A DNA stretch of 46,887 bases from NCBI GenBank assembly GCA_947623805.1, contig CANQHZ010000019.1, positions 1 through 46,887 of the forward strand. Direction: 5' to 3'. Of this stretch, positions 1 through 46,887 are shown piece by piece. The position numbers were made by a program, and so were the translations under genes. The first letter of the stretch is position 1. Each line of letters starts with the position of its first letter. The stretch is from an uncultured Lachnospiraceae bacterium (GTDB taxonomy: Bacteria > Bacillota > Clostridia > Lachnospirales > Lachnospiraceae). The notes beneath the pieces were generated by a model. That model saw only the letters and a list, made by a program, of their open reading frames with translations. It had not been told where the DNA came from and ran no database searches.

Positions 1-958
1 CCTTGCTAACACTAAAAAGGTTATTATACCCCCCTCCCTCATACAAATCCGACACCAACACCACCATAGTCCTATACGGAAACTCAATCAGCGACTCACA
101 ATACGCCAGCGCTCCCGCAATATTAGTCCCGCCCCCAAGCTGCACACTCATCAACACCTCCACAGGATCGCTCACATACCCGCTCAAATCCACAACATTA
201 GTGTCAAAAATCACCAGCTTAGTATCCAGCATAGGCAGCTTTGCAAAAATCCCCGCCATAACCGCACTGTGAATAACTGAATCCATCATCGAACCGCTCT
301 CATCAACACATATAACAACACGCCACTGGTTATACTTCTTCATACGCGCACTAAAATACACCTGCTTCAGCAAAAGCTGCCCATTCTCCGCGTCATAATT
401 CTTCAAATTCATACGTATAGTCTTTTTCATGTCAAGATTCCGCGCCGAACGTACAGGGCTGCTCTCACTCCTGTTAAGCCTCCCGAAAAACGACTTCCTA
501 AAATCCTGCTCAAGCTTTTCCATAAGCTCATCAGCAATCCTTTTAACCAGCTCACGCGCGACATTAAGCGCCTCGCCCTTCATAAGATGCTTTAAGCTGA
601 GTATCGTCTTTAGCAGCTCCTTATTCGGCTCAAGCTTTTTTAATACCTCTGGATCGGACAAAAGCTCCGTCATATTATATTTTTCAAGCGCATGGCGCTC
701 CATAATCTCCACAGTGCGCTTAGGGAAAAGCGTCTTTACCTTCGCCAGCCACCCAGGCACGGAAAGCTTTGAATCCTCCCTGCCGCCGCTCCGCTCCTTC
801 CTTATCTCCTGCTCATCGCCGTACTCCCTCGAATACAGATAGTCAAGCGCCTGCTCCATATCCACAAGCCTTAAATCGTCCGAAAAGCTTATCTGCTCCG
901 CCGCATATCTGCCAAGCGCAAGCCGCCACCTGTTCATTATCTCCTGCTCGTCAGCCAT
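1..958 (-). CDS. VWA-domain protein (YehP-like), 3' end outside window
   Basis: About 319 residues are visible, read from an ATG at 958; the gene runs off the left edge. The N-terminal ~200 residues are charged and helical. A von Willebrand A domain follows with an intact metal-ion-dependent adhesion site: DESGS at residues 219-223, the Thr of GGGTN at about 278, and the Asp of LVSDLYEGG at about 304. The MIDAS suggests metal-dependent protein-protein binding in the cytoplasm; no signal peptide is visible. It follows the DUF5682 gene by 53 nt and the AAA+ gene before that, the same trio as E. coli yehL-yehM-yehP. In such systems the VWA protein usually acts as adaptor or substrate selector for the MoxR-type ATPase (family knowledge); the target here is unknown. 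YehP is about 378 aa, so only the last ~60 residues may be missing. Confidence 0.85.
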   Translation of the reverse strand, partial: MADEQEIMNRWRLALGRYAAEQISFSDDLRLVDMEQALDYLYSREYGDEQEIRKERSGGREDSKLSVPGWLAKVKTLFPKRTVEIMERHALEKYNMTELLSDPEVLKKLEPNKELLKTILSLKHLMKGEALNVARELVKRIADELMEKLEQDFRKSFFGRLNRSESSPVRSARNLDMKKTIRMNLKNYDAENGQLLLKQVYFSARMKKYNQWRVVICVDESGSMMDSVIHSAVMAGIFAKLPMLDTKLVIFDTNVVDLSGYVSDPVEVLMSVQLGGGTNIAGALAYCESLIEFPYRTMVVLVSDLYEGGGYNNLFSVSK

Positions 959-1011
959 CGTCCCTCTGCCACCTCCTTAGGACAGAAAATATCAATTCTC
1001 CACCATAGTCC

Positions 1012-3417
1012 TTATCCCAGCATCTGCGCCTTTGCATACTCGTCAAGCTGCCGCCCGTACTCATACCACTCAGGCAGCACCTCATTAAGCTCTGTAATAT
1101 CCTTCTTCTCTTTCCCATGAAGCCTTGCTGCGCTGCCCGCTATCTTGTCAATCTCGGCAGGCGTAAAATAAGTAAACGCCAGCCTAAGCTGCGGCAGAAG
1201 CTCCATAAACTCGCCGCTCCCCACAGCCCCAAAAAACTCATCAAGCAAGCCTACTATACTGTCCCCGATAAACACCAAGTCCTTCGCCGTGCAAAACAAT
1301 CCCCTGAAAAATACCGCCATCTGCATAAGCTGCTCCCTTGTCCCCGTCAGATACCCTCGGCAGATATTTTCCACAGTCCCAGAATCAGCGCGCCCGCTGC
1401 CGTACAAAATCCCGTAAATGCACCCATTCAGCCCCGCGTTTATATTCTGCGTCCTGCACATTTTGTCAAGCGCGTCAAAATAATCCTCCCTCTCCTGCCC
1501 CATATCAGAGGTTTTCCTCCCCGTAATCTGGTACAAAAGCTTCAAAGCGTCCATGCATTCCGTCAAAGTATCGTCCTGAATACACGCCATGGAAGGCAGC
1601 AGCGAAATTAGCTTTCTCACAGCCGTATGGAGCAGAGCGCCAAATTCAAGCCCTGTCTCATACAGACCGCCAAGCTCGTCAAGCATCACAAGCGACCTGA
1701 GGGCATCAGTTATCGAATAAAAGTCCGTATCCTGCAGAATAAGCTCATGCACCCTGTCATACACGGCATCAAGCTGCTGCGACAAGCCCATCTCAAACAC
1801 CTGCGTAAGAAGATATGCCGCATCGCCCGCGCCGTTTGCTTTTTTCAGGCGTTCGCCCACAAGACTTGCGGACGCCTCCTCCACAGTGCCGCCATGCACT
1901 GAAACATCTATCAGCGCGGAATGGACATTTATGCTCCACTTGTATTTCCACACCTCGCGAAGAAGATTTTTGTCCTTTTTGAGCTGTAAGTTTGGTCCTT
2001 TGACGCGCCTTGCAAATTCCGTGTCCAGAAACACCATTCTATGCAGGAACATACTAATCTGCCTGTGCTTTTTCCCTGAAAAAATAGAGAGCGTCAATTC
2101 ATTTTCAAGCGTCGTATCGCATTTGAGTCCAAAGCTTTTGCACTGCATGTTAAAATCCGTGATTATCGGCGGCACGTCAGCTCCGTCACAGAGCTTTCCC
2201 GAGCCGCTGCCTGTCATAAGCCTGCGCAGCGTTCTCACAGGCATATCAGTAGCGATATTGTACTCACCCTTCACATATGATGCCAGCACAGCATCAAAAA
2301 GCTCATACGCTCCCGCCTCGCGCTTGTTCCTAAGCTCACTCAGCCCACGCGTCATCTGCAGGGCGCATATCTCATCATATGTGGAAAGACAGTCTTCGCT
2401 TTTCCTTACTTCCTTGCCGACAGCCACAAGCATATCAAGCACTGCCGCTTCATACGGCTTTGAAATGGCAGCCTGATTTTTAATGCCGTTCCATATTTTC
2501 AAGTAAAAGCCCGCAAACGGCATGCCGCTCGCATAACCGTTAAGCGCGTCCGCAGCCTCCATTGAGTAGGGCATCATGTAAACGCTCTGGTTTTTGTCTA
2601 TGTCGCTTTTTTTCACCCTTTTTGCCTTCGCGCCCGCTTTAGCATTGTTTTCCTCCGACAAAAGCTTTGCAAGCGCAGGCGTATGAAACCCGCCTGTCAC
2701 TACAAGTATGCGCTGTTCTTTTCCGTCTCCGCATTTATGCTTGTCCGCCCACTGTATTATGCCCGACGCCATGTGCTGCTCACGCGCAAGACACCCCTCC
2801 TCCGCAAGCTCCTCATCTGGCGTATTCTCCCTTGCAAGCGCACAGTACGTAAGCAAATGCGAAAACCACGTCTTGCTGTCTTCATAAAGTCCGTTTATCT
2901 CAAAAAATTTTTCCCAAAATTCGTCAAAACTCCTAAGCCCTGTCTTTTCGCAGAGCTGTTTTAAGTATTCGTTTCGCGTGAGCAGATAGTCGTCATTGTA
3001 GCTGTTTTTGGCGTCATCCTTTAAAAGCCCTCTGCCCTGGGCTGATGCCGCAAGTATTTCCCCATAAGACAAATCTATAAACGCGCTGCTTATGCCTTTT
3101 TCGCCTGCCGTGCGCAGCGCCTCCAGCTCTGGGGAATATTCCAAAAACGGATAGTAGCACTTGTAATGCTGTTTGTCCTCGGATATGATGCCTGCCTTGT
3201 CATGATAGGCATAATATATCGCAAACGGCGCATGTGTTTCCTTATCCGTCATAATCGGGATAAGCGAATTGGCATTGTCTGGTCCTTCTATCAAGACGGC
3301 GTCGGGATGCCATTTTTCTATCACGTCCCTTACATGGAAAGCGCACGCGGGGCTGTGATGGCGTACTGGCAGAAGCCTTATTTCAGCCATTTCCTTGCTT
3401 CGTAATACTCTTTCCAT
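1012..3417 (-). CDS. DUF5682 family protein (YehM-like), middle member of AAA+/VWA trio
   Basis: A soluble protein of 801 residues. The N-terminus contains an RHHSPAC motif (around residues 18-24), then LIEGP, and later VTGGFHTPAL. This spacing recalls the His/Glu motifs of the TraB/EreA/ChaN-like fold, but that link is inference. The C-terminal half is mostly helical. The start is set at ATG 3417, which has GAGG seven bases upstream; a second in-frame ATG at 3390 is possible. The gene overlaps the end of the upstream AAA+ gene by 40 nt, so the two are probably translationally coupled. The VWA gene follows 53 nt downstream. The molecular activity is not known. The trio is conserved across distant bacteria, which suggests a chaperone-like or conflict-related role. 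Confidence 0.8.
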   Translation of the reverse strand: MERVLRSKEMAEIRLLPVRHHSPACAFHVRDVIEKWHPDAVLIEGPDNANSLIPIMTDKETHAPFAIYYAYHDKAGIISEDKQHYKCYYPFLEYSPELEALRTAGEKGISSAFIDLSYGEILAASAQGRGLLKDDAKNSYNDDYLLTRNEYLKQLCEKTGLRSFDEFWEKFFEINGLYEDSKTWFSHLLTYCALARENTPDEELAEEGCLAREQHMASGIIQWADKHKCGDGKEQRILVVTGGFHTPALAKLLSEENNAKAGAKAKRVKKSDIDKNQSVYMMPYSMEAADALNGYASGMPFAGFYLKIWNGIKNQAAISKPYEAAVLDMLVAVGKEVRKSEDCLSTYDEICALQMTRGLSELRNKREAGAYELFDAVLASYVKGEYNIATDMPVRTLRRLMTGSGSGKLCDGADVPPIITDFNMQCKSFGLKCDTTLENELTLSIFSGKKHRQISMFLHRMVFLDTEFARRVKGPNLQLKKDKNLLREVWKYKWSINVHSALIDVSVHGGTVEEASASLVGERLKKANGAGDAAYLLTQVFEMGLSQQLDAVYDRVHELILQDTDFYSITDALRSLVMLDELGGLYETGLEFGALLHTAVRKLISLLPSMACIQDDTLTECMDALKLLYQITGRKTSDMGQEREDYFDALDKMCRTQNINAGLNGCIYGILYGSGRADSGTVENICRGYLTGTREQLMQMAVFFRGLFCTAKDLVFIGDSIVGLLDEFFGAVGSGEFMELLPQLRLAFTYFTPAEIDKIAGSAARLHGKEKKDITELNEVLPEWYEYGRQLDEYAKAQMLG

Positions 3418-4487
3418 AATCCACCCTCTTTGGCGCTCTTGTCCTTGATCACCGTGTTGAAATATCCCTTTACTTTTTCCAAATCCTCTTTATTTTCCTT
3501 GGAAACGGCGCCCACCAGATTTTGCACAAGACAGTCAACGCTCATTCGCGAATCACCGTAATAGTAACCCGTGAGCATTGTCTGATAGTACACAGATACC
3601 GCCTCCGCCGTACTCATAACAGATACGGGCTTGTCAATCCTGTGTCCCATCGAAGATACGCCCTCCCTGAGCTCATGGTATGTAGATGCAAGCAGCTCCG
3701 CCACGTCCTCGTCCGCTTCCATTTTTATGTTGTTTTCGTCGGCAAGCTTTGCCACTTCGTTTAAGATAATCTGCTTTTCCATTGACGCTTCCCTTACGGG
3801 CATGACTGTCTCGAAATTAAAACGGCGCTTCAACGCGCTGCTCATCTCGTTTACGCCCTTGTCCCGCGTGTTCGCCGTGCCTATCACGTTGAAGCCCTGG
3901 CGTGCAAAAAGAAAACCGTCGTCGCCAAGCTCGGGCACATTAAGCACCTTGTCGCTGAGCACGCTTATAAGGCTATCCTGAATTTCCGCGGGTGTCCTTG
4001 TAATCTCCTCAAAGCGGGTGAGTATTCCTCTTTCCATTCCCACATAGAGCGGCGACGGCACAAGGGCTTCGCGGCTCGGTCCTTTGGCAAGCAAAAGCGC
4101 GTAGTTCCACGAATATTTTATCATATCCTCCGTAGTGCCTGCCGTGCCCTGTATCGTGTTGGTGCTTACCCCGCTTATCGCCGCGGACAAAAGCTCAGAA
4201 AGCATCGTTTTTGCCGTGCCTGGCTCGCCCACGAGCATAAGCCCGCGGTTGCCCGCGAGCGTGACTATGCAGCGCTCCACAAGCGCGTCGTTGCCAAAAT
4301 ACTTCTTTTCGATTTTGTATTCCTTTCCGTTGTACTCAATAGGCTTTGGGGTTCCCAGAATAAAAGTCCTTACCGCCTTGGGCGACATTTTCCAGTTTTC
4401 AGGCACTCTGCCTGTGTCAGTGCCCCTTAACGCCTCAAGCTCCTCCTTGTACCGCTCCTCTACGGGGGGTTTGATTGTTTCCTGCAT
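3378..4487 (-). CDS. MoxR-type AAA+ ATPase (YehL-like)
   Basis: 369 residues with one AAA+ module. Walker A is GEPGTAKT (about residues 87-94). The Walker B region reads RFEEITRTP, so the usual Asp of MoxR ATPases (ADEINRATP in the other copy of this window) is Glu here. Sensor 1 lies in IGTANTRD and the arginine finger in SSALKRRF. This variant Walker B probably belongs to the YehL branch and is not necessarily inactivating. It is the first gene of the AAA+/DUF5682/VWA trio, overlaps the next gene by 40 nt, and lies 105 nt after the ABC permease gene. GGAAGG lies about 13 nt before the ATG, a loose spacing. It likely acts as an ATP-driven remodeller delivering substrates with the VWA partner. 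Confidence 0.85.
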   Translation of the reverse strand: MQETIKPPVEERYKEELEALRGTDTGRVPENWKMSPKAVRTFILGTPKPIEYNGKEYKIEKKYFGNDALVERCIVTLAGNRGLMLVGEPGTAKTMLSELLSAAISGVSTNTIQGTAGTTEDMIKYSWNYALLLAKGPSREALVPSPLYVGMERGILTRFEEITRTPAEIQDSLISVLSDKVLNVPELGDDGFLFARQGFNVIGTANTRDKGVNEMSSALKRRFNFETVMPVREASMEKQIILNEVAKLADENNIKMEADEDVAELLASTYHELREGVSSMGHRIDKPVSVMSTAEAVSVYYQTMLTGYYYGDSRMSVDCLVQNLVGAVSKENKEDLEKVKGYFNTVIKDKSAKEGGLWKEYYEARKWLK

Positions 4488-4591
4488 AATTAGACCAGTT
4501 CCTTCCTATAATTTATTTTTTATGTATCTGCCAACGTTCGTTTAATAATGTAGCATCACGACTGCTCTTTACAATTGCCCATTTTATTTTA

Positions 4592-6667
4592 TCAATACAC
4601 CAAAAGCAAAGTAACAATCCCCGCTACAGCCCCAAGCATTGCAGGCTGGACTATTGTTATCGCAGAAGTGATAATACGATTTCGCTTGTAAAACCTATTT
4701 TTCTTAACATCAATCAGCACCTGCGCCATTCCCTGCATGGTACACAAAAACACTCCCGCAATTACGGCATAGTACACTGGAAATGTGACATTTCCCATAC
4801 TCTCATCTGTCTTAGCCTCCTCTGTCCCTATGCGTTTTATGTCAAGTCTGAAAGTCGTTTTCCCTGTCATATGAGGTCTTAGCGCTTCATAAACGCTGCT
4901 TTCGGTCAATCCTTCAAATCCCTCGCAACCTGCCATATACTCCGCAAACCACGAATACGCCTCCTTTTCAAAAAGCGTGCCGTAAAGCACTTCATCAACT
5001 ATACGCGCCGTCACTGCATCGCCGTCCTCATAAACAGTGATTAAATTCCTCGAATTACTGTCTGCGAAAGCATCCTCCAAATTCTGCGGCAACACATAAC
5101 CGCATTCCACATCACCTGAAAGCACAAGCCGCTTTACCTCGCCCTCATTCTCACACACGACAAAACTAACAAGTCCGTCATACTCTGAAAGCTCACTTTC
5201 AAACACTCCCGTCTCATCATACACTGCCGTATATATGCGCGTTTGTGACGCCCTTTCCGCCGATGCCACAGCCGCCGAAACTGCCACAGTAATCCCAAGG
5301 CACACCCAGAGGCTCTTTTGATGAATAATCCTTTTAAATAATATAAAAAACAACTGCGTTTTAAATGACACATATGTCACTTTATGCATAGGAATTAAAT
5401 CATCCTCGTTTCCCAAGTAAGGCATTGTCGCCCATGCCAGGAGAAGACACACAACGCACCATATTAAAAGTCCTGTAATAGCCTCCGAAAACCTGCCCAT
5501 GTTCCCTGTAAAAAGCATTGTAAAGCCTGACCTCAAATAAGATGCGGGCAAATATTTCCCTATTCCAATAACTATGTCAGGCAAAAGCGGCGTTGGAATA
5601 AAGCAGCCTGCCATATACCCCTGAAAAACCGCCAATATGCCGAAAACGACGAGCGCCCCCTGCGCTTCCTCAACAAGCTGATACACAAGCTGCGCATAAA
5701 TCGCCGCAAATAAAAGGCACACCATCGTCACTGCCAAAAGCTCCACAGCATTTCTTCCCGAAAACGCATACGACAGCAAATCCCTGACCTTTGGAAACAA
5801 CGGCAGCAAAAACGGCACTGCCAATATAATCAAAATAAGCGGCAGTGCAGCCATAGCGCGGCACAAAAGCTGCATCAAATATGTCACGCCCGCACGCCGC
5901 TTTATCATCCGCTGCTGCAGCCTCGGGCGCTTGCTGAAACCCCCAATAAACATACCCGCCAAAAGCGCAAGCAAAGCAAGAAACGCCCCCGCATAGTACA
6001 CGGCGTAACTGTTGTTTTCCGTGGCAGATAAAAGCTTTCTTTTAAAAAGTTTCTCCCTACCCCCCACCAGCTTCAGATTAAATCGGTTTATGTCATCATA
6101 CATTGACTGCAGACGCTCACCCTGCCCGAATTTGACACTTAAATCCGTCGCCGCATAAATCTGCGCCTGCGCCGTCTGCAGCATGCCTATCCCGGAATTG
6201 GCAAGCTCCTCAAAAATCCTGCTGCCCGTGACGTTTTCCCCCGCGCCATTTGCCGCGCTCTTGGGAAGATAGACAGTAGCAGGCGTATTGCTGCCCGAAA
6301 GTATCTCCTCCACCACATTTTCAGGCAGAACTATAAGCGCCGAAAGCTCGCCTTCTTCAAGCCTGCTTTTCCCGTCAGCCACAGTCATTTTTTCAAGACT
6401 GCAGAGGCTCTTGACGGACTCCATACTCTCTACATATGAAATGGCAAGCCGTGTGAGCATATCATCATTTGCAGCATAGCCTATCCTGACCAGTGGCTCG
6501 CCACTGCTTTCCTCAACGTTATTAAACGCACAAAAAGCAATCATACCGATTATCGCAAAAAAAACAATAATTGGTACAACTGCCCTTTTCAAAACAACGG
6601 GCAGCATTGACGCCGCCCGCTTGTATTCTGTTTTCAGCCAGATTAAATTACTCATAACACTGTTCAT
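4592..6667 (-). CDS. ABC-2 type transporter, tandem permease with truncated second half
   Basis: 691 residues. The first half (about 1-435) is a complete ABC2-type unit: one membrane helix near 27-47, a large extracytoplasmic domain, then five or so helices from about 222 to 420. A second unit starts near residue 450 with the same plan (helix, extracytoplasmic domain) but stops after only two more helices at LLLVY. About three helices expected from the family plan are absent, and the following 100 nt do not read as their continuation in any frame I could follow. The partner ATPase is encoded at 8517-9188. The substrate is unknown. It may still be functional if the first half pairs with another permease copy. 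Confidence 0.8.
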   Translation of the reverse strand: MNSVMSNLIWLKTEYKRAASMLPVVLKRAVVPIIVFFAIIGMIAFCAFNNVEESSGEPLVRIGYAANDDMLTRLAISYVESMESVKSLCSLEKMTVADGKSRLEEGELSALIVLPENVVEEILSGSNTPATVYLPKSAANGAGENVTGSRIFEELANSGIGMLQTAQAQIYAATDLSVKFGQGERLQSMYDDINRFNLKLVGGREKLFKRKLLSATENNSYAVYYAGAFLALLALLAGMFIGGFSKRPRLQQRMIKRRAGVTYLMQLLCRAMAALPLILIILAVPFLLPLFPKVRDLLSYAFSGRNAVELLAVTMVCLLFAAIYAQLVYQLVEEAQGALVVFGILAVFQGYMAGCFIPTPLLPDIVIGIGKYLPASYLRSGFTMLFTGNMGRFSEAITGLLIWCVVCLLLAWATMPYLGNEDDLIPMHKVTYVSFKTQLFFILFKRIIHQKSLWVCLGITVAVSAAVASAERASQTRIYTAVYDETGVFESELSEYDGLVSFVVCENEGEVKRLVLSGDVECGYVLPQNLEDAFADSNSRNLITVYEDGDAVTARIVDEVLYGTLFEKEAYSWFAEYMAGCEGFEGLTESSVYEALRPHMTGKTTFRLDIKRIGTEEAKTDESMGNVTFPVYYAVIAGVFLCTMQGMAQVLIDVKKNRFYKRNRIITSAITIVQPAMLGAVAGIVTLLLVY

Positions 6668-6730
6668 TTTTACTGCTGCGCATAAAATCAGAACGATAGC
6701 GACTTGAGATTATTTCTATATTATCCTATA

Positions 6731-8425
6731 TCAATAATAACTGTCCCCAAAGTCATATAAAACATTATAAATAAGCTCGTATATATCGTCCTCTGTCATA
6801 TCAAATACATTTACGGAGTTAGCGGGTATCTCTATATCTCCGTCAAACGGCTCTACTAAAAGGCTGCCTGTCAAAATCAGCTCCTCATCATCAAAACTCA
6901 ATGTCAGATTGTCAAGGTCTAGCGTGTAGCTCTCACCCTTTGTAATATCCGTAAACGCGCCGTTGCCCGTGAGCCCCATCGAATCATAACCCGCCTCAAT
7001 TGTAATGCCAAAGTCAAATGAATTGTCCGAGTATGTCCAATCATTCCAAAAAGTCAGCTCCAAATCATCGTCACTATTGTCACCGTAAAAATCAATGCCT
7101 ATATTATCACTGTAATTTTCATCTGTTACCTCTGCCACCCTGGTTAAGCTGATGCCTAGCTCCTCGCCGTCATCCGAGCCAAAGATTATATCTATGCTTA
7201 CATCGTCAAGCGTGCGCTCCTCACCCTCGAAGTCCGCCGTAAACTCAAAATACCCGTAATCACCCGACATATCTGTCCTGTCGCACATTATCTGCAGAAT
7301 GCGTCCCTCCTTGTCGAAGTACACGTTTATGACAAGGTCTTCGTCAAGCTGCATGCCAAGAAGCGTTTCCGTAACCTCGTCTATCTCATCCTTATAAGAG
7401 TCGTAGTCAGCGTCCTCGTCAACGTAATCAGCTAAGGATTTCTCAATCGTTTCAAGGTAGTAATCGCTCTCCATAATGTCATTCTTAATGCCTTCAAGAA
7501 ATGCGTTTGCGTCGTCCTTGGCTATTGTGATGGTGATGCCGCTGCATTGCGTGGTCTTTCCTCTTACTTCAAATTCCTTTTTTTCCTTGAGCTTGGCATA
7601 CTGTACTGTCTCCTTTATCTCTGACACACGCTGCGAAAGCTTGTCTATAAGCTCCTGCTCTGATTCAGAAAGGTCTGCGCCCGACGTAACCCCTTCAAGT
7701 ATTGCCTCGCTGTAGTCCTCTGGAATTTCCTCGCCGATAAGTTCTCTCCATGCGGAATTATTATAATCCTCAACAAATGTCGCGAAGTCAAGGCTGTAAA
7801 CGTCATCTGAAAGCATGGGAATATTAAGGTATATAACAGTATCGTCAACCGTAATATCAGCTATAGACATATTAAAGCCTGCGGCACCAGCGCTTATGCT
7901 GCAATTGCCCTGTTTATTCTTTGCATCTGAAACGCCGTCAAGCTCAACGCTTACATTTTCAATATCCTCTGAGGGCAGGCTGAATGATACATCAAGATTT
8001 ACATGCGAAGGCTGCTCACTGATTCTCTCTGACAGCGCCTTGAAATCAATTTTATCTGAAATTGATGTAGTGTACGCCTTCATTTCCTCCAAGATATTGT
8101 CCATGCCTGCCTTTAACATATCTTCGGGATTTTTGCTGCTAAGATTTCTTACGGCAACTGCCACAATTCCGATTATAAGCACTACCGCCAATGCAGCGAT
8201 AATTCCAATTATTATTCCCGCCTTACCTTTCTTTGGCTGCTGGTACTGCATTGCAGGATTAGGCTGCGGCTGACCATAGCTGTAGCTGCCATTCTGCGCC
8301 GGCTGATATGTCTGCCCATAACTGCCGTCTTGAGGCTGCTGTCCTTGAGCCGGCTTTTCCAAGCTTACTCCTCCGGATGCCGTTGTCTGTTGTCCGTTTT
8401 CTGTTACATTGTTGTTTTCTTCCAC
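6731..8425 (-). CDS. Membrane-anchored extracellular protein encoded between ABC ATPase and permease
   Basis: 564 residues from the GTG at 8425, which has AGGAG ten bases upstream. A longer TTG start at 8473 has no such site. The N-terminal ~65 residues are rich in Gln, Pro, Gly and Tyr and poorly structured. Next comes KKGKAG and one strong membrane helix of Ile/Val/Ala (about residues 70-91). The rest (about 470 residues) is acidic, Asp/Ser/Tyr-rich and beta-like, and should lie outside the cell. Related low-complexity-plus-one-helix proteins are common in Lachnospiraceae, but I do not recognise a named function. Its position between the ABC ATPase and the permease suggests a surface accessory or substrate-binding partner of that transporter (inference). 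Confidence 0.75.
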   Translation of the reverse strand: MEENNNVTENGQQTTASGGVSLEKPAQGQQPQDGSYGQTYQPAQNGSYSYGQPQPNPAMQYQQPKKGKAGIIIGIIAALAVVLIIGIVAVAVRNLSSKNPEDMLKAGMDNILEEMKAYTTSISDKIDFKALSERISEQPSHVNLDVSFSLPSEDIENVSVELDGVSDAKNKQGNCSISAGAAGFNMSIADITVDDTVIYLNIPMLSDDVYSLDFATFVEDYNNSAWRELIGEEIPEDYSEAILEGVTSGADLSESEQELIDKLSQRVSEIKETVQYAKLKEKKEFEVRGKTTQCSGITITIAKDDANAFLEGIKNDIMESDYYLETIEKSLADYVDEDADYDSYKDEIDEVTETLLGMQLDEDLVINVYFDKEGRILQIMCDRTDMSGDYGYFEFTADFEGEERTLDDVSIDIIFGSDDGEELGISLTRVAEVTDENYSDNIGIDFYGDNSDDDLELTFWNDWTYSDNSFDFGITIEAGYDSMGLTGNGAFTDITKGESYTLDLDNLTLSFDDEELILTGSLLVEPFDGDIEIPANSVNVFDMTEDDIYELIYNVLYDFGDSYY

Positions 8426-8516
8426 TTTTTCTTTTCTCCTCTTTGCTGCAAAACATTGCCTAAAGGCGGCCAAACGCCCTTTGCAATATTCCGCAATTAC
8501 CTTTTTTAACTACTTG

Positions 8517-9188
8517 TTACTGAATTTCATATAGTAATTTTTCCCCTCTAAGGTTTCTGTCTATCTCACTACAGCCTCCCCCCTTGAGGGCATAAATCCT
8601 ATCACATATATCAAGGTCGCTTTCCTCGTGCGTCGCAATCAAAATCGTGCCGCCCGACTGCCTGTAGCCTAAAAGCCACCTTCTAATATCCGCCTTTGCG
8701 GGCAAATCAAGCGCCGCGTCAGGCTCATCTAAAATTAAAACAGGCGGTTTTCCCGCCATTGCACAAGCTATGCTCACGCGCTTTTTCATACCGCCCGAAA
8801 GCCTTCCCGCTTTCATGCGGCACATCTTGTCTATACCGAGTGTTTTCAAAAAACCTTCATTTATCTCATGCTCCAAAAAACGCCTGTCACGATACCATAT
8901 AAGCAGATTGTCCTTTACGCTGAGCTCAGGTATCAGATTACTCTCCTGCGGCACATATCCCGTATAATTTTTATACATCCGCCTATCCGCTTTTGCTCCG
9001 TCAAAAAATATCTCGCCTCTGTCCGCATCGCGAAGTCCCGACAGGATATTGAGCAGCGTGGACTTGCCACAACCGTTTGCACCGACAATTCCTACGCACT
9101 GCCCTGCGCCCGCCGACAAGCTTACGCCGTTTAGGACTATTCTCCTGCCGTATACGCTTACTATGCCGTCTGCCACAACACGCTCCAT
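8517..9188 (-). CDS. ABC transporter ATP-binding protein
   Basis: 223 residues from ATG 9188, with GGAGG eleven bases before it. A GTG six codons upstream has no good ribosome site. Walker A is GANGCGKST, the Q-loop is VPQES, the signature is LSGGM, Walker B is VLILDEPDAAL, and the switch His is in ATHEESD. The length and motifs fit the single-domain ATPases that drive ABC-2 exporters. It sits 52 nt after the Rep_3 gene and starts the ABC set that includes the anchored protein (6731-8425) and the permease (4592-6667). Two copies would dimerise on the cytoplasmic face of the permease and power export of an unknown substrate. Confidence 0.9.
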   Translation of the reverse strand: MERVVADGIVSVYGRRIVLNGVSLSAGAGQCVGIVGANGCGKSTLLNILSGLRDADRGEIFFDGAKADRRMYKNYTGYVPQESNLIPELSVKDNLLIWYRDRRFLEHEINEGFLKTLGIDKMCRMKAGRLSGGMKKRVSIACAMAGKPPVLILDEPDAALDLPAKADIRRWLLGYRQSGGTILIATHEESDLDICDRIYALKGGGCSEIDRNLRGEKLLYEIQ

Positions 9189-9239
9189 TAAATCCAAGCC
9201 CTCCACGTTTTTTCAAATCCGCCGCCAAAAAACTGTCTT

Positions 9240-10340
9240 TTACCCATTTGACAAAATCTGCTTTTCAAGGTCGTCAAAATCCATCTGCGAATACAAGTTT
9301 TCTTCCTTCTTCTTTGAACCCTTCTTTGCGGCTCCTGTCTGCTCCTTTTCCTTTGTCTGCGCCCCTTCATTAAAGCCGTTTTTCAGCAGAGTAAGCACAT
9401 AGCCTACCTTGTTGTCCGCCTCTTTTTTCATTGTGTATGTAAGTATCTCAAAAAGCTGCTTGCGCGTGCGGTCGTTTGCCTTTGCCGTGCGTATGATGTC
9501 CTTTGCCTCTTTTAATGAGCAGCCAAGCACATCAATAATATCCTGCTCCTCCTCGGTCGCGATAAAGGATTTGCCGTTTTTGTCTATTGTTTCGTACTCT
9601 ACTATTGTCCTGTTGCGCTTTACTTTCTTTACCTTGAAACGCACTGCGCCTATGCTGCGCTGTCCGCTGGGCAGCTTTTCATATATAAGCTCATACTCAA
9701 AGGAAATATCGGTATTGCCGTTAATCTCCTCATAGGATTTGTCAAGCATCTCGCGCTTGACATTGCCGTTTGCGTAAGAGTCGGGTATCTTCATCATTTT
9801 CCTCAACTCATCAAAAGAAATCGTAAATGTGCCGCCGTTAAAATTTTCTTTGTCCTTTAGCAGATAATACAGTCTTTTTGAATATTTCTTCGTCAGGTTC
9901 AACGGATATTCGATGCGGTAATATGCGCCTTGTTTTGCGGAAATTATCATTTCCTTTACCTCGGGGTGGAGGTCAAGCACTATCTTGCTGCGTCCCTCAT
10001 CTCCGCGCTTTTTCTGGTATTTTATCTTGCTGAACCACGGATAATATATGTCTGTACCCTCGTCCTCCTTTAAGCGGAAGCCGAGCCCCTCAAATTTCTT
10101 GACTGCTTTTTGTAGATACGAGTATGCGTTTGACTCGTCCTGCAAGTTATAGAGATGCTTGACATCGCTAATGTTTATCTCGTAGCGCGTATTTTCCTCC
10201 GTGTCGTCGCCCTCGCCGACTATTCCCAGCAGAATGTCAAGTATGTCGTTCTGCCTGCGGTCCAAATCATATCTCGCCTCTATAATGGTCTGCGGCCTGA
10301 AAGCAACCTCCGTGCCGCCCATCTTTTTCTTACGATTCAT
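9240..10340 (-). CDS. Rep_3-type (RepB/RepE-like) replication initiator protein
   Basis: 366 residues. The N-terminal ~240 residues fit the Rep_3 initiator family: an IIEARYDLDRRQNDILDI opening typical of the first winged-helix domain, then a second winged-helix region with TKKYSKRLYYLLKD and FDELRKMM. A charged C-terminal tail rich in Lys and Glu ends in FDDLEKQIL. Proteins of this family bind iterons and start plasmid replication. I see no iteron array near the gene, so it may be a chromosomal relative, a domesticated initiator, or a sign of an integrated plasmid or chromid. The gene has its own good promoter (10391-10419) and the ABC ATPase follows at once. Confidence 0.8.
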   Translation of the reverse strand: MNRKKKMGGTEVAFRPQTIIEARYDLDRRQNDILDILLGIVGEGDDTEENTRYEINISDVKHLYNLQDESNAYSYLQKAVKKFEGLGFRLKEDEGTDIYYPWFSKIKYQKKRGDEGRSKIVLDLHPEVKEMIISAKQGAYYRIEYPLNLTKKYSKRLYYLLKDKENFNGGTFTISFDELRKMMKIPDSYANGNVKREMLDKSYEEINGNTDISFEYELIYEKLPSGQRSIGAVRFKVKKVKRNRTIVEYETIDKNGKSFIATEEEQDIIDVLGCSLKEAKDIIRTAKANDRTRKQLFEILTYTMKKEADNKVGYVLTLLKNGFNEGAQTKEKEQTGAAKKGSKKKEENLYSQMDFDDLEKQILSNG

Positions 10341-10390
10341 CTGCTCACCTGCCCCTCAATGCTCAACCAAAAGGCTTGTGCCCTTTCTTA

Positions 10391-10419
10391 ATAATAATCT
10401 AAAATGCGGTTAAAGGCAA
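10391..10419 (-). promoter_or_regulatory. Sigma-A promoter for the Rep_3 gene
   Basis: On the minus strand TTGCCT (10419-10414), a 17-nt spacer, then TATTAT (10396-10391). It lies about 50 nt upstream of the initiator start codon, and no other gene lies between. Confidence 0.6.
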
Positions 10420-10472
10420 ATGTTTTTTGTATTTTGTTATCAATTGCCACATTTCAAATCTATATTAATCAC

Positions 10473-11714
10473 TTATCCCATGCGACTATACCTTACCTCC
10501 TCATACCGCCCATGCAGCGCTTTCATTTCCTCATCACCCAAAAGTCCCGCATTTTTCTCCAATTCGGTCGGTGTTTCAGATGGGGCAGGCAGCTCTTTTC
10601 TATGCTTTCTGATAGTCCTTTTATACTGGCGCCTTATTCGCGCCGCCTCGCTGCCGTCTGTATGTTTCCTCACAAGCGATAATATTTCCTCCTTGTAAAC
10701 GGGCTCATCTTCAAGCTCCTCAACCTTGTCGCCGTTGTCGTCTGTCTCACGCCTAAAATCCGCAAATACCTGACGCACAGCCATCACCACAGCATATAAT
10801 ACAAGCACGCCGACTATCGTTCCTATTAGCCAAAACAGCCCATTCCACATCTTTGAAAGCTCAGGGTTAGGCTCTGTCTCCTCCATAAGCTCAAGCATAG
10901 CGTTTCCCGCGCCCATGCCGTTTCCCTTAAACTTAAACTCACTATACATTTCATAAGGCACTGCCTCTGTCTCGCTAAACCACTCCCTTATATCCGTGTA
11001 TTGCCTAAAACCCGCCAAAAATACAGACGGGACAATTGCAATCAAAATCAAAGCCGCATACGCGAAAATCATAGCCCCGCCTATTACATACACACGTTTC
11101 TTTGGTATTCCTTTCGTGCGCTTGTTCATATCAATATACTCGCCTGTAGTTTTCAAAAACCTATATGCAAGCACAACAAAAAAATAAACTGCCGCGCTGA
11201 AAAATGCCAAATCACACATGCTCTTTGAATTAAAACCCAGCCCCAGCACATACATCACAGCAAAATACCACACAAATGAAAGCGACGGGCTCTCAAAAAA
11301 ACTTTTCGCACGCACAGCAAATGGGTCGTTGTCCCTCTCTGCCCTAATTCTAATCAGTCTGTCGTGAAACTGCTTTCCCACAATAAACAACGTCTCCATA
11401 ATTATCCCCGCAGCATAAACCGTATCGCCCGTTTTCCATTCCCGCGGTATGAACGCAAAAGGCGCAAGCGCGGCAAGCATCAGAGTGCAAATCCCGATAT
11501 AACCCGCAAGCGTCTTTACATGTTTTGACGCAAGTGACGTCACTACCACGGGCACAGCAATTACCAGGCACTTAGCATAAAGCACCACAGCGCCACCCTG
11601 CTGCGTAAGACTTCCCATAGCAAACGCCAACGGAATAAAAAGCGCAAATATAAGCGTAACATGAAACCATTCAACTATTTTCTTAAAGCACTTTATACCC
11701 CTAGCTATATTCAA
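10473..11714 (-). CDS. DUF4129-type membrane protein of the MoxR/DUF58 operon
   Basis: 413 residues. Hydrophobic segments at about 15-35, 45-62, 66-90, 98-112, 145-185, 210-235 and 290-315 make it an integral membrane protein. The cytoplasmic C-terminus carries the pattern usual for DUF4129: IRRQYKRTIRKHRKEL, then SETPTELEK, and RYEEVRYS close to the end. No transglutaminase core is visible, although DUF4129 is often fused to one. The start is a TTG at 11714 with GGAG eleven bases before it; an in-frame TAG lies two codons upstream, so no longer form exists. It is third in the MoxR-DUF58-DUF4129 operon, 47 nt after DUF58. Such triplets are linked to envelope or secretion functions, but the role is not settled. 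Confidence 0.75.
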   Translation of the reverse strand: MNIARGIKCFKKIVEWFHVTLIFALFIPLAFAMGSLTQQGGAVVLYAKCLVIAVPVVVTSLASKHVKTLAGYIGICTLMLAALAPFAFIPREWKTGDTVYAAGIIMETLFIVGKQFHDRLIRIRAERDNDPFAVRAKSFFESPSLSFVWYFAVMYVLGLGFNSKSMCDLAFFSAAVYFFVVLAYRFLKTTGEYIDMNKRTKGIPKKRVYVIGGAMIFAYAALILIAIVPSVFLAGFRQYTDIREWFSETEAVPYEMYSEFKFKGNGMGAGNAMLELMEETEPNPELSKMWNGLFWLIGTIVGVLVLYAVVMAVRQVFADFRRETDDNGDKVEELEDEPVYKEEILSLVRKHTDGSEAARIRRQYKRTIRKHRKELPAPSETPTELEKNAGLLGDEEMKALHGRYEEVRYSRMG

Positions 11715-11761
11715 GCCCTACACAGCTCCTTTCGGATTTATTTACCAGCAACTATCAGCAC

Positions 11762-12883
11762 CTACTGCATTTCCCTATAATGCAGAACGATATTCTTACA
11801 GTCCGCAAACGGCGTCCGTCCAAAATTTCTATCCATTCCGCGCCTTACAGGACACACCACAATCGTCTGCCTCTCGCCCGCACAGCTCTTTATGTGCCGC
11901 AGCACTTCATCATTCAAATTCTTCGTAATAAATATAAGCACAGTATCCTCCGACACAGCAGCCTTTCCAAAAATACCGCAATACTCCACGTTTCCGTTCT
12001 CCACGCGGTAATCCGCCAGCATACGCTCCAGCGCAATAAGTCTGCTCTTTTGGCTCGTCGGCGCAAAGCCCGTGTCACAGTCTCCGCTCTCCATATTTCC
12101 GTTGAACCAAAAGCCCACCTCTATATTCTGCCGTATAAGCCTGCGCGACAGCGAGGCTGCTACCGAAATGCTTTCCTCCACCAAATCTTCATACTTCAAA
12201 ATCCCATTATCCTCAACATCAAGGTAAATCATCGCCTTCTGCGAAAGTACGGAATCAAAAGTATTTACCATCAGCTCACCCGTCTTTGCGCTCGCTTTCC
12301 AGTTTATTGACTTCATAGGGTCGTCAGTAGTATAGCCGCGTATTGTACGGAAAGCAAACGGGTCCTCATAAAGACGTTTAGCGCACTGCAATGTTCCAAG
12401 CATGCGCTCGCATACAGCCATGATTTCCAACACATCTGTCATTTTTGGATAAACATAAATATCCGCACTACAATCAAGCGCACTTATCAAATGCTTTCTG
12501 TAAAAAAGCGCATAGGAGTTCAAATCCGCCTCCTCAATGCCATAATGCCCCCGCCGCCTGCAGGTAAGCGGTATCTCACGCGTGATTTTCTGCCTGCCAA
12601 GCACTGCAAAAATATCACGCTTGTATATATAGTCGCTGACATTCGTATTCTCCGTGTCCGCAAAATCCAACTCCTTAGATGTGTGAAAGCCCACCTCAAT
12701 CACAGGCACAGGCATCGCCTTTCTGTTCTCTATAACCTCATACAGCTTTGTGGACTCGCCCGCATAAAGCGCATCAGCGCCAAACCACAGCCTTACGGTT
12801 ATGTTTTTCGCCCAGTGCCGCCTGTAGTACCACTCCCACAAAAAAGTAGCAATAAATATGCCAAGCAGAAAAAATATTATCAT
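11762..12883 (-). CDS. DUF58 domain protein
   Basis: 373 residues from ATG 12883, whose ATGA overlaps the stop codon of the MoxR gene; AGAGGA lies twelve bases upstream. A TTG four codons earlier lies against the ribosome site and is unlikely. A membrane helix covers about residues 3-18, followed by a beta-rich segment, then the DUF58 hallmark: RTIRGYTTDDPMKSINWKAS (around residues 185-205) and a VWA-like C-terminal fold starting with AMIYLDVEDN. Members pair with MoxR ATPases, which may remodel or load the VWA-like domain. Translational coupling to MoxR supports a 1:1 partnership. Confidence 0.9.
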   Translation of the reverse strand: MIIFFLLGIFIATFLWEWYYRRHWAKNITVRLWFGADALYAGESTKLYEVIENRKAMPVPVIEVGFHTSKELDFADTENTNVSDYIYKRDIFAVLGRQKITREIPLTCRRRGHYGIEEADLNSYALFYRKHLISALDCSADIYVYPKMTDVLEIMAVCERMLGTLQCAKRLYEDPFAFRTIRGYTTDDPMKSINWKASAKTGELMVNTFDSVLSQKAMIYLDVEDNGILKYEDLVEESISVAASLSRRLIRQNIEVGFWFNGNMESGDCDTGFAPTSQKSRLIALERMLADYRVENGNVEYCGIFGKAAVSEDTVLIFITKNLNDEVLRHIKSCAGERQTIVVCPVRRGMDRNFGRTPFADCKNIVLHYREMQ

Positions 12884-13830
12884 CTTCTTGTCCAATCCTC
12901 TGTCGGCAGCGCCACGCTGTCAAGCAGCCCCTGCACAAACGCCCTTTTCTGCATCTCGTCAAACTCGCCTACAAGCCTATGGCACAGCACATAAAGCGCC
13001 ACAGCCTTAATGTCCTCTGGCACTACATAATCTCTACCGTTCACCAGCGCATACCCTTGTGACGCGCGCAGCAGCGCAAGCGTTCCTCTCGGGCTTACAC
13101 CCTGCGGTACAGCCGTTCCCGTATGCTTTCGTGTCGCCTGCACAAGCGACACGATATATCCTCGCAAATCATCATGCACATACACGGCGCGACAATTCGA
13201 CTGCAGTCGCCTTATTTCCTCGTCGGTACATACCGCATTCACGCTTTCCAGCGGCTCGTCATGTATAAAACGGTCAAGCATCATGCGCTCCTCAGCCTCG
13301 CTCATATTTCCCATGCTTATCTTCATCAAAAAACGGTCAAGCTGCGCCTCGGGAAGTGGAAAACATCCTATGGTTTCTATTGGGTTCTGCGTTGCTATCA
13401 CAAAAAACGGCGCAGAAAGCTTTCTTGTCACTTTATCTACAGTGACCTGTCCCTCCGCCATACATTCAAGCAGGCTCGATTGTGTCCTCGGCGTAGCCCT
13501 GTTTATCTCGTCAGCTAGAAGTATATTGGTAAACACGGGCCCCTCTTTAAAGGTAAATTCGCCCTTCTCCTGATTAAAAAACGACAGTCCTGTCACATCG
13601 CTGGGGAGTAAATCAGGCGTAAACTGAACTCTGTCAAACCTGCACCCCATAGACTTTGCAATCGTCTTGGCAAGCACGGTTTTTCCCGTACCGGGCACAT
13701 CCTCTAAAAGCACATGCCCATTAGCCGCTATCGCCGCAAGCATAAGGCGCGTGACCTCCTCCTTACCTATTATCACCCTTGCAACATTTTCTTCTATTTT
13801 TGACAATACGTCATTTATATTCGTGTCCAC
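12880..13830 (-). CDS. MoxR family AAA+ ATPase
   Basis: 316 residues. Walker A GTGKT sits in EDVPGTGKTVLAK, Walker B is ILLADEINRATPRTQ, and sensor 1 is in IATQNPIE. The start is GTG 13830 with GGAGG five bases upstream. Length and motifs are those of a full MoxR subfamily ATPase. It is the first gene of the MoxR-DUF58-DUF4129 operon, and its TGA overlaps the next ATG. It differs from the AAA+ protein at 3378-4487 in length and in Walker B, so the two belong to different branches and not to a recent duplication. Confidence 0.92.
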   Translation of the reverse strand: MDTNINDVLSKIEENVARVIIGKEEVTRLMLAAIAANGHVLLEDVPGTGKTVLAKTIAKSMGCRFDRVQFTPDLLPSDVTGLSFFNQEKGEFTFKEGPVFTNILLADEINRATPRTQSSLLECMAEGQVTVDKVTRKLSAPFFVIATQNPIETIGCFPLPEAQLDRFLMKISMGNMSEAEERMMLDRFIHDEPLESVNAVCTDEEIRRLQSNCRAVYVHDDLRGYIVSLVQATRKHTGTAVPQGVSPRGTLALLRASQGYALVNGRDYVVPEDIKAVALYVLCHRLVGEFDEMQKRAFVQGLLDSVALPTEDWTRR

Positions 13831-13938
13831 TCTTACCTCCGTTTCCGCCCATCTTCAAAAAACACTGCAACCATTCAATACCTTAATATCGCAGGCAGCA
13901 GACCATTTAAAAATCGCTCCGCGATTGGCCTGATATGT

Positions 13939-13967
13939 TCATAATCCCGCATTACAATTCATAGAAT
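13939..13967 (+). promoter_or_regulatory. Sigma-E-type promoter of spoIIID
   Basis: TCATAAT (13939-13945), a 14-nt spacer, and CATAGAAT (13960-13967). Against the Bacillus sigma-E consensus KMATATT-14-CATACAMT this has one mismatch in each box. It lies 36 nt before the spoIIID ATG. spoIIID is a known sigma-E regulon member, so element and gene support one another. Confidence 0.75.
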
Positions 13968-14003
13968 GTACAAATGCTTTCAAAAGGAGAACCTTTTTAG
14001 GTT

Positions 14004-14267
14004 ATGAAGGATTATATTGAAGAAAGAGCAATCAATATTGCTATGTATATTATTGAAAATAACGCCACAGTCAGGCAGACGGCAAAAGCCTTTGGCATCA
14101 GCAAATCCACAGTGCACAAGGACGTCACGGCACGCCTTATGCTGGTAAATCCATCACTCGCCAAACAGGCGCGAGCCGTCTTAGACGTCAACAAATCTGA
14201 ACGCCATATCCGCGGAGGACTTGCCACTCGTGAAAAATATCTGCATAAAAGTGAAAGCGCGGGCTAA
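14004..14267 (+). CDS. spoIIID: Stage III sporulation transcription regulator SpoIIID
   Basis: 87 residues, close to the 93 of B. subtilis SpoIIID. The helix-turn-helix reads VRQTAKAFGISKSTVHKDV (about residues 23-41), followed by RLMLVNPSLAKQ and the basic HIRGGLATREKY segment conserved in the family. It is a DNA-binding protein that resets mother-cell transcription between sigma-E and sigma-K. GGAG lies 14 nt before the ATG, further than usual, and can be folded into a small hairpin (13982-13997). Transcription is away from the MoxR operon. The last codons overlap the opposing GGDEF gene by 4 nt. Confidence 0.95.
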   Translation: MKDYIEERAINIAMYIIENNATVRQTAKAFGISKSTVHKDVTARLMLVNPSLAKQARAVLDVNKSERHIRGGLATREKYLHKSESAG

Positions 14268-14277
14268 ACAAGCCCGC
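14259..14277. terminator. GC-rich hairpin over the shared stop codons of spoIIID and the GGDEF gene
   Basis: GCGGGCT (14259-14265), loop AAACA, AGCCCGC (14271-14277): a perfect 7-bp stem at the point where the two convergent genes overlap. No U-run follows on either strand, so it may be a weak or Rho-assisted bidirectional stop, or only a barrier to colliding transcripts. Confidence 0.45.
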
Positions 14278-16054
14278 ACGATACCTCCGCCATTAATCTT
14301 CCGACTATTATCATCAAGCCCAAATCCGTCACACCAAGCTTAGGCGCTCTGTTGAAAAATTCAAACGAAACCACAGCCCCCGGCTTATCTTTGTCAAACG
14401 CCATGCATTGCACAAATTCGCGTGTTTCCTGCAATTCATAAAGCTTATGCACATCCGGAAATGCGTTTTTCAGACGGATAATATTGCTCTCCACATAAAC
14501 TCCGTTCTCATCAAAAAAGTCCAGATATGCCTGATTTTCAATGCAGGGAAGCCTGTCAATCGGGTTTACATACCTGCCGGAAGAAAGCGTCCTTTCCATA
14601 TTTTCCCCTTTAAAAATCGCTATCCCGTCAATATCAAAATAACTCCTGAGCATTTCCATGGCATTGTCCAAAGCTTTCGTACCCTCACGATGCAGTGAAA
14701 TCACTACGCGCGACATAACCTCTGACTTTCTATGGTCGCTTACTATTGACTTAATTCCGACACTTCTGTCATTTTTTGTATCACTTTCCAGGCTGCCATG
14801 CTTTTTCTCGTCATATATGATAAACCTGTTTTTACCCTTTGCCTTTGCTATGTACAGTGCCTTATCCGCCCTCTTAAAAAGTTCCTCATAATTCGCGCCA
14901 TCATCGGGGTACTTTGCCACACCTACTGATGTGGTAATTGTGAGCGAATCTTTCATATCCTGATATGTCCACTGTATATGCTTTGAAATTACTTTCAGTA
15001 TACGCCTTAACTCCTCCTCACTCGACACTCCATCAAACACACACATAAACTCATCGCCGCCAAAGCGCCCTACCATTCCGCGCGAATCAAGGACGCTGCG
15101 CATTATCTCCGACACCTTTAGCAAAACCTCATCGCCAAACATATGTCCATAGCTGTCGTTCACGCGTTTGAAGTCGTCCACGTCCATTATGGCAAGATAG
15201 AGTGGTTTGTCTTCCTGTATCTTTTCCACGGCATATTCGTTTATCGCGCGCTTATTGAGCACGCCCGTGCCAGGGTCTATAGCGCCGTCTGTCAGATAGT
15301 AGCTTGTCTGCTCCTCCACAGCGTCAATGTTATTCATAAGTCCTATCGCCATTGTGCGTGAATTGTTTTCGTAAAGCGTGCTGCCCTTTATTTCATACCT
15401 GCCTTGCGCGCCATCGATTATCAGTTCCGCATCAACATCTGCCCCGAAACGGTCGAGCCCTTTCTTTAACGCCTCGTACAGCACTTCAAACTCGCCCTTC
15501 TGCTTTTTCGTAAATGTAGATGACGCGTCTATTCTTTCGCGCATGCTGTCGAGCGGCATTTTGAGCAATGTCTGGCTTTTGATGTTGGCATAGCGGTAAA
15601 TATTCATCTCGTCAGTGGCAAAGGTATACTCAAAAAACAGCTTTCTGGAAAGGCTCATAAACTCCCTGTACTTCTTTACCAGTGACACATATTTGGCATA
15701 TCTGTTTTTAATCGCCATAAAGTTGCAAAATTCCATGTCAAAAGACTTGAAATCGCCCATTACGACACCATTCAGACGACACTCAATATAAAGCACGGTA
15801 TATCGGTCGTCAGCATCTTTCATGCGCACTATGCCGCATTGAAGCCCCTCGTCAAGATGCTTTACAATGTCCATGAACCCCTCCACGTCATTCGGATGAA
15901 TAAGTTCAAGCATTGAATAGCAGGAATTTTTTCCTATGAAATGATAAAATGTTTCGTCTCCGTCCGCAAATTCAAAACCGTTTTTAAATGTTGCCTTGCC
16001 GTAATACGCCACATAACCGCTTGCGTTGTACTTGTACTCCGTAATATTTTCCAT
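14264..16054 (-). CDS. PAS-GGDEF-GAF-like diguanylate cyclase
   Basis: About 596 residues from ATG 16054, which has AAGGA eight bases upstream; a GTG two codons earlier is less well placed. Residues ~15-110 look like a PAS domain. The GGDEF domain (about 285-415) has the metal-binding DVDDF (293-297 in the longer numbering) and an intact GGDEF (334-338), so it should make cyclic di-GMP. The RxxD inhibitory site five residues before GGDEF is replaced by DSRG, which predicts loss of product feedback. The C-terminal ~150 residues resemble a GAF-type sensor. No membrane helix is evident, so it is cytosolic. It begins 21 nt after the GH36 gene ends and is probably co-transcribed with it. Confidence 0.88.
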   Translation of the reverse strand: MENITEYKYNASGYVAYYGKATFKNGFEFADGDETFYHFIGKNSCYSMLELIHPNDVEGFMDIVKHLDEGLQCGIVRMKDADDRYTVLYIECRLNGVVMGDFKSFDMEFCNFMAIKNRYAKYVSLVKKYREFMSLSRKLFFEYTFATDEMNIYRYANIKSQTLLKMPLDSMRERIDASSTFTKKQKGEFEVLYEALKKGLDRFGADVDAELIIDGAQGRYEIKGSTLYENNSRTMAIGLMNNIDAVEEQTSYYLTDGAIDPGTGVLNKRAINEYAVEKIQEDKPLYLAIMDVDDFKRVNDSYGHMFGDEVLLKVSEIMRSVLDSRGMVGRFGGDEFMCVFDGVSSEEELRRILKVISKHIQWTYQDMKDSLTITTSVGVAKYPDDGANYEELFKRADKALYIAKAKGKNRFIIYDEKKHGSLESDTKNDRSVGIKSIVSDHRKSEVMSRVVISLHREGTKALDNAMEMLRSYFDIDGIAIFKGENMERTLSSGRYVNPIDRLPCIENQAYLDFFDENGVYVESNIIRLKNAFPDVHKLYELQETREFVQCMAFDKDKPGAVVSFEFFNRAPKLGVTDLGLMIIVGRLMAEVSCGLV

Positions 16055-16075
16055 ATGCACATTCCTTCGTGGTAA

Positions 16076-18508
16076 TCAGTTATCAGTGTCAACCGCCTCA
16101 ATCATATAAAACCTGCTGTCAAAATCCTGATATATGGAAGTCTGAGGATTAAATCCCGTGCCAGCATAGCTTTGACATAATTGTACACCACTTTTGTTTA
16201 AAATGGAACCCAAAAGCGAAAAATCTTCAATTTCGCCGTCAAGTTTCACAAACTTTGATATAATATTGTGCGTCACTGAATTTTGCTTAATGTGCACAGG
16301 TACACTCGTGTTTATCAAATCGCCCATTCTATGTATGTCATATTTGAGCTTTCTGTTGTAAAAATGATACTCCACCGTCTCGCAAAGCCCCTTTGTCCTA
16401 AAACTCCTATGTGAAAAATTCGGCAAGGCTAAGCTCTGCATCGTTATTCCCACAGCCTTTTTCCTGTCCCATGAAAGTATTTCCCAACGCACAGCGTCAT
16501 TATCATACATTGAGCCCTTTCTGTTGCCACTCCCCAACCTGTAAAGCTGCCCAAACTGCAACACCTTGCGCCATTCCTTGTAAAGCTGTACCTGTTCCTT
16601 TATCTGCGCAAGCTCGTCTGACGACATATCGCAAAGATTGCACTCATAGCCAAGTATTCCCGCACTCGCTATGTTAAAGCGCGTTTCAAGTGGGGTAATC
16701 CTAAGTGTCTGATGATTGGGACAGCCTGACACATGAGCGCCTATTACGGACTGCGGATAGCCGTAGCTGTAGCCATTCTGGATATTCGCACGGCTCACAG
16801 CATCAGTATTGTCACTTGCCCAAATCTGCGGCATAAAGCATAGCATTCCGAGGTCAAAACGATTCCCGCCCGAAGCGCACGCCTCAAACAAAATATTCGG
16901 AAAACGCTCCGTAAGCTCCCCAAGCACCCTGTAAAGCCCCAGAATATACCTATGCGCAAACTCTCCCTGCCGCTCCGCCGAAAGCGCCCCGCTGTAATAA
17001 TCGGACATATGGCGGTTCATATCCCACTTCACATACGACACGCCGCCACGCCTGAACACATCAGACATACTCTCTATTATATAATCCTGCACTTCGTTCC
17101 TTGATAAGTCAAGCAACATCTGGTTTCTGCCAAGCGCATGCGCCTTTTCGGGAATTGCCACAGCCCAGTCGGGGTGCTCCCTGTAAAGGTCTGAATCCTC
17201 GCTCACCATCTCAGGTTCTACCCATATGCCAAACCCAAGCCCCAGCTTTCTTATTTTTTCACTAAGCCCCTTTATGCCGTTTGGGAGCTTTTCCTTGTTA
17301 TCGTACCAGTCGCCAAGCGAAGTCGTGTCACTATTGCGCTTTCCAAACCAGCCGTCATCAAGCACAAACAGCTCAATACCGACGCCCGCCGCCGCCTTTG
17401 CAAGCTGCAGCAGTTTCCTCTCACTTATGTCAAAATACATAGCCTCCCACGAATTTATCAAAATGGGGCGCTCCTTCTTTTTCCACTTGCCCCTCACTAT
17501 ATGGCTTCGCACAAATCCGTGCATATTTTCACTTATCCCCTGATACCCCGCATCAGAATACGTAAGCACAGCCTCCGGCGAACAAAAGCTCTCGCCTGCC
17601 TCCAGCCGCCACTCAAAGAAATCAGGATTTATACCCGTAATCAGACGTGTCTTGCAATGAGCGCCAATCTCAACACATTCCCTATGGTTGCCCGAATATA
17701 TAAGGTTTACCGCATAGCACTCCCCACTCTCCTCGCCCGTCTCCAAATCGCAAAGCATAATAAAAGGATTTGCCTTATTTGACGAAAAGCCCGTAGACGA
17801 ATCGCTCACATACTTTCCCCCATCAAGGACAAGCTCCGCCTTATTCATCTCCCTCGCCCAGTCGCCATGGAACGAAACCACCTTCGCCGCGCCCATATCA
17901 AGGTCGAGCTGCGCGCTCATAAGCCGTTTCACAATTATGACACTGCTGTCATTATTTATAACCCGCGCAAACCGCGTAATACAGTCGCACTCACAGTAAA
18001 CATTATAGACAAGCTCCATAGCCGCGCCGCTGTTTCTGTCAGCAAGCTCTACTACAAGCGAAAAATCCCTGTCCGCATCTGCGTCATCATACGCGCTCGG
18101 AAGCCCGCAAGGAGCCACTCTTTCCTCACTCAGATGATACCCTTTGTACCTAAAATCACTTGTCCTGCTGCCGTCATCATACAAAAGCTCCACAAACGGC
18201 TCCCTCATATCGCCCTTGCCGCGCGACGACATTTCAAGGCGCAGATCATCTATGCACTTATTTGGCTCGTCCTTGTCCATTATAATACTGCACCCATTAG
18301 GATTCACATACTTAGGCATCATAGCCAAAACCGCCCGCCTAACCACATCAGCCTCCACATGCTCCTCCCCGCAATCACACAACCCCAGCCGCGCCCCATA
18401 ATAAAGCTGCACAAGGCTTCCACCTTTATCCGCCATAAACACATAGCTCGTCTTATCAGTTTCCAAAATAAAAACCACATTCTCGCCAAGCTTTTCTACC
18501 CTAATCAC
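16076..18508 (-). CDS. GH36 alpha-galactosidase
   Basis: 810 residues, slightly longer than the ~730 usual for the clostridial type. The order is an N-terminal beta-sandwich (to about 320), the (beta/alpha)8 barrel, then a C-terminal beta domain. FVLDDGWFG (381-389), the nucleophile Asp496 in KWDMNRH, ACASGGNR (543-550) and the acid/base Asp566 in IWASDNTDA are all present. It hydrolyses alpha-1,6-galactosides such as melibiose and raffinose. There is no signal peptide, so it is intracellular and needs an importer; the GPH symporter at 21662-23044 is a natural candidate. The start is GTG 18508 with AAGGAG ten bases upstream. A TATAAT box lies on the minus strand at 18571-18566 with only a weak -35. 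Confidence 0.95.
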   Translation of the reverse strand: MIRVEKLGENVVFILETDKTSYVFMADKGGSLVQLYYGARLGLCDCGEEHVEADVVRRAVLAMMPKYVNPNGCSIIMDKDEPNKCIDDLRLEMSSRGKGDMREPFVELLYDDGSRTSDFRYKGYHLSEERVAPCGLPSAYDDADADRDFSLVVELADRNSGAAMELVYNVYCECDCITRFARVINNDSSVIIVKRLMSAQLDLDMGAAKVVSFHGDWAREMNKAELVLDGGKYVSDSSTGFSSNKANPFIMLCDLETGEESGECYAVNLIYSGNHRECVEIGAHCKTRLITGINPDFFEWRLEAGESFCSPEAVLTYSDAGYQGISENMHGFVRSHIVRGKWKKKERPILINSWEAMYFDISERKLLQLAKAAAGVGIELFVLDDGWFGKRNSDTTSLGDWYDNKEKLPNGIKGLSEKIRKLGLGFGIWVEPEMVSEDSDLYREHPDWAVAIPEKAHALGRNQMLLDLSRNEVQDYIIESMSDVFRRGGVSYVKWDMNRHMSDYYSGALSAERQGEFAHRYILGLYRVLGELTERFPNILFEACASGGNRFDLGMLCFMPQIWASDNTDAVSRANIQNGYSYGYPQSVIGAHVSGCPNHQTLRITPLETRFNIASAGILGYECNLCDMSSDELAQIKEQVQLYKEWRKVLQFGQLYRLGSGNRKGSMYDNDAVRWEILSWDRKKAVGITMQSLALPNFSHRSFRTKGLCETVEYHFYNRKLKYDIHRMGDLINTSVPVHIKQNSVTHNIISKFVKLDGEIEDFSLLGSILNKSGVQLCQSYAGTGFNPQTSIYQDFDSRFYMIEAVDTDN

Positions 18509-18663
18509 AGCACACCCTCTCCTTTACCCCACAATTTATCATACATTCACGAAATTTTTGCCTAAATTATATGCCACCTATAAAATTTAATATATATCAC
18601 GCGCTATGCACAACTCATGCCCACGCCTTTTGTATTAATCCATTGGTACTTCCGTTATAAATA

Positions 18664-18843
18664 TTATATTTTCTGCAACTTTCTTTCCTGTATCTGTCTG
18701 TGAACTTCCATACCACGCTTATTATAATAATCTCGCCTTTCTTGTGGTGTCATATCTTTTGTGATATTGTAATTGTTTTCTCGTACCTTGTGAATATCCT
18801 CAATCGTAAAATCAGGACTAATAACCAATGTTTCCATGAGCAT
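18664..18843 (-). CDS. Small antitoxin-like partner of PIN toxin
   Basis: 59 residues from ATG 18843, which shares one base with the PIN stop (TGATG); ATG 18837 is an alternative. The protein is charged and helical, with FTIEDIHKVRENNYN and MTPQERRDYYN. Short proteins of this pattern occur beside PIN toxins in Firmicutes. The order here is toxin first and antitoxin second, with tight overlap. It has no clear DNA-binding motif, so the complex or the toxin itself may bind the operator at 19372-19402. A 40-nt stretch of the gene (18757-18796) is repeated exactly at 20407-20446. Confidence 0.7.
   Translation of the reverse strand: MLMETLVISPDFTIEDIHKVRENNYNITKDMTPQERRDYYNKRGMEVHRQIQERKLQKI
18757..18796. 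repeat. 40-nt exact direct repeat, copy 1 (inside antitoxin gene)
   Basis: Identical to 20407-20446. Both encode IHKVRENNYNITK on the minus strand. The sequences on either side differ at once, so this is a short duplicated block or the relic of a larger copy. Confidence 0.9.
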
Positions 18844-19316
18844 CACTCGCTTTCCAATAAAACAGATGGATTTAAAATCTCAATAGGCTTGTAACCCTTC
18901 AAATTTGTAATCGCTCTTACACCTCTAATTGTCTTAATATTTACAATATGCTTGAAATTCCAGGATATAATACAATCACAGGCATTGACAACAGCAGCGG
19001 CTATATGCTGGCAATCATCATAACTTTTCTTAGTCAATATACCCATATCAATAATCTGTTGCGCAATATCCGACATATCATCCGTGATCTCTATCGGTGT
19101 ATAATCTATCTGCCCTAAATAATCATACATCTTGCCTCTTTTGGGCTCTGGACAGTCAGAAACTTCTTCCAATGTAACAGTAGACAAATACACATCAAAT
19201 TTTCCATCTTTAAACATTTCCCATAATTTTCTTGTATCTTCCATCTTTTCTGGTGCATCTTCCTGTAACAAATGGCTGATAACTGATGTATCTAAATATA
19301 CCTTTAGTTTCTGCAT
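18843..19316 (-). CDS. PIN-domain ribonuclease toxin (VapC-like)
   Basis: 157 residues. PIN-fold acidic residues are visible: Asp in YLDTSVISHLL (residue 9), Glu in TLEEVSD, and the Asp pair in SYDDCQHIAAAV, with a late acidic site poorly conserved (CDCIISWNFKHI). PIN toxins cut RNA, often tRNA or rRNA sites. ATG 19316 has AGGAG nine bases upstream. It lies first in a two-gene unit with the 59-residue partner, behind a promoter/operator at 19372-19425. The unit lies in an AT-rich island between the galactoside genes. Identification as toxin rests on fold and context. Confidence 0.82.
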   Translation of the reverse strand: MQKLKVYLDTSVISHLLQEDAPEKMEDTRKLWEMFKDGKFDVYLSTVTLEEVSDCPEPKRGKMYDYLGQIDYTPIEITDDMSDIAQQIIDMGILTKKSYDDCQHIAAAVVNACDCIISWNFKHIVNIKTIRGVRAITNLKGYKPIEILNPSVLLESE

Positions 19317-19371
19317 AAAGCACCACTCCTATCTGTTTTCATATGTCAATTCAGATAACCTCCCGCCATTA

Positions 19372-19425
19372 TATAATATACATTTTTTATGTGTATATTA
19401 TAACGTCCCTTTCCTGTTTTCGCAA
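19372..19425 (-). promoter_or_regulatory. Promoter with palindromic operator of the PIN toxin unit
   Basis: On the minus strand TTGCGA (19425-19420), a 17-nt spacer, TATAAT (19402-19397). The -10 box is also the outer end of a perfect 11-bp inverted repeat, TATAATATACA at 19372-19382 and its complement at 19392-19402, separated by 9 nt. A repressor bound there would cover the -10 and start site, which is the usual autoregulation plan of toxin-antitoxin loci. Confidence 0.65.
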
Positions 19426-19472
19426 CCAGCACCAACCGAAGATTTCCGACCATGCCAGCTAAAAAGGATGAT

Positions 19473-20078
19473 TTATCGAAGCGCCTGCATATACTCTGTT
19501 ATCACCTTTTCCACTTCATCTTTCCGTTCTTCCAGTTGAGGGCACAGTCCTGTCGCGCCTTCACCAATCAGATTATACAACGCAATAAAACGCAAATCGT
19601 TTGCCCCAGATTTATCGTTTTCCGCGATTGCATCTTCAAATTTTTCACGGTAAATCGCATCATCAAATGATAAGCGACTATGAATCAACCTATTCTGAGC
19701 CGCCGCAATTTCCGGCGTATTCCAAACACCTGACGGCGTAGCCCAAATACGCTCCATAGCGGCAATCCTTCCGGCTGCCTTTTCTTCCTCCCCGCGTTTG
19801 CGGTAAATATAAACCTCCAGCCCCCACACATAAAGTATAAAACTCCATACATTATAATTTATTTTGTTCGGTTCGGGTTCCTTAATGTGAGAAAATTCAC
19901 ACACCTGCAGGGCTTCATCTTCATGTCCATAGATGTAAAGCCAATACGCCAGTTCCGACAATGTAGTGGCCGTCGCCATATTGGTAAGCGCTGATTTCTT
20001 TATCAGCTTTTTACAGCGGCTTACAACCTTCTTTTCAGTACAGTTTTTCATAATGTCTTCAAATATTGAGCTATCCAT
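19473..20078 (-). CDS. Hypothetical 201-residue helical protein
   Basis: Start at ATG 20078 with AAGGGG about eight bases upstream; the reading frame stays open further upstream into the foldback repeat, but that part is not credible. The protein begins MDSSIFEDIMKNC and consists of helical stretches with Trp/Tyr-rich segments such as ELAYWLYIYGHEDEAL and ILYVWGLEVYIYRKRGEEEK, reminiscent of tetratricopeptide-like helix pairs. There are no catalytic motifs, signal peptide or membrane helices. Its setting beside a toxin-antitoxin unit and a mobile repeat would suit an immunity-type or defence accessory protein, but this is only context. Confidence 0.65.
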   Translation of the reverse strand: MDSSIFEDIMKNCTEKKVVSRCKKLIKKSALTNMATATTLSELAYWLYIYGHEDEALQVCEFSHIKEPEPNKINYNVWSFILYVWGLEVYIYRKRGEEEKAAGRIAAMERIWATPSGVWNTPEIAAAQNRLIHSRLSFDDAIYREKFEDAIAENDKSGANDLRFIALYNLIGEGATGLCPQLEERKDEVEKVITEYMQALR

Positions 20079-20160
20079 AACAGCACCCCTTTGTATAAAA
20101 TTCCAATTTGTTTTACTGATATTGTATTTTAACTTAAATCTATGCAATACAGCAGCCCGC

Positions 20161-20374
20161 GCATAGCAATATATCCCATGAAGCCCTTTGGGAAGCGTCG
20201 GCACTTAGCGAAGCAAGCTGTAAAAGCGTAGCTCCTTTTACAGCGCCGCTGAGCTTAGTACCGCTACGCTTCCCACTAAGCGCAATCAAAACGGAAATAT
20301 TTTCTAAGGCGTTAAAGGACAACGCCTAAGAAAATCTAAATTCCGTTTTTGCTGAATGGGATATATTGCTATGC
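20161..20374. mobile_element. 214-bp foldback (MITE-like) repeat with 19-bp terminal inverted repeats
   Basis: The ends are perfect inverted repeats: GCATAGCAATATATCCCAT (20161-20179) and its complement (20356-20374). Inside are two nested folds. Fold one pairs 20190-20208 with 20253-20274 (GGGAAGCGT arms, a 2-nt bulge) and has an inner perfect 10-bp stem GCTGTAAAAG (20217-20226) / CTTTTACAGC (20235-20244). Fold two pairs 20291-20313 with 20321-20346, with a 15-bp core having one mismatch. No transposase is encoded and no target duplication is seen. A minus-strand frame running across it is an artefact of the repeat. Confidence 0.75.
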
Positions 20375-20403
20375 ACGGCGACCGCGTAGCCAATAACCCC
20401 GCC

Positions 20404-20493
20404 TTTTTTTGTGATATTGTAATTGTTTTCTCGTACCTTGTGAATACACTCGGCATGTCCCTCATTGTTCTTAACTATATTTGTAATTGTCAA
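20404..20493 (-). pseudogene. Fragment of a second antitoxin-like gene next to the foldback repeat
   Basis: The minus strand from 20493 reads LTITNIVKNNEGHAEC and then IHKVRENNYNITK, the latter identical in DNA and protein to the intact antitoxin (18757-18796). The frame then passes into unrelated residues and into the end of the foldback repeat 30 nt further on. No C-terminal half (MTPQERRDYYN) is present. It overlaps the 3' end of the HD gene. It looks like a relic left by recombination or by the arrival of the repeat. Confidence 0.55.
20407..20446. repeat. 40-nt exact direct repeat, copy 2 (antitoxin relic)
   Basis: Identical to 18757-18796 and in the same orientation, 1,650 bp away. Recombination between the copies would remove the PIN toxin, the 201-residue gene and the foldback repeat. 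Confidence 0.9.
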
Positions 20494-21053
20494 TTTAATA
20501 CTTCCATTACTTTTTCATATTTATTCTGATAGTGCTGTTTGCTTTTTATAGATAATTTCCGAAAACTTCTTGCCAATTTATTCTTTACAAACCCCTTACC
20601 ATCTTCAATCCCCATTTCTTTTTGAACATATGCCAAATACAACAAACTGGGAACACTATCAAAATGCGAAATTGCATCAGCATCAGCAACACACAATTCT
20701 TCAAGACTATTTTTCTCTAAATTTATACTACCCCTATGATTTTTAATGCACTCTTGTACCAAACGGATTTTTTCGCTATCATAACCATATTCTTTTAAAA
20801 TGCTGTATGCCATTTCTGCCCCATGTATATGATGTAAATCATATAAACTATAATCTGTAATGGAAGCAATATCGTGTAACCAAGCCGCAATCAAAACAAC
20901 TTCTTTATCTGCTCCATATTTTTCTGCCAAAATTTCCGCATTTTTTACCACTGCAACAATATGATAGTAACATCCCATTCCAAATTTGTTTGTTTCTCTT
21001 TGACATCTATCATATATTTCCTTCTGTAAATTGCATAAAATGTCGTTTCGCAT
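20490..21053 (-). CDS. HD-domain phosphohydrolase-like protein
   Basis: 187 residues. The metal ligands of an HD domain appear in order: His in GCYYHIVAV (about 31), HD in AAWLHDIASI (about 69-70), His in HHIHGAEMA, and Asp in CVADADAISHFDS. Small stand-alone HD proteins of this type act as nucleotidases or phosphohydrolases; the substrate cannot be named. It is cytosolic, AT-rich in base use compared with the flanking galactoside genes, and belongs to the accessory island. ATG 21053 is used. Confidence 0.8.
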   Translation of the reverse strand: MRNDILCNLQKEIYDRCQRETNKFGMGCYYHIVAVVKNAEILAEKYGADKEVVLIAAWLHDIASITDYSLYDLHHIHGAEMAYSILKEYGYDSEKIRLVQECIKNHRGSINLEKNSLEELCVADADAISHFDSVPSLLYLAYVQKEMGIEDGKGFVKNKLARSFRKLSIKSKQHYQNKYEKVMEVLN

Positions 21054-21092
21054 ATTTGTACCTCATATGTTTCCTCCAAATTTGAAGTTGTA

Positions 21093-21545
21093 TTACTCTT
21101 TCCAAATGTACTCGATGTAATCAGCCTGCAACTTAAAGATAATATTCGTATTGTAGTATAAGTTTATAATCAAAGACTGATAAGCAATATAATGATAAAG
21201 ATATACAACTCTTTTTTGTTTCACAAGATCGGCTAATTTATTGAAATCAATTTCAACATAAAATCTTTTAAACTTCGGAAATTTCCATATTTTCATTTGA
21301 TAAATATCAAAAGTATCAATCAAATGCATTTTTATAATCAAAGACTTTGCGTTTGAATGAATATCTTTAATAGAATCATGTCTGGATATATCCTGTTCAA
21401 AATCCAAAACAAGAAAATCATTTGAAAACGATATATCATTAATTACACAGTCATGCGGCACTGGAATTGTAGGCACTTCCGCTTTATCCAAATAATAAGT
21501 CATAGGAAACCTCCCGATAACCACCGATTTATTCATATCCTTCAC
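21093..21545 (-). CDS. Hypothetical ~150-residue protein
   Basis: I do not recognise this protein. It is mixed alpha/beta, rich in Ile, Lys, Tyr and Asp, with no signal peptide and no membrane helix. The start is unclear: GTG 21545 has no ribosome site and ATG 21536 has AAGGA too close. The very AT-rich coding and the location upstream of the HD gene (39 nt) point to acquired DNA. A role as an immunity or antitoxin-like protein is possible but not supported by any motif. Confidence 0.55.
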   Translation of the reverse strand: MKDMNKSVVIGRFPMTYYLDKAEVPTIPVPHDCVINDISFSNDFLVLDFEQDISRHDSIKDIHSNAKSLIIKMHLIDTFDIYQMKIWKFPKFKRFYVEIDFNKLADLVKQKRVVYLYHYIAYQSLIINLYYNTNIIFKLQADYIEYIWKE

Positions 21546-21592
21546 ATTTTGATTATATCACTCATATCCTCTATTTTCCATCATAGAATACA

Positions 21593-21614
21593 GGACGCAG
21601 CAACCGCTACGTCC
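21593..21614 (-). terminator. Possible hairpin after the GPH symporter gene
   Basis: GGACG (21593-21597) pairs with CGTCC (21610-21614), with inner AGC/GCT pairs giving eight pairs and one mismatch. No strong U-run follows on the minus strand, so function as a terminator is uncertain. Confidence 0.3.
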
Positions 21615-21661
21615 CACATTCCTTATCGCTCCAACGATTTCTCAATCTTCCATATTTTGCA

Positions 21662-23044
21662 TTACTTCTTCAACGACCTAGATATCTCATCAAGCTTATT
21701 CTCAGAAAGTATATACTTCTTATGAAAAACCACCAACGCCACCACAAGCCCCACAATTGGCACCACAGTCATCGTCATCCTCAAAACCGCCATATTCTGC
21801 GCCCCTGCCTGCACAGCCCCAGCCGCGCCGGCAGCCTCCTCCGCATCCTTCTGAATATTGCTCACAGTCAAACAAATCGACGCAATCATCGCCGCCACGC
21901 CGCTCGCAAGCTTAACCACAAAAGTCTGCATCGAAAAAATAACACTCTCATCACGCCTGTCATTCTTCCATTCCCCATAGTCAACCGTATTCGCCAAAAA
22001 CACAGTGGTAAGCACAGTAAGCATACCAAACGCCGCAAACACAAAAAATCCCGGAATAAGCAGCACATACACATTATCTGCATTGCCAAACATAAGCGCA
22101 AGCAAAACCGCATACCCCACCACAGCCATCACAGCGCTCACATAAAATACCTTAGTTGAGCTTATAAACTTCCTAAGCACAGGATAAAAAATCATCATCG
22201 AAAGTATCTGCACAGCCCCGCCAAACGCATTAAACAGCGTATAATTCGCATTCCAATTCTCCCCCGCAATATCATACTTAAAGAAATAAATAAGCAGATT
22301 AGAAGTAATATAAAGCGAACAGTTAATAAGCACAATCGTGATAACCACGGTCATCGCCTGGTCGTTGCTCAAAAGCGCCTTGAACATCTGCCCCACCGAC
22401 GGCGATTCCACGTCAACAGTGGACTTCTCCTTAATCGTAGCACACGCCACAGACACAAACACTATGAAAAGCACAGCTATAATAAGCGCAAAAAGCTTAA
22501 AGCCTATACGCTCATTGCCCCCGCCAAGCGCGGGCACGCACAGCATCGTGATAATCGTGATAAGCGCCGAGCCCACGCCCGCGCAGCTCCTTGCAAGCGT
22601 AGTAAGCCCCTCACGCTCGCTGCCACTCCTTGTAAAAGCAGGTATCATAGACCAGTACGGAATATCCATCATAGTGTAGGTAACGCCCCACACAATATAC
22701 GTGACAGCCGCATATGCCACAAGCCCCCTGCCGTCAAGCGAGGGCGGCGCCGCAAACATCAGATATAAAATAACCGAATTTAAAATCGTGCCGATAAGTA
22801 GCCACGGGCGGAATTTCCCCCACCTCGTGCGCGTCTTTGCCACTATCACGCCCATTATCGGGTCGTTAAATGCATCAAAAATCCTCGCTATCATAAGAAT
22901 AGTCCCCATAGCGATAGCGCTCACGCCCAGAATATCCTGATAATAATACAGAATATAGCTCGCCGAAAGCATATAAACCATATCCTTGCCCACAGCGCCA
23001 AGCCCGTAGGTCGCTTTTTCCTTGAAAGAAAGACCTCTATCCAT
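21662..23044 (-). CDS. GPH-family (MelB-like) sugar:cation symporter
   Basis: 460 residues with about 12 membrane helices. The N-terminus has the family pattern: SFKEKATYGLGAVGKD, then DAFNDPIMG (the cation-site Asp region) and RTRWGKFRPW after helix two. Such carriers take up melibiose, other galactosides, pentosides or glucuronides with Na+ or H+. AGGGGG lies ten bases before ATG 23044. It is 70 nt downstream of the GT-B-like gene. The GH36 alpha-galactosidase is in the same direction 3.1 kb further on, with the accessory island between, so transport of an alpha-galactoside is a reasonable guess. Confidence 0.9.
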   Translation of the reverse strand: MDRGLSFKEKATYGLGAVGKDMVYMLSASYILYYYQDILGVSAIAMGTILMIARIFDAFNDPIMGVIVAKTRTRWGKFRPWLLIGTILNSVILYLMFAAPPSLDGRGLVAYAAVTYIVWGVTYTMMDIPYWSMIPAFTRSGSEREGLTTLARSCAGVGSALITIITMLCVPALGGGNERIGFKLFALIIAVLFIVFVSVACATIKEKSTVDVESPSVGQMFKALLSNDQAMTVVITIVLINCSLYITSNLLIYFFKYDIAGENWNANYTLFNAFGGAVQILSMMIFYPVLRKFISSTKVFYVSAVMAVVGYAVLLALMFGNADNVYVLLIPGFFVFAAFGMLTVLTTVFLANTVDYGEWKNDRRDESVIFSMQTFVVKLASGVAAMIASICLTVSNIQKDAEEAAGAAGAVQAGAQNMAVLRMTMTVVPIVGLVVALVVFHKKYILSENKLDEISRSLKK

Positions 23045-23114
23045 ATTTTATGTTCCCCCTCATCTCTATACTGTTTTTACATACACAATTGCGCCGGCAA
23101 CATCAGCACCAATT

Positions 23115-24596
23115 TTACGCTCTGCTTTTCTTTAAATCAAACGCCGCCTCAACCGCCTTATAAGCACCGTCATACATCCCGGCACGCTTATTCTTCAAAA
23201 TTGACGCACACATACTCCTAATATAATTTTTGTCATTTAAGAAAAGCTGCAGCATCTGTATCGTATGAGCAGTATCACGGCATTCAAGCGTACCGTCGCC
23301 GATTTCGGCAGAGTGTACCGCCCCCCACTGCTCATGTCCGCCCACACGCTTTATAAACAACTTAGGTATCGGATAAAACGCAAGCTCGCTCGGTTTTGTG
23401 ACAAGCACGTCCGCACTCCTCATCAGCAGATTAGTACAATATACCGCCTCAAAAATATTTTCATGATAAAATCCATGTATACCCATCACTGGACCGTTTA
23501 TGGCGTTTTGAGCAAACTGAACAGTATCCGCCCAGTCATTCATATGCTCAGTGCAAAGCTCTTTCATGCCGCCGATTTCATTTTTCAGCTCATCCCAGAC
23601 ATTGCGGTAATCGCCGACATTTACATATATCGCCGCAAGCCCGGACCTTACGCGCGGAAGCAAGTACCTGATGACAGCCGCAAAAATTTCTTTCTGCGCA
23701 CCCGCGCCGCCTATCGTGAGCAGGAAACGCATAGGTTCGCCCGTGACAGTACGCTCCACGCGCTTTTCACAGTCAAGCTCTATATTACTTACAAGCTCAT
23801 GGTCGATATAATGTCCCGTATACAAAAGCGCATCATCGGGCATCGGATTTACCACCTTATTTTTCATCATGCCGTTGCCAATGCGGTATCCCTGATAAGC
23901 GTAATGTGTCTGTACAGTGTGGAGGCTGCCTTCAGCGTAATGAAGTGCCATGGGCCAGTTGTCGGGAATGCAATTCACCACATTTTTCATACCCGCATGG
24001 ATTGCCGCCTGGGCGGGCCATACATGAGTAGCTATCACAGGCATATCCCGCGGTATAGCCCTATATACAGGCGCCATGAGTTCAGCATTTCTCTGGTCCA
24101 CAGCATTATATGAAAGCTGCCTGAACCCCTCATAGTTCATCGGTTCCCATACAAAGCGGTTAAAAAGCCTGCTTTTCTGCGAAATGCGCGAGCCCAATGA
24201 GTAAAGCTCATTCTGCGCGCTTATCAGCTTGGTGCAGACCGTATCGCTGTATGAGTTCAAATCAAGCCAGTACGGCGTATATCCCATTGAATGTGCAGCG
24301 GAGGCTATCGCCATTGATATACGGTAGTGACCAAAGCCCATTCTGATATTGCCGACAACCACGCCCTTTTCCGTATCAAACTCGGGCGCGGGAGGATTAG
24401 GATTTTTACTCCTGCCCACCAGTATGTTTTTCACCCCCAGCATGTCGCCGATATACGGATTATCCCTGACTGCCGTTTTCAGTATTCGCGTGCTGTCATC
24501 GCCATACTTCCTAATGTTGTTTTTCTTTGAGCGGTCTGCTTTCGCTATTACCTTTTTGCTCATCTGGTTTCCAAAAATACTGCTTGTGCGGTCCAT
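23115..24596 (-). CDS. GT-B-fold glycosyltransferase-like protein
   Basis: 493 residues from ATG 24596, whose GGAGG lies eight bases upstream and overlaps a competing in-frame ATG at 24611. The N-terminal domain opens near residue 80 with VVVGNIRMGFGHYRIS, the glycine-rich loop of the MGDG synthase/MurG type. The C-terminal domain has LLTIGGAGAQKE and then VLVTKPSELAFYPIPKL and GGHEQWG, as expected of a nucleotide-sugar site in GT-B enzymes. No membrane anchor is visible. Donor and acceptor are unknown; a cell-envelope glycolipid is one option. The GPH symporter gene follows on the same strand, and a TetR gene lies upstream. Confidence 0.7.
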   Translation of the reverse strand: MDRTSSIFGNQMSKKVIAKADRSKKNNIRKYGDDSTRILKTAVRDNPYIGDMLGVKNILVGRSKNPNPPAPEFDTEKGVVVGNIRMGFGHYRISMAIASAAHSMGYTPYWLDLNSYSDTVCTKLISAQNELYSLGSRISQKSRLFNRFVWEPMNYEGFRQLSYNAVDQRNAELMAPVYRAIPRDMPVIATHVWPAQAAIHAGMKNVVNCIPDNWPMALHYAEGSLHTVQTHYAYQGYRIGNGMMKNKVVNPMPDDALLYTGHYIDHELVSNIELDCEKRVERTVTGEPMRFLLTIGGAGAQKEIFAAVIRYLLPRVRSGLAAIYVNVGDYRNVWDELKNEIGGMKELCTEHMNDWADTVQFAQNAINGPVMGIHGFYHENIFEAVYCTNLLMRSADVLVTKPSELAFYPIPKLFIKRVGGHEQWGAVHSAEIGDGTLECRDTAHTIQMLQLFLNDKNYIRSMCASILKNKRAGMYDGAYKAVEAAFDLKKSRA

Positions 24597-24708
24597 AAAT
24601 TTTTCCTCCATTCATTTATTTATTATTTCAAATAATTGTCAAACATGTTTCCAGCCGCCCTAGTTTAATCAAAATATTCAAAAACACTATGCTGTTTGAC
24701 GAATTTTT

Positions 24709-25287
24709 TCAATTGGCTTTTATTCCGTTTATTACTATCTCTATCATCTCGTCAAGCGCGTCCTCATAGGAAATGCCGTTTTCCACAAGCACGCTGTCAC
24801 TGACAAAGTCCTTAAAGGTACTTTCCACCATAGCCCTAAGCACAGGTATGGAAACCGGACGTATCACACCCTCATCTATTCCCTGTTCCAAAAGCCTGAT
24901 TGTAGCGTCCCAATCCGTGGAAAGATACATCGTCACCCTTTGATAGATTGACGGATATTTATCCTTTAGCGTATATAGCTTGCTAAGTCCTCTGTTTTGA
25001 TAACGCTCGGGCAGCACTATCATTATTCTCCTTATCTTAGTAAGTGTGTCCAATTTTTCGTCGTCTACTATTTCGTGCTCGCTCTTTTTGATGTCCGCAA
25101 AGCTGTAATCCGCGACGTCAAGCAGCATTTCCTCCTTGCTGTCATAAATTTTGTAGAGCGTCTTTTTGCTGATGCCAAGATTCTTGGCTACATCGTCCAT
25201 CGTAAACTTAAGACCGCTTTTGCCAAACTCCTCAACTGCGGCATTTATCACGCGCTCTTTCATCACTGGGATTTCATCCAATTTCAT
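24709..25287 (-). CDS. TetR/AcrR family transcriptional regulator
   Basis: 192 residues from ATG 25287, which has AGGGG seven bases before it; the longer frame has no such site and would overlap the operator. The helix-turn-helix is FTMDDVAKNLGISKKTLYKIYDSKEEML (about residues 28-55, shown only as the family pattern TMDDVAKNLGISKKTLY). The C-terminal ligand domain is all helical. An almost perfect 36-bp palindrome at 25356-25391 just below a good promoter indicates autoregulation. The GT-B-like gene is 112 nt downstream in the same direction and is the likeliest target. Confidence 0.9.
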   Translation of the reverse strand: MKLDEIPVMKERVINAAVEEFGKSGLKFTMDDVAKNLGISKKTLYKIYDSKEEMLLDVADYSFADIKKSEHEIVDDEKLDTLTKIRRIMIVLPERYQNRGLSKLYTLKDKYPSIYQRVTMYLSTDWDATIRLLEQGIDEGVIRPVSIPVLRAMVESTFKDFVSDSVLVENGISYEDALDEMIEIVINGIKAN

Positions 25288-25355
25288 CAAATCACCCCTC
25301 ATTGCGTTTATCATTTTTTTAATTTTCCTTGATTTTACTGTCGTTCTTGTTCGTC

Positions 25356-25391
25356 GGAAACTCAAAAACTTGTTTTAGTTTTTCAGTTTCC
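25356..25391. promoter_or_regulatory. 36-bp palindromic operator for the TetR regulator
   Basis: GGAAACTCAAAAACT (25356-25370), 6-nt centre, AGTTTTTCAGTTTCC (25377-25391). The 15-nt arms differ at one base. It lies at the predicted transcription start of the TetR gene, 69 nt before its ATG. Confidence 0.7.
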
Positions 25392-25394
25392 TAC

Positions 25395-25423
25395 ATTGTA
25401 ACACACATCACAGATTATTGAAA
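25395..25423 (-). promoter_or_regulatory. Promoter of the TetR gene
   Basis: Minus strand: TTTCAA (25423-25418), 17-nt spacer, TACAAT (25400-25395) with an extended TG one base upstream. The operator palindrome begins 4 nt after the -10 box. Confidence 0.6.
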
Positions 25424-25499
25424 TATGGCAAATATCCAAAATAATTTCGGCAGAAATTAGACAGAATATACAAACACAAAATAAGCTCAATAAAAAAGA

Positions 25500-25528
25500 C
25501 TGGGACAGCGAAATTTCCACTGTCCCAG
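25500..25528 (-). terminator. Intrinsic terminator after the NlpC/P60 gene
   Basis: A perfect 9-bp stem CTGGGACAG/CTGTCCCAG with an 11-nt loop. On the minus strand it is followed by TCTTTTTTA. It lies 44 nt after the NlpC/P60 stop; a shorter T-run on the other side could serve plus-strand transcripts too. Confidence 0.85.
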
Positions 25529-25571
25529 CATTACTCTTTTTATATACCGGCCAACCCCGAAAAACAACCTT

Positions 25572-26792
25572 TCACACTATTCTCCTCACGCACAATATCT
25601 CCCTATACTGCGCGTTACTTATCTTAATCCCCGTTTTTGCCGTGCTGGCATGGACTATCTTTCCATTGCCTATGTAAATCGCCACGTGCCCGGGATAACA
25701 AATGATGTCACCCGGCTCGGCTTCTGCATAGCTGACCTCCCTGCCTGCCGTCCTTTGTGAATAAGACGTGCGCGGTATGCTGTAGCCGTACTGCTTGTAA
25801 ACAGACTGCGTAAAGCCTGAACAGTCCGCGCCGTTAGTAAGGCTTGTCCCACCCGCGACATAAGGATTGCCCACAAAACCACAGGCATAAATCGCAATCT
25901 CCTTACCTTTTGCGCTGCCGTTTGCCGCCAAAATCTCGTCCTTATTCACAGTCGCCGTACCTGTCGGCTTTGCGGCCGTCGTGTTTGAAGTATTGGCATT
26001 TTGACCGTTTTTCTTTGCCGCTTCCTCAGCCGCCTTTCTCGCCGCTTCTTGGCGCTTACGTTCTTCCTCCTCTAACTTTTTAATCTGCGCGTTCTTCTGC
26101 TTTATCTGCGTCTTATAGACCTCTGCCTGCTGCTTTGCTTTGCTGATTTGTACCTCATAATCGGCGCTTATCGCTTCAAGCTCGGAGCGTGCCTCCTCGA
26201 CGCCCTCTCTTTCTTCCTCAAGCTCACCTTGCGCCGCCTCAAGTTCGGACTCCTCCTCCTCGAGCTTGACTTTCAAATCCTCCACGTTCTGCCTGGCTAT
26301 CTGGTAATTTTCAAGCATTTTCCTGTCATACGCGTGTACTTTTTCTATATAGTCGGCCTTGTTTAAAAGCTCCTCCATCGAGCTTGAACTCAAAATTATA
26401 TCAATATAGTCCACATCGCCGTTTTCATACATTGACTTTATCCTTGCTTTCATGCCCTTGTACTGCTCGGCTTCAATACGCTGAGCTTCCTCAAGGTCGC
26501 TCTGCGCCTGCACAATTTCGGATTTTTTCTGCTCAATTTCATCTTCAAGCAGGCTTATACTCGCCATAATCTCCGCAAGCTGGTCGCTCAACACAGTAAT
26601 CTCATCGGTAATTCCCGCCTGCTCGCCCTTAAGCTCATCAAGCTCGCCCTCCAGCTCGTCAAGCCGCTCCTGGTCTTCCTCATTCTGACGTTTCAGGTCA
26701 TCTATCTGCGTGGCATACACATGCTCTGCCACAGTTCCCAATACCACGGCGCACAATATCACTGCCACAATGCTTTTAAACCTTTTCTTCAT
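25572..26792 (-). CDS. Secreted coiled-coil NlpC/P60 peptidoglycan hydrolase (PcsB/CwlO-like)
   Basis: 406 residues. A signal peptide spans about 1-27 (KKRFKSIVAVILCAVV, cut near VYA). A long coiled coil of Glu/Leu heptads runs from about 28 to 255, broken near SSSSMEELLNKADYI as in CwlO/PcsB proteins. After an Ala/Thr linker the NlpC/P60 domain (about 295-406) has catalytic Cys324 in GADCSGF, His369 in PGHVAIYIG and His381 in VHAST. It should cut D-gamma-Glu to diamino-acid bonds in wall peptides during division or elongation. FtsEX usually controls this class; no ftsEX is nearby. The trigger-factor lipoprotein gene is 55 nt upstream. Confidence 0.92.
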   Translation of the reverse strand: MKKRFKSIVAVILCAVVLGTVAEHVYATQIDDLKRQNEEDQERLDELEGELDELKGEQAGITDEITVLSDQLAEIMASISLLEDEIEQKKSEIVQAQSDLEEAQRIEAEQYKGMKARIKSMYENGDVDYIDIILSSSSMEELLNKADYIEKVHAYDRKMLENYQIARQNVEDLKVKLEEEESELEAAQGELEEEREGVEEARSELEAISADYEVQISKAKQQAEVYKTQIKQKNAQIKKLEEEERKRQEAARKAAEEAAKKNGQNANTSNTTAAKPTGTATVNKDEILAANGSAKGKEIAIYACGFVGNPYVAGGTSLTNGADCSGFTQSVYKQYGYSIPRTSYSQRTAGREVSYAEAEPGDIICYPGHVAIYIGNGKIVHASTAKTGIKISNAQYREILCVRRIV

Positions 26793-26847
26793 TTGAAACT
26801 CTCCTAACTTTGTCCGCCTGCTCTATCAATAAGCATCACAAAAAGCA

Positions 26848-28029
26848 TCAGGAAACTTTCACAAGCTCGCTCAACCTGTCTGAAACAAGTTCCTGTATCA
26901 CATACATTCTATACGTGGTAAATCCCACCTCATCAATGAGCTCCTTGCCTGACGAATATCCGTATTCCGCCGCTTCCTCGTCGGCGTGCTTTTCAAGTTC
27001 TTCTTCAGTCACACTGATGCCCTCCGCTCTCGCCAGCGCCTCATACACAAGATATGCCTCCACAGCCTCTCGCGACATATCCATAACCTCCGATTGGAAA
27101 TCCTCCATCTCCATACCGTAGTACATCGAGACATAATCCCCCAAATCCAAGCCATACATGTTTTGGCAAAGCGCGCTCATATAATTCAGGTAGTTCTCCG
27201 CCTCCTCCTCAACAAGATATTCAGGAATTGAATTTACCGTACTCTGCTCCAATACACTACTGACCGCGCTTGACTTCACGTTGGCATCGTACGCCGCTTC
27301 AGCTCTTTCATTTGCAAGCTTTTTTCCCACTGCCCATAGCTTCTCCTTATTATCGTAAGGCATTCCATAATTCTTGATATCTTCATCAGTAAGCGAGTCG
27401 TAACCGCCGTTAAGCCGAATGCTGTTCACTGTAACCGTAAATACAACATCAGCACCCGCAAGCTCAGCATTTCCGTAATTTTTTGGAAACGTGAGTTTTA
27501 AGTCTACCGTATCGCCTACAGAAACACCGATAAGCCCGTCCTCAAAACCGTCAATAAACGTGCCCGAACCAATCTCAAGCTCATATCCGCTCGCCGTGCC
27601 TCCCTCAAACGCCACATCGTTCTTTTTTCCCACATAGTCAATATTGACAGTGTCGCCCGTCTTTACCTCACCTTTTGACGCATACACAAGCTCGTTGTCT
27701 ATAATACTTTTAATATCATCATCAGTGACCTCGCTTTTGGCCACTTCTATTGTCATATTTGCATAGTCATTCAAAGTCACATATTCTTCAATATCCAAGT
27801 CCTGAATGCTCACATAATCAGGCCATTTACTTACATTTATCGTTTTCGTTTCGGCCTGCGAAGCCTCCTCCTCAAGCTCTTTAATGTCATCTGTAGTTTC
27901 AGCCGCGGACGCATTCTCCAAATCCCCATTCTCCGAAGTCACGCCGCTATCAGACTGTTTTCCCTGACATGCACTAAGACTTAAAGCCGTCACACTCGCA
28001 ATACATAACATAAACAATTTCTTTTTCAT
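26848..28029 (-). CDS. Trigger-factor-like FKBP peptidyl-prolyl isomerase lipoprotein
   Basis: 393 residues. A lipobox LSLSAC gives lipid-linked Cys21, so the protein sits on the outer face of the membrane. After an acidic linker, an FKBP-type domain of the trigger factor class spans about 125-215 (DTVNIDYVGKKND, GSGTFIDGFEDGLIG, LTFPKNYG). The C-terminal ~170 residues are helical like the trigger factor chaperone arms. There is no ribosome-binding domain. It probably assists folding of secreted proteins, perhaps including the wall hydrolase encoded next. An extended -10 box (TGATATAAT, ending at 28113) lies upstream. Confidence 0.9.
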   Translation of the reverse strand: MKKKLFMLCIASVTALSLSACQGKQSDSGVTSENGDLENASAAETTDDIKELEEEASQAETKTINVSKWPDYVSIQDLDIEEYVTLNDYANMTIEVAKSEVTDDDIKSIIDNELVYASKGEVKTGDTVNIDYVGKKNDVAFEGGTASGYELEIGSGTFIDGFEDGLIGVSVGDTVDLKLTFPKNYGNAELAGADVVFTVTVNSIRLNGGYDSLTDEDIKNYGMPYDNKEKLWAVGKKLANERAEAAYDANVKSSAVSSVLEQSTVNSIPEYLVEEEAENYLNYMSALCQNMYGLDLGDYVSMYYGMEMEDFQSEVMDMSREAVEAYLVYEALARAEGISVTEEELEKHADEEAAEYGYSSGKELIDEVGFTTYRMYVIQELVSDRLSELVKVS

Positions 28030-28112
28030 AATCTACCTCATTTTCCTGCCATTTTTGGCACACTCTATGCCGTATATACCGACACATCCATGCACTACTG
28101 CCATAATGAAAA

Positions 28113-28118
28113 ATTATA
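28113..28118 (-). promoter_or_regulatory. Extended -10 box of the FKBP lipoprotein gene
   Basis: TATAAT preceded by TGA on the minus strand, 84 nt before the start codon. The -35 region is poor, so the extended -10 would have to carry recognition. Confidence 0.45.
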
Positions 28119-28148
28119 TCATTATTAATTCTAAAATAAAAGACTTTC

Positions 28149-28177
28149 TTGCACTTTCCATAAATTAATGATACAAT
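28149..28177 (+). promoter_or_regulatory. Sigma-A promoter for the 28228 gene
   Basis: TTGCAC (28149-28154), 17-nt spacer, TACAAT (28172-28177) with a TGA extension. An in-frame ATG at 28168 lies inside this promoter, which rules it out as the start of the protein. Confidence 0.7.
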
Positions 28178-28227
28178 TTTTACATCATCTTAAAACAGAT
28201 AGACCAATGTGGAAAGGTAAGATAAAA

Positions 28228-28698
28228 ATGTTTGCAAAGGTTTTAATCACAATTTTAATTATTTTAGTCGTGCTGGTAGTAGTGCTTTATTTTGTCGGGA
28301 AAAAGCTGCAAAAAAAACAGGCCGAGCAGGAAGCACAGATTGAGGCGGCAAAGCAGACGGTAAGCATGCTTGTAATCGACAAAAAAAAGCTGAAACTAAA
28401 AGACGCGGGACTTCCCTCTATGGTGCTTGAACAGACGCCCAAATATATGCGTCGGGCTAAATTCCCCATTGTAAAGGCAAAAATCGGTCCACAAATTATG
28501 TCACTTATATGCGATGCCTCCATTTTTGATTCCGTTCCCGTAAAGAAAGAAGTAAAAGCGACAATCAGCGGCATCTATATTACCGATGTCAAAGGAATCA
28601 GAGGCGGTCTCAACGCCACGCCGACCAAGAAAAAAGGCAAGTTTAAGGCTTGGGTTGAAAAAATGCAGGAAAAGGCAGGGGCAAAGCCAGTCAAGTAG
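28228..28698 (+). CDS. Small membrane-anchored protein of unknown function
   Basis: 156 residues from ATG 28228, preceded by AAAGG at about ten bases. One membrane helix covers about residues 4-27 (VLITILIILVVLVVVLY), followed by a basic coiled segment KKLQKKQAEQEAQ. The rest is a basic domain rich in Lys that probably lies in the cytoplasm. It contains VDKKKLKLKDAGLPSM-like and KATISGIYIT segments that suggest beta strands. I do not recognise the family beyond hypothetical proteins of this form in related bacteria. It has its own promoter and terminator. Confidence 0.75.
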   Translation: MFAKVLITILIILVVLVVVLYFVGKKLQKKQAEQEAQIEAAKQTVSMLVIDKKKLKLKDAGLPSMVLEQTPKYMRRAKFPIVKAKIGPQIMSLICDASIFDSVPVKKEVKATISGIYITDVKGIRGGLNATPTKKKGKFKAWVEKMQEKAGAKPVK

Positions 28699-28715
28699 CG
28701 TATCGCCTATATTTT

Positions 28716-28758
28716 CACCGCTTACATATAACATTCATATGGAAGCGGTGTTTTTATT
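28716..28758 (+). terminator. Intrinsic terminator after the 28228 gene
   Basis: CACCGCTT (28716-28723) pairs with AAGCGGTG (28743-28750), with further CATAT/ATATG pairing inside. TTTTTATTATTTTAT follows on the plus strand. Confidence 0.85.
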
Positions 28759-28796
28759 ATTTTATAACACTATTTTTCAGGAGGATTTTTAAATAT

Positions 28797-29546
28797 ATGA
28801 ATTTATTTTTGACAAGCAACCCGGGAGGTCTTATATGGGAGGACGGTGTCTCAAAGCAGGGATTTCTTGACGGTTCAAACGGTTTTGTGGATGAATTGAG
28901 AGCGCTTTGGCAAGAAAACATGCGCGGACTTATGATAGCTGCATATCCGGACAGCTTTGAGCAAAACGACTATGACGCAAAGGCTTTTACCTATGCATTT
29001 AATTTAAGCGGACTTCCTGTAGAGGGATTTGATGTGTATGATTATCGCCGAAAAGAAATGTCCCCGAAAGACCTTGCCGAATATGATATCATCATTCTTT
29101 CAGGCGGCCACGTACCTACTCAAAACAAATTCTTTAGGGAAATACATCTTGCCGAAAACATAATGGACTTTGACGGAATTGTCATCGGCATAAGCGCGGG
29201 TACTATGAACTGCGCAAGCCTTGTGTACGCAATGCCTGAGCTTGAGGGCGAAAGCCTTGACAAAAATTATCAGCGTTTTATAGTTGGACTGGGGCTTAGC
29301 GATTACAATATAATTCCCCACTATGATTATCTAAAAGACGTAATACTTGACGGACAAAAAATGATTGATGACATAGCCTGCTCCGACAGCGAGGGCAGAG
29401 AATTTATCGCCCTCACCGACGGAAGCTATATACTTATCAAGGATAACGAAAAGGGTGTACTCTACGGTGAAGCATACCGCATACACAACGGCTCCGTGCG
29501 ACCAATGTGTGAGGCAGGACAGCACATAGAACTATATACCGCTTAA
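28797..29546 (+). CDS. Peptidase S51 family protein (dipeptidase E/cyanophycinase-like)
   Basis: 249 residues, typical for S51. The nucleophile Ser133 sits in GISAGTMN (the family GxSAG motif), after the strand FDGIVI. IILSGGHVPTQ precedes it as in the family. Proteins of this family are serine peptidases acting on Asp-X dipeptides or on cyanophycin-type peptides; which applies here cannot be decided. AGGAGG lies 12 nt before the ATG. No separate promoter is evident after the terminator at 28716-28758. The stop codon overlaps that of the opposing PTS-like gene (29543-29546). Confidence 0.9.
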   Translation: MNLFLTSNPGGLIWEDGVSKQGFLDGSNGFVDELRALWQENMRGLMIAAYPDSFEQNDYDAKAFTYAFNLSGLPVEGFDVYDYRRKEMSPKDLAEYDIIILSGGHVPTQNKFFREIHLAENIMDFDGIVIGISAGTMNCASLVYAMPELEGESLDKNYQRFIVGLGLSDYNIIPHYDYLKDVILDGQKMIDDIACSDSEGREFIALTDGSYILIKDNEKGVLYGEAYRIHNGSVRPMCEAGQHIELYTA

Positions 29547-30604
29547 AGTTCCAGCTTTAAGTCATTTTCCTTTATCCAGCCGATTTTTCTAAATCCGGCA
29601 CCTATAATATATGTAAGCACAGCAGGAAAAAGGAAACTTATGCAGATAAGTCCTGCCCAGTCCCATGCTGTAATTGCGCTCTTTGTGCCTGACGCTATAT
29701 CATTTATCCAGCCCGTGTAGACCCCTATCTGACCCACAAGTCCGCATGTGCCCATTCCTGATGCTACCGCCGCTCCGTTCATTTTTAACTGGAACAGACA
29801 TGTTGCAAGCGGTCCTGTTATTGCCGACACTATAATTGGAGGCAGCCATATTCGCGGTTTTTTGACAATATTTCCCATCTGCAGCATTGATGTACCGATG
29901 CCTTGTGCAAAAAAACCACCCCAACCATTTTCTTTAAAACTCATAACGGCAAAACCAACCATCTGCGCACAGCACCCTGCCAGAGCTGCACCTCCTGCAA
30001 GTCCTGTCAGACTGAGCGCCGCGCATATTGCCGCACTGCTTATCGGAAGTGTAAGTGCTATACCCACTATCACAGAAATTATTATCCCCATAAGGAACGG
30101 CTGCAGCTCTGTAGCCCACATAATCGCCGCGCCGACCGCGCTTGCCGCTTTCCCGATTGCCGGTGCGCAAAAAGTCGAGAGCAGCGCTCCCAATATAATA
30201 GTGACTAGCGGTGTCACGATTATGTCAATCTTTGTTTCCTTTGATACTGCCTTGCCAAATTCCGCCGATATAACCGCGATAATAAGCACAGCAAGCGGTC
30301 CACCTGCCCCGCCAAGAGCATTGGCTGCATGTCCTACTGCTACCAGTGAAAACAGCACAAGCGGCGGACAATGAAGCGAATATCCTATAGCGACTGCCAT
30401 TGCCTCACCTGTCACGGCCTTGGCATATCCTCCTATCGTTATCAAAATCTCTATGCCAAGCTGCTCACCGACAGTCGATATAATAGTACCTATCAGCAAA
30501 GACGCAAACAACCCCTGAGCCATAGCGCCAAGTGCATCTATGCCATAACGTTTTGCAGATATTTCAATGTCCTTGCGTTTTAAAAACTGCTTGAATTTTT
30601 CCAT
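29543..30604 (-). CDS. PTS IIC-like membrane protein (PTS_EIIC_2 type)
   Basis: 353 residues from ATG 30604, which has GGGAGGA eight bases upstream; the longer frame runs through the promoter. About ten membrane helices rich in Gly and Ala, with GYSLHCPPLVL and NALGGAGGPLAVL among the conserved segments of PF13303-type IIC proteins. No IIA or IIB domain is fused or encoded nearby. It may use shared components or transport without phosphorylation. A strong promoter precedes it (30657-30685). It ends tail to tail with the S51 gene. Confidence 0.85.
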   Translation of the reverse strand: MEKFKQFLKRKDIEISAKRYGIDALGAMAQGLFASLLIGTIISTVGEQLGIEILITIGGYAKAVTGEAMAVAIGYSLHCPPLVLFSLVAVGHAANALGGAGGPLAVLIIAVISAEFGKAVSKETKIDIIVTPLVTIILGALLSTFCAPAIGKAASAVGAAIMWATELQPFLMGIIISVIVGIALTLPISSAAICAALSLTGLAGGAALAGCCAQMVGFAVMSFKENGWGGFFAQGIGTSMLQMGNIVKKPRIWLPPIIVSAITGPLATCLFQLKMNGAAVASGMGTCGLVGQIGVYTGWINDIASGTKSAITAWDWAGLICISFLFPAVLTYIIGAGFRKIGWIKENDLKLEL

Positions 30605-30656
30605 TGTATGCTCCTCCCTTAAACAGTTCTGCTCGCTGAAGTTTCCAACTTTTGCT

Positions 30657-30685
30657 ATTATAGCATACAGGAAATGGAATTGCAA
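30657..30685 (-). promoter_or_regulatory. Strong sigma-A promoter for the PTS IIC-like gene
   Basis: Minus strand: TTGCAA (30685-30680), 17-nt spacer, TATAAT (30662-30657) with TGC extension. Just upstream, CGACCG and CGGTCG form an inverted pair about 30 nt apart (30690-30730), a possible operator. Confidence 0.75.
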
Positions 30686-30730
30686 CAAACGAACGACCGC
30701 CATACCCCTTTTACAATGGTACAACGGTCG

Positions 30731-31888
30731 CTCTACTGAACTTCGTTATCCAATTTTTTTTCCTCTTTCTCGGCTCATCTTTCTCTCACCCAGCCGAACT
30801 TTATTCTACCAATCAAACTATCTATTTACCCTAACATCTAACCACTTAATCTGAAACTCTCGACTTAATATCCTCTATGCTTCATTTACTAAACTTCCAA
30901 TTCCCAAATGATTACCTTTTACAAAATACCCTCCGATGTATTTTATTCATATTCACCTGTTGACCGCCTATATCAGATTTACCTGCCGACAAACCGCCTC
31001 TCGATAAACTTCATCTATAAGCCTCAACCGCAAATACTTTTATATGATAAACATTCTCTGAACCTTCACTTTATAAACGATTGGCATCTATCTCTTTTTC
31101 ATATTTAATTAAGGGATTTCTTCGTCGTTAGAATTAGGTTGACACTTATGCCAAGGGACTCGCCTCCTTTTTTGCTTTTGCACTTTATAGAAAGTGTTTG
31201 CAGTTCCCGAATAAAATCGGCCTCTATAATAATGCTTATACAAAAGCTTATTTTTATTTGTTTATGTCTCTTGTGTTTCTGTAATTGTATGATAGCACCT
31301 TTGTGAGATAATTGCAATAGGTTTTTCTTGTTTTTTTGAATACCGTCACTTTTGCCAATTGTTGTCAGTCATTTTGCATATTATTTTCTGAATTTTCTGA
31401 AAATATTTAGCTAACGACCGTTATTCCTCATGTAAGGCTTTATCAGACAACAATAGCAGTACGCCTCAACCATCCTCAACAGAAAATTACCCGCTGCCAC
31501 AATTATCTCATAATATATATCAAGCTTTTCCACAATACACATCCTGTCGCATTTTTATCTCTTGCATTTGATAAACTCTATTTGATAACGTAGATTACCT
31601 TTCATTTTCTTGCAGTACCGCATGTCTGCAAAACATCTATATGTCAAACCGCCCTTTTCATTCTAACCCTTAACACAATAAACCCCTTCCACATAAAAGC
31701 CTTGTATTTGCATATGTCTTTATTATATCGGAATACTCCGCCTTAATCATTATCCAAATGTTGTGAAACGACGTTTTTTGTTGTGAAATAAATAAACTCA
31801 TATTTTATTACTGCCGTTTTCTGTCCAATCACGCCACTTCAAAAAACCTTCCAACAGCCAGATATATTCTCCGCCATAATAACACGCC
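30731..31888. other. Long gap without a convincing gene; promoter and leader-like hairpins
   Basis: No frame here looks like a conserved protein. The AT-rich stretch contains a good minus-strand promoter (31289-31317) followed by several small hairpins and a GGAGG at 31163-31167 that is not followed by a usable start. A minus-strand frame ending at 31105 reads through that promoter, so its upper part cannot be translated as is; its end (GGESLGISVNL) could be a relic. The rest (31330-31880) shows nothing I can name. Confidence 0.4.
31289..31317 (-). promoter_or_regulatory. Orphan sigma-A promoter in the gene-poor gap
   Basis: Minus strand: TTGCAA (31317-31312), 17-nt spacer, TATCAT (31294-31289) with TGC just upstream. 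The design is close to the PTS promoter 650 bp downstream. The transcript would enter a leader with hairpins CCGA/TCGG and CACTTT/AAAGTG. Confidence 0.5.
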
Positions 31889-31925
31889 AAAAGACGAAGG
31901 TTCAGCAATATTCCCTTCGTCTTTT
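31889..31925. terminator. Bidirectional intrinsic terminator after the sulfatase-fold gene
   Basis: AAAAGACGAAGG (31889-31900) and CCTTCGTCTTTT (31914-31925) form a perfect 12-bp stem with a 13-nt loop, with T-runs on both sides. It lies 93 nt after the stop codon of the frame-restored sulfatase gene (32018), which agrees with that gene ending there and not at 32169. Confidence 0.85.
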
Positions 31926-32017
31926 TCTTAATTTGTCCTTATAATAATCAGCCATGGCGCATACCCAAATGTCTTAAACCCTTATTCAACATATCAATAG
32001 TCACACTCTTTAAGACT

Positions 32018-32189
32018 TCAGCGCCAAAAATCATAATATTCGTCCGTTGCCGTCCAATTATCAAAATCAAGGGCGCTGCCTTTTATTACATACTTTCTAA
32101 CTGCAACCTGCACAGCATCATAAACAACATGGAAATAATGAAATCTCTCACGCTCATTATTATTTGCTTCATCTGAAAGCAGATTTATA
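32018..32189 (-). other. Out-of-frame C-terminal tail of the sulfatase-fold gene
   Basis: After the G tract the other frame reads INLLSDEANNNERE, then VRKYVIKGSALDFDNW and ends YYDFWR. The YVIKGSALDFDNW segment is the usual end of membrane sulfatase-fold proteins of this kind. One G fewer (or two more) in the tract joins this 56-residue tail to the body, giving about 714 residues. In the sequence as given it is not translated. Confidence 0.75.
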
Positions 32190-34163
32190 CCCCCCCCCCC
32201 TATCGAAAGATATGCCCACTTCGCCTGCCAAAGTTGGCAGCAAATCGCTCTGTGACGCATACGCGTTTGAATACGCCAGCGGTTCTGATGACTTTCCCTT
32301 AGGTTTCACAAACATTATTACATTTACTTTTTCAGGCAGCACATCTTCACTTTCAAAATTATCCCCATGGTCTGCTGTAATAATAATAGTCGAATTTTCA
32401 TATAATCCAAGCTTCTTTAATTCATCTATATAATTATAGACAATCTGCATACTTCCCATATATTGTTCTATATTCAAATCCTTTGACGCTTCGACACGAT
32501 TTCCATACCGATCCAGAGAATACGGCGGATGCGCACCAAACATATGAATAAAGCGAAACGCCTTTTTATCAGAATTTTTCACAAGCCCCATACAATCTAA
32601 ATCCGCCTTTATTTTCGCATCATCCATCTTATACTGTTCTTCTTCCCATACTACATTTGATAAAACCAGATTATTGATAGTGTCTTCTGTGTACATAAAA
32701 CAGTCCTTCAAAACATACGGCATAATCTTATAGCAGCTCATTGTATGAATACTCCTAATACACCCTGCCAGCGAAATATCCTTCTCTATAATATTTCCAT
32801 GCACAATATAATTGTCAGCCTGCTGTTTTACTGTTCCTCCAATATAAGAAGCATCATCCTCATAAAAATATGCGCAAAAATCTTGTTGAGCTAAATCCTT
32901 CCAAAATGAACAGCTGTCAAATGCATAATCGCAATAATTCTCCCCCTCAGGCGTTTGAAAAAAAGCTGTATCAGTAAGCATATAAGTCACAGCGGGATAT
33001 GTCCTTGAAAACTGCGCTACCGTATCAGGATAATATGTAAAACCCGTTAACGGCTCTAAAAAGTCTGGACTATTTTCCAAAACATCTTCCATAAATTTTT
33101 CATCATATTTATCAAGCACAAAAACTATTACATTCTCATCTTGCGCTACTTCATACAATCCCTTTGTTGAAAAATACTCTGCTTCTTTTTTTGTTTCAAA
33201 ATGTCCTGCCTTTGTTATTACAATAGAAAAAAATCCCGATGCCTGCATAATAACTATCGCAATGCAGCAAAACCTGACAATTCCTTTCCAATTGCTTTTA
33301 CTAAAATGCTTTATCATACATACAGCGGCAAATATCAGACACCATACAAGCAGATTTCCTGCTTTAATCTCTAACGACCACTCTCGTTCAACTCCATCCA
33401 TCATAGAAAGCTTTCGGTTCAAAAAAAGCTCCTGAACATATGCCGCTATCGTAACCGCAAATATCACAAGAGCAGCATTTTCCTTAACTTCTTTAGGAAG
33501 ATTATTTAAAAGTGAAAATGCCGCAAAATATACTAAGACAAAAAATAATGCCAAATATACAATAATATCCTTGACTGTAAATGAAAACTCACTTGTATTT
33601 GATAAAAAGGTTTCAAGAAACGGATATATAAATATTGTAAATGAAAATGCAAAAGCCACAACAGCTATAAGACTATCCATATGCCTTCCCCCGCTGCGTC
33701 CCTTCATTTTTTTAATTAAGCGGGAGCCTACCATATCCGCCGCCAATACTATCAATCCAATTACAGCCATTGCCTCAGGAAGTATGCTGTGATAAATCGC
33801 GCTGTTTATATTTTTATATTCAACTAACTTATATACAAATATACCAATTACAGTTATTGAAATATATGCCAGTTTAGCATACTTATCTTCATCATCCCTT
33901 CGACAGAATAGCGCCAGACTGCCCACTCCCATTACTATATCGCTTACAAGAAGCCTTATATCCTGAGAATACGCATAAAACTCACCTGTTTTCAGCAATA
34001 TCAACCTGCCTATGCACATAAAACAATATATTTTAAATGTACAGACAATAAACGAAACTAATTTGTCCTTTACTTTCCTATTATGGTCTGAGATTAGCAG
34101 AGCCGCTGTTGTGAATATAAATAAAAGCAAAATCATTTCAAGCAGCGCCTTTTTATCTGACAT
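32169..34163 (-). CDS. Membrane sulfatase/alkaline-phosphatase-fold transferase, cut short by poly-G tract
   Basis: As read, 664 residues. About eight membrane helices cover residues 8-325. The outer catalytic domain has the metal Asp351 in VFVLDKYD, a probable nucleophile Thr388 in FSRTYPAV, FIHMFGAHPPY, and ADHGDNF, the pattern of LTA synthase and phosphoethanolamine transferase relatives. It likely moves a phospho-group onto a surface polymer or lipid. The frame ends RGGGYKSAFR just after an 11-G tract, while the conserved tail lies in the next frame. GGAGG precedes ATG 34163. It follows the MalY/PatB gene by 34 nt. Confidence 0.85.
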   Translation of the reverse strand: MSDKKALLEMILLLFIFTTAALLISDHNRKVKDKLVSFIVCTFKIYCFMCIGRLILLKTGEFYAYSQDIRLLVSDIVMGVGSLALFCRRDDEDKYAKLAYISITVIGIFVYKLVEYKNINSAIYHSILPEAMAVIGLIVLAADMVGSRLIKKMKGRSGGRHMDSLIAVVAFAFSFTIFIYPFLETFLSNTSEFSFTVKDIIVYLALFFVLVYFAAFSLLNNLPKEVKENAALVIFAVTIAAYVQELFLNRKLSMMDGVEREWSLEIKAGNLLVWCLIFAAVCMIKHFSKSNWKGIVRFCCIAIVIMQASGFFSIVITKAGHFETKKEAEYFSTKGLYEVAQDENVIVFVLDKYDEKFMEDVLENSPDFLEPLTGFTYYPDTVAQFSRTYPAVTYMLTDTAFFQTPEGENYCDYAFDSCSFWKDLAQQDFCAYFYEDDASYIGGTVKQQADNYIVHGNIIEKDISLAGCIRSIHTMSCYKIMPYVLKDCFMYTEDTINNLVLSNVVWEEEQYKMDDAKIKADLDCMGLVKNSDKKAFRFIHMFGAHPPYSLDRYGNRVEASKDLNIEQYMGSMQIVYNYIDELKKLGLYENSTIIITADHGDNFESEDVLPEKVNVIMFVKPKGKSSEPLAYSNAYASQSDLLPTLAGEVGISFDRGGGYKSAFR
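32190..32200 (-). repeat. Homopolymeric tract of 11 G (minus strand) inside the sulfatase-fold gene
   Basis: Eleven consecutive C on the plus strand. With 11 the frame ends after 6 further codons; with 10 or 13 the C-terminal tail is joined. Tracts of this length slip often during replication and are typical phase-variation switches. Confidence 0.85.
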
Positions 34164-34197
34164 TTCAATCCTCCATTAAATTACCCGACATTTTTTG

Positions 34198-35358
34198 TCA
34201 GCTCACAACCCTTATCCCTTTCGCAAACCTCTCCAGCCCTTCGTTAAGCACCTTCTTTGGGCATGCCGTATTGAGCCTTATAAAGCCCTTGCCATTTCCG
34301 CCAAACTGTGCGCCCGCCGAAAGATACAGTCCCGTACTCTGGCGTATCTGCTTTGTGAGCGTGTCCGTGTCGTCTGTCACGTTCTGACAGTCAAACCACA
34401 TAAGATATGTCGCATCCGATGGCACAGCCTTTACCTTCGGCAGATTATTTTCCAAGAAATCAATTACAAGCTGCTTGTTCGTATAAATATATTCCCTAAG
34501 CTCGTCAAGCCACTCCTCGCCATATGTATATGCTGCAACCGCTACATCCACCGCAAAGCTGTTTGGCTCCGCTATCTCGTCAGTATTGAGCGCGCGGTTC
34601 ACACGGTTTCTGAGCGCCGCATTCGGCACTACCACGGCTGCCGTCTGCAGACCCGCGATGTTAAATGTCTTTGTCGGCGCTATGCAGGTAACGCTGTTCT
34701 CCCTGCAATCATCAGAAACTGACGCAAACGGGATATAATCCTTGCCCGGGCTTGTGATATCGCAATGTATCTCATCGGAAACCACAATCACATTATGCTT
34801 TCTGCACAGCTCACCTATCCTCGCAAGCGTCTCCTTATCCCATATCTTGCCGACAGGATTATGCGGATTGCACAAAATCATCATTGTAGTCTGCGGCAGC
34901 GCAAGCTTGCTCTCCAAGTCATCAAAATCCACAGTATATATATTTCCGTCATATTGGAGAGGACACTGCAGCACGTTTCTTCCGTTGTTCACTATGGAAT
35001 TAAAGAAAATATTGTACACTGGCGTCTGTATAAGGACATTTTCCGCAGGCGTCGTAAGCTTACGCACCACGCTTGAAATCGCAGGCACAACGCCTGTACA
35101 GAATATCAGCCATTCTCTTTTGAACTCAAATCCGTGCCTCTTTTTCCACCAGCCAATATACGCTTCATTCCATGCGTCAGGCACAATATTATATCCAAAA
35201 ATTCCATGCCCCGCCCGCCTTAAGATAACATCCTGTATCTCCGGCGCAGTCTTAAAATCCATATCGGCAACCCACATAGGCAGCTCATCCTCAGCAATAT
35301 CCCATTTCAGCGAATTTGTATTTCGCCTGTTTATTATAGTGTCAAAATCATATTTCAT
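34198..35358 (-). CDS. MalY/PatB-type PLP aminotransferase (cystathionine beta-lyase-like)
   Basis: 386 residues from ATG 35358, which has AGGAGG six bases upstream. Fold type I PLP enzyme: MWVADMDFKTAP near the N-terminus, LCNPHNPVGKIW, VVSDEIHCDI, the Schiff-base Lys in APTKTFNIAGLQ, and FIRLNTACP near the end that holds the substrate-binding Arg. Members split C-S bonds of cystathionine or cysteine conjugates, and some (MalY) also regulate. It lies 62 nt after cardiolipin synthase and 34 nt before the sulfatase-fold gene. Which substrate is used cannot be read from sequence alone. Confidence 0.92.
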   Translation of the reverse strand: MKYDFDTIINRRNTNSLKWDIAEDELPMWVADMDFKTAPEIQDVILRRAGHGIFGYNIVPDAWNEAYIGWWKKRHGFEFKREWLIFCTGVVPAISSVVRKLTTPAENVLIQTPVYNIFFNSIVNNGRNVLQCPLQYDGNIYTVDFDDLESKLALPQTTMMILCNPHNPVGKIWDKETLARIGELCRKHNVIVVSDEIHCDITSPGKDYIPFASVSDDCRENSVTCIAPTKTFNIAGLQTAAVVVPNAALRNRVNRALNTDEIAEPNSFAVDVAVAAYTYGEEWLDELREYIYTNKQLVIDFLENNLPKVKAVPSDATYLMWFDCQNVTDDTDTLTKQIRQSTGLYLSAGAQFGGNGKGFIRLNTACPKKVLNEGLERFAKGIRVVS

Positions 35359-35420
35359 AATAATCCTCCTCACAGCCTATTGCGGCTCAAGCCCAGCACG
35401 CAAATACCGTACTTGCTTTT

Positions 35421-36992
35421 TTACATCAGCGGTGCAATCACTCTCGCCGCACCGCCCATAAACTTAGTCCATGCCTTTTCTTTCTTCACAGTTTCAAGCG
35501 TCACCTCACGGCATTTTGACAACGTTTCCTGATAATCATTTTCTATATCATTCACGCAGTCCGTCTTATACATAAACGTAGCACACTCAAAATGATGATA
35601 AAGGCTCCTGTAATCAAGGTTAATCGTACCCACCACAGCCTTGCAGTCATCGCTCACAAACACCTTTGCATGCACAAACCCGGGCTCATACTCATAAATC
35701 TTCACCCCGGATTTAAGCAGCGACGCATAGTATGTCTTTGCAAGCGCATACGCTATCGCCTTGTCAGGTATTCCCGGCATAATTATACGCACATCGACGC
35801 CCCTCTCCGCTGCGAATTTAAGCGCCGTTTCCATCTCGCCGTCAAGTATCAGGTATGGCGTCATAATATGCACATACTTATGCGCGCGATTGAGAATATC
35901 CATATACACGCGCTCACCGACCTTATCGCCGTCAAGCGGACAGTCGCCATACGGCATCACATATCCGCCCGCACCCTCCACCTTTGGCATCTCCACATTA
36001 AGGTACTTTTCAAACTCAGGATTCTGCTCGTCTATATTCCACATCTGAAGAAACATCAACGTAAAGTTCTTCACGGCGCTTCCCTTAATCATCACAGCCG
36101 TGTCTTTCCAGTGCCCGAATTTCTCCTTTTGATTAATATACTCGTCGGCAAGATTTACCCCACCGTTAAACGCCGTATGTCCGTCGATAACAAGTATCTT
36201 CCTATGGTCGCGGTAATTGTAATGCGTCGACGCAAACGGCGTGGCGGGCGAAAACATCTTGCATTTTATGCCGAGCTTCTGCAGGCGCTTTGGATAATCA
36301 TGCGAAAGCAGGACAAACTCACACATTCCGTCATACATCACACGCACGTCAACGCCCTCTGCCGCTTTCTTAGCCAATATCTCAAGAATTTCGCCCCACA
36401 TCAGCCCCTCCTCGACTATAAAATACTCCAAAAAGATAAAATGCTCCGCCTTTTCAAGCTGCACAAGCATCTCCTTAAATTTATCCTCCCCCAGTGGGAA
36501 ATAAGTGACACTCGTGTCATCTGCTATCGGAAAACAGCCCGTTCTGTTTATATACGCATTAAGCGATTTGACGTCCTCCCCGTCGCGCTCCAACCGTTCC
36601 ATAGTGCCCTTATCCTGCTCAATGCTGTCACGCGTCTCATCTATAAGTCCTCTTAGGCGCTTTGCCAGAGCGCGGTGCCCTATTTCCGTCTGAGTATAAA
36701 GGAAAAACAGCGCTCCGAACACAGGTATAATCGACATAAAAATCAGCCACGTTATTTTCGCAGTCGGATTAATGTCGCTGTTTAACAGATAAAGCACCAT
36801 TACAATTGTAAAAACTACAGTACCGCCCAAAATATGCGGCAGAAGTCCCGCAAACCAGCGAAATACGCTAAATATAAACATAAATTGCAGCAGCAGCAAA
36901 ACTATTATCAGCCCCAATCTGCTGAATATCGCTCTCGCAATCCCACGCTGCCCCTTTTTCAACAGATGCAGCCCTAATCCCTCATTTTCCAT
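35421..36992 (-). CDS. cls: Cardiolipin synthase
   Basis: 523 residues. Two or three membrane helices at about 25-50, 58-78 and 85-105, then two phospholipase D domains. The HKD motifs are HYNYRDHRKILVIDG with N-G-G-V-N after it, and FVHAKVFVSDD followed by GTINLDYRS. It condenses phosphatidylglycerol to cardiolipin in the membrane. The length fits the bacterial Cls family (about 480-520). The start is ATG 36992, with a GAGGTGG site about 12 nt upstream. It probably begins the cls-malY-sulfatase unit, since a hairpin at 37035-37058 separates it from the MCP gene. Confidence 0.93.
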   Translation of the reverse strand: MENEGLGLHLLKKGQRGIARAIFSRLGLIIVLLLLQFMFIFSVFRWFAGLLPHILGGTVVFTIVMVLYLLNSDINPTAKITWLIFMSIIPVFGALFFLYTQTEIGHRALAKRLRGLIDETRDSIEQDKGTMERLERDGEDVKSLNAYINRTGCFPIADDTSVTYFPLGEDKFKEMLVQLEKAEHFIFLEYFIVEEGLMWGEILEILAKKAAEGVDVRVMYDGMCEFVLLSHDYPKRLQKLGIKCKMFSPATPFASTHYNYRDHRKILVIDGHTAFNGGVNLADEYINQKEKFGHWKDTAVMIKGSAVKNFTLMFLQMWNIDEQNPEFEKYLNVEMPKVEGAGGYVMPYGDCPLDGDKVGERVYMDILNRAHKYVHIMTPYLILDGEMETALKFAAERGVDVRIIMPGIPDKAIAYALAKTYYASLLKSGVKIYEYEPGFVHAKVFVSDDCKAVVGTINLDYRSLYHHFECATFMYKTDCVNDIENDYQETLSKCREVTLETVKKEKAWTKFMGGAARVIAPLM

Positions 36993-37034
36993 AGCACTTC
37001 AAACCCACCTCTCAAATACACATAAATAATATAT

Positions 37035-37058
37035 GCGCCGCCGGTCCCCCAGCGGCGC
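37035..37058 (-). terminator. GC-rich hairpin between the MCP-like gene and cls
   Basis: GCGCCGC (37035-37041) and GCGGCGC (37052-37058) make a 7-bp stem. On the minus strand ATATATTATTT follows, a weak U-rich run. It is likely the terminator for the MCP-like gene. Confidence 0.6.
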
Positions 37059-37095
37059 CTTTATTCAATCACATTTTATATATTCTAGCGCTTTA

Positions 37096-37914
37096 CTATT
37101 TATTTATATCGCTCTCAAGCTCCTGCGAGAGCACTACCATCTCTTTCAGCACATCTTGTATGCCGCTTATGCTGCCACTATGCTGCCTTGCGAAATTGCT
37201 CGCATCCTTCACAGATGTAATTATGGAAACAAGATGCTCCATTATAGTATGCAGGGTATTCTTTATCTCTGTAGCAGAGCTTCCGCTGTCATTTGCAAGC
37301 TTCCCCATCTCCGTGGCAACTACTGCAAATCCACGCCCGTTCTCGCCGCTTCTTGCCGCCTCTATAGAAGCATTGAGTGCCAGAATATTTGAGCGCGACG
37401 CATTGCTGCTGATTTTATTTACTACCTCAACCGCATTGTGCACATCACTCTCCACACTGCTCGTCATAGTATCCATTTCTTTAAGCATTTCAAATAAATG
37501 TTCCATGCCGTCAACAAGCTCCTGCAGCGATGTGCTGACATTGGCAACCGACTTTTGGAATTTATCGGTTATCTCTGCCATCTGCTCGCGCACATCTACA
37601 GAATATGTACATGTTATACAGCCAACTACCTCATTACCGTCTTTAATCGGCACAAGCTCACCCTCAAACGACTCGCCCATTACCTCTTTCGCCAGACGAT
37701 TGTGCTGCGCGCGCCCCGTCCTAAGCACCTTGTCAAGCATTCCACTCGGGTCATTAAAACGCTGTCCCACACTCATTATAGGCTTTTCGCCATCAGGAAT
37801 GGAATACCCCACAATCACACCGTCACTGTCAATCACAGTGATATAGACGTCCTTCTCAAACATCTGCCTTATTGTCGGTAAAGCATCAACATAATACTCT
37901 AACTGCTGATTCAC
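37096..37914 (-). CDS. Soluble MCP-like signalling protein with PAS/Cache-like sensor
   Basis: 272 residues from GTG 37914 with AAGGAGG eight bases upstream. The N-terminal ~115 residues resemble a small sensor domain ([32 protein letters not shown]). A coiled coil follows, then the MCP hairpin tip [19 protein letters not shown] and [14 protein letters not shown]. There is no membrane helix and the signalling helices are short, without room for the usual methylation sites. It may bind CheA/CheW in the cytoplasm or serve another pathway; no che gene is in the window. It has its own promoter at 37984-38012. Confidence 0.85.
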
Positions 37915-37983
37915 AATACATACCTCCTTATTATCTGCGCATGGCATCAATACCTGTCAGCGTATAAATCAAAATCCTATAAT

Positions 37984-38012
37984 ATAATAGCACACTTTTT
38001 TCTCACACTCAA
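37984..38012 (-). promoter_or_regulatory. Sigma-A promoter of the MCP-like gene
   Basis: Minus strand: TTGAGT (38012-38007), 17-nt spacer, TATTAT (37989-37984) with TGC extension. It lies 70 nt before the GTG start. Confidence 0.6.
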
Positions 38013-38048
38013 TAATCTTTATTGTCGAATATTAAAATACTTCATCTC

Positions 38049-39665
38049 CTATTTCGCGTTAGCAGGTTCAATATTAATCGCCTTGCCCTTAATTTTGACA
38101 TTCTTCATGGCACGAAGTACCTCCAGCGCATTCTCCTTGGGCACCTCCACAAACGTATATTTGTCATACAAATCAATCGCCCCGACAAGCTTTCCGGAGA
38201 TATTCGTCTCATTCGCAATCGCCCCCAGAATATCCTTAGGCTTAACCTTCTGCGCCTTTCCGATATTGATAAACAGACGCGCCATGCCTTCCTCCTCGGC
38301 GCCCGTATTATCAAAATCAAAGCCAGGCACAGCGCCCTCGCTCTCCTGCCCGTTCGCCTCATTAAGCTGCCCCATATACATCTTCAAAAACGCCGCTGCT
38401 ATATCCATCGCCGTATAATCCGATTCATTCACATACTTCTCCACAGTATTTATCATTGAAGTCAAGTCCTCGTCCTCAATGATATTCCCAATCCTATCCA
38501 TAATCTTCTCAGTCTTAATCTGGTTCACGTCATTGAGCGACGGCACTGGCATAGCGTAAATCTTCGTCTTGCAGTAGCGCATAAGCTCCTTAATCTTGTA
38601 AACCTCTTTACCCTTCACAAACGTAAACGCGCGCCCTGTCCTGCCCGCGCGTCCTGTCCTGCCTATACGATGCACATAATACTCGTCATCCTGCGGAATA
38701 TCATAGTTAAAAACAGCCTCGACATCGTCTACATCAATACCGCGCGCCGCCACATCAGTAGCTATCAAAATATCCGTTTTTCCATTCCTGAAACTTTTCA
38801 TCACACGATCGCGCTGCGCCTGGCTCATATCGCCATGCAGTCCCTCCGCAAAATATCCCCTGCCTTTAAGTACCTCTGACAAGTCATCAACCATCTTCTT
38901 TGTATTGCAGAACACAAGCGAAAGCTTCGGCTCATAAAAATCAAGCAGGCGCGTCAACACCTCCACCTTGTCCTTGCGCTTCACATCAAGATAATACTGC
39001 TCAATCATAGGCACGGTAAGCTCTTTCTTAACCACCTTGATAAACTTGGCATCCTCCTTCTGATAATTTTTCGTGATGTCAAGAATAGCCTTAGGCATCG
39101 TCGCCGAAAAAAGAATAGTCTGCCTATCCTGATTAGGCACATACTCCAGCACAGTCTCTATATCCTCGCGGAAACCCATATTAAGCATCTCGTCAGCCTC
39201 GTCAAGCACGATAGTGTCCACATAATCGCAGCGAATGGTCTTGCGGCGCAGATGGTCCATCACGCGTCCGGGTGTGCCTATGATAATCTGCGTGCCTTTC
39301 AATGCCCTTATCTGCTTGCTTATATCCTGTCCGCCATAAATAGGCAGCACTTTCACGCCATGCATGTATTTCGCAAGCTTTCTTATTTCTTCCGCCGCCT
39401 GCACGGCAAGCTCTCTCGTCGGACACAGCACCAATGTTTGAGGGTGCTTTATGTCTTTATTTTTATTCACCTTTTCAAGTATAGGTATGCCAAATGCAGC
39501 CGTCTTGCCCGTACCGGTCTGCGCCTGCCCGATAATGTCATACCCCTCCATTGCCACAGGTATCGCCTGCGCCTGAATCGCGGACGTCTCCTCAAAACCC
39601 ATCTCACGCACTCCGCGCAAAATCTCATTGCTCAAATTCAAATCTTCAAATCTAATCGCTTCCAT
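38049..39665 (-). CDS. DEAD-box ATP-dependent RNA helicase (CshA/DeaD-like)
   Basis: 538 residues. Helicase motifs appear in order: the Q motif FEETSAIQAQAIP, AQTGTGKT, PTRELA, TPGRVMD, DEAD in VLDEADEML, SAT, then ATDVAARGIDVD and HRIGRTGRAGR. The C-terminal ~75 residues (from RLFINIGKAQKV) form the DbpA/DeaD-type RNA-binding domain. It unwinds RNA duplexes during ribosome assembly or mRNA decay, often important in the cold. The gene follows the Cache-receiver gene by 59 nt. Confidence 0.95.
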   Translation of the reverse strand: MEAIRFEDLNLSNEILRGVREMGFEETSAIQAQAIPVAMEGYDIIGQAQTGTGKTAAFGIPILEKVNKNKDIKHPQTLVLCPTRELAVQAAEEIRKLAKYMHGVKVLPIYGGQDISKQIRALKGTQIIIGTPGRVMDHLRRKTIRCDYVDTIVLDEADEMLNMGFREDIETVLEYVPNQDRQTILFSATMPKAILDITKNYQKEDAKFIKVVKKELTVPMIEQYYLDVKRKDKVEVLTRLLDFYEPKLSLVFCNTKKMVDDLSEVLKGRGYFAEGLHGDMSQAQRDRVMKSFRNGKTDILIATDVAARGIDVDDVEAVFNYDIPQDDEYYVHRIGRTGRAGRTGRAFTFVKGKEVYKIKELMRYCKTKIYAMPVPSLNDVNQIKTEKIMDRIGNIIEDEDLTSMINTVEKYVNESDYTAMDIAAAFLKMYMGQLNEANGQESEGAVPGFDFDNTGAEEEGMARLFINIGKAQKVKPKDILGAIANETNISGKLVGAIDLYDKYTFVEVPKENALEVLRAMKNVKIKGKAINIEPANAK

Positions 39666-39724
39666 AATTTACCCTATCCCTTCTATAAATATAATAAATA
39701 TCACTTAACATAAAACAAAGGCAT

Positions 39725-41146
39725 TTAAAAAACTTTCTCACCTTTTGTAATATCTTCCAACTTTCTAAGCAGCACATTAATATCAATAGGCTTTGATAAA
39801 AAATCGTCCATGCCGCTCTCGATAGCCTTGTCTCTATCTTCCTTAAAAGTATTCGCCGTACAGGCATAAATCGCCACCTTATGCGCATCACCCCTGTTAA
39901 GTCCCCTGATTTCAGATGATGCCTCGCACCCGTCCAAAACCGGCATATGCATATCCATGATTATAGCATTTATCTCGCCCTCATCTGACTTTCTGAAAAC
40001 CTCCACAGCCTCTCTGCCGTCGCGCGCACGCATAGTCTTATATCCGAGCTCATGCAAAATCTCAATGATAATCTCAGCATTTATGTCATTGTCCTCTGCC
40101 ACCAGAATATTTATCGCCTCACCATTGCCTAAGTTCTTTATACTTGAAATGTCATCATCTATGCCCAGAATATTCTTTACATATTCAGCATCTACCATCA
40201 CAACCTGTTTTCTTATATTAATGAGCATACGCGCCACGAGAAACAAAATCACGGTAATCGCTATACACATTGCGACATTGAGCACAATAAAATGAATACC
40301 ATATCCCGCAAACGTCTCCTTAGGCACCTCTACAAGAAAATACCAGTTTGTCATAGGTATTGTATAAAGCGCGGCAACCTTATCCTCACCCTCGGCATTA
40401 GTATACTTGAAAAAATACTCTCCGTCCTCGGCAGTCTGGCGCTTTATCTCATCTATACTTTCATTCACATCTGCATTCTCCAGACGCTTAAAAAAGTTAC
40501 CGTCATACCGCGCATCAAGCATTTTTTCCACATACGCGATATAATTGCCGTCGCTGTCAAGTATGGCGCTTGTTTCCTCACGCTCAAAGCTGTCGAGCTT
40601 ATACTTGCTCATAATAGAGCCCGCAGCATTCGTACTGACAATAGCGTCACAATTCACTCCGTCAATGCTTATTCCATCTCCATTAACACCATATATAATC
40701 GTTCCCGTCTCCAAAAATTCATCATCAAAATCGTACCGTGCTGCAAAGTTTCCCTCATTGCCTTTCTTATGAACTATATCCTCCAAATTATGTTCCGAAA
40801 CATCACTGATTATTTTATTTCCACTATAAAGCTTCCCGTCACTGTCAAGAAAATACAGTTCATCAAAAGAGCTCGTTTTTTGCTCTAACTCAAGGCACTC
40901 CTGCAACTCCTCTATTGTGTCTATATCATAAAGCTCAAGCCTCTTTGCAATATTTCCAAGCTCCTCCCAGTTCAAGTCAAGATAATTCCGTATACTCTGT
41001 ATATCGTGCCTCGCAAGCTCCCCGATACTTGCATACGCTCTGTCCGAAACGGCGTTGTTCATCAGGGAAAAATATATATATACTATCAATAGCATTGCGC
41101 TCACAGAAACTATCAACGCGGGAAACAAGGGCTTCTGCATATTCAT
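39725..41146 (-). CDS. Cache sensor fused to a receiver domain, with no kinase
   Basis: 473 residues. Helix one at 7-27, an extracytoplasmic double-Cache-like domain (about 30-282) with DSDGKLYSGN and PMTNWYFLVEVPKE, and helix two at 285-308. A short linker leads straight into a receiver domain (345-473): acidic pair Glu351/Asp352 in VAEDNDIN, phosphoacceptor Asp398 in IIMDMHMP, ACTAN and a KP motif near the end. Neither a histidine-bearing dimerisation helix nor an ATPase domain is present. In hybrid kinases such a receiver follows these, so they may have been lost. The start codon directly follows the rsmI stop. Confidence 0.85.
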   Translation of the reverse strand: MNMQKPLFPALIVSVSAMLLIVYIYFSLMNNAVSDRAYASIGELARHDIQSIRNYLDLNWEELGNIAKRLELYDIDTIEELQECLELEQKTSSFDELYFLDSDGKLYSGNKIISDVSEHNLEDIVHKKGNEGNFAARYDFDDEFLETGTIIYGVNGDGISIDGVNCDAIVSTNAAGSIMSKYKLDSFEREETSAILDSDGNYIAYVEKMLDARYDGNFFKRLENADVNESIDEIKRQTAEDGEYFFKYTNAEGEDKVAALYTIPMTNWYFLVEVPKETFAGYGIHFIVLNVAMCIAITVILFLVARMLINIRKQVVMVDAEYVKNILGIDDDISSIKNLGNGEAINILVAEDNDINAEIIIEILHELGYKTMRARDGREAVEVFRKSDEGEINAIIMDMHMPVLDGCEASSEIRGLNRGDAHKVAIYACTANTFKEDRDKAIESGMDDFLSKPIDINVLLRKLEDITKGEKVF

Positions 41147-42016
41147 CTATCTCAACTCCCTTCTCGCACTTTCACCCACAGACAACAGATATTGATAAAC
41201 TTCGCGCTTGGATATTCCCCTGTCTTTTGCCACAAGCTTCATAGCCTCCTTGCGCTCAACACCTTTCTCCTCATAAACTCTCATATGTTCCTCTATGGAA
41301 ATGCTCTGCCAGTCTGCCTCCTGCTCACGCCGCAGCTCGTCGTGGCTTTTCCCCTCTATTACAAGCACATACTCTCCCCGAGGCTCCTCGCTCTCATACA
41401 TAAAAAGCGCGCCTTTAATCGTCGTAGACACCACTGTTTCAAATTTTTTCGTAAGCTCTCTACAAAGCGCCATACGCCTATCACCAAGCGCCTCAAAAAG
41501 TTCACCAAGCGTCCTGACCAAATGATGCGGCGCCTCATACAAAATAATAGTCCGCGATTCATCCTTTAAATCATCAAGCACGGCATTTTTTTCTTTTTTG
41601 TCCGTCGGCAGAAAGCCCTCAAAGCAAAATCTTCTCGTACCAAGCCCCGAAAGCGTAAGCGCCGTTATGCAGGCTGCCGCTCCGGGCAGCGAAGTCACGG
41701 TAATTCCCGCCCTTTGACAAAACTGCACAAGCACTTCCCCCGGGTCTGAAATAGCCGGTGTTCCCGCATCAGTTATAAGCGCAACATTTTTTCCGTTTCT
41801 AAGTTGTTCAACCAAATATTCCGCCTTCTCAATCTTATTGTATTCATGATAGCTCGTCATCGGCGTATGTATATCAAAATGATTTAACAACTTAATACTA
41901 TTACGCGTATCCTCGGCAGCTATTAAATCTACCATATTTAAAGTTTCCACAACCCTAGGCGTCATATCCCCCAGATTGCCGATAGGCGTGGCACACAAAT
42001 ATAATTTCCCAGTCAT
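41147..42016 (-). CDS. rsmI: 16S rRNA (cytidine-1402-2'-O)-methyltransferase
   Basis: 289 residues from ATG 42016, whose GGGGAA lies six bases upstream; ATG 42022 is too close to it. The tetrapyrrole-methylase fold is clear: LYLCATPIGNLGDMTPR at the N-terminus, AEDTRNSIKLL, LITDAGTPAISDPG, SLPGAAACITAL and FEGFLP. It adds the 2'-O-methyl group of m4Cm1402 in the ribosomal decoding centre using S-adenosylmethionine. The neighbours trmN6, ricT and holB on the same strand are the standard Firmicutes arrangement. The stop TAG is followed at once by the start of the Cache-receiver gene. Confidence 0.96.
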   Translation of the reverse strand: MTGKLYLCATPIGNLGDMTPRVVETLNMVDLIAAEDTRNSIKLLNHFDIHTPMTSYHEYNKIEKAEYLVEQLRNGKNVALITDAGTPAISDPGEVLVQFCQRAGITVTSLPGAAACITALTLSGLGTRRFCFEGFLPTDKKEKNAVLDDLKDESRTIILYEAPHHLVRTLGELFEALGDRRMALCRELTKKFETVVSTTIKGALFMYESEEPRGEYVLVIEGKSHDELRREQEADWQSISIEEHMRVYEEKGVERKEAMKLVAKDRGISKREVYQYLLSVGESARRELR

Positions 42017-42095
42017 CTTCATTTCCCCATTTTACACATCGGTCCATGGCTAAAGCTTAGCCAAACGCGACAAAATACATCTTTGCCGCCAAAAA

Positions 42096-42857
42096 TCAGT
42101 AACCGTAATCCTCACAAATCTCATCAGTATACACATTCGGTGCCTTGCAAATTATAAGCGGCTTCTCCACAGTCATACGCGGCCTCCCACCCCTGCAGCC
42201 CTCTATAAGCACCATATTAGGCTCTTTATCAACATACGGATACACAAGACGCATACGCTTAGGTTCAAGCTTATAATACGTCATAACGTTCATAATCTCC
42301 GCCAGCCTAAACGGTCTATGTACCATAAAAAAGCTCCCGCCGGTTTTCAACAGCTTAGCCGCGTTTCTCACCACATCATCAAGCGTGCACAAAATCTCGT
42401 GCCGCGCTATCGCCTTTGGCTCATCAGGATTGGCAAGACCATGTCTGCCTATCATATACGGCGGATTAGACGTCACAACATCAAAGGAAGCAGCCTTAAA
42501 AATCAATTCTGCTTCCTTAATATCTCCCGTCACTATATCAATTTTATCCTCCAGATGATTCAAACGCACGCTACGCCTTGCCATATCCGCGCTTTCTTCC
42601 TGTATCTCAAGCCCCGTCAAATGCGCCGCCTGAGTTTTCGCCTCGAGCAAAATAGGAATTATCCCAGTCCCTGTACCCAAATCGAGCACATTACCGCCCC
42701 GCTTGACACGCGCAAAACCGCTAAGCAGTACAGCATCCATTCCAAAGCAAAACTTATCAGGATTTTGAATAATCCTATACCCGTTCCTCTGCAAATCGTC
42801 AAGGCGCTCGTTTCCCTTAAGAAAAGCTTCAGTTGTCATCAAGCTTTGATTTCCCAT
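42096..42857 (-). CDS. trmN6: tRNA1(Val) (adenine-37-N6)-methyltransferase-like protein
   Basis: 253 residues from ATG 42857, which has AGGAG seven bases upstream and overlaps ricT by 29 nt. Class I methyltransferase: VLDLGTGTGIIPILL (motif I), LEIQEES (acidic loop for SAM), and the catalytic SNPPYM motif of N6-adenine methyltransferases. The N-terminal DDLQRNGYRIIQNPDKFCF is typical of the YfiC/TrmN6 group. The exact tRNA target in Firmicutes is assumed from the family. Confidence 0.88.
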   Translation of the reverse strand: MGNQSLMTTEAFLKGNERLDDLQRNGYRIIQNPDKFCFGMDAVLLSGFARVKRGGNVLDLGTGTGIIPILLEAKTQAAHLTGLEIQEESADMARRSVRLNHLEDKIDIVTGDIKEAELIFKAASFDVVTSNPPYMIGRHGLANPDEPKAIARHEILCTLDDVVRNAAKLLKTGGSFFMVHRPFRLAEIMNVMTYYKLEPKRMRLVYPYVDKEPNMVLIEGCRGGRPRMTVEKPLIICKAPNVYTDEICEDYGY

Positions 42858-43758
42858 CTTGCTTCTCCTGCTTTTCAAGCTTTTCAAGTTCCTTTAACTC
42901 CTTGCGCTCCTCATCTGTCATTTCCTCGTTTTTATCACGCTTATGGCGTTTCTTAAAGCGAAGTTGTTCCACGCTGTATTCTCGTATTTCCTTTTCATCA
43001 TCAGCCTCGACTACCACCTTGACAAGCTGACGCAAAACATTCACGCTATGCACCTCGCCCTTCAACCCGTCATCTGTAGTCACAAAGTCACCCACATTAG
43101 GCAGTTTCCTGTTTAGATATTCGTAGGTATCTTCCTCATGCTTTAGACAACACATAAGCCGTCCACACACACCGGAAATTTTTGTAGGATTGAGCGACAA
43201 ATTTTGCTCCTTAGCCATCTTAATCGACACGGGTACAAATTCCGAAAGATGCGCATGACAGCAAAGCGGCCTACCGCAGATACCTATTCCACCAAGTATC
43301 TTTGTCTCGTCGCGCACTCCAATCTGACGCAGTTCAATACGTGTTTTAAACACAGATGCCAAGTCTTTTACAAGCTCCCTAAAGTCAATACGCCCGTCCG
43401 CCGTAAAGTAAAAAAGCACCTTGTTGTTGTCAAACGTATACTCCGCATCAATAAGCTTCATCTCAAGCTTGTGTTTTTGTATCTTCTCAAGACATATCTT
43501 AAATGCCTCTTTTTCCTTCTTCTTGTTTGCCGCCTCCTGCTCCATATCGCGCTTATTGGCAACGCGCAGCACAGGCTTTAAAGGCTGTACTACCTTATCG
43601 TCATCAACTTCTTTCGGATTGCCAACTACCGTACCATACTCCACACCCCTTGCAGTCTCTACTATCACATGGTCTCCACGCTTTACATCAAAATCAAGCG
43701 GATTAAAAAAATAAATTTTCCCCGCCGTTCTAAACCTTACTCCTATAACCTTTTTCAT
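42829..43758 (-). CDS. ricT: PSP1 domain protein RicT (YaaT)
   Basis: 309 residues. The PSP1 domain includes RGVEYGTVVG and ICGRPLCCHAHL with a second cluster SGVCGRLMCCLKHE. These cysteines ligate an Fe-S cluster in the B. subtilis RicA-RicF-RicT complex, which guides RNase Y cleavage and influences sporulation and competence. The C-terminal ~50 residues are highly charged (Lys/Glu repeats). It lies between holB and trmN6, the conserved order. ricA/ricF are not in this window. Confidence 0.95.
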   Translation of the reverse strand: MKKVIGVRFRTAGKIYFFNPLDFDVKRGDHVIVETARGVEYGTVVGNPKEVDDDKVVQPLKPVLRVANKRDMEQEAANKKKEKEAFKICLEKIQKHKLEMKLIDAEYTFDNNKVLFYFTADGRIDFRELVKDLASVFKTRIELRQIGVRDETKILGGIGICGRPLCCHAHLSEFVPVSIKMAKEQNLSLNPTKISGVCGRLMCCLKHEEDTYEYLNRKLPNVGDFVTTDDGLKGEVHSVNVLRQLVKVVVEADDEKEIREYSVEQLRFKKRHKRDKNEEMTDEERKELKELEKLEKQEKQDGKSKLDDN

Positions 43759-43799
43759 ATCTATAAACCACCCTTCTTATAAGTAAGTAAAATCTATTT

Positions 43800-44825
43800 T
43801 CAGCCTGCTTTCATATCCATAAACATAAGCTCCATAGCCAATTCCAAATTAACATTTGCCGAAATCCTGCTCCTTGCCCTGTCTATTGAATGTATAATGC
43901 GCTCTATTTCCTCATAACTGTACCGCGTCGCCGCCCTGCCTATCTCACGCATCTCATCCTTGAAAATTATGTGCTGCCCGTCCATACACGCTTTATATAA
44001 TAACACATCTCTGTACCAAATGAAACATAAATCAAGATAATCGTTTATGTCAAATTTTTCCTTCTTTTTTTTCTCTGCTATATGTTTCGCACGCTCTGCT
44101 ATCTGATTGACTTCCAAGTCGGAAACTTTTTTCATAATATCCAATACTTCCGATTTCATATTGTCAAAGTCCTCGTTTGACGCAAGCTGCACAGCCCGCC
44201 CCAAATTTCCCCGTGCAAATGAGGCACAGATACCAGCTCTGTAATCAGGCACCCTAACCTTATCCATCAAATAATTCTTTATCGCCTCATCGGAAACAGG
44301 CTTGATGTTCAAAGCTACACAGCGGCTCAAAATAGTTGGAAGCATTGCCTCAGCTCGCGCTACAAGCAACATAATTACAGCATATTCAGGAGGCTCCTCC
44401 AGTGTTTTCAAAAGCGCATTCTGGGCTTTCACATTCATCTTTTCCGCTTCGTCCACAATATAAATCTTACGGCGGCTGCTGTAAGGCTTTATCATAATGT
44501 CACCGTTTATCTGCTGTCTGACATTATCCACTGAAATAACATTAGCCTTATCATTCCCTACATAAATTATATCAGGGTTATTCCCATTTATAGACTGCCT
44601 ACACGACCTACAGCAATTGCATGGCTTGTCACCACCATCCGCCTCACACTGCAAAGCCCGCGCGAAAATATCCGCAAGCATTTTTTTCCCCGAAAGCTTC
44701 TCTCCCGAAATCAAATAAGCATGCGATATTTTGTTATGCTTGACCGCATTTTTTAAATTATCGGTAAGCTGCGATTGGCCTATTATATCACGCCACTCAC
44801 AAGCTTTAAAATTTTCTTCACCCAT
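43800..44825 (-). CDS. holB: DNA polymerase III subunit delta'
   Basis: 341 residues. An AAA+ clamp-loader subunit: the P-loop position reads SGEKLSGKKML, a degenerate Walker A as usual in delta'. A zinc-binding Cys set lies in CNCCRSC, then VDEAEKMNVKAQNALLKTLEEP, and SRC at sensor 1 region (LPTILSRC). It loads the beta clamp at the replication fork. It lies directly upstream of ricT and downstream of yaaR, the expected order. Confidence 0.95.
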   Translation of the reverse strand: MGEENFKACEWRDIIGQSQLTDNLKNAVKHNKISHAYLISGEKLSGKKMLADIFARALQCEADGGDKPCNCCRSCRQSINGNNPDIIYVGNDKANVISVDNVRQQINGDIMIKPYSSRRKIYIVDEAEKMNVKAQNALLKTLEEPPEYAVIMLLVARAEAMLPTILSRCVALNIKPVSDEAIKNYLMDKVRVPDYRAGICASFARGNLGRAVQLASNEDFDNMKSEVLDIMKKVSDLEVNQIAERAKHIAEKKKKEKFDINDYLDLCFIWYRDVLLYKACMDGQHIIFKDEMREIGRAATRYSYEEIERIIHSIDRARSRISANVNLELAMELMFMDMKAG

Positions 44826-44870
44826 AAAAGCCTCTTGTCATGTTTTCCGCTCTATCAACAAGCATAATCA

Positions 44871-45311
44871 TCATGTAAATATGTCCAGCAAAAGCCCGCG
44901 TATCTCACCAACCTTAGCTAAAATCGCTATCGTATCCTTCTCGTCCTTGACAAGCTCCTGCGCCAATTCATCTAGTTTTTGGTCCACCAGCCTGATAATG
45001 CCATAAACTCTATGCCGTCCGCGTCTATCCAAAAAATTTTCCCTTGAAAACTTATGTGAACGGTTTACAATCTCATTCATAAAGTCTTTTATCAGTGAGC
45101 GATACTTGCGCATATCCCTCACGTCCATACGCTTGACAAGCTTATCACCCTGCATGACGATTTCTTCCATCATAAGGTTCAATCTATTTGCAAGCTCTGC
45201 CTCCTCAATATTACTCGCCAGCATAAATTTAAAAGAGCCGTCCGACGGTTGCGCCGCTTGTTGCTGCGTAATTTGTGTCGTCTGCTGTATCTCATTTATT
45301 TTCATATCCAT
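44871..45311 (-). CDS. yaaR: YaaR family protein (DUF327)
   Basis: 146 residues, the usual length for YaaR. A Gln-rich N-terminus is followed by an all-helical domain with [15 protein letters not shown] and [16 protein letters not shown], typical of the family. The function is unknown. It sits in the tmk-yaaR-holB-ricT order of Firmicutes, although here the preceding gene is a P-loop kinase-like protein and not tmk. The start is ATG 45311 after GGGG at about six bases. Confidence 0.9.
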
Positions 45312-45326
45312 AAATAACCCCGCCCC

Positions 45327-45914
45327 CTAGCTCAAACCTGCTATATATTCGGTTATCTCATCTATGCACTCATTAAGATTTCTATTGTAGAAAATTCGCT
45401 CAATGCCGGCCGCTTTCAGATTTTCGTCTGAAAAATCCTTGCTGTCCGCAATAAAGCGTCGGCACATTTCTTCATATTTCGGCTCTTTCTGGCGTTTCTC
45501 ACGCCTTAAAGCACGACTAAGCCGCTCTCCATCCTCCAGCTCCACATACACAGGAATTACCCTGTCCTTGCCAAAATAATTCCGTGTCATCATAAAAGAC
45601 TGCAATGTGCCGATAATCAAATAATTATTTTTTTCAAGGTCAATTTGATTATCTTTTACCATAAAATAATACCATATACCATGCACTGTATTATACGAAC
45701 GGCACTCAATAATTTTATTCTCTGTCTTAAATTGTTCAAGCGCCTCCACTGTAGAAAATCTATATTCCATCCCATCGCGCTCACCTTCCCTGATTGGACG
45801 TGTAGTATATGGCACAAGTCTTTTTAACTTCAATCTGGGATTTTTAAGAAGTCTTTTATAAATCGTATCTTTTCCTGTTGAACTTTTACCGATTAAACAA
45901 AAAATCCTTCCCAT
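45327..45914 (-). CDS. Guanylate kinase-like P-loop protein
   Basis: 195 residues. P-loop GKSSTGKDT (about residues 9-17), then VPYTTRPIREGERDGMEYRF, which matches the TTRxxRxxE-xxGxxYxF GMP-site pattern of guanylate kinases. The Asp after the P-loop Lys and the sequence around the lid differ from housekeeping Gmk. It could phosphorylate GMP or another nucleotide. A divergent Gmk-family member upstream of yaaR is seen in this group of bacteria (recollection, not verified). It lies 15 nt before yaaR and is probably co-transcribed. Confidence 0.8.
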   Translation of the reverse strand: MGRIFCLIGKSSTGKDTIYKRLLKNPRLKLKRLVPYTTRPIREGERDGMEYRFSTVEALEQFKTENKIIECRSYNTVHGIWYYFMVKDNQIDLEKNNYLIIGTLQSFMMTRNYFGKDRVIPVYVELEDGERLSRALRREKRQKEPKYEEMCRRFIADSKDFSDENLKAAGIERIFYNRNLNECIDEITEYIAGLS

Positions 45915-45944
45915 TTCTATTTCCGACCTCTAACACAATATAAG

Positions 45945-46445
45945 TCAATTTCTATTTTTATAATTCTTCCCATGTATTTTTCCTGTATGAATAGTACCTT
46001 TCTGTATACGTACAGTCTCCAAAAAAGAGCAATATTTATCAGCCATTGTTACTATCCAAGCCTCTCTGCACATAGGCGGCACTATCGTAAGCGGCCACAT
46101 ATGTTTTATAATAATGTCTTCCTGTCTTGAACTTAAATAATACTCTTTTTTGGCATTGCGCAATGCTCTCCCCGGATGAAAAAAACCATGAAGCCTATGA
46201 GGAGCAATCTTGTCATTTTTATGCCAGTCATACAAAAAGTAATCATGGAGCAATGCCCCTCTAATTAAATCTCGTGTATTACATTCTATATTGTATTTAT
46301 CGCGTATCGCCAAACTAGTCTTAGCCACACTTATACAATGTTCCTGTACAGACATATTGCCATGTTGTATAAATTCTTTCATGCTTTCAAAATTTTCAGA
46401 TATCAATATATCATTGGCATATTTTTGCAATTCATCTTCATACAT
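45945..46445 (-). CDS. HD-domain phosphohydrolase-like protein
   Basis: 166 residues from ATG 46445 with GGAGA seven bases upstream. HD motif ligands: His in VQEHCISV, HD in GALLHDYFLYDWH, His in HGFFHPG and IIKHMWPL, Asp in VTMADKYCSF. It is a compact stand-alone metal-dependent phosphohydrolase with unknown substrate. It is the first gene after the tRNA terminator, 30 nt before the guanylate kinase-like gene, with which it is probably transcribed. Confidence 0.82.
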   Translation of the reverse strand: MYEDELQKYANDILISENFESMKEFIQHGNMSVQEHCISVAKTSLAIRDKYNIECNTRDLIRGALLHDYFLYDWHKNDKIAPHRLHGFFHPGRALRNAKKEYYLSSRQEDIIIKHMWPLTIVPPMCREAWIVTMADKYCSFLETVRIQKGTIHTGKIHGKNYKNRN

Positions 46446-46510
46446 AGCTTTGTCTCCGATTCATATAATTACATACTCAACCAATATACATTCTATCATA
46501 TATTCTAATA

Positions 46511-46538
46511 AAAAAACACGGTATAAACCGTGTTTTTT
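46511..46538. terminator. Intrinsic terminator of the tRNA cluster
   Basis: AAAAAACACGGT (46511-46522) and ACCGTGTTTTTT (46527-46538): a perfect 12-bp stem with loop ATAA and T-runs on both strands. It lies 21 nt after tRNA-Phe. Confidence 0.9.
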
Positions 46539-46559
46539 TATATTTTTTTTAATTTAAAG

Positions 46560-46632
<73 letters not shown>

Positions 46633-46636
46633 ATAA

Positions 46637-46710
46637 TAGCGGGGACAGGATTTGAACCTATGACCTTCGGGTTATGAGCCCGACGAGCTTCCAGACTGCT
46701 CCACCCCGCG
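46637..46710 (-). tRNA. Initiator tRNA-fMet (CAT)
   Basis: 74 nt beginning CGCGGGG, anticodon CAT. The first base C1 faces U72, not a Watson-Crick pair, and three G:C pairs stack under the anticodon (GGGCTCATAACCC). Both are initiator marks. Confidence 0.93.
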
Positions 46711-46728
46711 ATAATATATTAAGTTAAA

Positions 46729-46810
46729 TGGGTGGAGGTGGATTCGAACCACCGAAGCATAAAGCAGCAGATTTACAGTCTGTCCCCTTTGGCCACTCGG
46801 GAATCCACCC
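46729..46810 (-). tRNA. tRNA-Tyr (GTA)
   Basis: 82 nt with a long variable arm as in class II tRNAs. Acceptor GGGTGGA/TCCACCC, anticodon loop CTGTAAA (GTA), T arm GGTTCGAATCC. Confidence 0.95.
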
Positions 46811-46814
46811 ATAA

Positions 46815-46887
46815 AGCCGATGATCGGACTCGAACCGATAACCTGCTGATTACAAATCAGCTGCTCTGCCAATTGAGCCACATCGGC
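46815..46887 (-). tRNA. tRNA-Thr (TGT)
   Basis: 73 nt, complete to the very edge of the window. Acceptor GCCGATG/CATCGGC, anticodon loop TTTGTAA (TGT), T arm GGTTCGAGTCC. It is the first of the four tRNAs in transcription order within the window. Confidence 0.95.

Follow-up and report, generated by a model that had tools for sequence, protein, structure and literature searches.

A poly-G tract in a Lachnospiraceae membrane-enzyme gene as a likely slipped-strand phase-variation locus

Large systems of random on/off switches are known mainly from mucosal pathogens. For Campylobacter jejuni, 29 poly-G/poly-C tracts of seven or more are described in strain NCTC11168, together with a 28-locus assay of contingency loci (PMC4965091). 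For the sortase-pilus genes of Bifidobacterium breve UCC2003, a mixture of G11 and G12 is described as splitting or joining two open reading frames (PMC9187656); a review (PMC11868660) is cited alongside both papers. Among the open-licence matches listed, no report of poly-G phase variation in Lachnospiraceae was found by title or abstract. We describe here a G11 tract within a membrane-enzyme gene of the window, the whole stretch of 46,887 bases under analysis, taken from a draft genome (G000) of 3,955,491 bases in 229 contigs. The host is probably a gut Lachnospiraceae, as judged from its same-genus kin; among the matches listed (at least 78 loci), the nearest named relatives are Lachnospiraceae MAGs, several with animal-gut sample names. 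The tract is likely to be a slipped-strand, phase-variable contingency locus and one member of a Lachnospiraceae phasome.

The split gene and its product

The gene is located on the minus strand, and as assembled it forms an open reading frame of 664 amino acids (32169–34163), which is truncated, representing the OFF state, and ends with RGGGYKSAFR. The proposed slippage switch, a G11 tract (32190–32200; C11 on the plus strand), is the sole G/C run of seven or more in the entire window. The gene portion 5' of the tract (32202–34163) is open for 654 codons, and after the tract only six residues are added before the stop. The conserved C-terminal tail of 56 residues (32018–32189, minus strand) is displaced by one base; this tail, INLLSDEANNNERERFHYFHVVYDAVQVAVRKYVIKGSALDFDNWTATDEYYDFWR, is read in the neighbouring frame and terminates at 32018. 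Directly 3' of the tract lies TAT (32187–32189), a flank common to many tracts of this genome. The first-pass annotation had pointed out the tract, the 664-residue frame and the family tail one frame over, and all three were borne out. The terminator that it placed right after the stop of the long frame was instead found 92 bp beyond the stop of the tail, as a terminator-like 12-bp inverted repeat with a 13-nt loop (31889–31925, minus strand).

The only Pfam match above cut-off was the Sulfatase domain PF00884 of the alkaline-phosphatase superfamily (E 3.8e-11) at residues 514–650 (32214–32624, minus strand); an NCBIfam scan of the protein gave no match, leaving the family without an NCBIfam name. 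When a nine-ortholog profile was compared with solved structures, the top match was LtaS (PDB 2w5q; E 3.7e-7, profile positions 551–673). The hydropathy scan indicated about 10 membrane helices within residues 6–316 (33216–34148, minus strand), from eleven hydrophobic peaks of which two overlap. Residues D351, H540, H545, D598 and H599, which we take to be metal ligands from the role of such residues in the alkaline-phosphatase superfamily, are invariant in all nine aligned proteins, and R387, T388 and P390 are likewise invariant among the aligned proteins. On the basis of the PF00884 domain, the LtaS profile match, the hydropathy peaks and the invariant D and H residues, we read the window protein as a putative LtaS-like membrane enzyme of the alkaline-phosphatase superfamily. 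Both LtaS and the window protein combine a membrane part with a sulfatase-fold domain; the window protein differs in that the confident match is limited to the C-terminal part of the domain, and in having about 10 hydrophobic segments, whereas LtaS has five. The nucleophile motif of formylglycine sulfatases, C/S-x-P-x-R, is lacking in eight of the nine proteins, and the lone match, in the ortholog L074, lies near the C-terminus at a non-conserved place. The sulfatase-fold domain is presumably extracytoplasmic, and the enzyme would most likely work on a surface polymer, either transferring phospho-groups or acting as a hydrolase. Its earlier description as surface-modifying follows from fold and membrane topology and is best taken as a prediction. 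The 10 neighbouring genes scanned include those for PTS EIIC, an aminotransferase, a phospholipase D family protein and trigger factor, and no polysaccharide cluster was observed among these 10.

For comparison, the window protein was aligned with eight orthologs (L103 and G017 represent one record, as do L106 and G019). Alignment of the tail with family members, which the first-pass annotation had proposed as a check, showed the tail in frame in all eight. The portion 5' of the tract is 59% identical to the nearest ortholog (L103/L074), with identities at the three codon positions of 0.69/0.80/0.50 against L103; for the tail, identity to L103 reaches 70% across 54 codons. Since the codon-position identities of the tail (0.76/0.83/0.50) follow the same pattern, the tail continues to evolve under coding constraint. 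A tract at the equivalent place was detected in none of the eight aligned orthologs, L074 having only TGGGG there. The ortholog site reads GATA-AAGAGTGGGG-AATT and the window site GATA-G11-TATA, a change from 10 to 11 nt with no longer insertion. Because the tract-less ortholog has 10 nt at this site and the tail evolves as coding sequence, the gene looks intact except for the tract, and OFF in the assembly. Taken with the presence of the tail in all eight orthologs and the constraint at codon level, the length of the tract sets the frame of a conserved gene. The G019 ortholog carries a G10 tract of its own elsewhere in the gene, encoding IKPGGGY and in frame. As this tract and the G11 tract of the window occupy different places, the gene family has gained a tract twice.

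In the proposed mechanism, slipped-strand mispairing during replication would lead to gain or loss of Gs, and the G count would decide whether translation continues through the conserved tail (ON) or ends after six further residues (OFF). Loss of the conserved last 56 residues in the OFF state would probably inactivate the enzyme. The first-pass annotation described the tract as switching the C-terminus; the effect is probably ON/OFF, because the other frame offers no alternative functional tail, only six residues before a stop. For the window locus, we infer that tract length changes within the population and does so reversibly, and that activity is lost in the OFF state; the nature of the substrate is likewise our inference.

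Poly-G tracts in the genome and genus

In the whole draft, 51 runs of 9–11 G were identified after 77 overlapping G9 hits were collapsed, and a recount also gave 51. Exact G7 and exact G8 runs numbered 27 and 8, respectively, and geometric extrapolation from these two classes predicts only about 3.4 runs of nine or more. Tract length therefore exceeds the composition-based prediction (51 versus about 3.4), as is characteristic of contingency loci. Runs of A fall off without a second peak (49 of length 8, three of length 9 and none longer in 291 kb of this genome). With the H-G9 pattern, 50 tracts were counted in this genome versus 0 to 29 in each of the 35 other genomes of the same genus. A cluster of four G7 runs on one strand, within about 800 bases, was also noted (G000:C155:5243-6053).

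Three of the 51 tracts are located at contig ends, versus about 0.06 expected by a rough estimate. These contigs start within a poly-G/C tract (C30:1-9, C63:1-10 and C120:1-10 of G000), as though assembly had stopped at tracts of variable length; such ends might represent either length-variable sites or read failure.

Loss of mismatch repair was considered as a cause of the high tract number, with mutS as the gene examined. The mutS gene was above cut-off in 34 of the 38 genus genomes, including G000, where it is intact, and this cause is therefore unsupported; because MutS is intact, the genome does not belong to a mutator lineage as judged by mutS. A separate MutS-family match with internal TGA and TAA was observed in three species (G000:C31:30490-31305, G019:C7:55169-55984 and G028:C15:36180-36998), and may reflect a decayed paralog common to all three, or else a domain boundary.

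To describe the tract-bearing genes, the stretches around all 51 tracts were translated into 50 pieces (at least 60 residues on one side if out of frame, at least 80 if in frame). Of these, 48 were subjected to the Pfam scan, the window piece being scanned separately and one near-duplicate omitted. Pfam matches at E<=0.01, some of them under Pfam's own cut-off, were obtained for 35 of the 48 pieces scanned, and the other 13 gave no match. Counted per tract and with the window included, 33 have a Pfam match, and on our own tally the names at 23 of these point to surface or polysaccharide functions. This group includes nine tracts with methyltransferases, some of the FkbM or TylF type, which presumably act on surface sugars, together with WcbI, an MBOAT acyltransferase, three sulfatase-fold enzymes, a group 1 glycosyltransferase, a core-2/I branching enzyme, two hexapeptide transferases, a PIG-L deacetylase, a formyltransferase, an epimerase, an alpha-L-rhamnosidase and a LysM protein. 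Non-surface names were assigned at the other 10 matched tracts, among these AMP-binding, citrate-lyase-ligase-like, radical SAM and DUF proteins. Three Pfam domains, WcbI, MBOAT and Ig_Rha78A_N, are split by their tracts, the profile resuming past the tract in another frame. With the window tract being one of 51, the population would thus form a mosaic of surface states. A gene for a DUF1796 protein (putative papain-like peptidase; L042:9525-10523) holds one tract, and its open frame begins directly after another.

DNA flanking the tracts

Many tracts have the flanks (A)TAC-N0-2-G9-11-TAT in common, whichever of the three reading phases they lie in, and tracts in promoters have them too. When the tracts of this genome were picked regardless of flank, the 3' side of the internal tracts showed TA in 37 of 48 and TAT in 28 of 48, and TAC was found within two bases before the run in 23 of 48; after G runs of 3–5 in the same DNA, TAT comes next in 4–7%. 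Across the 38 genomes of the genus, G9TAT was counted 154 times and the mirrored TATG9 six times. TAT follows 119 of the 266 tracts of the 35 sister genomes, with an uneven distribution (15 of 23 in G035, none of eight in G006). By phase 0, 1 and 2, TAT was present at 10/13, 4/7 and 6/13 of the tracts of this genome, and at 40/47, 29/36 and 32/44 when sister stretches, which were selected through TAT-flanked tracts, were added.

Several explanations of the flank were examined and rejected. A protein-level GGGY motif is ruled out, because TAT follows the run in all three phases. A hairpin or inverted repeat of ATAC and GTAT is not supported either, as covariation between the two arms did not exceed permutation among 86 tracts. 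Nor do the net length differences between 27 tracts and their tract-less homologs support a mobile motif that was inserted whole; they range from −9 to +6 in 20 cases and lie outside this range (−23 to +25) in seven, one being +13; many of these homologs are only 30–60% identical and some of the alignments are poor. The flank does not look like a general property of poly-G, since viral contigs lack a strong side bias, TAT being found on either side of G9 in at least 120 versus 95 cases. The TAT bias weakens beyond the genus, where a hand tally gives about 193 to 36 as against 154 to 6 within it, and six of the 29 tracts read there have TTGAC upstream, as in promoter spacers, so that part of this outside bias represents the −10 box. 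In other families of the order (L291–L320), TAT-flanked G9–11 tracts are thin, at least one being present in 102 of the 392 genomes sampled.

Inside promoter spacers, TAC-G10-TA was observed, for example as TTGACA-N9-G10-TATAAT. Such tracts precede LysM-type proteins (G000 and G028) and a conserved protein of about 400 residues (G000, G019 and G028), and appear to constitute a second, transcriptional class of switch. Promoter-like spacers with tracts of 9–11, of the type TTGACA-N9/10-Gn-TATAAT or similar, were also noted at L070, L065 and L054 of this genome and at L217, L218, L221, L249, L184 and L199 of sister genomes.

As the flank occurs in all three phases and in promoter spacers, and its arms show no covariation, it is a feature of the DNA itself; our leading guess for its cause is context-dependent slippage or tract birth. 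More speculatively, (A)TAC-N0-2-G9-11-TAT could be a dedicated poly-G switch element that recurs across unrelated genes, in each of the three phases as well as in promoter spacers, and that seems to take the place of ancestral codons without being inserted. We regard this as possible but doubtful. If true, tract birth or slippage would depend on the surrounding sequence, which a dedicated protein might recognize, and the bacteria would have a programmed route to phase-variable genes, beyond chance expansion followed by selection.

Competing readings and known systems

A homopolymer error of sequencing or assembly, with the gene really open and no switching, is an unlikely account. The genome is a draft, database lengths of G-tracts have been wrong before (PMC9187656), and the ortholog interval measures 10 nt. 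The consensus length of the window tract may be wrong. An error in length cannot, however, create a run of 9–11 G where L074 has only TGGGG, and it leaves unexplained the 51 tracts with shared flanks, many in surface-type genes, and the trough at G7–G8. The wider pattern is thus hard to explain as sequencing error.

Programmed ribosomal frameshifting or transcriptional slippage, by which both products would be made from one DNA sequence, is improbable. Homopolymers can slip at the RNA level, which makes such recoding possible in principle. The frame states, scored by a mechanical rule that requires coding on both sides of the tract, argue against it: in-frame joins were found for 15 of 26 tracts in this genome and 51 of 84 in sister genomes, about 60% versus one third by chance (P 9e-9), and a majority in frame is unlike a fixed recoding signal. 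The out-of-frame tracts need both shifts (four of +1 and seven of +2 in this genome, 23 and 10 in sister genomes), and the promoter-spacer tracts cannot act through recoding. Such frame states are more what functional genes that flicker would show than what decay or fixed recoding would.

Still a little less probable is a fixed frameshift, in which the gene would be a pseudogene of recent origin, permanently OFF. Tract length does break the frame in the one assembly available. Against this reading, the tail evolves as coding, the frame is uninterrupted for the 654 codons leading up to the tract, and slippage of G8–G12 tracts has been measured in C. jejuni (PMC4965091). Furthermore, a different tract from that of the window shows length polymorphism between relatives. 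Among 179 tracts of 8–14 G in this genome and the sister stretches, 11 pairs have similar flanks on both sides, and nine of these are equal in length and two different. In one of the latter, an AMP-binding gene, the tract is G9 in this genome (L053), with the frame open for 1111 nt past the tract, and G10 in another species (G026, L235), with the frame closed after 21 nt; the flanks are identical at 445 of 450 and 1101 of 1110 bases, and the whole genes measure 1560 and 1561 bp. The N-terminal tract of the C13 sulfatase gene is conserved across three species, whose DNA is 86–92% identical there.

A poly-G artefact of two-colour sequencing chemistry, or contamination, is extremely improbable: one contig (G052, C55) does carry five artefact-like runs at its tip, and C or G runs of 33 and 20 with one base between (L252 of G035, 5918–5971) are probably a sequencing artefact, but the window tract is internal with both sides collinear with the ortholog, and TAT follows G9 in the genus 154 times and precedes it six times, whereas viral contigs show at least 120 versus 95.

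The slippage switch suggested in the first-pass annotation is thus favoured by genomic context, namely the 51 tracts, the G7–G8 trough, the surface-type genes, the split domains, the one-G difference between species and the G019 tract, and it is from this context that switching at the window locus would follow. The G9 (open) and G10 (closed) forms of one orthologous tract in 99% identical DNA, together with the 51-tract setting, make the switch reading well supported. The equal length of nine of the 11 similar-flank pairs, the 229-contig draft and the non-polysaccharide neighbourhood weigh against it, as do the 13 pieces lacking a Pfam match and the 10 matched tracts with non-surface names. 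As far as sequence can indicate, the window most likely contains a real tract in an otherwise functional-looking gene, a contingency locus in OFF phase and one of many.

With 51 tracts in this genome and 0 to 29 in each of 35 same-genus genomes, phase variation becomes testable outside pathogens. In gut bacteria, tract switching could be a basis for surface differences between strains, for phage resistance and for immune recognition. A surface gene that looks split in a Lachnospiraceae MAG may be a switch and not a pseudogene.

With C. jejuni the present system shares G8–G12 tracts that are mostly intragenic, with few intergenic ones, and that lie mainly in enzymes modifying surface structures, and it shares the principle that tract length fixes the frame (PMC4965091). 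The Lachnospiraceae genome differs in its 51 tracts of nine or more. Many of its tracts have the (A)TAC...TAT flank in common, whereas in C. jejuni the flanking sequence is reported to be without effect on slippage (PMC4965091). B. breve UCC2003 is likewise a gut commensal with a G-tract in a surface gene, but there two pilus loci are concerned, whereas the Lachnospiraceae tracts form a genome-wide set located mostly in other types of gene (PMC9187656).
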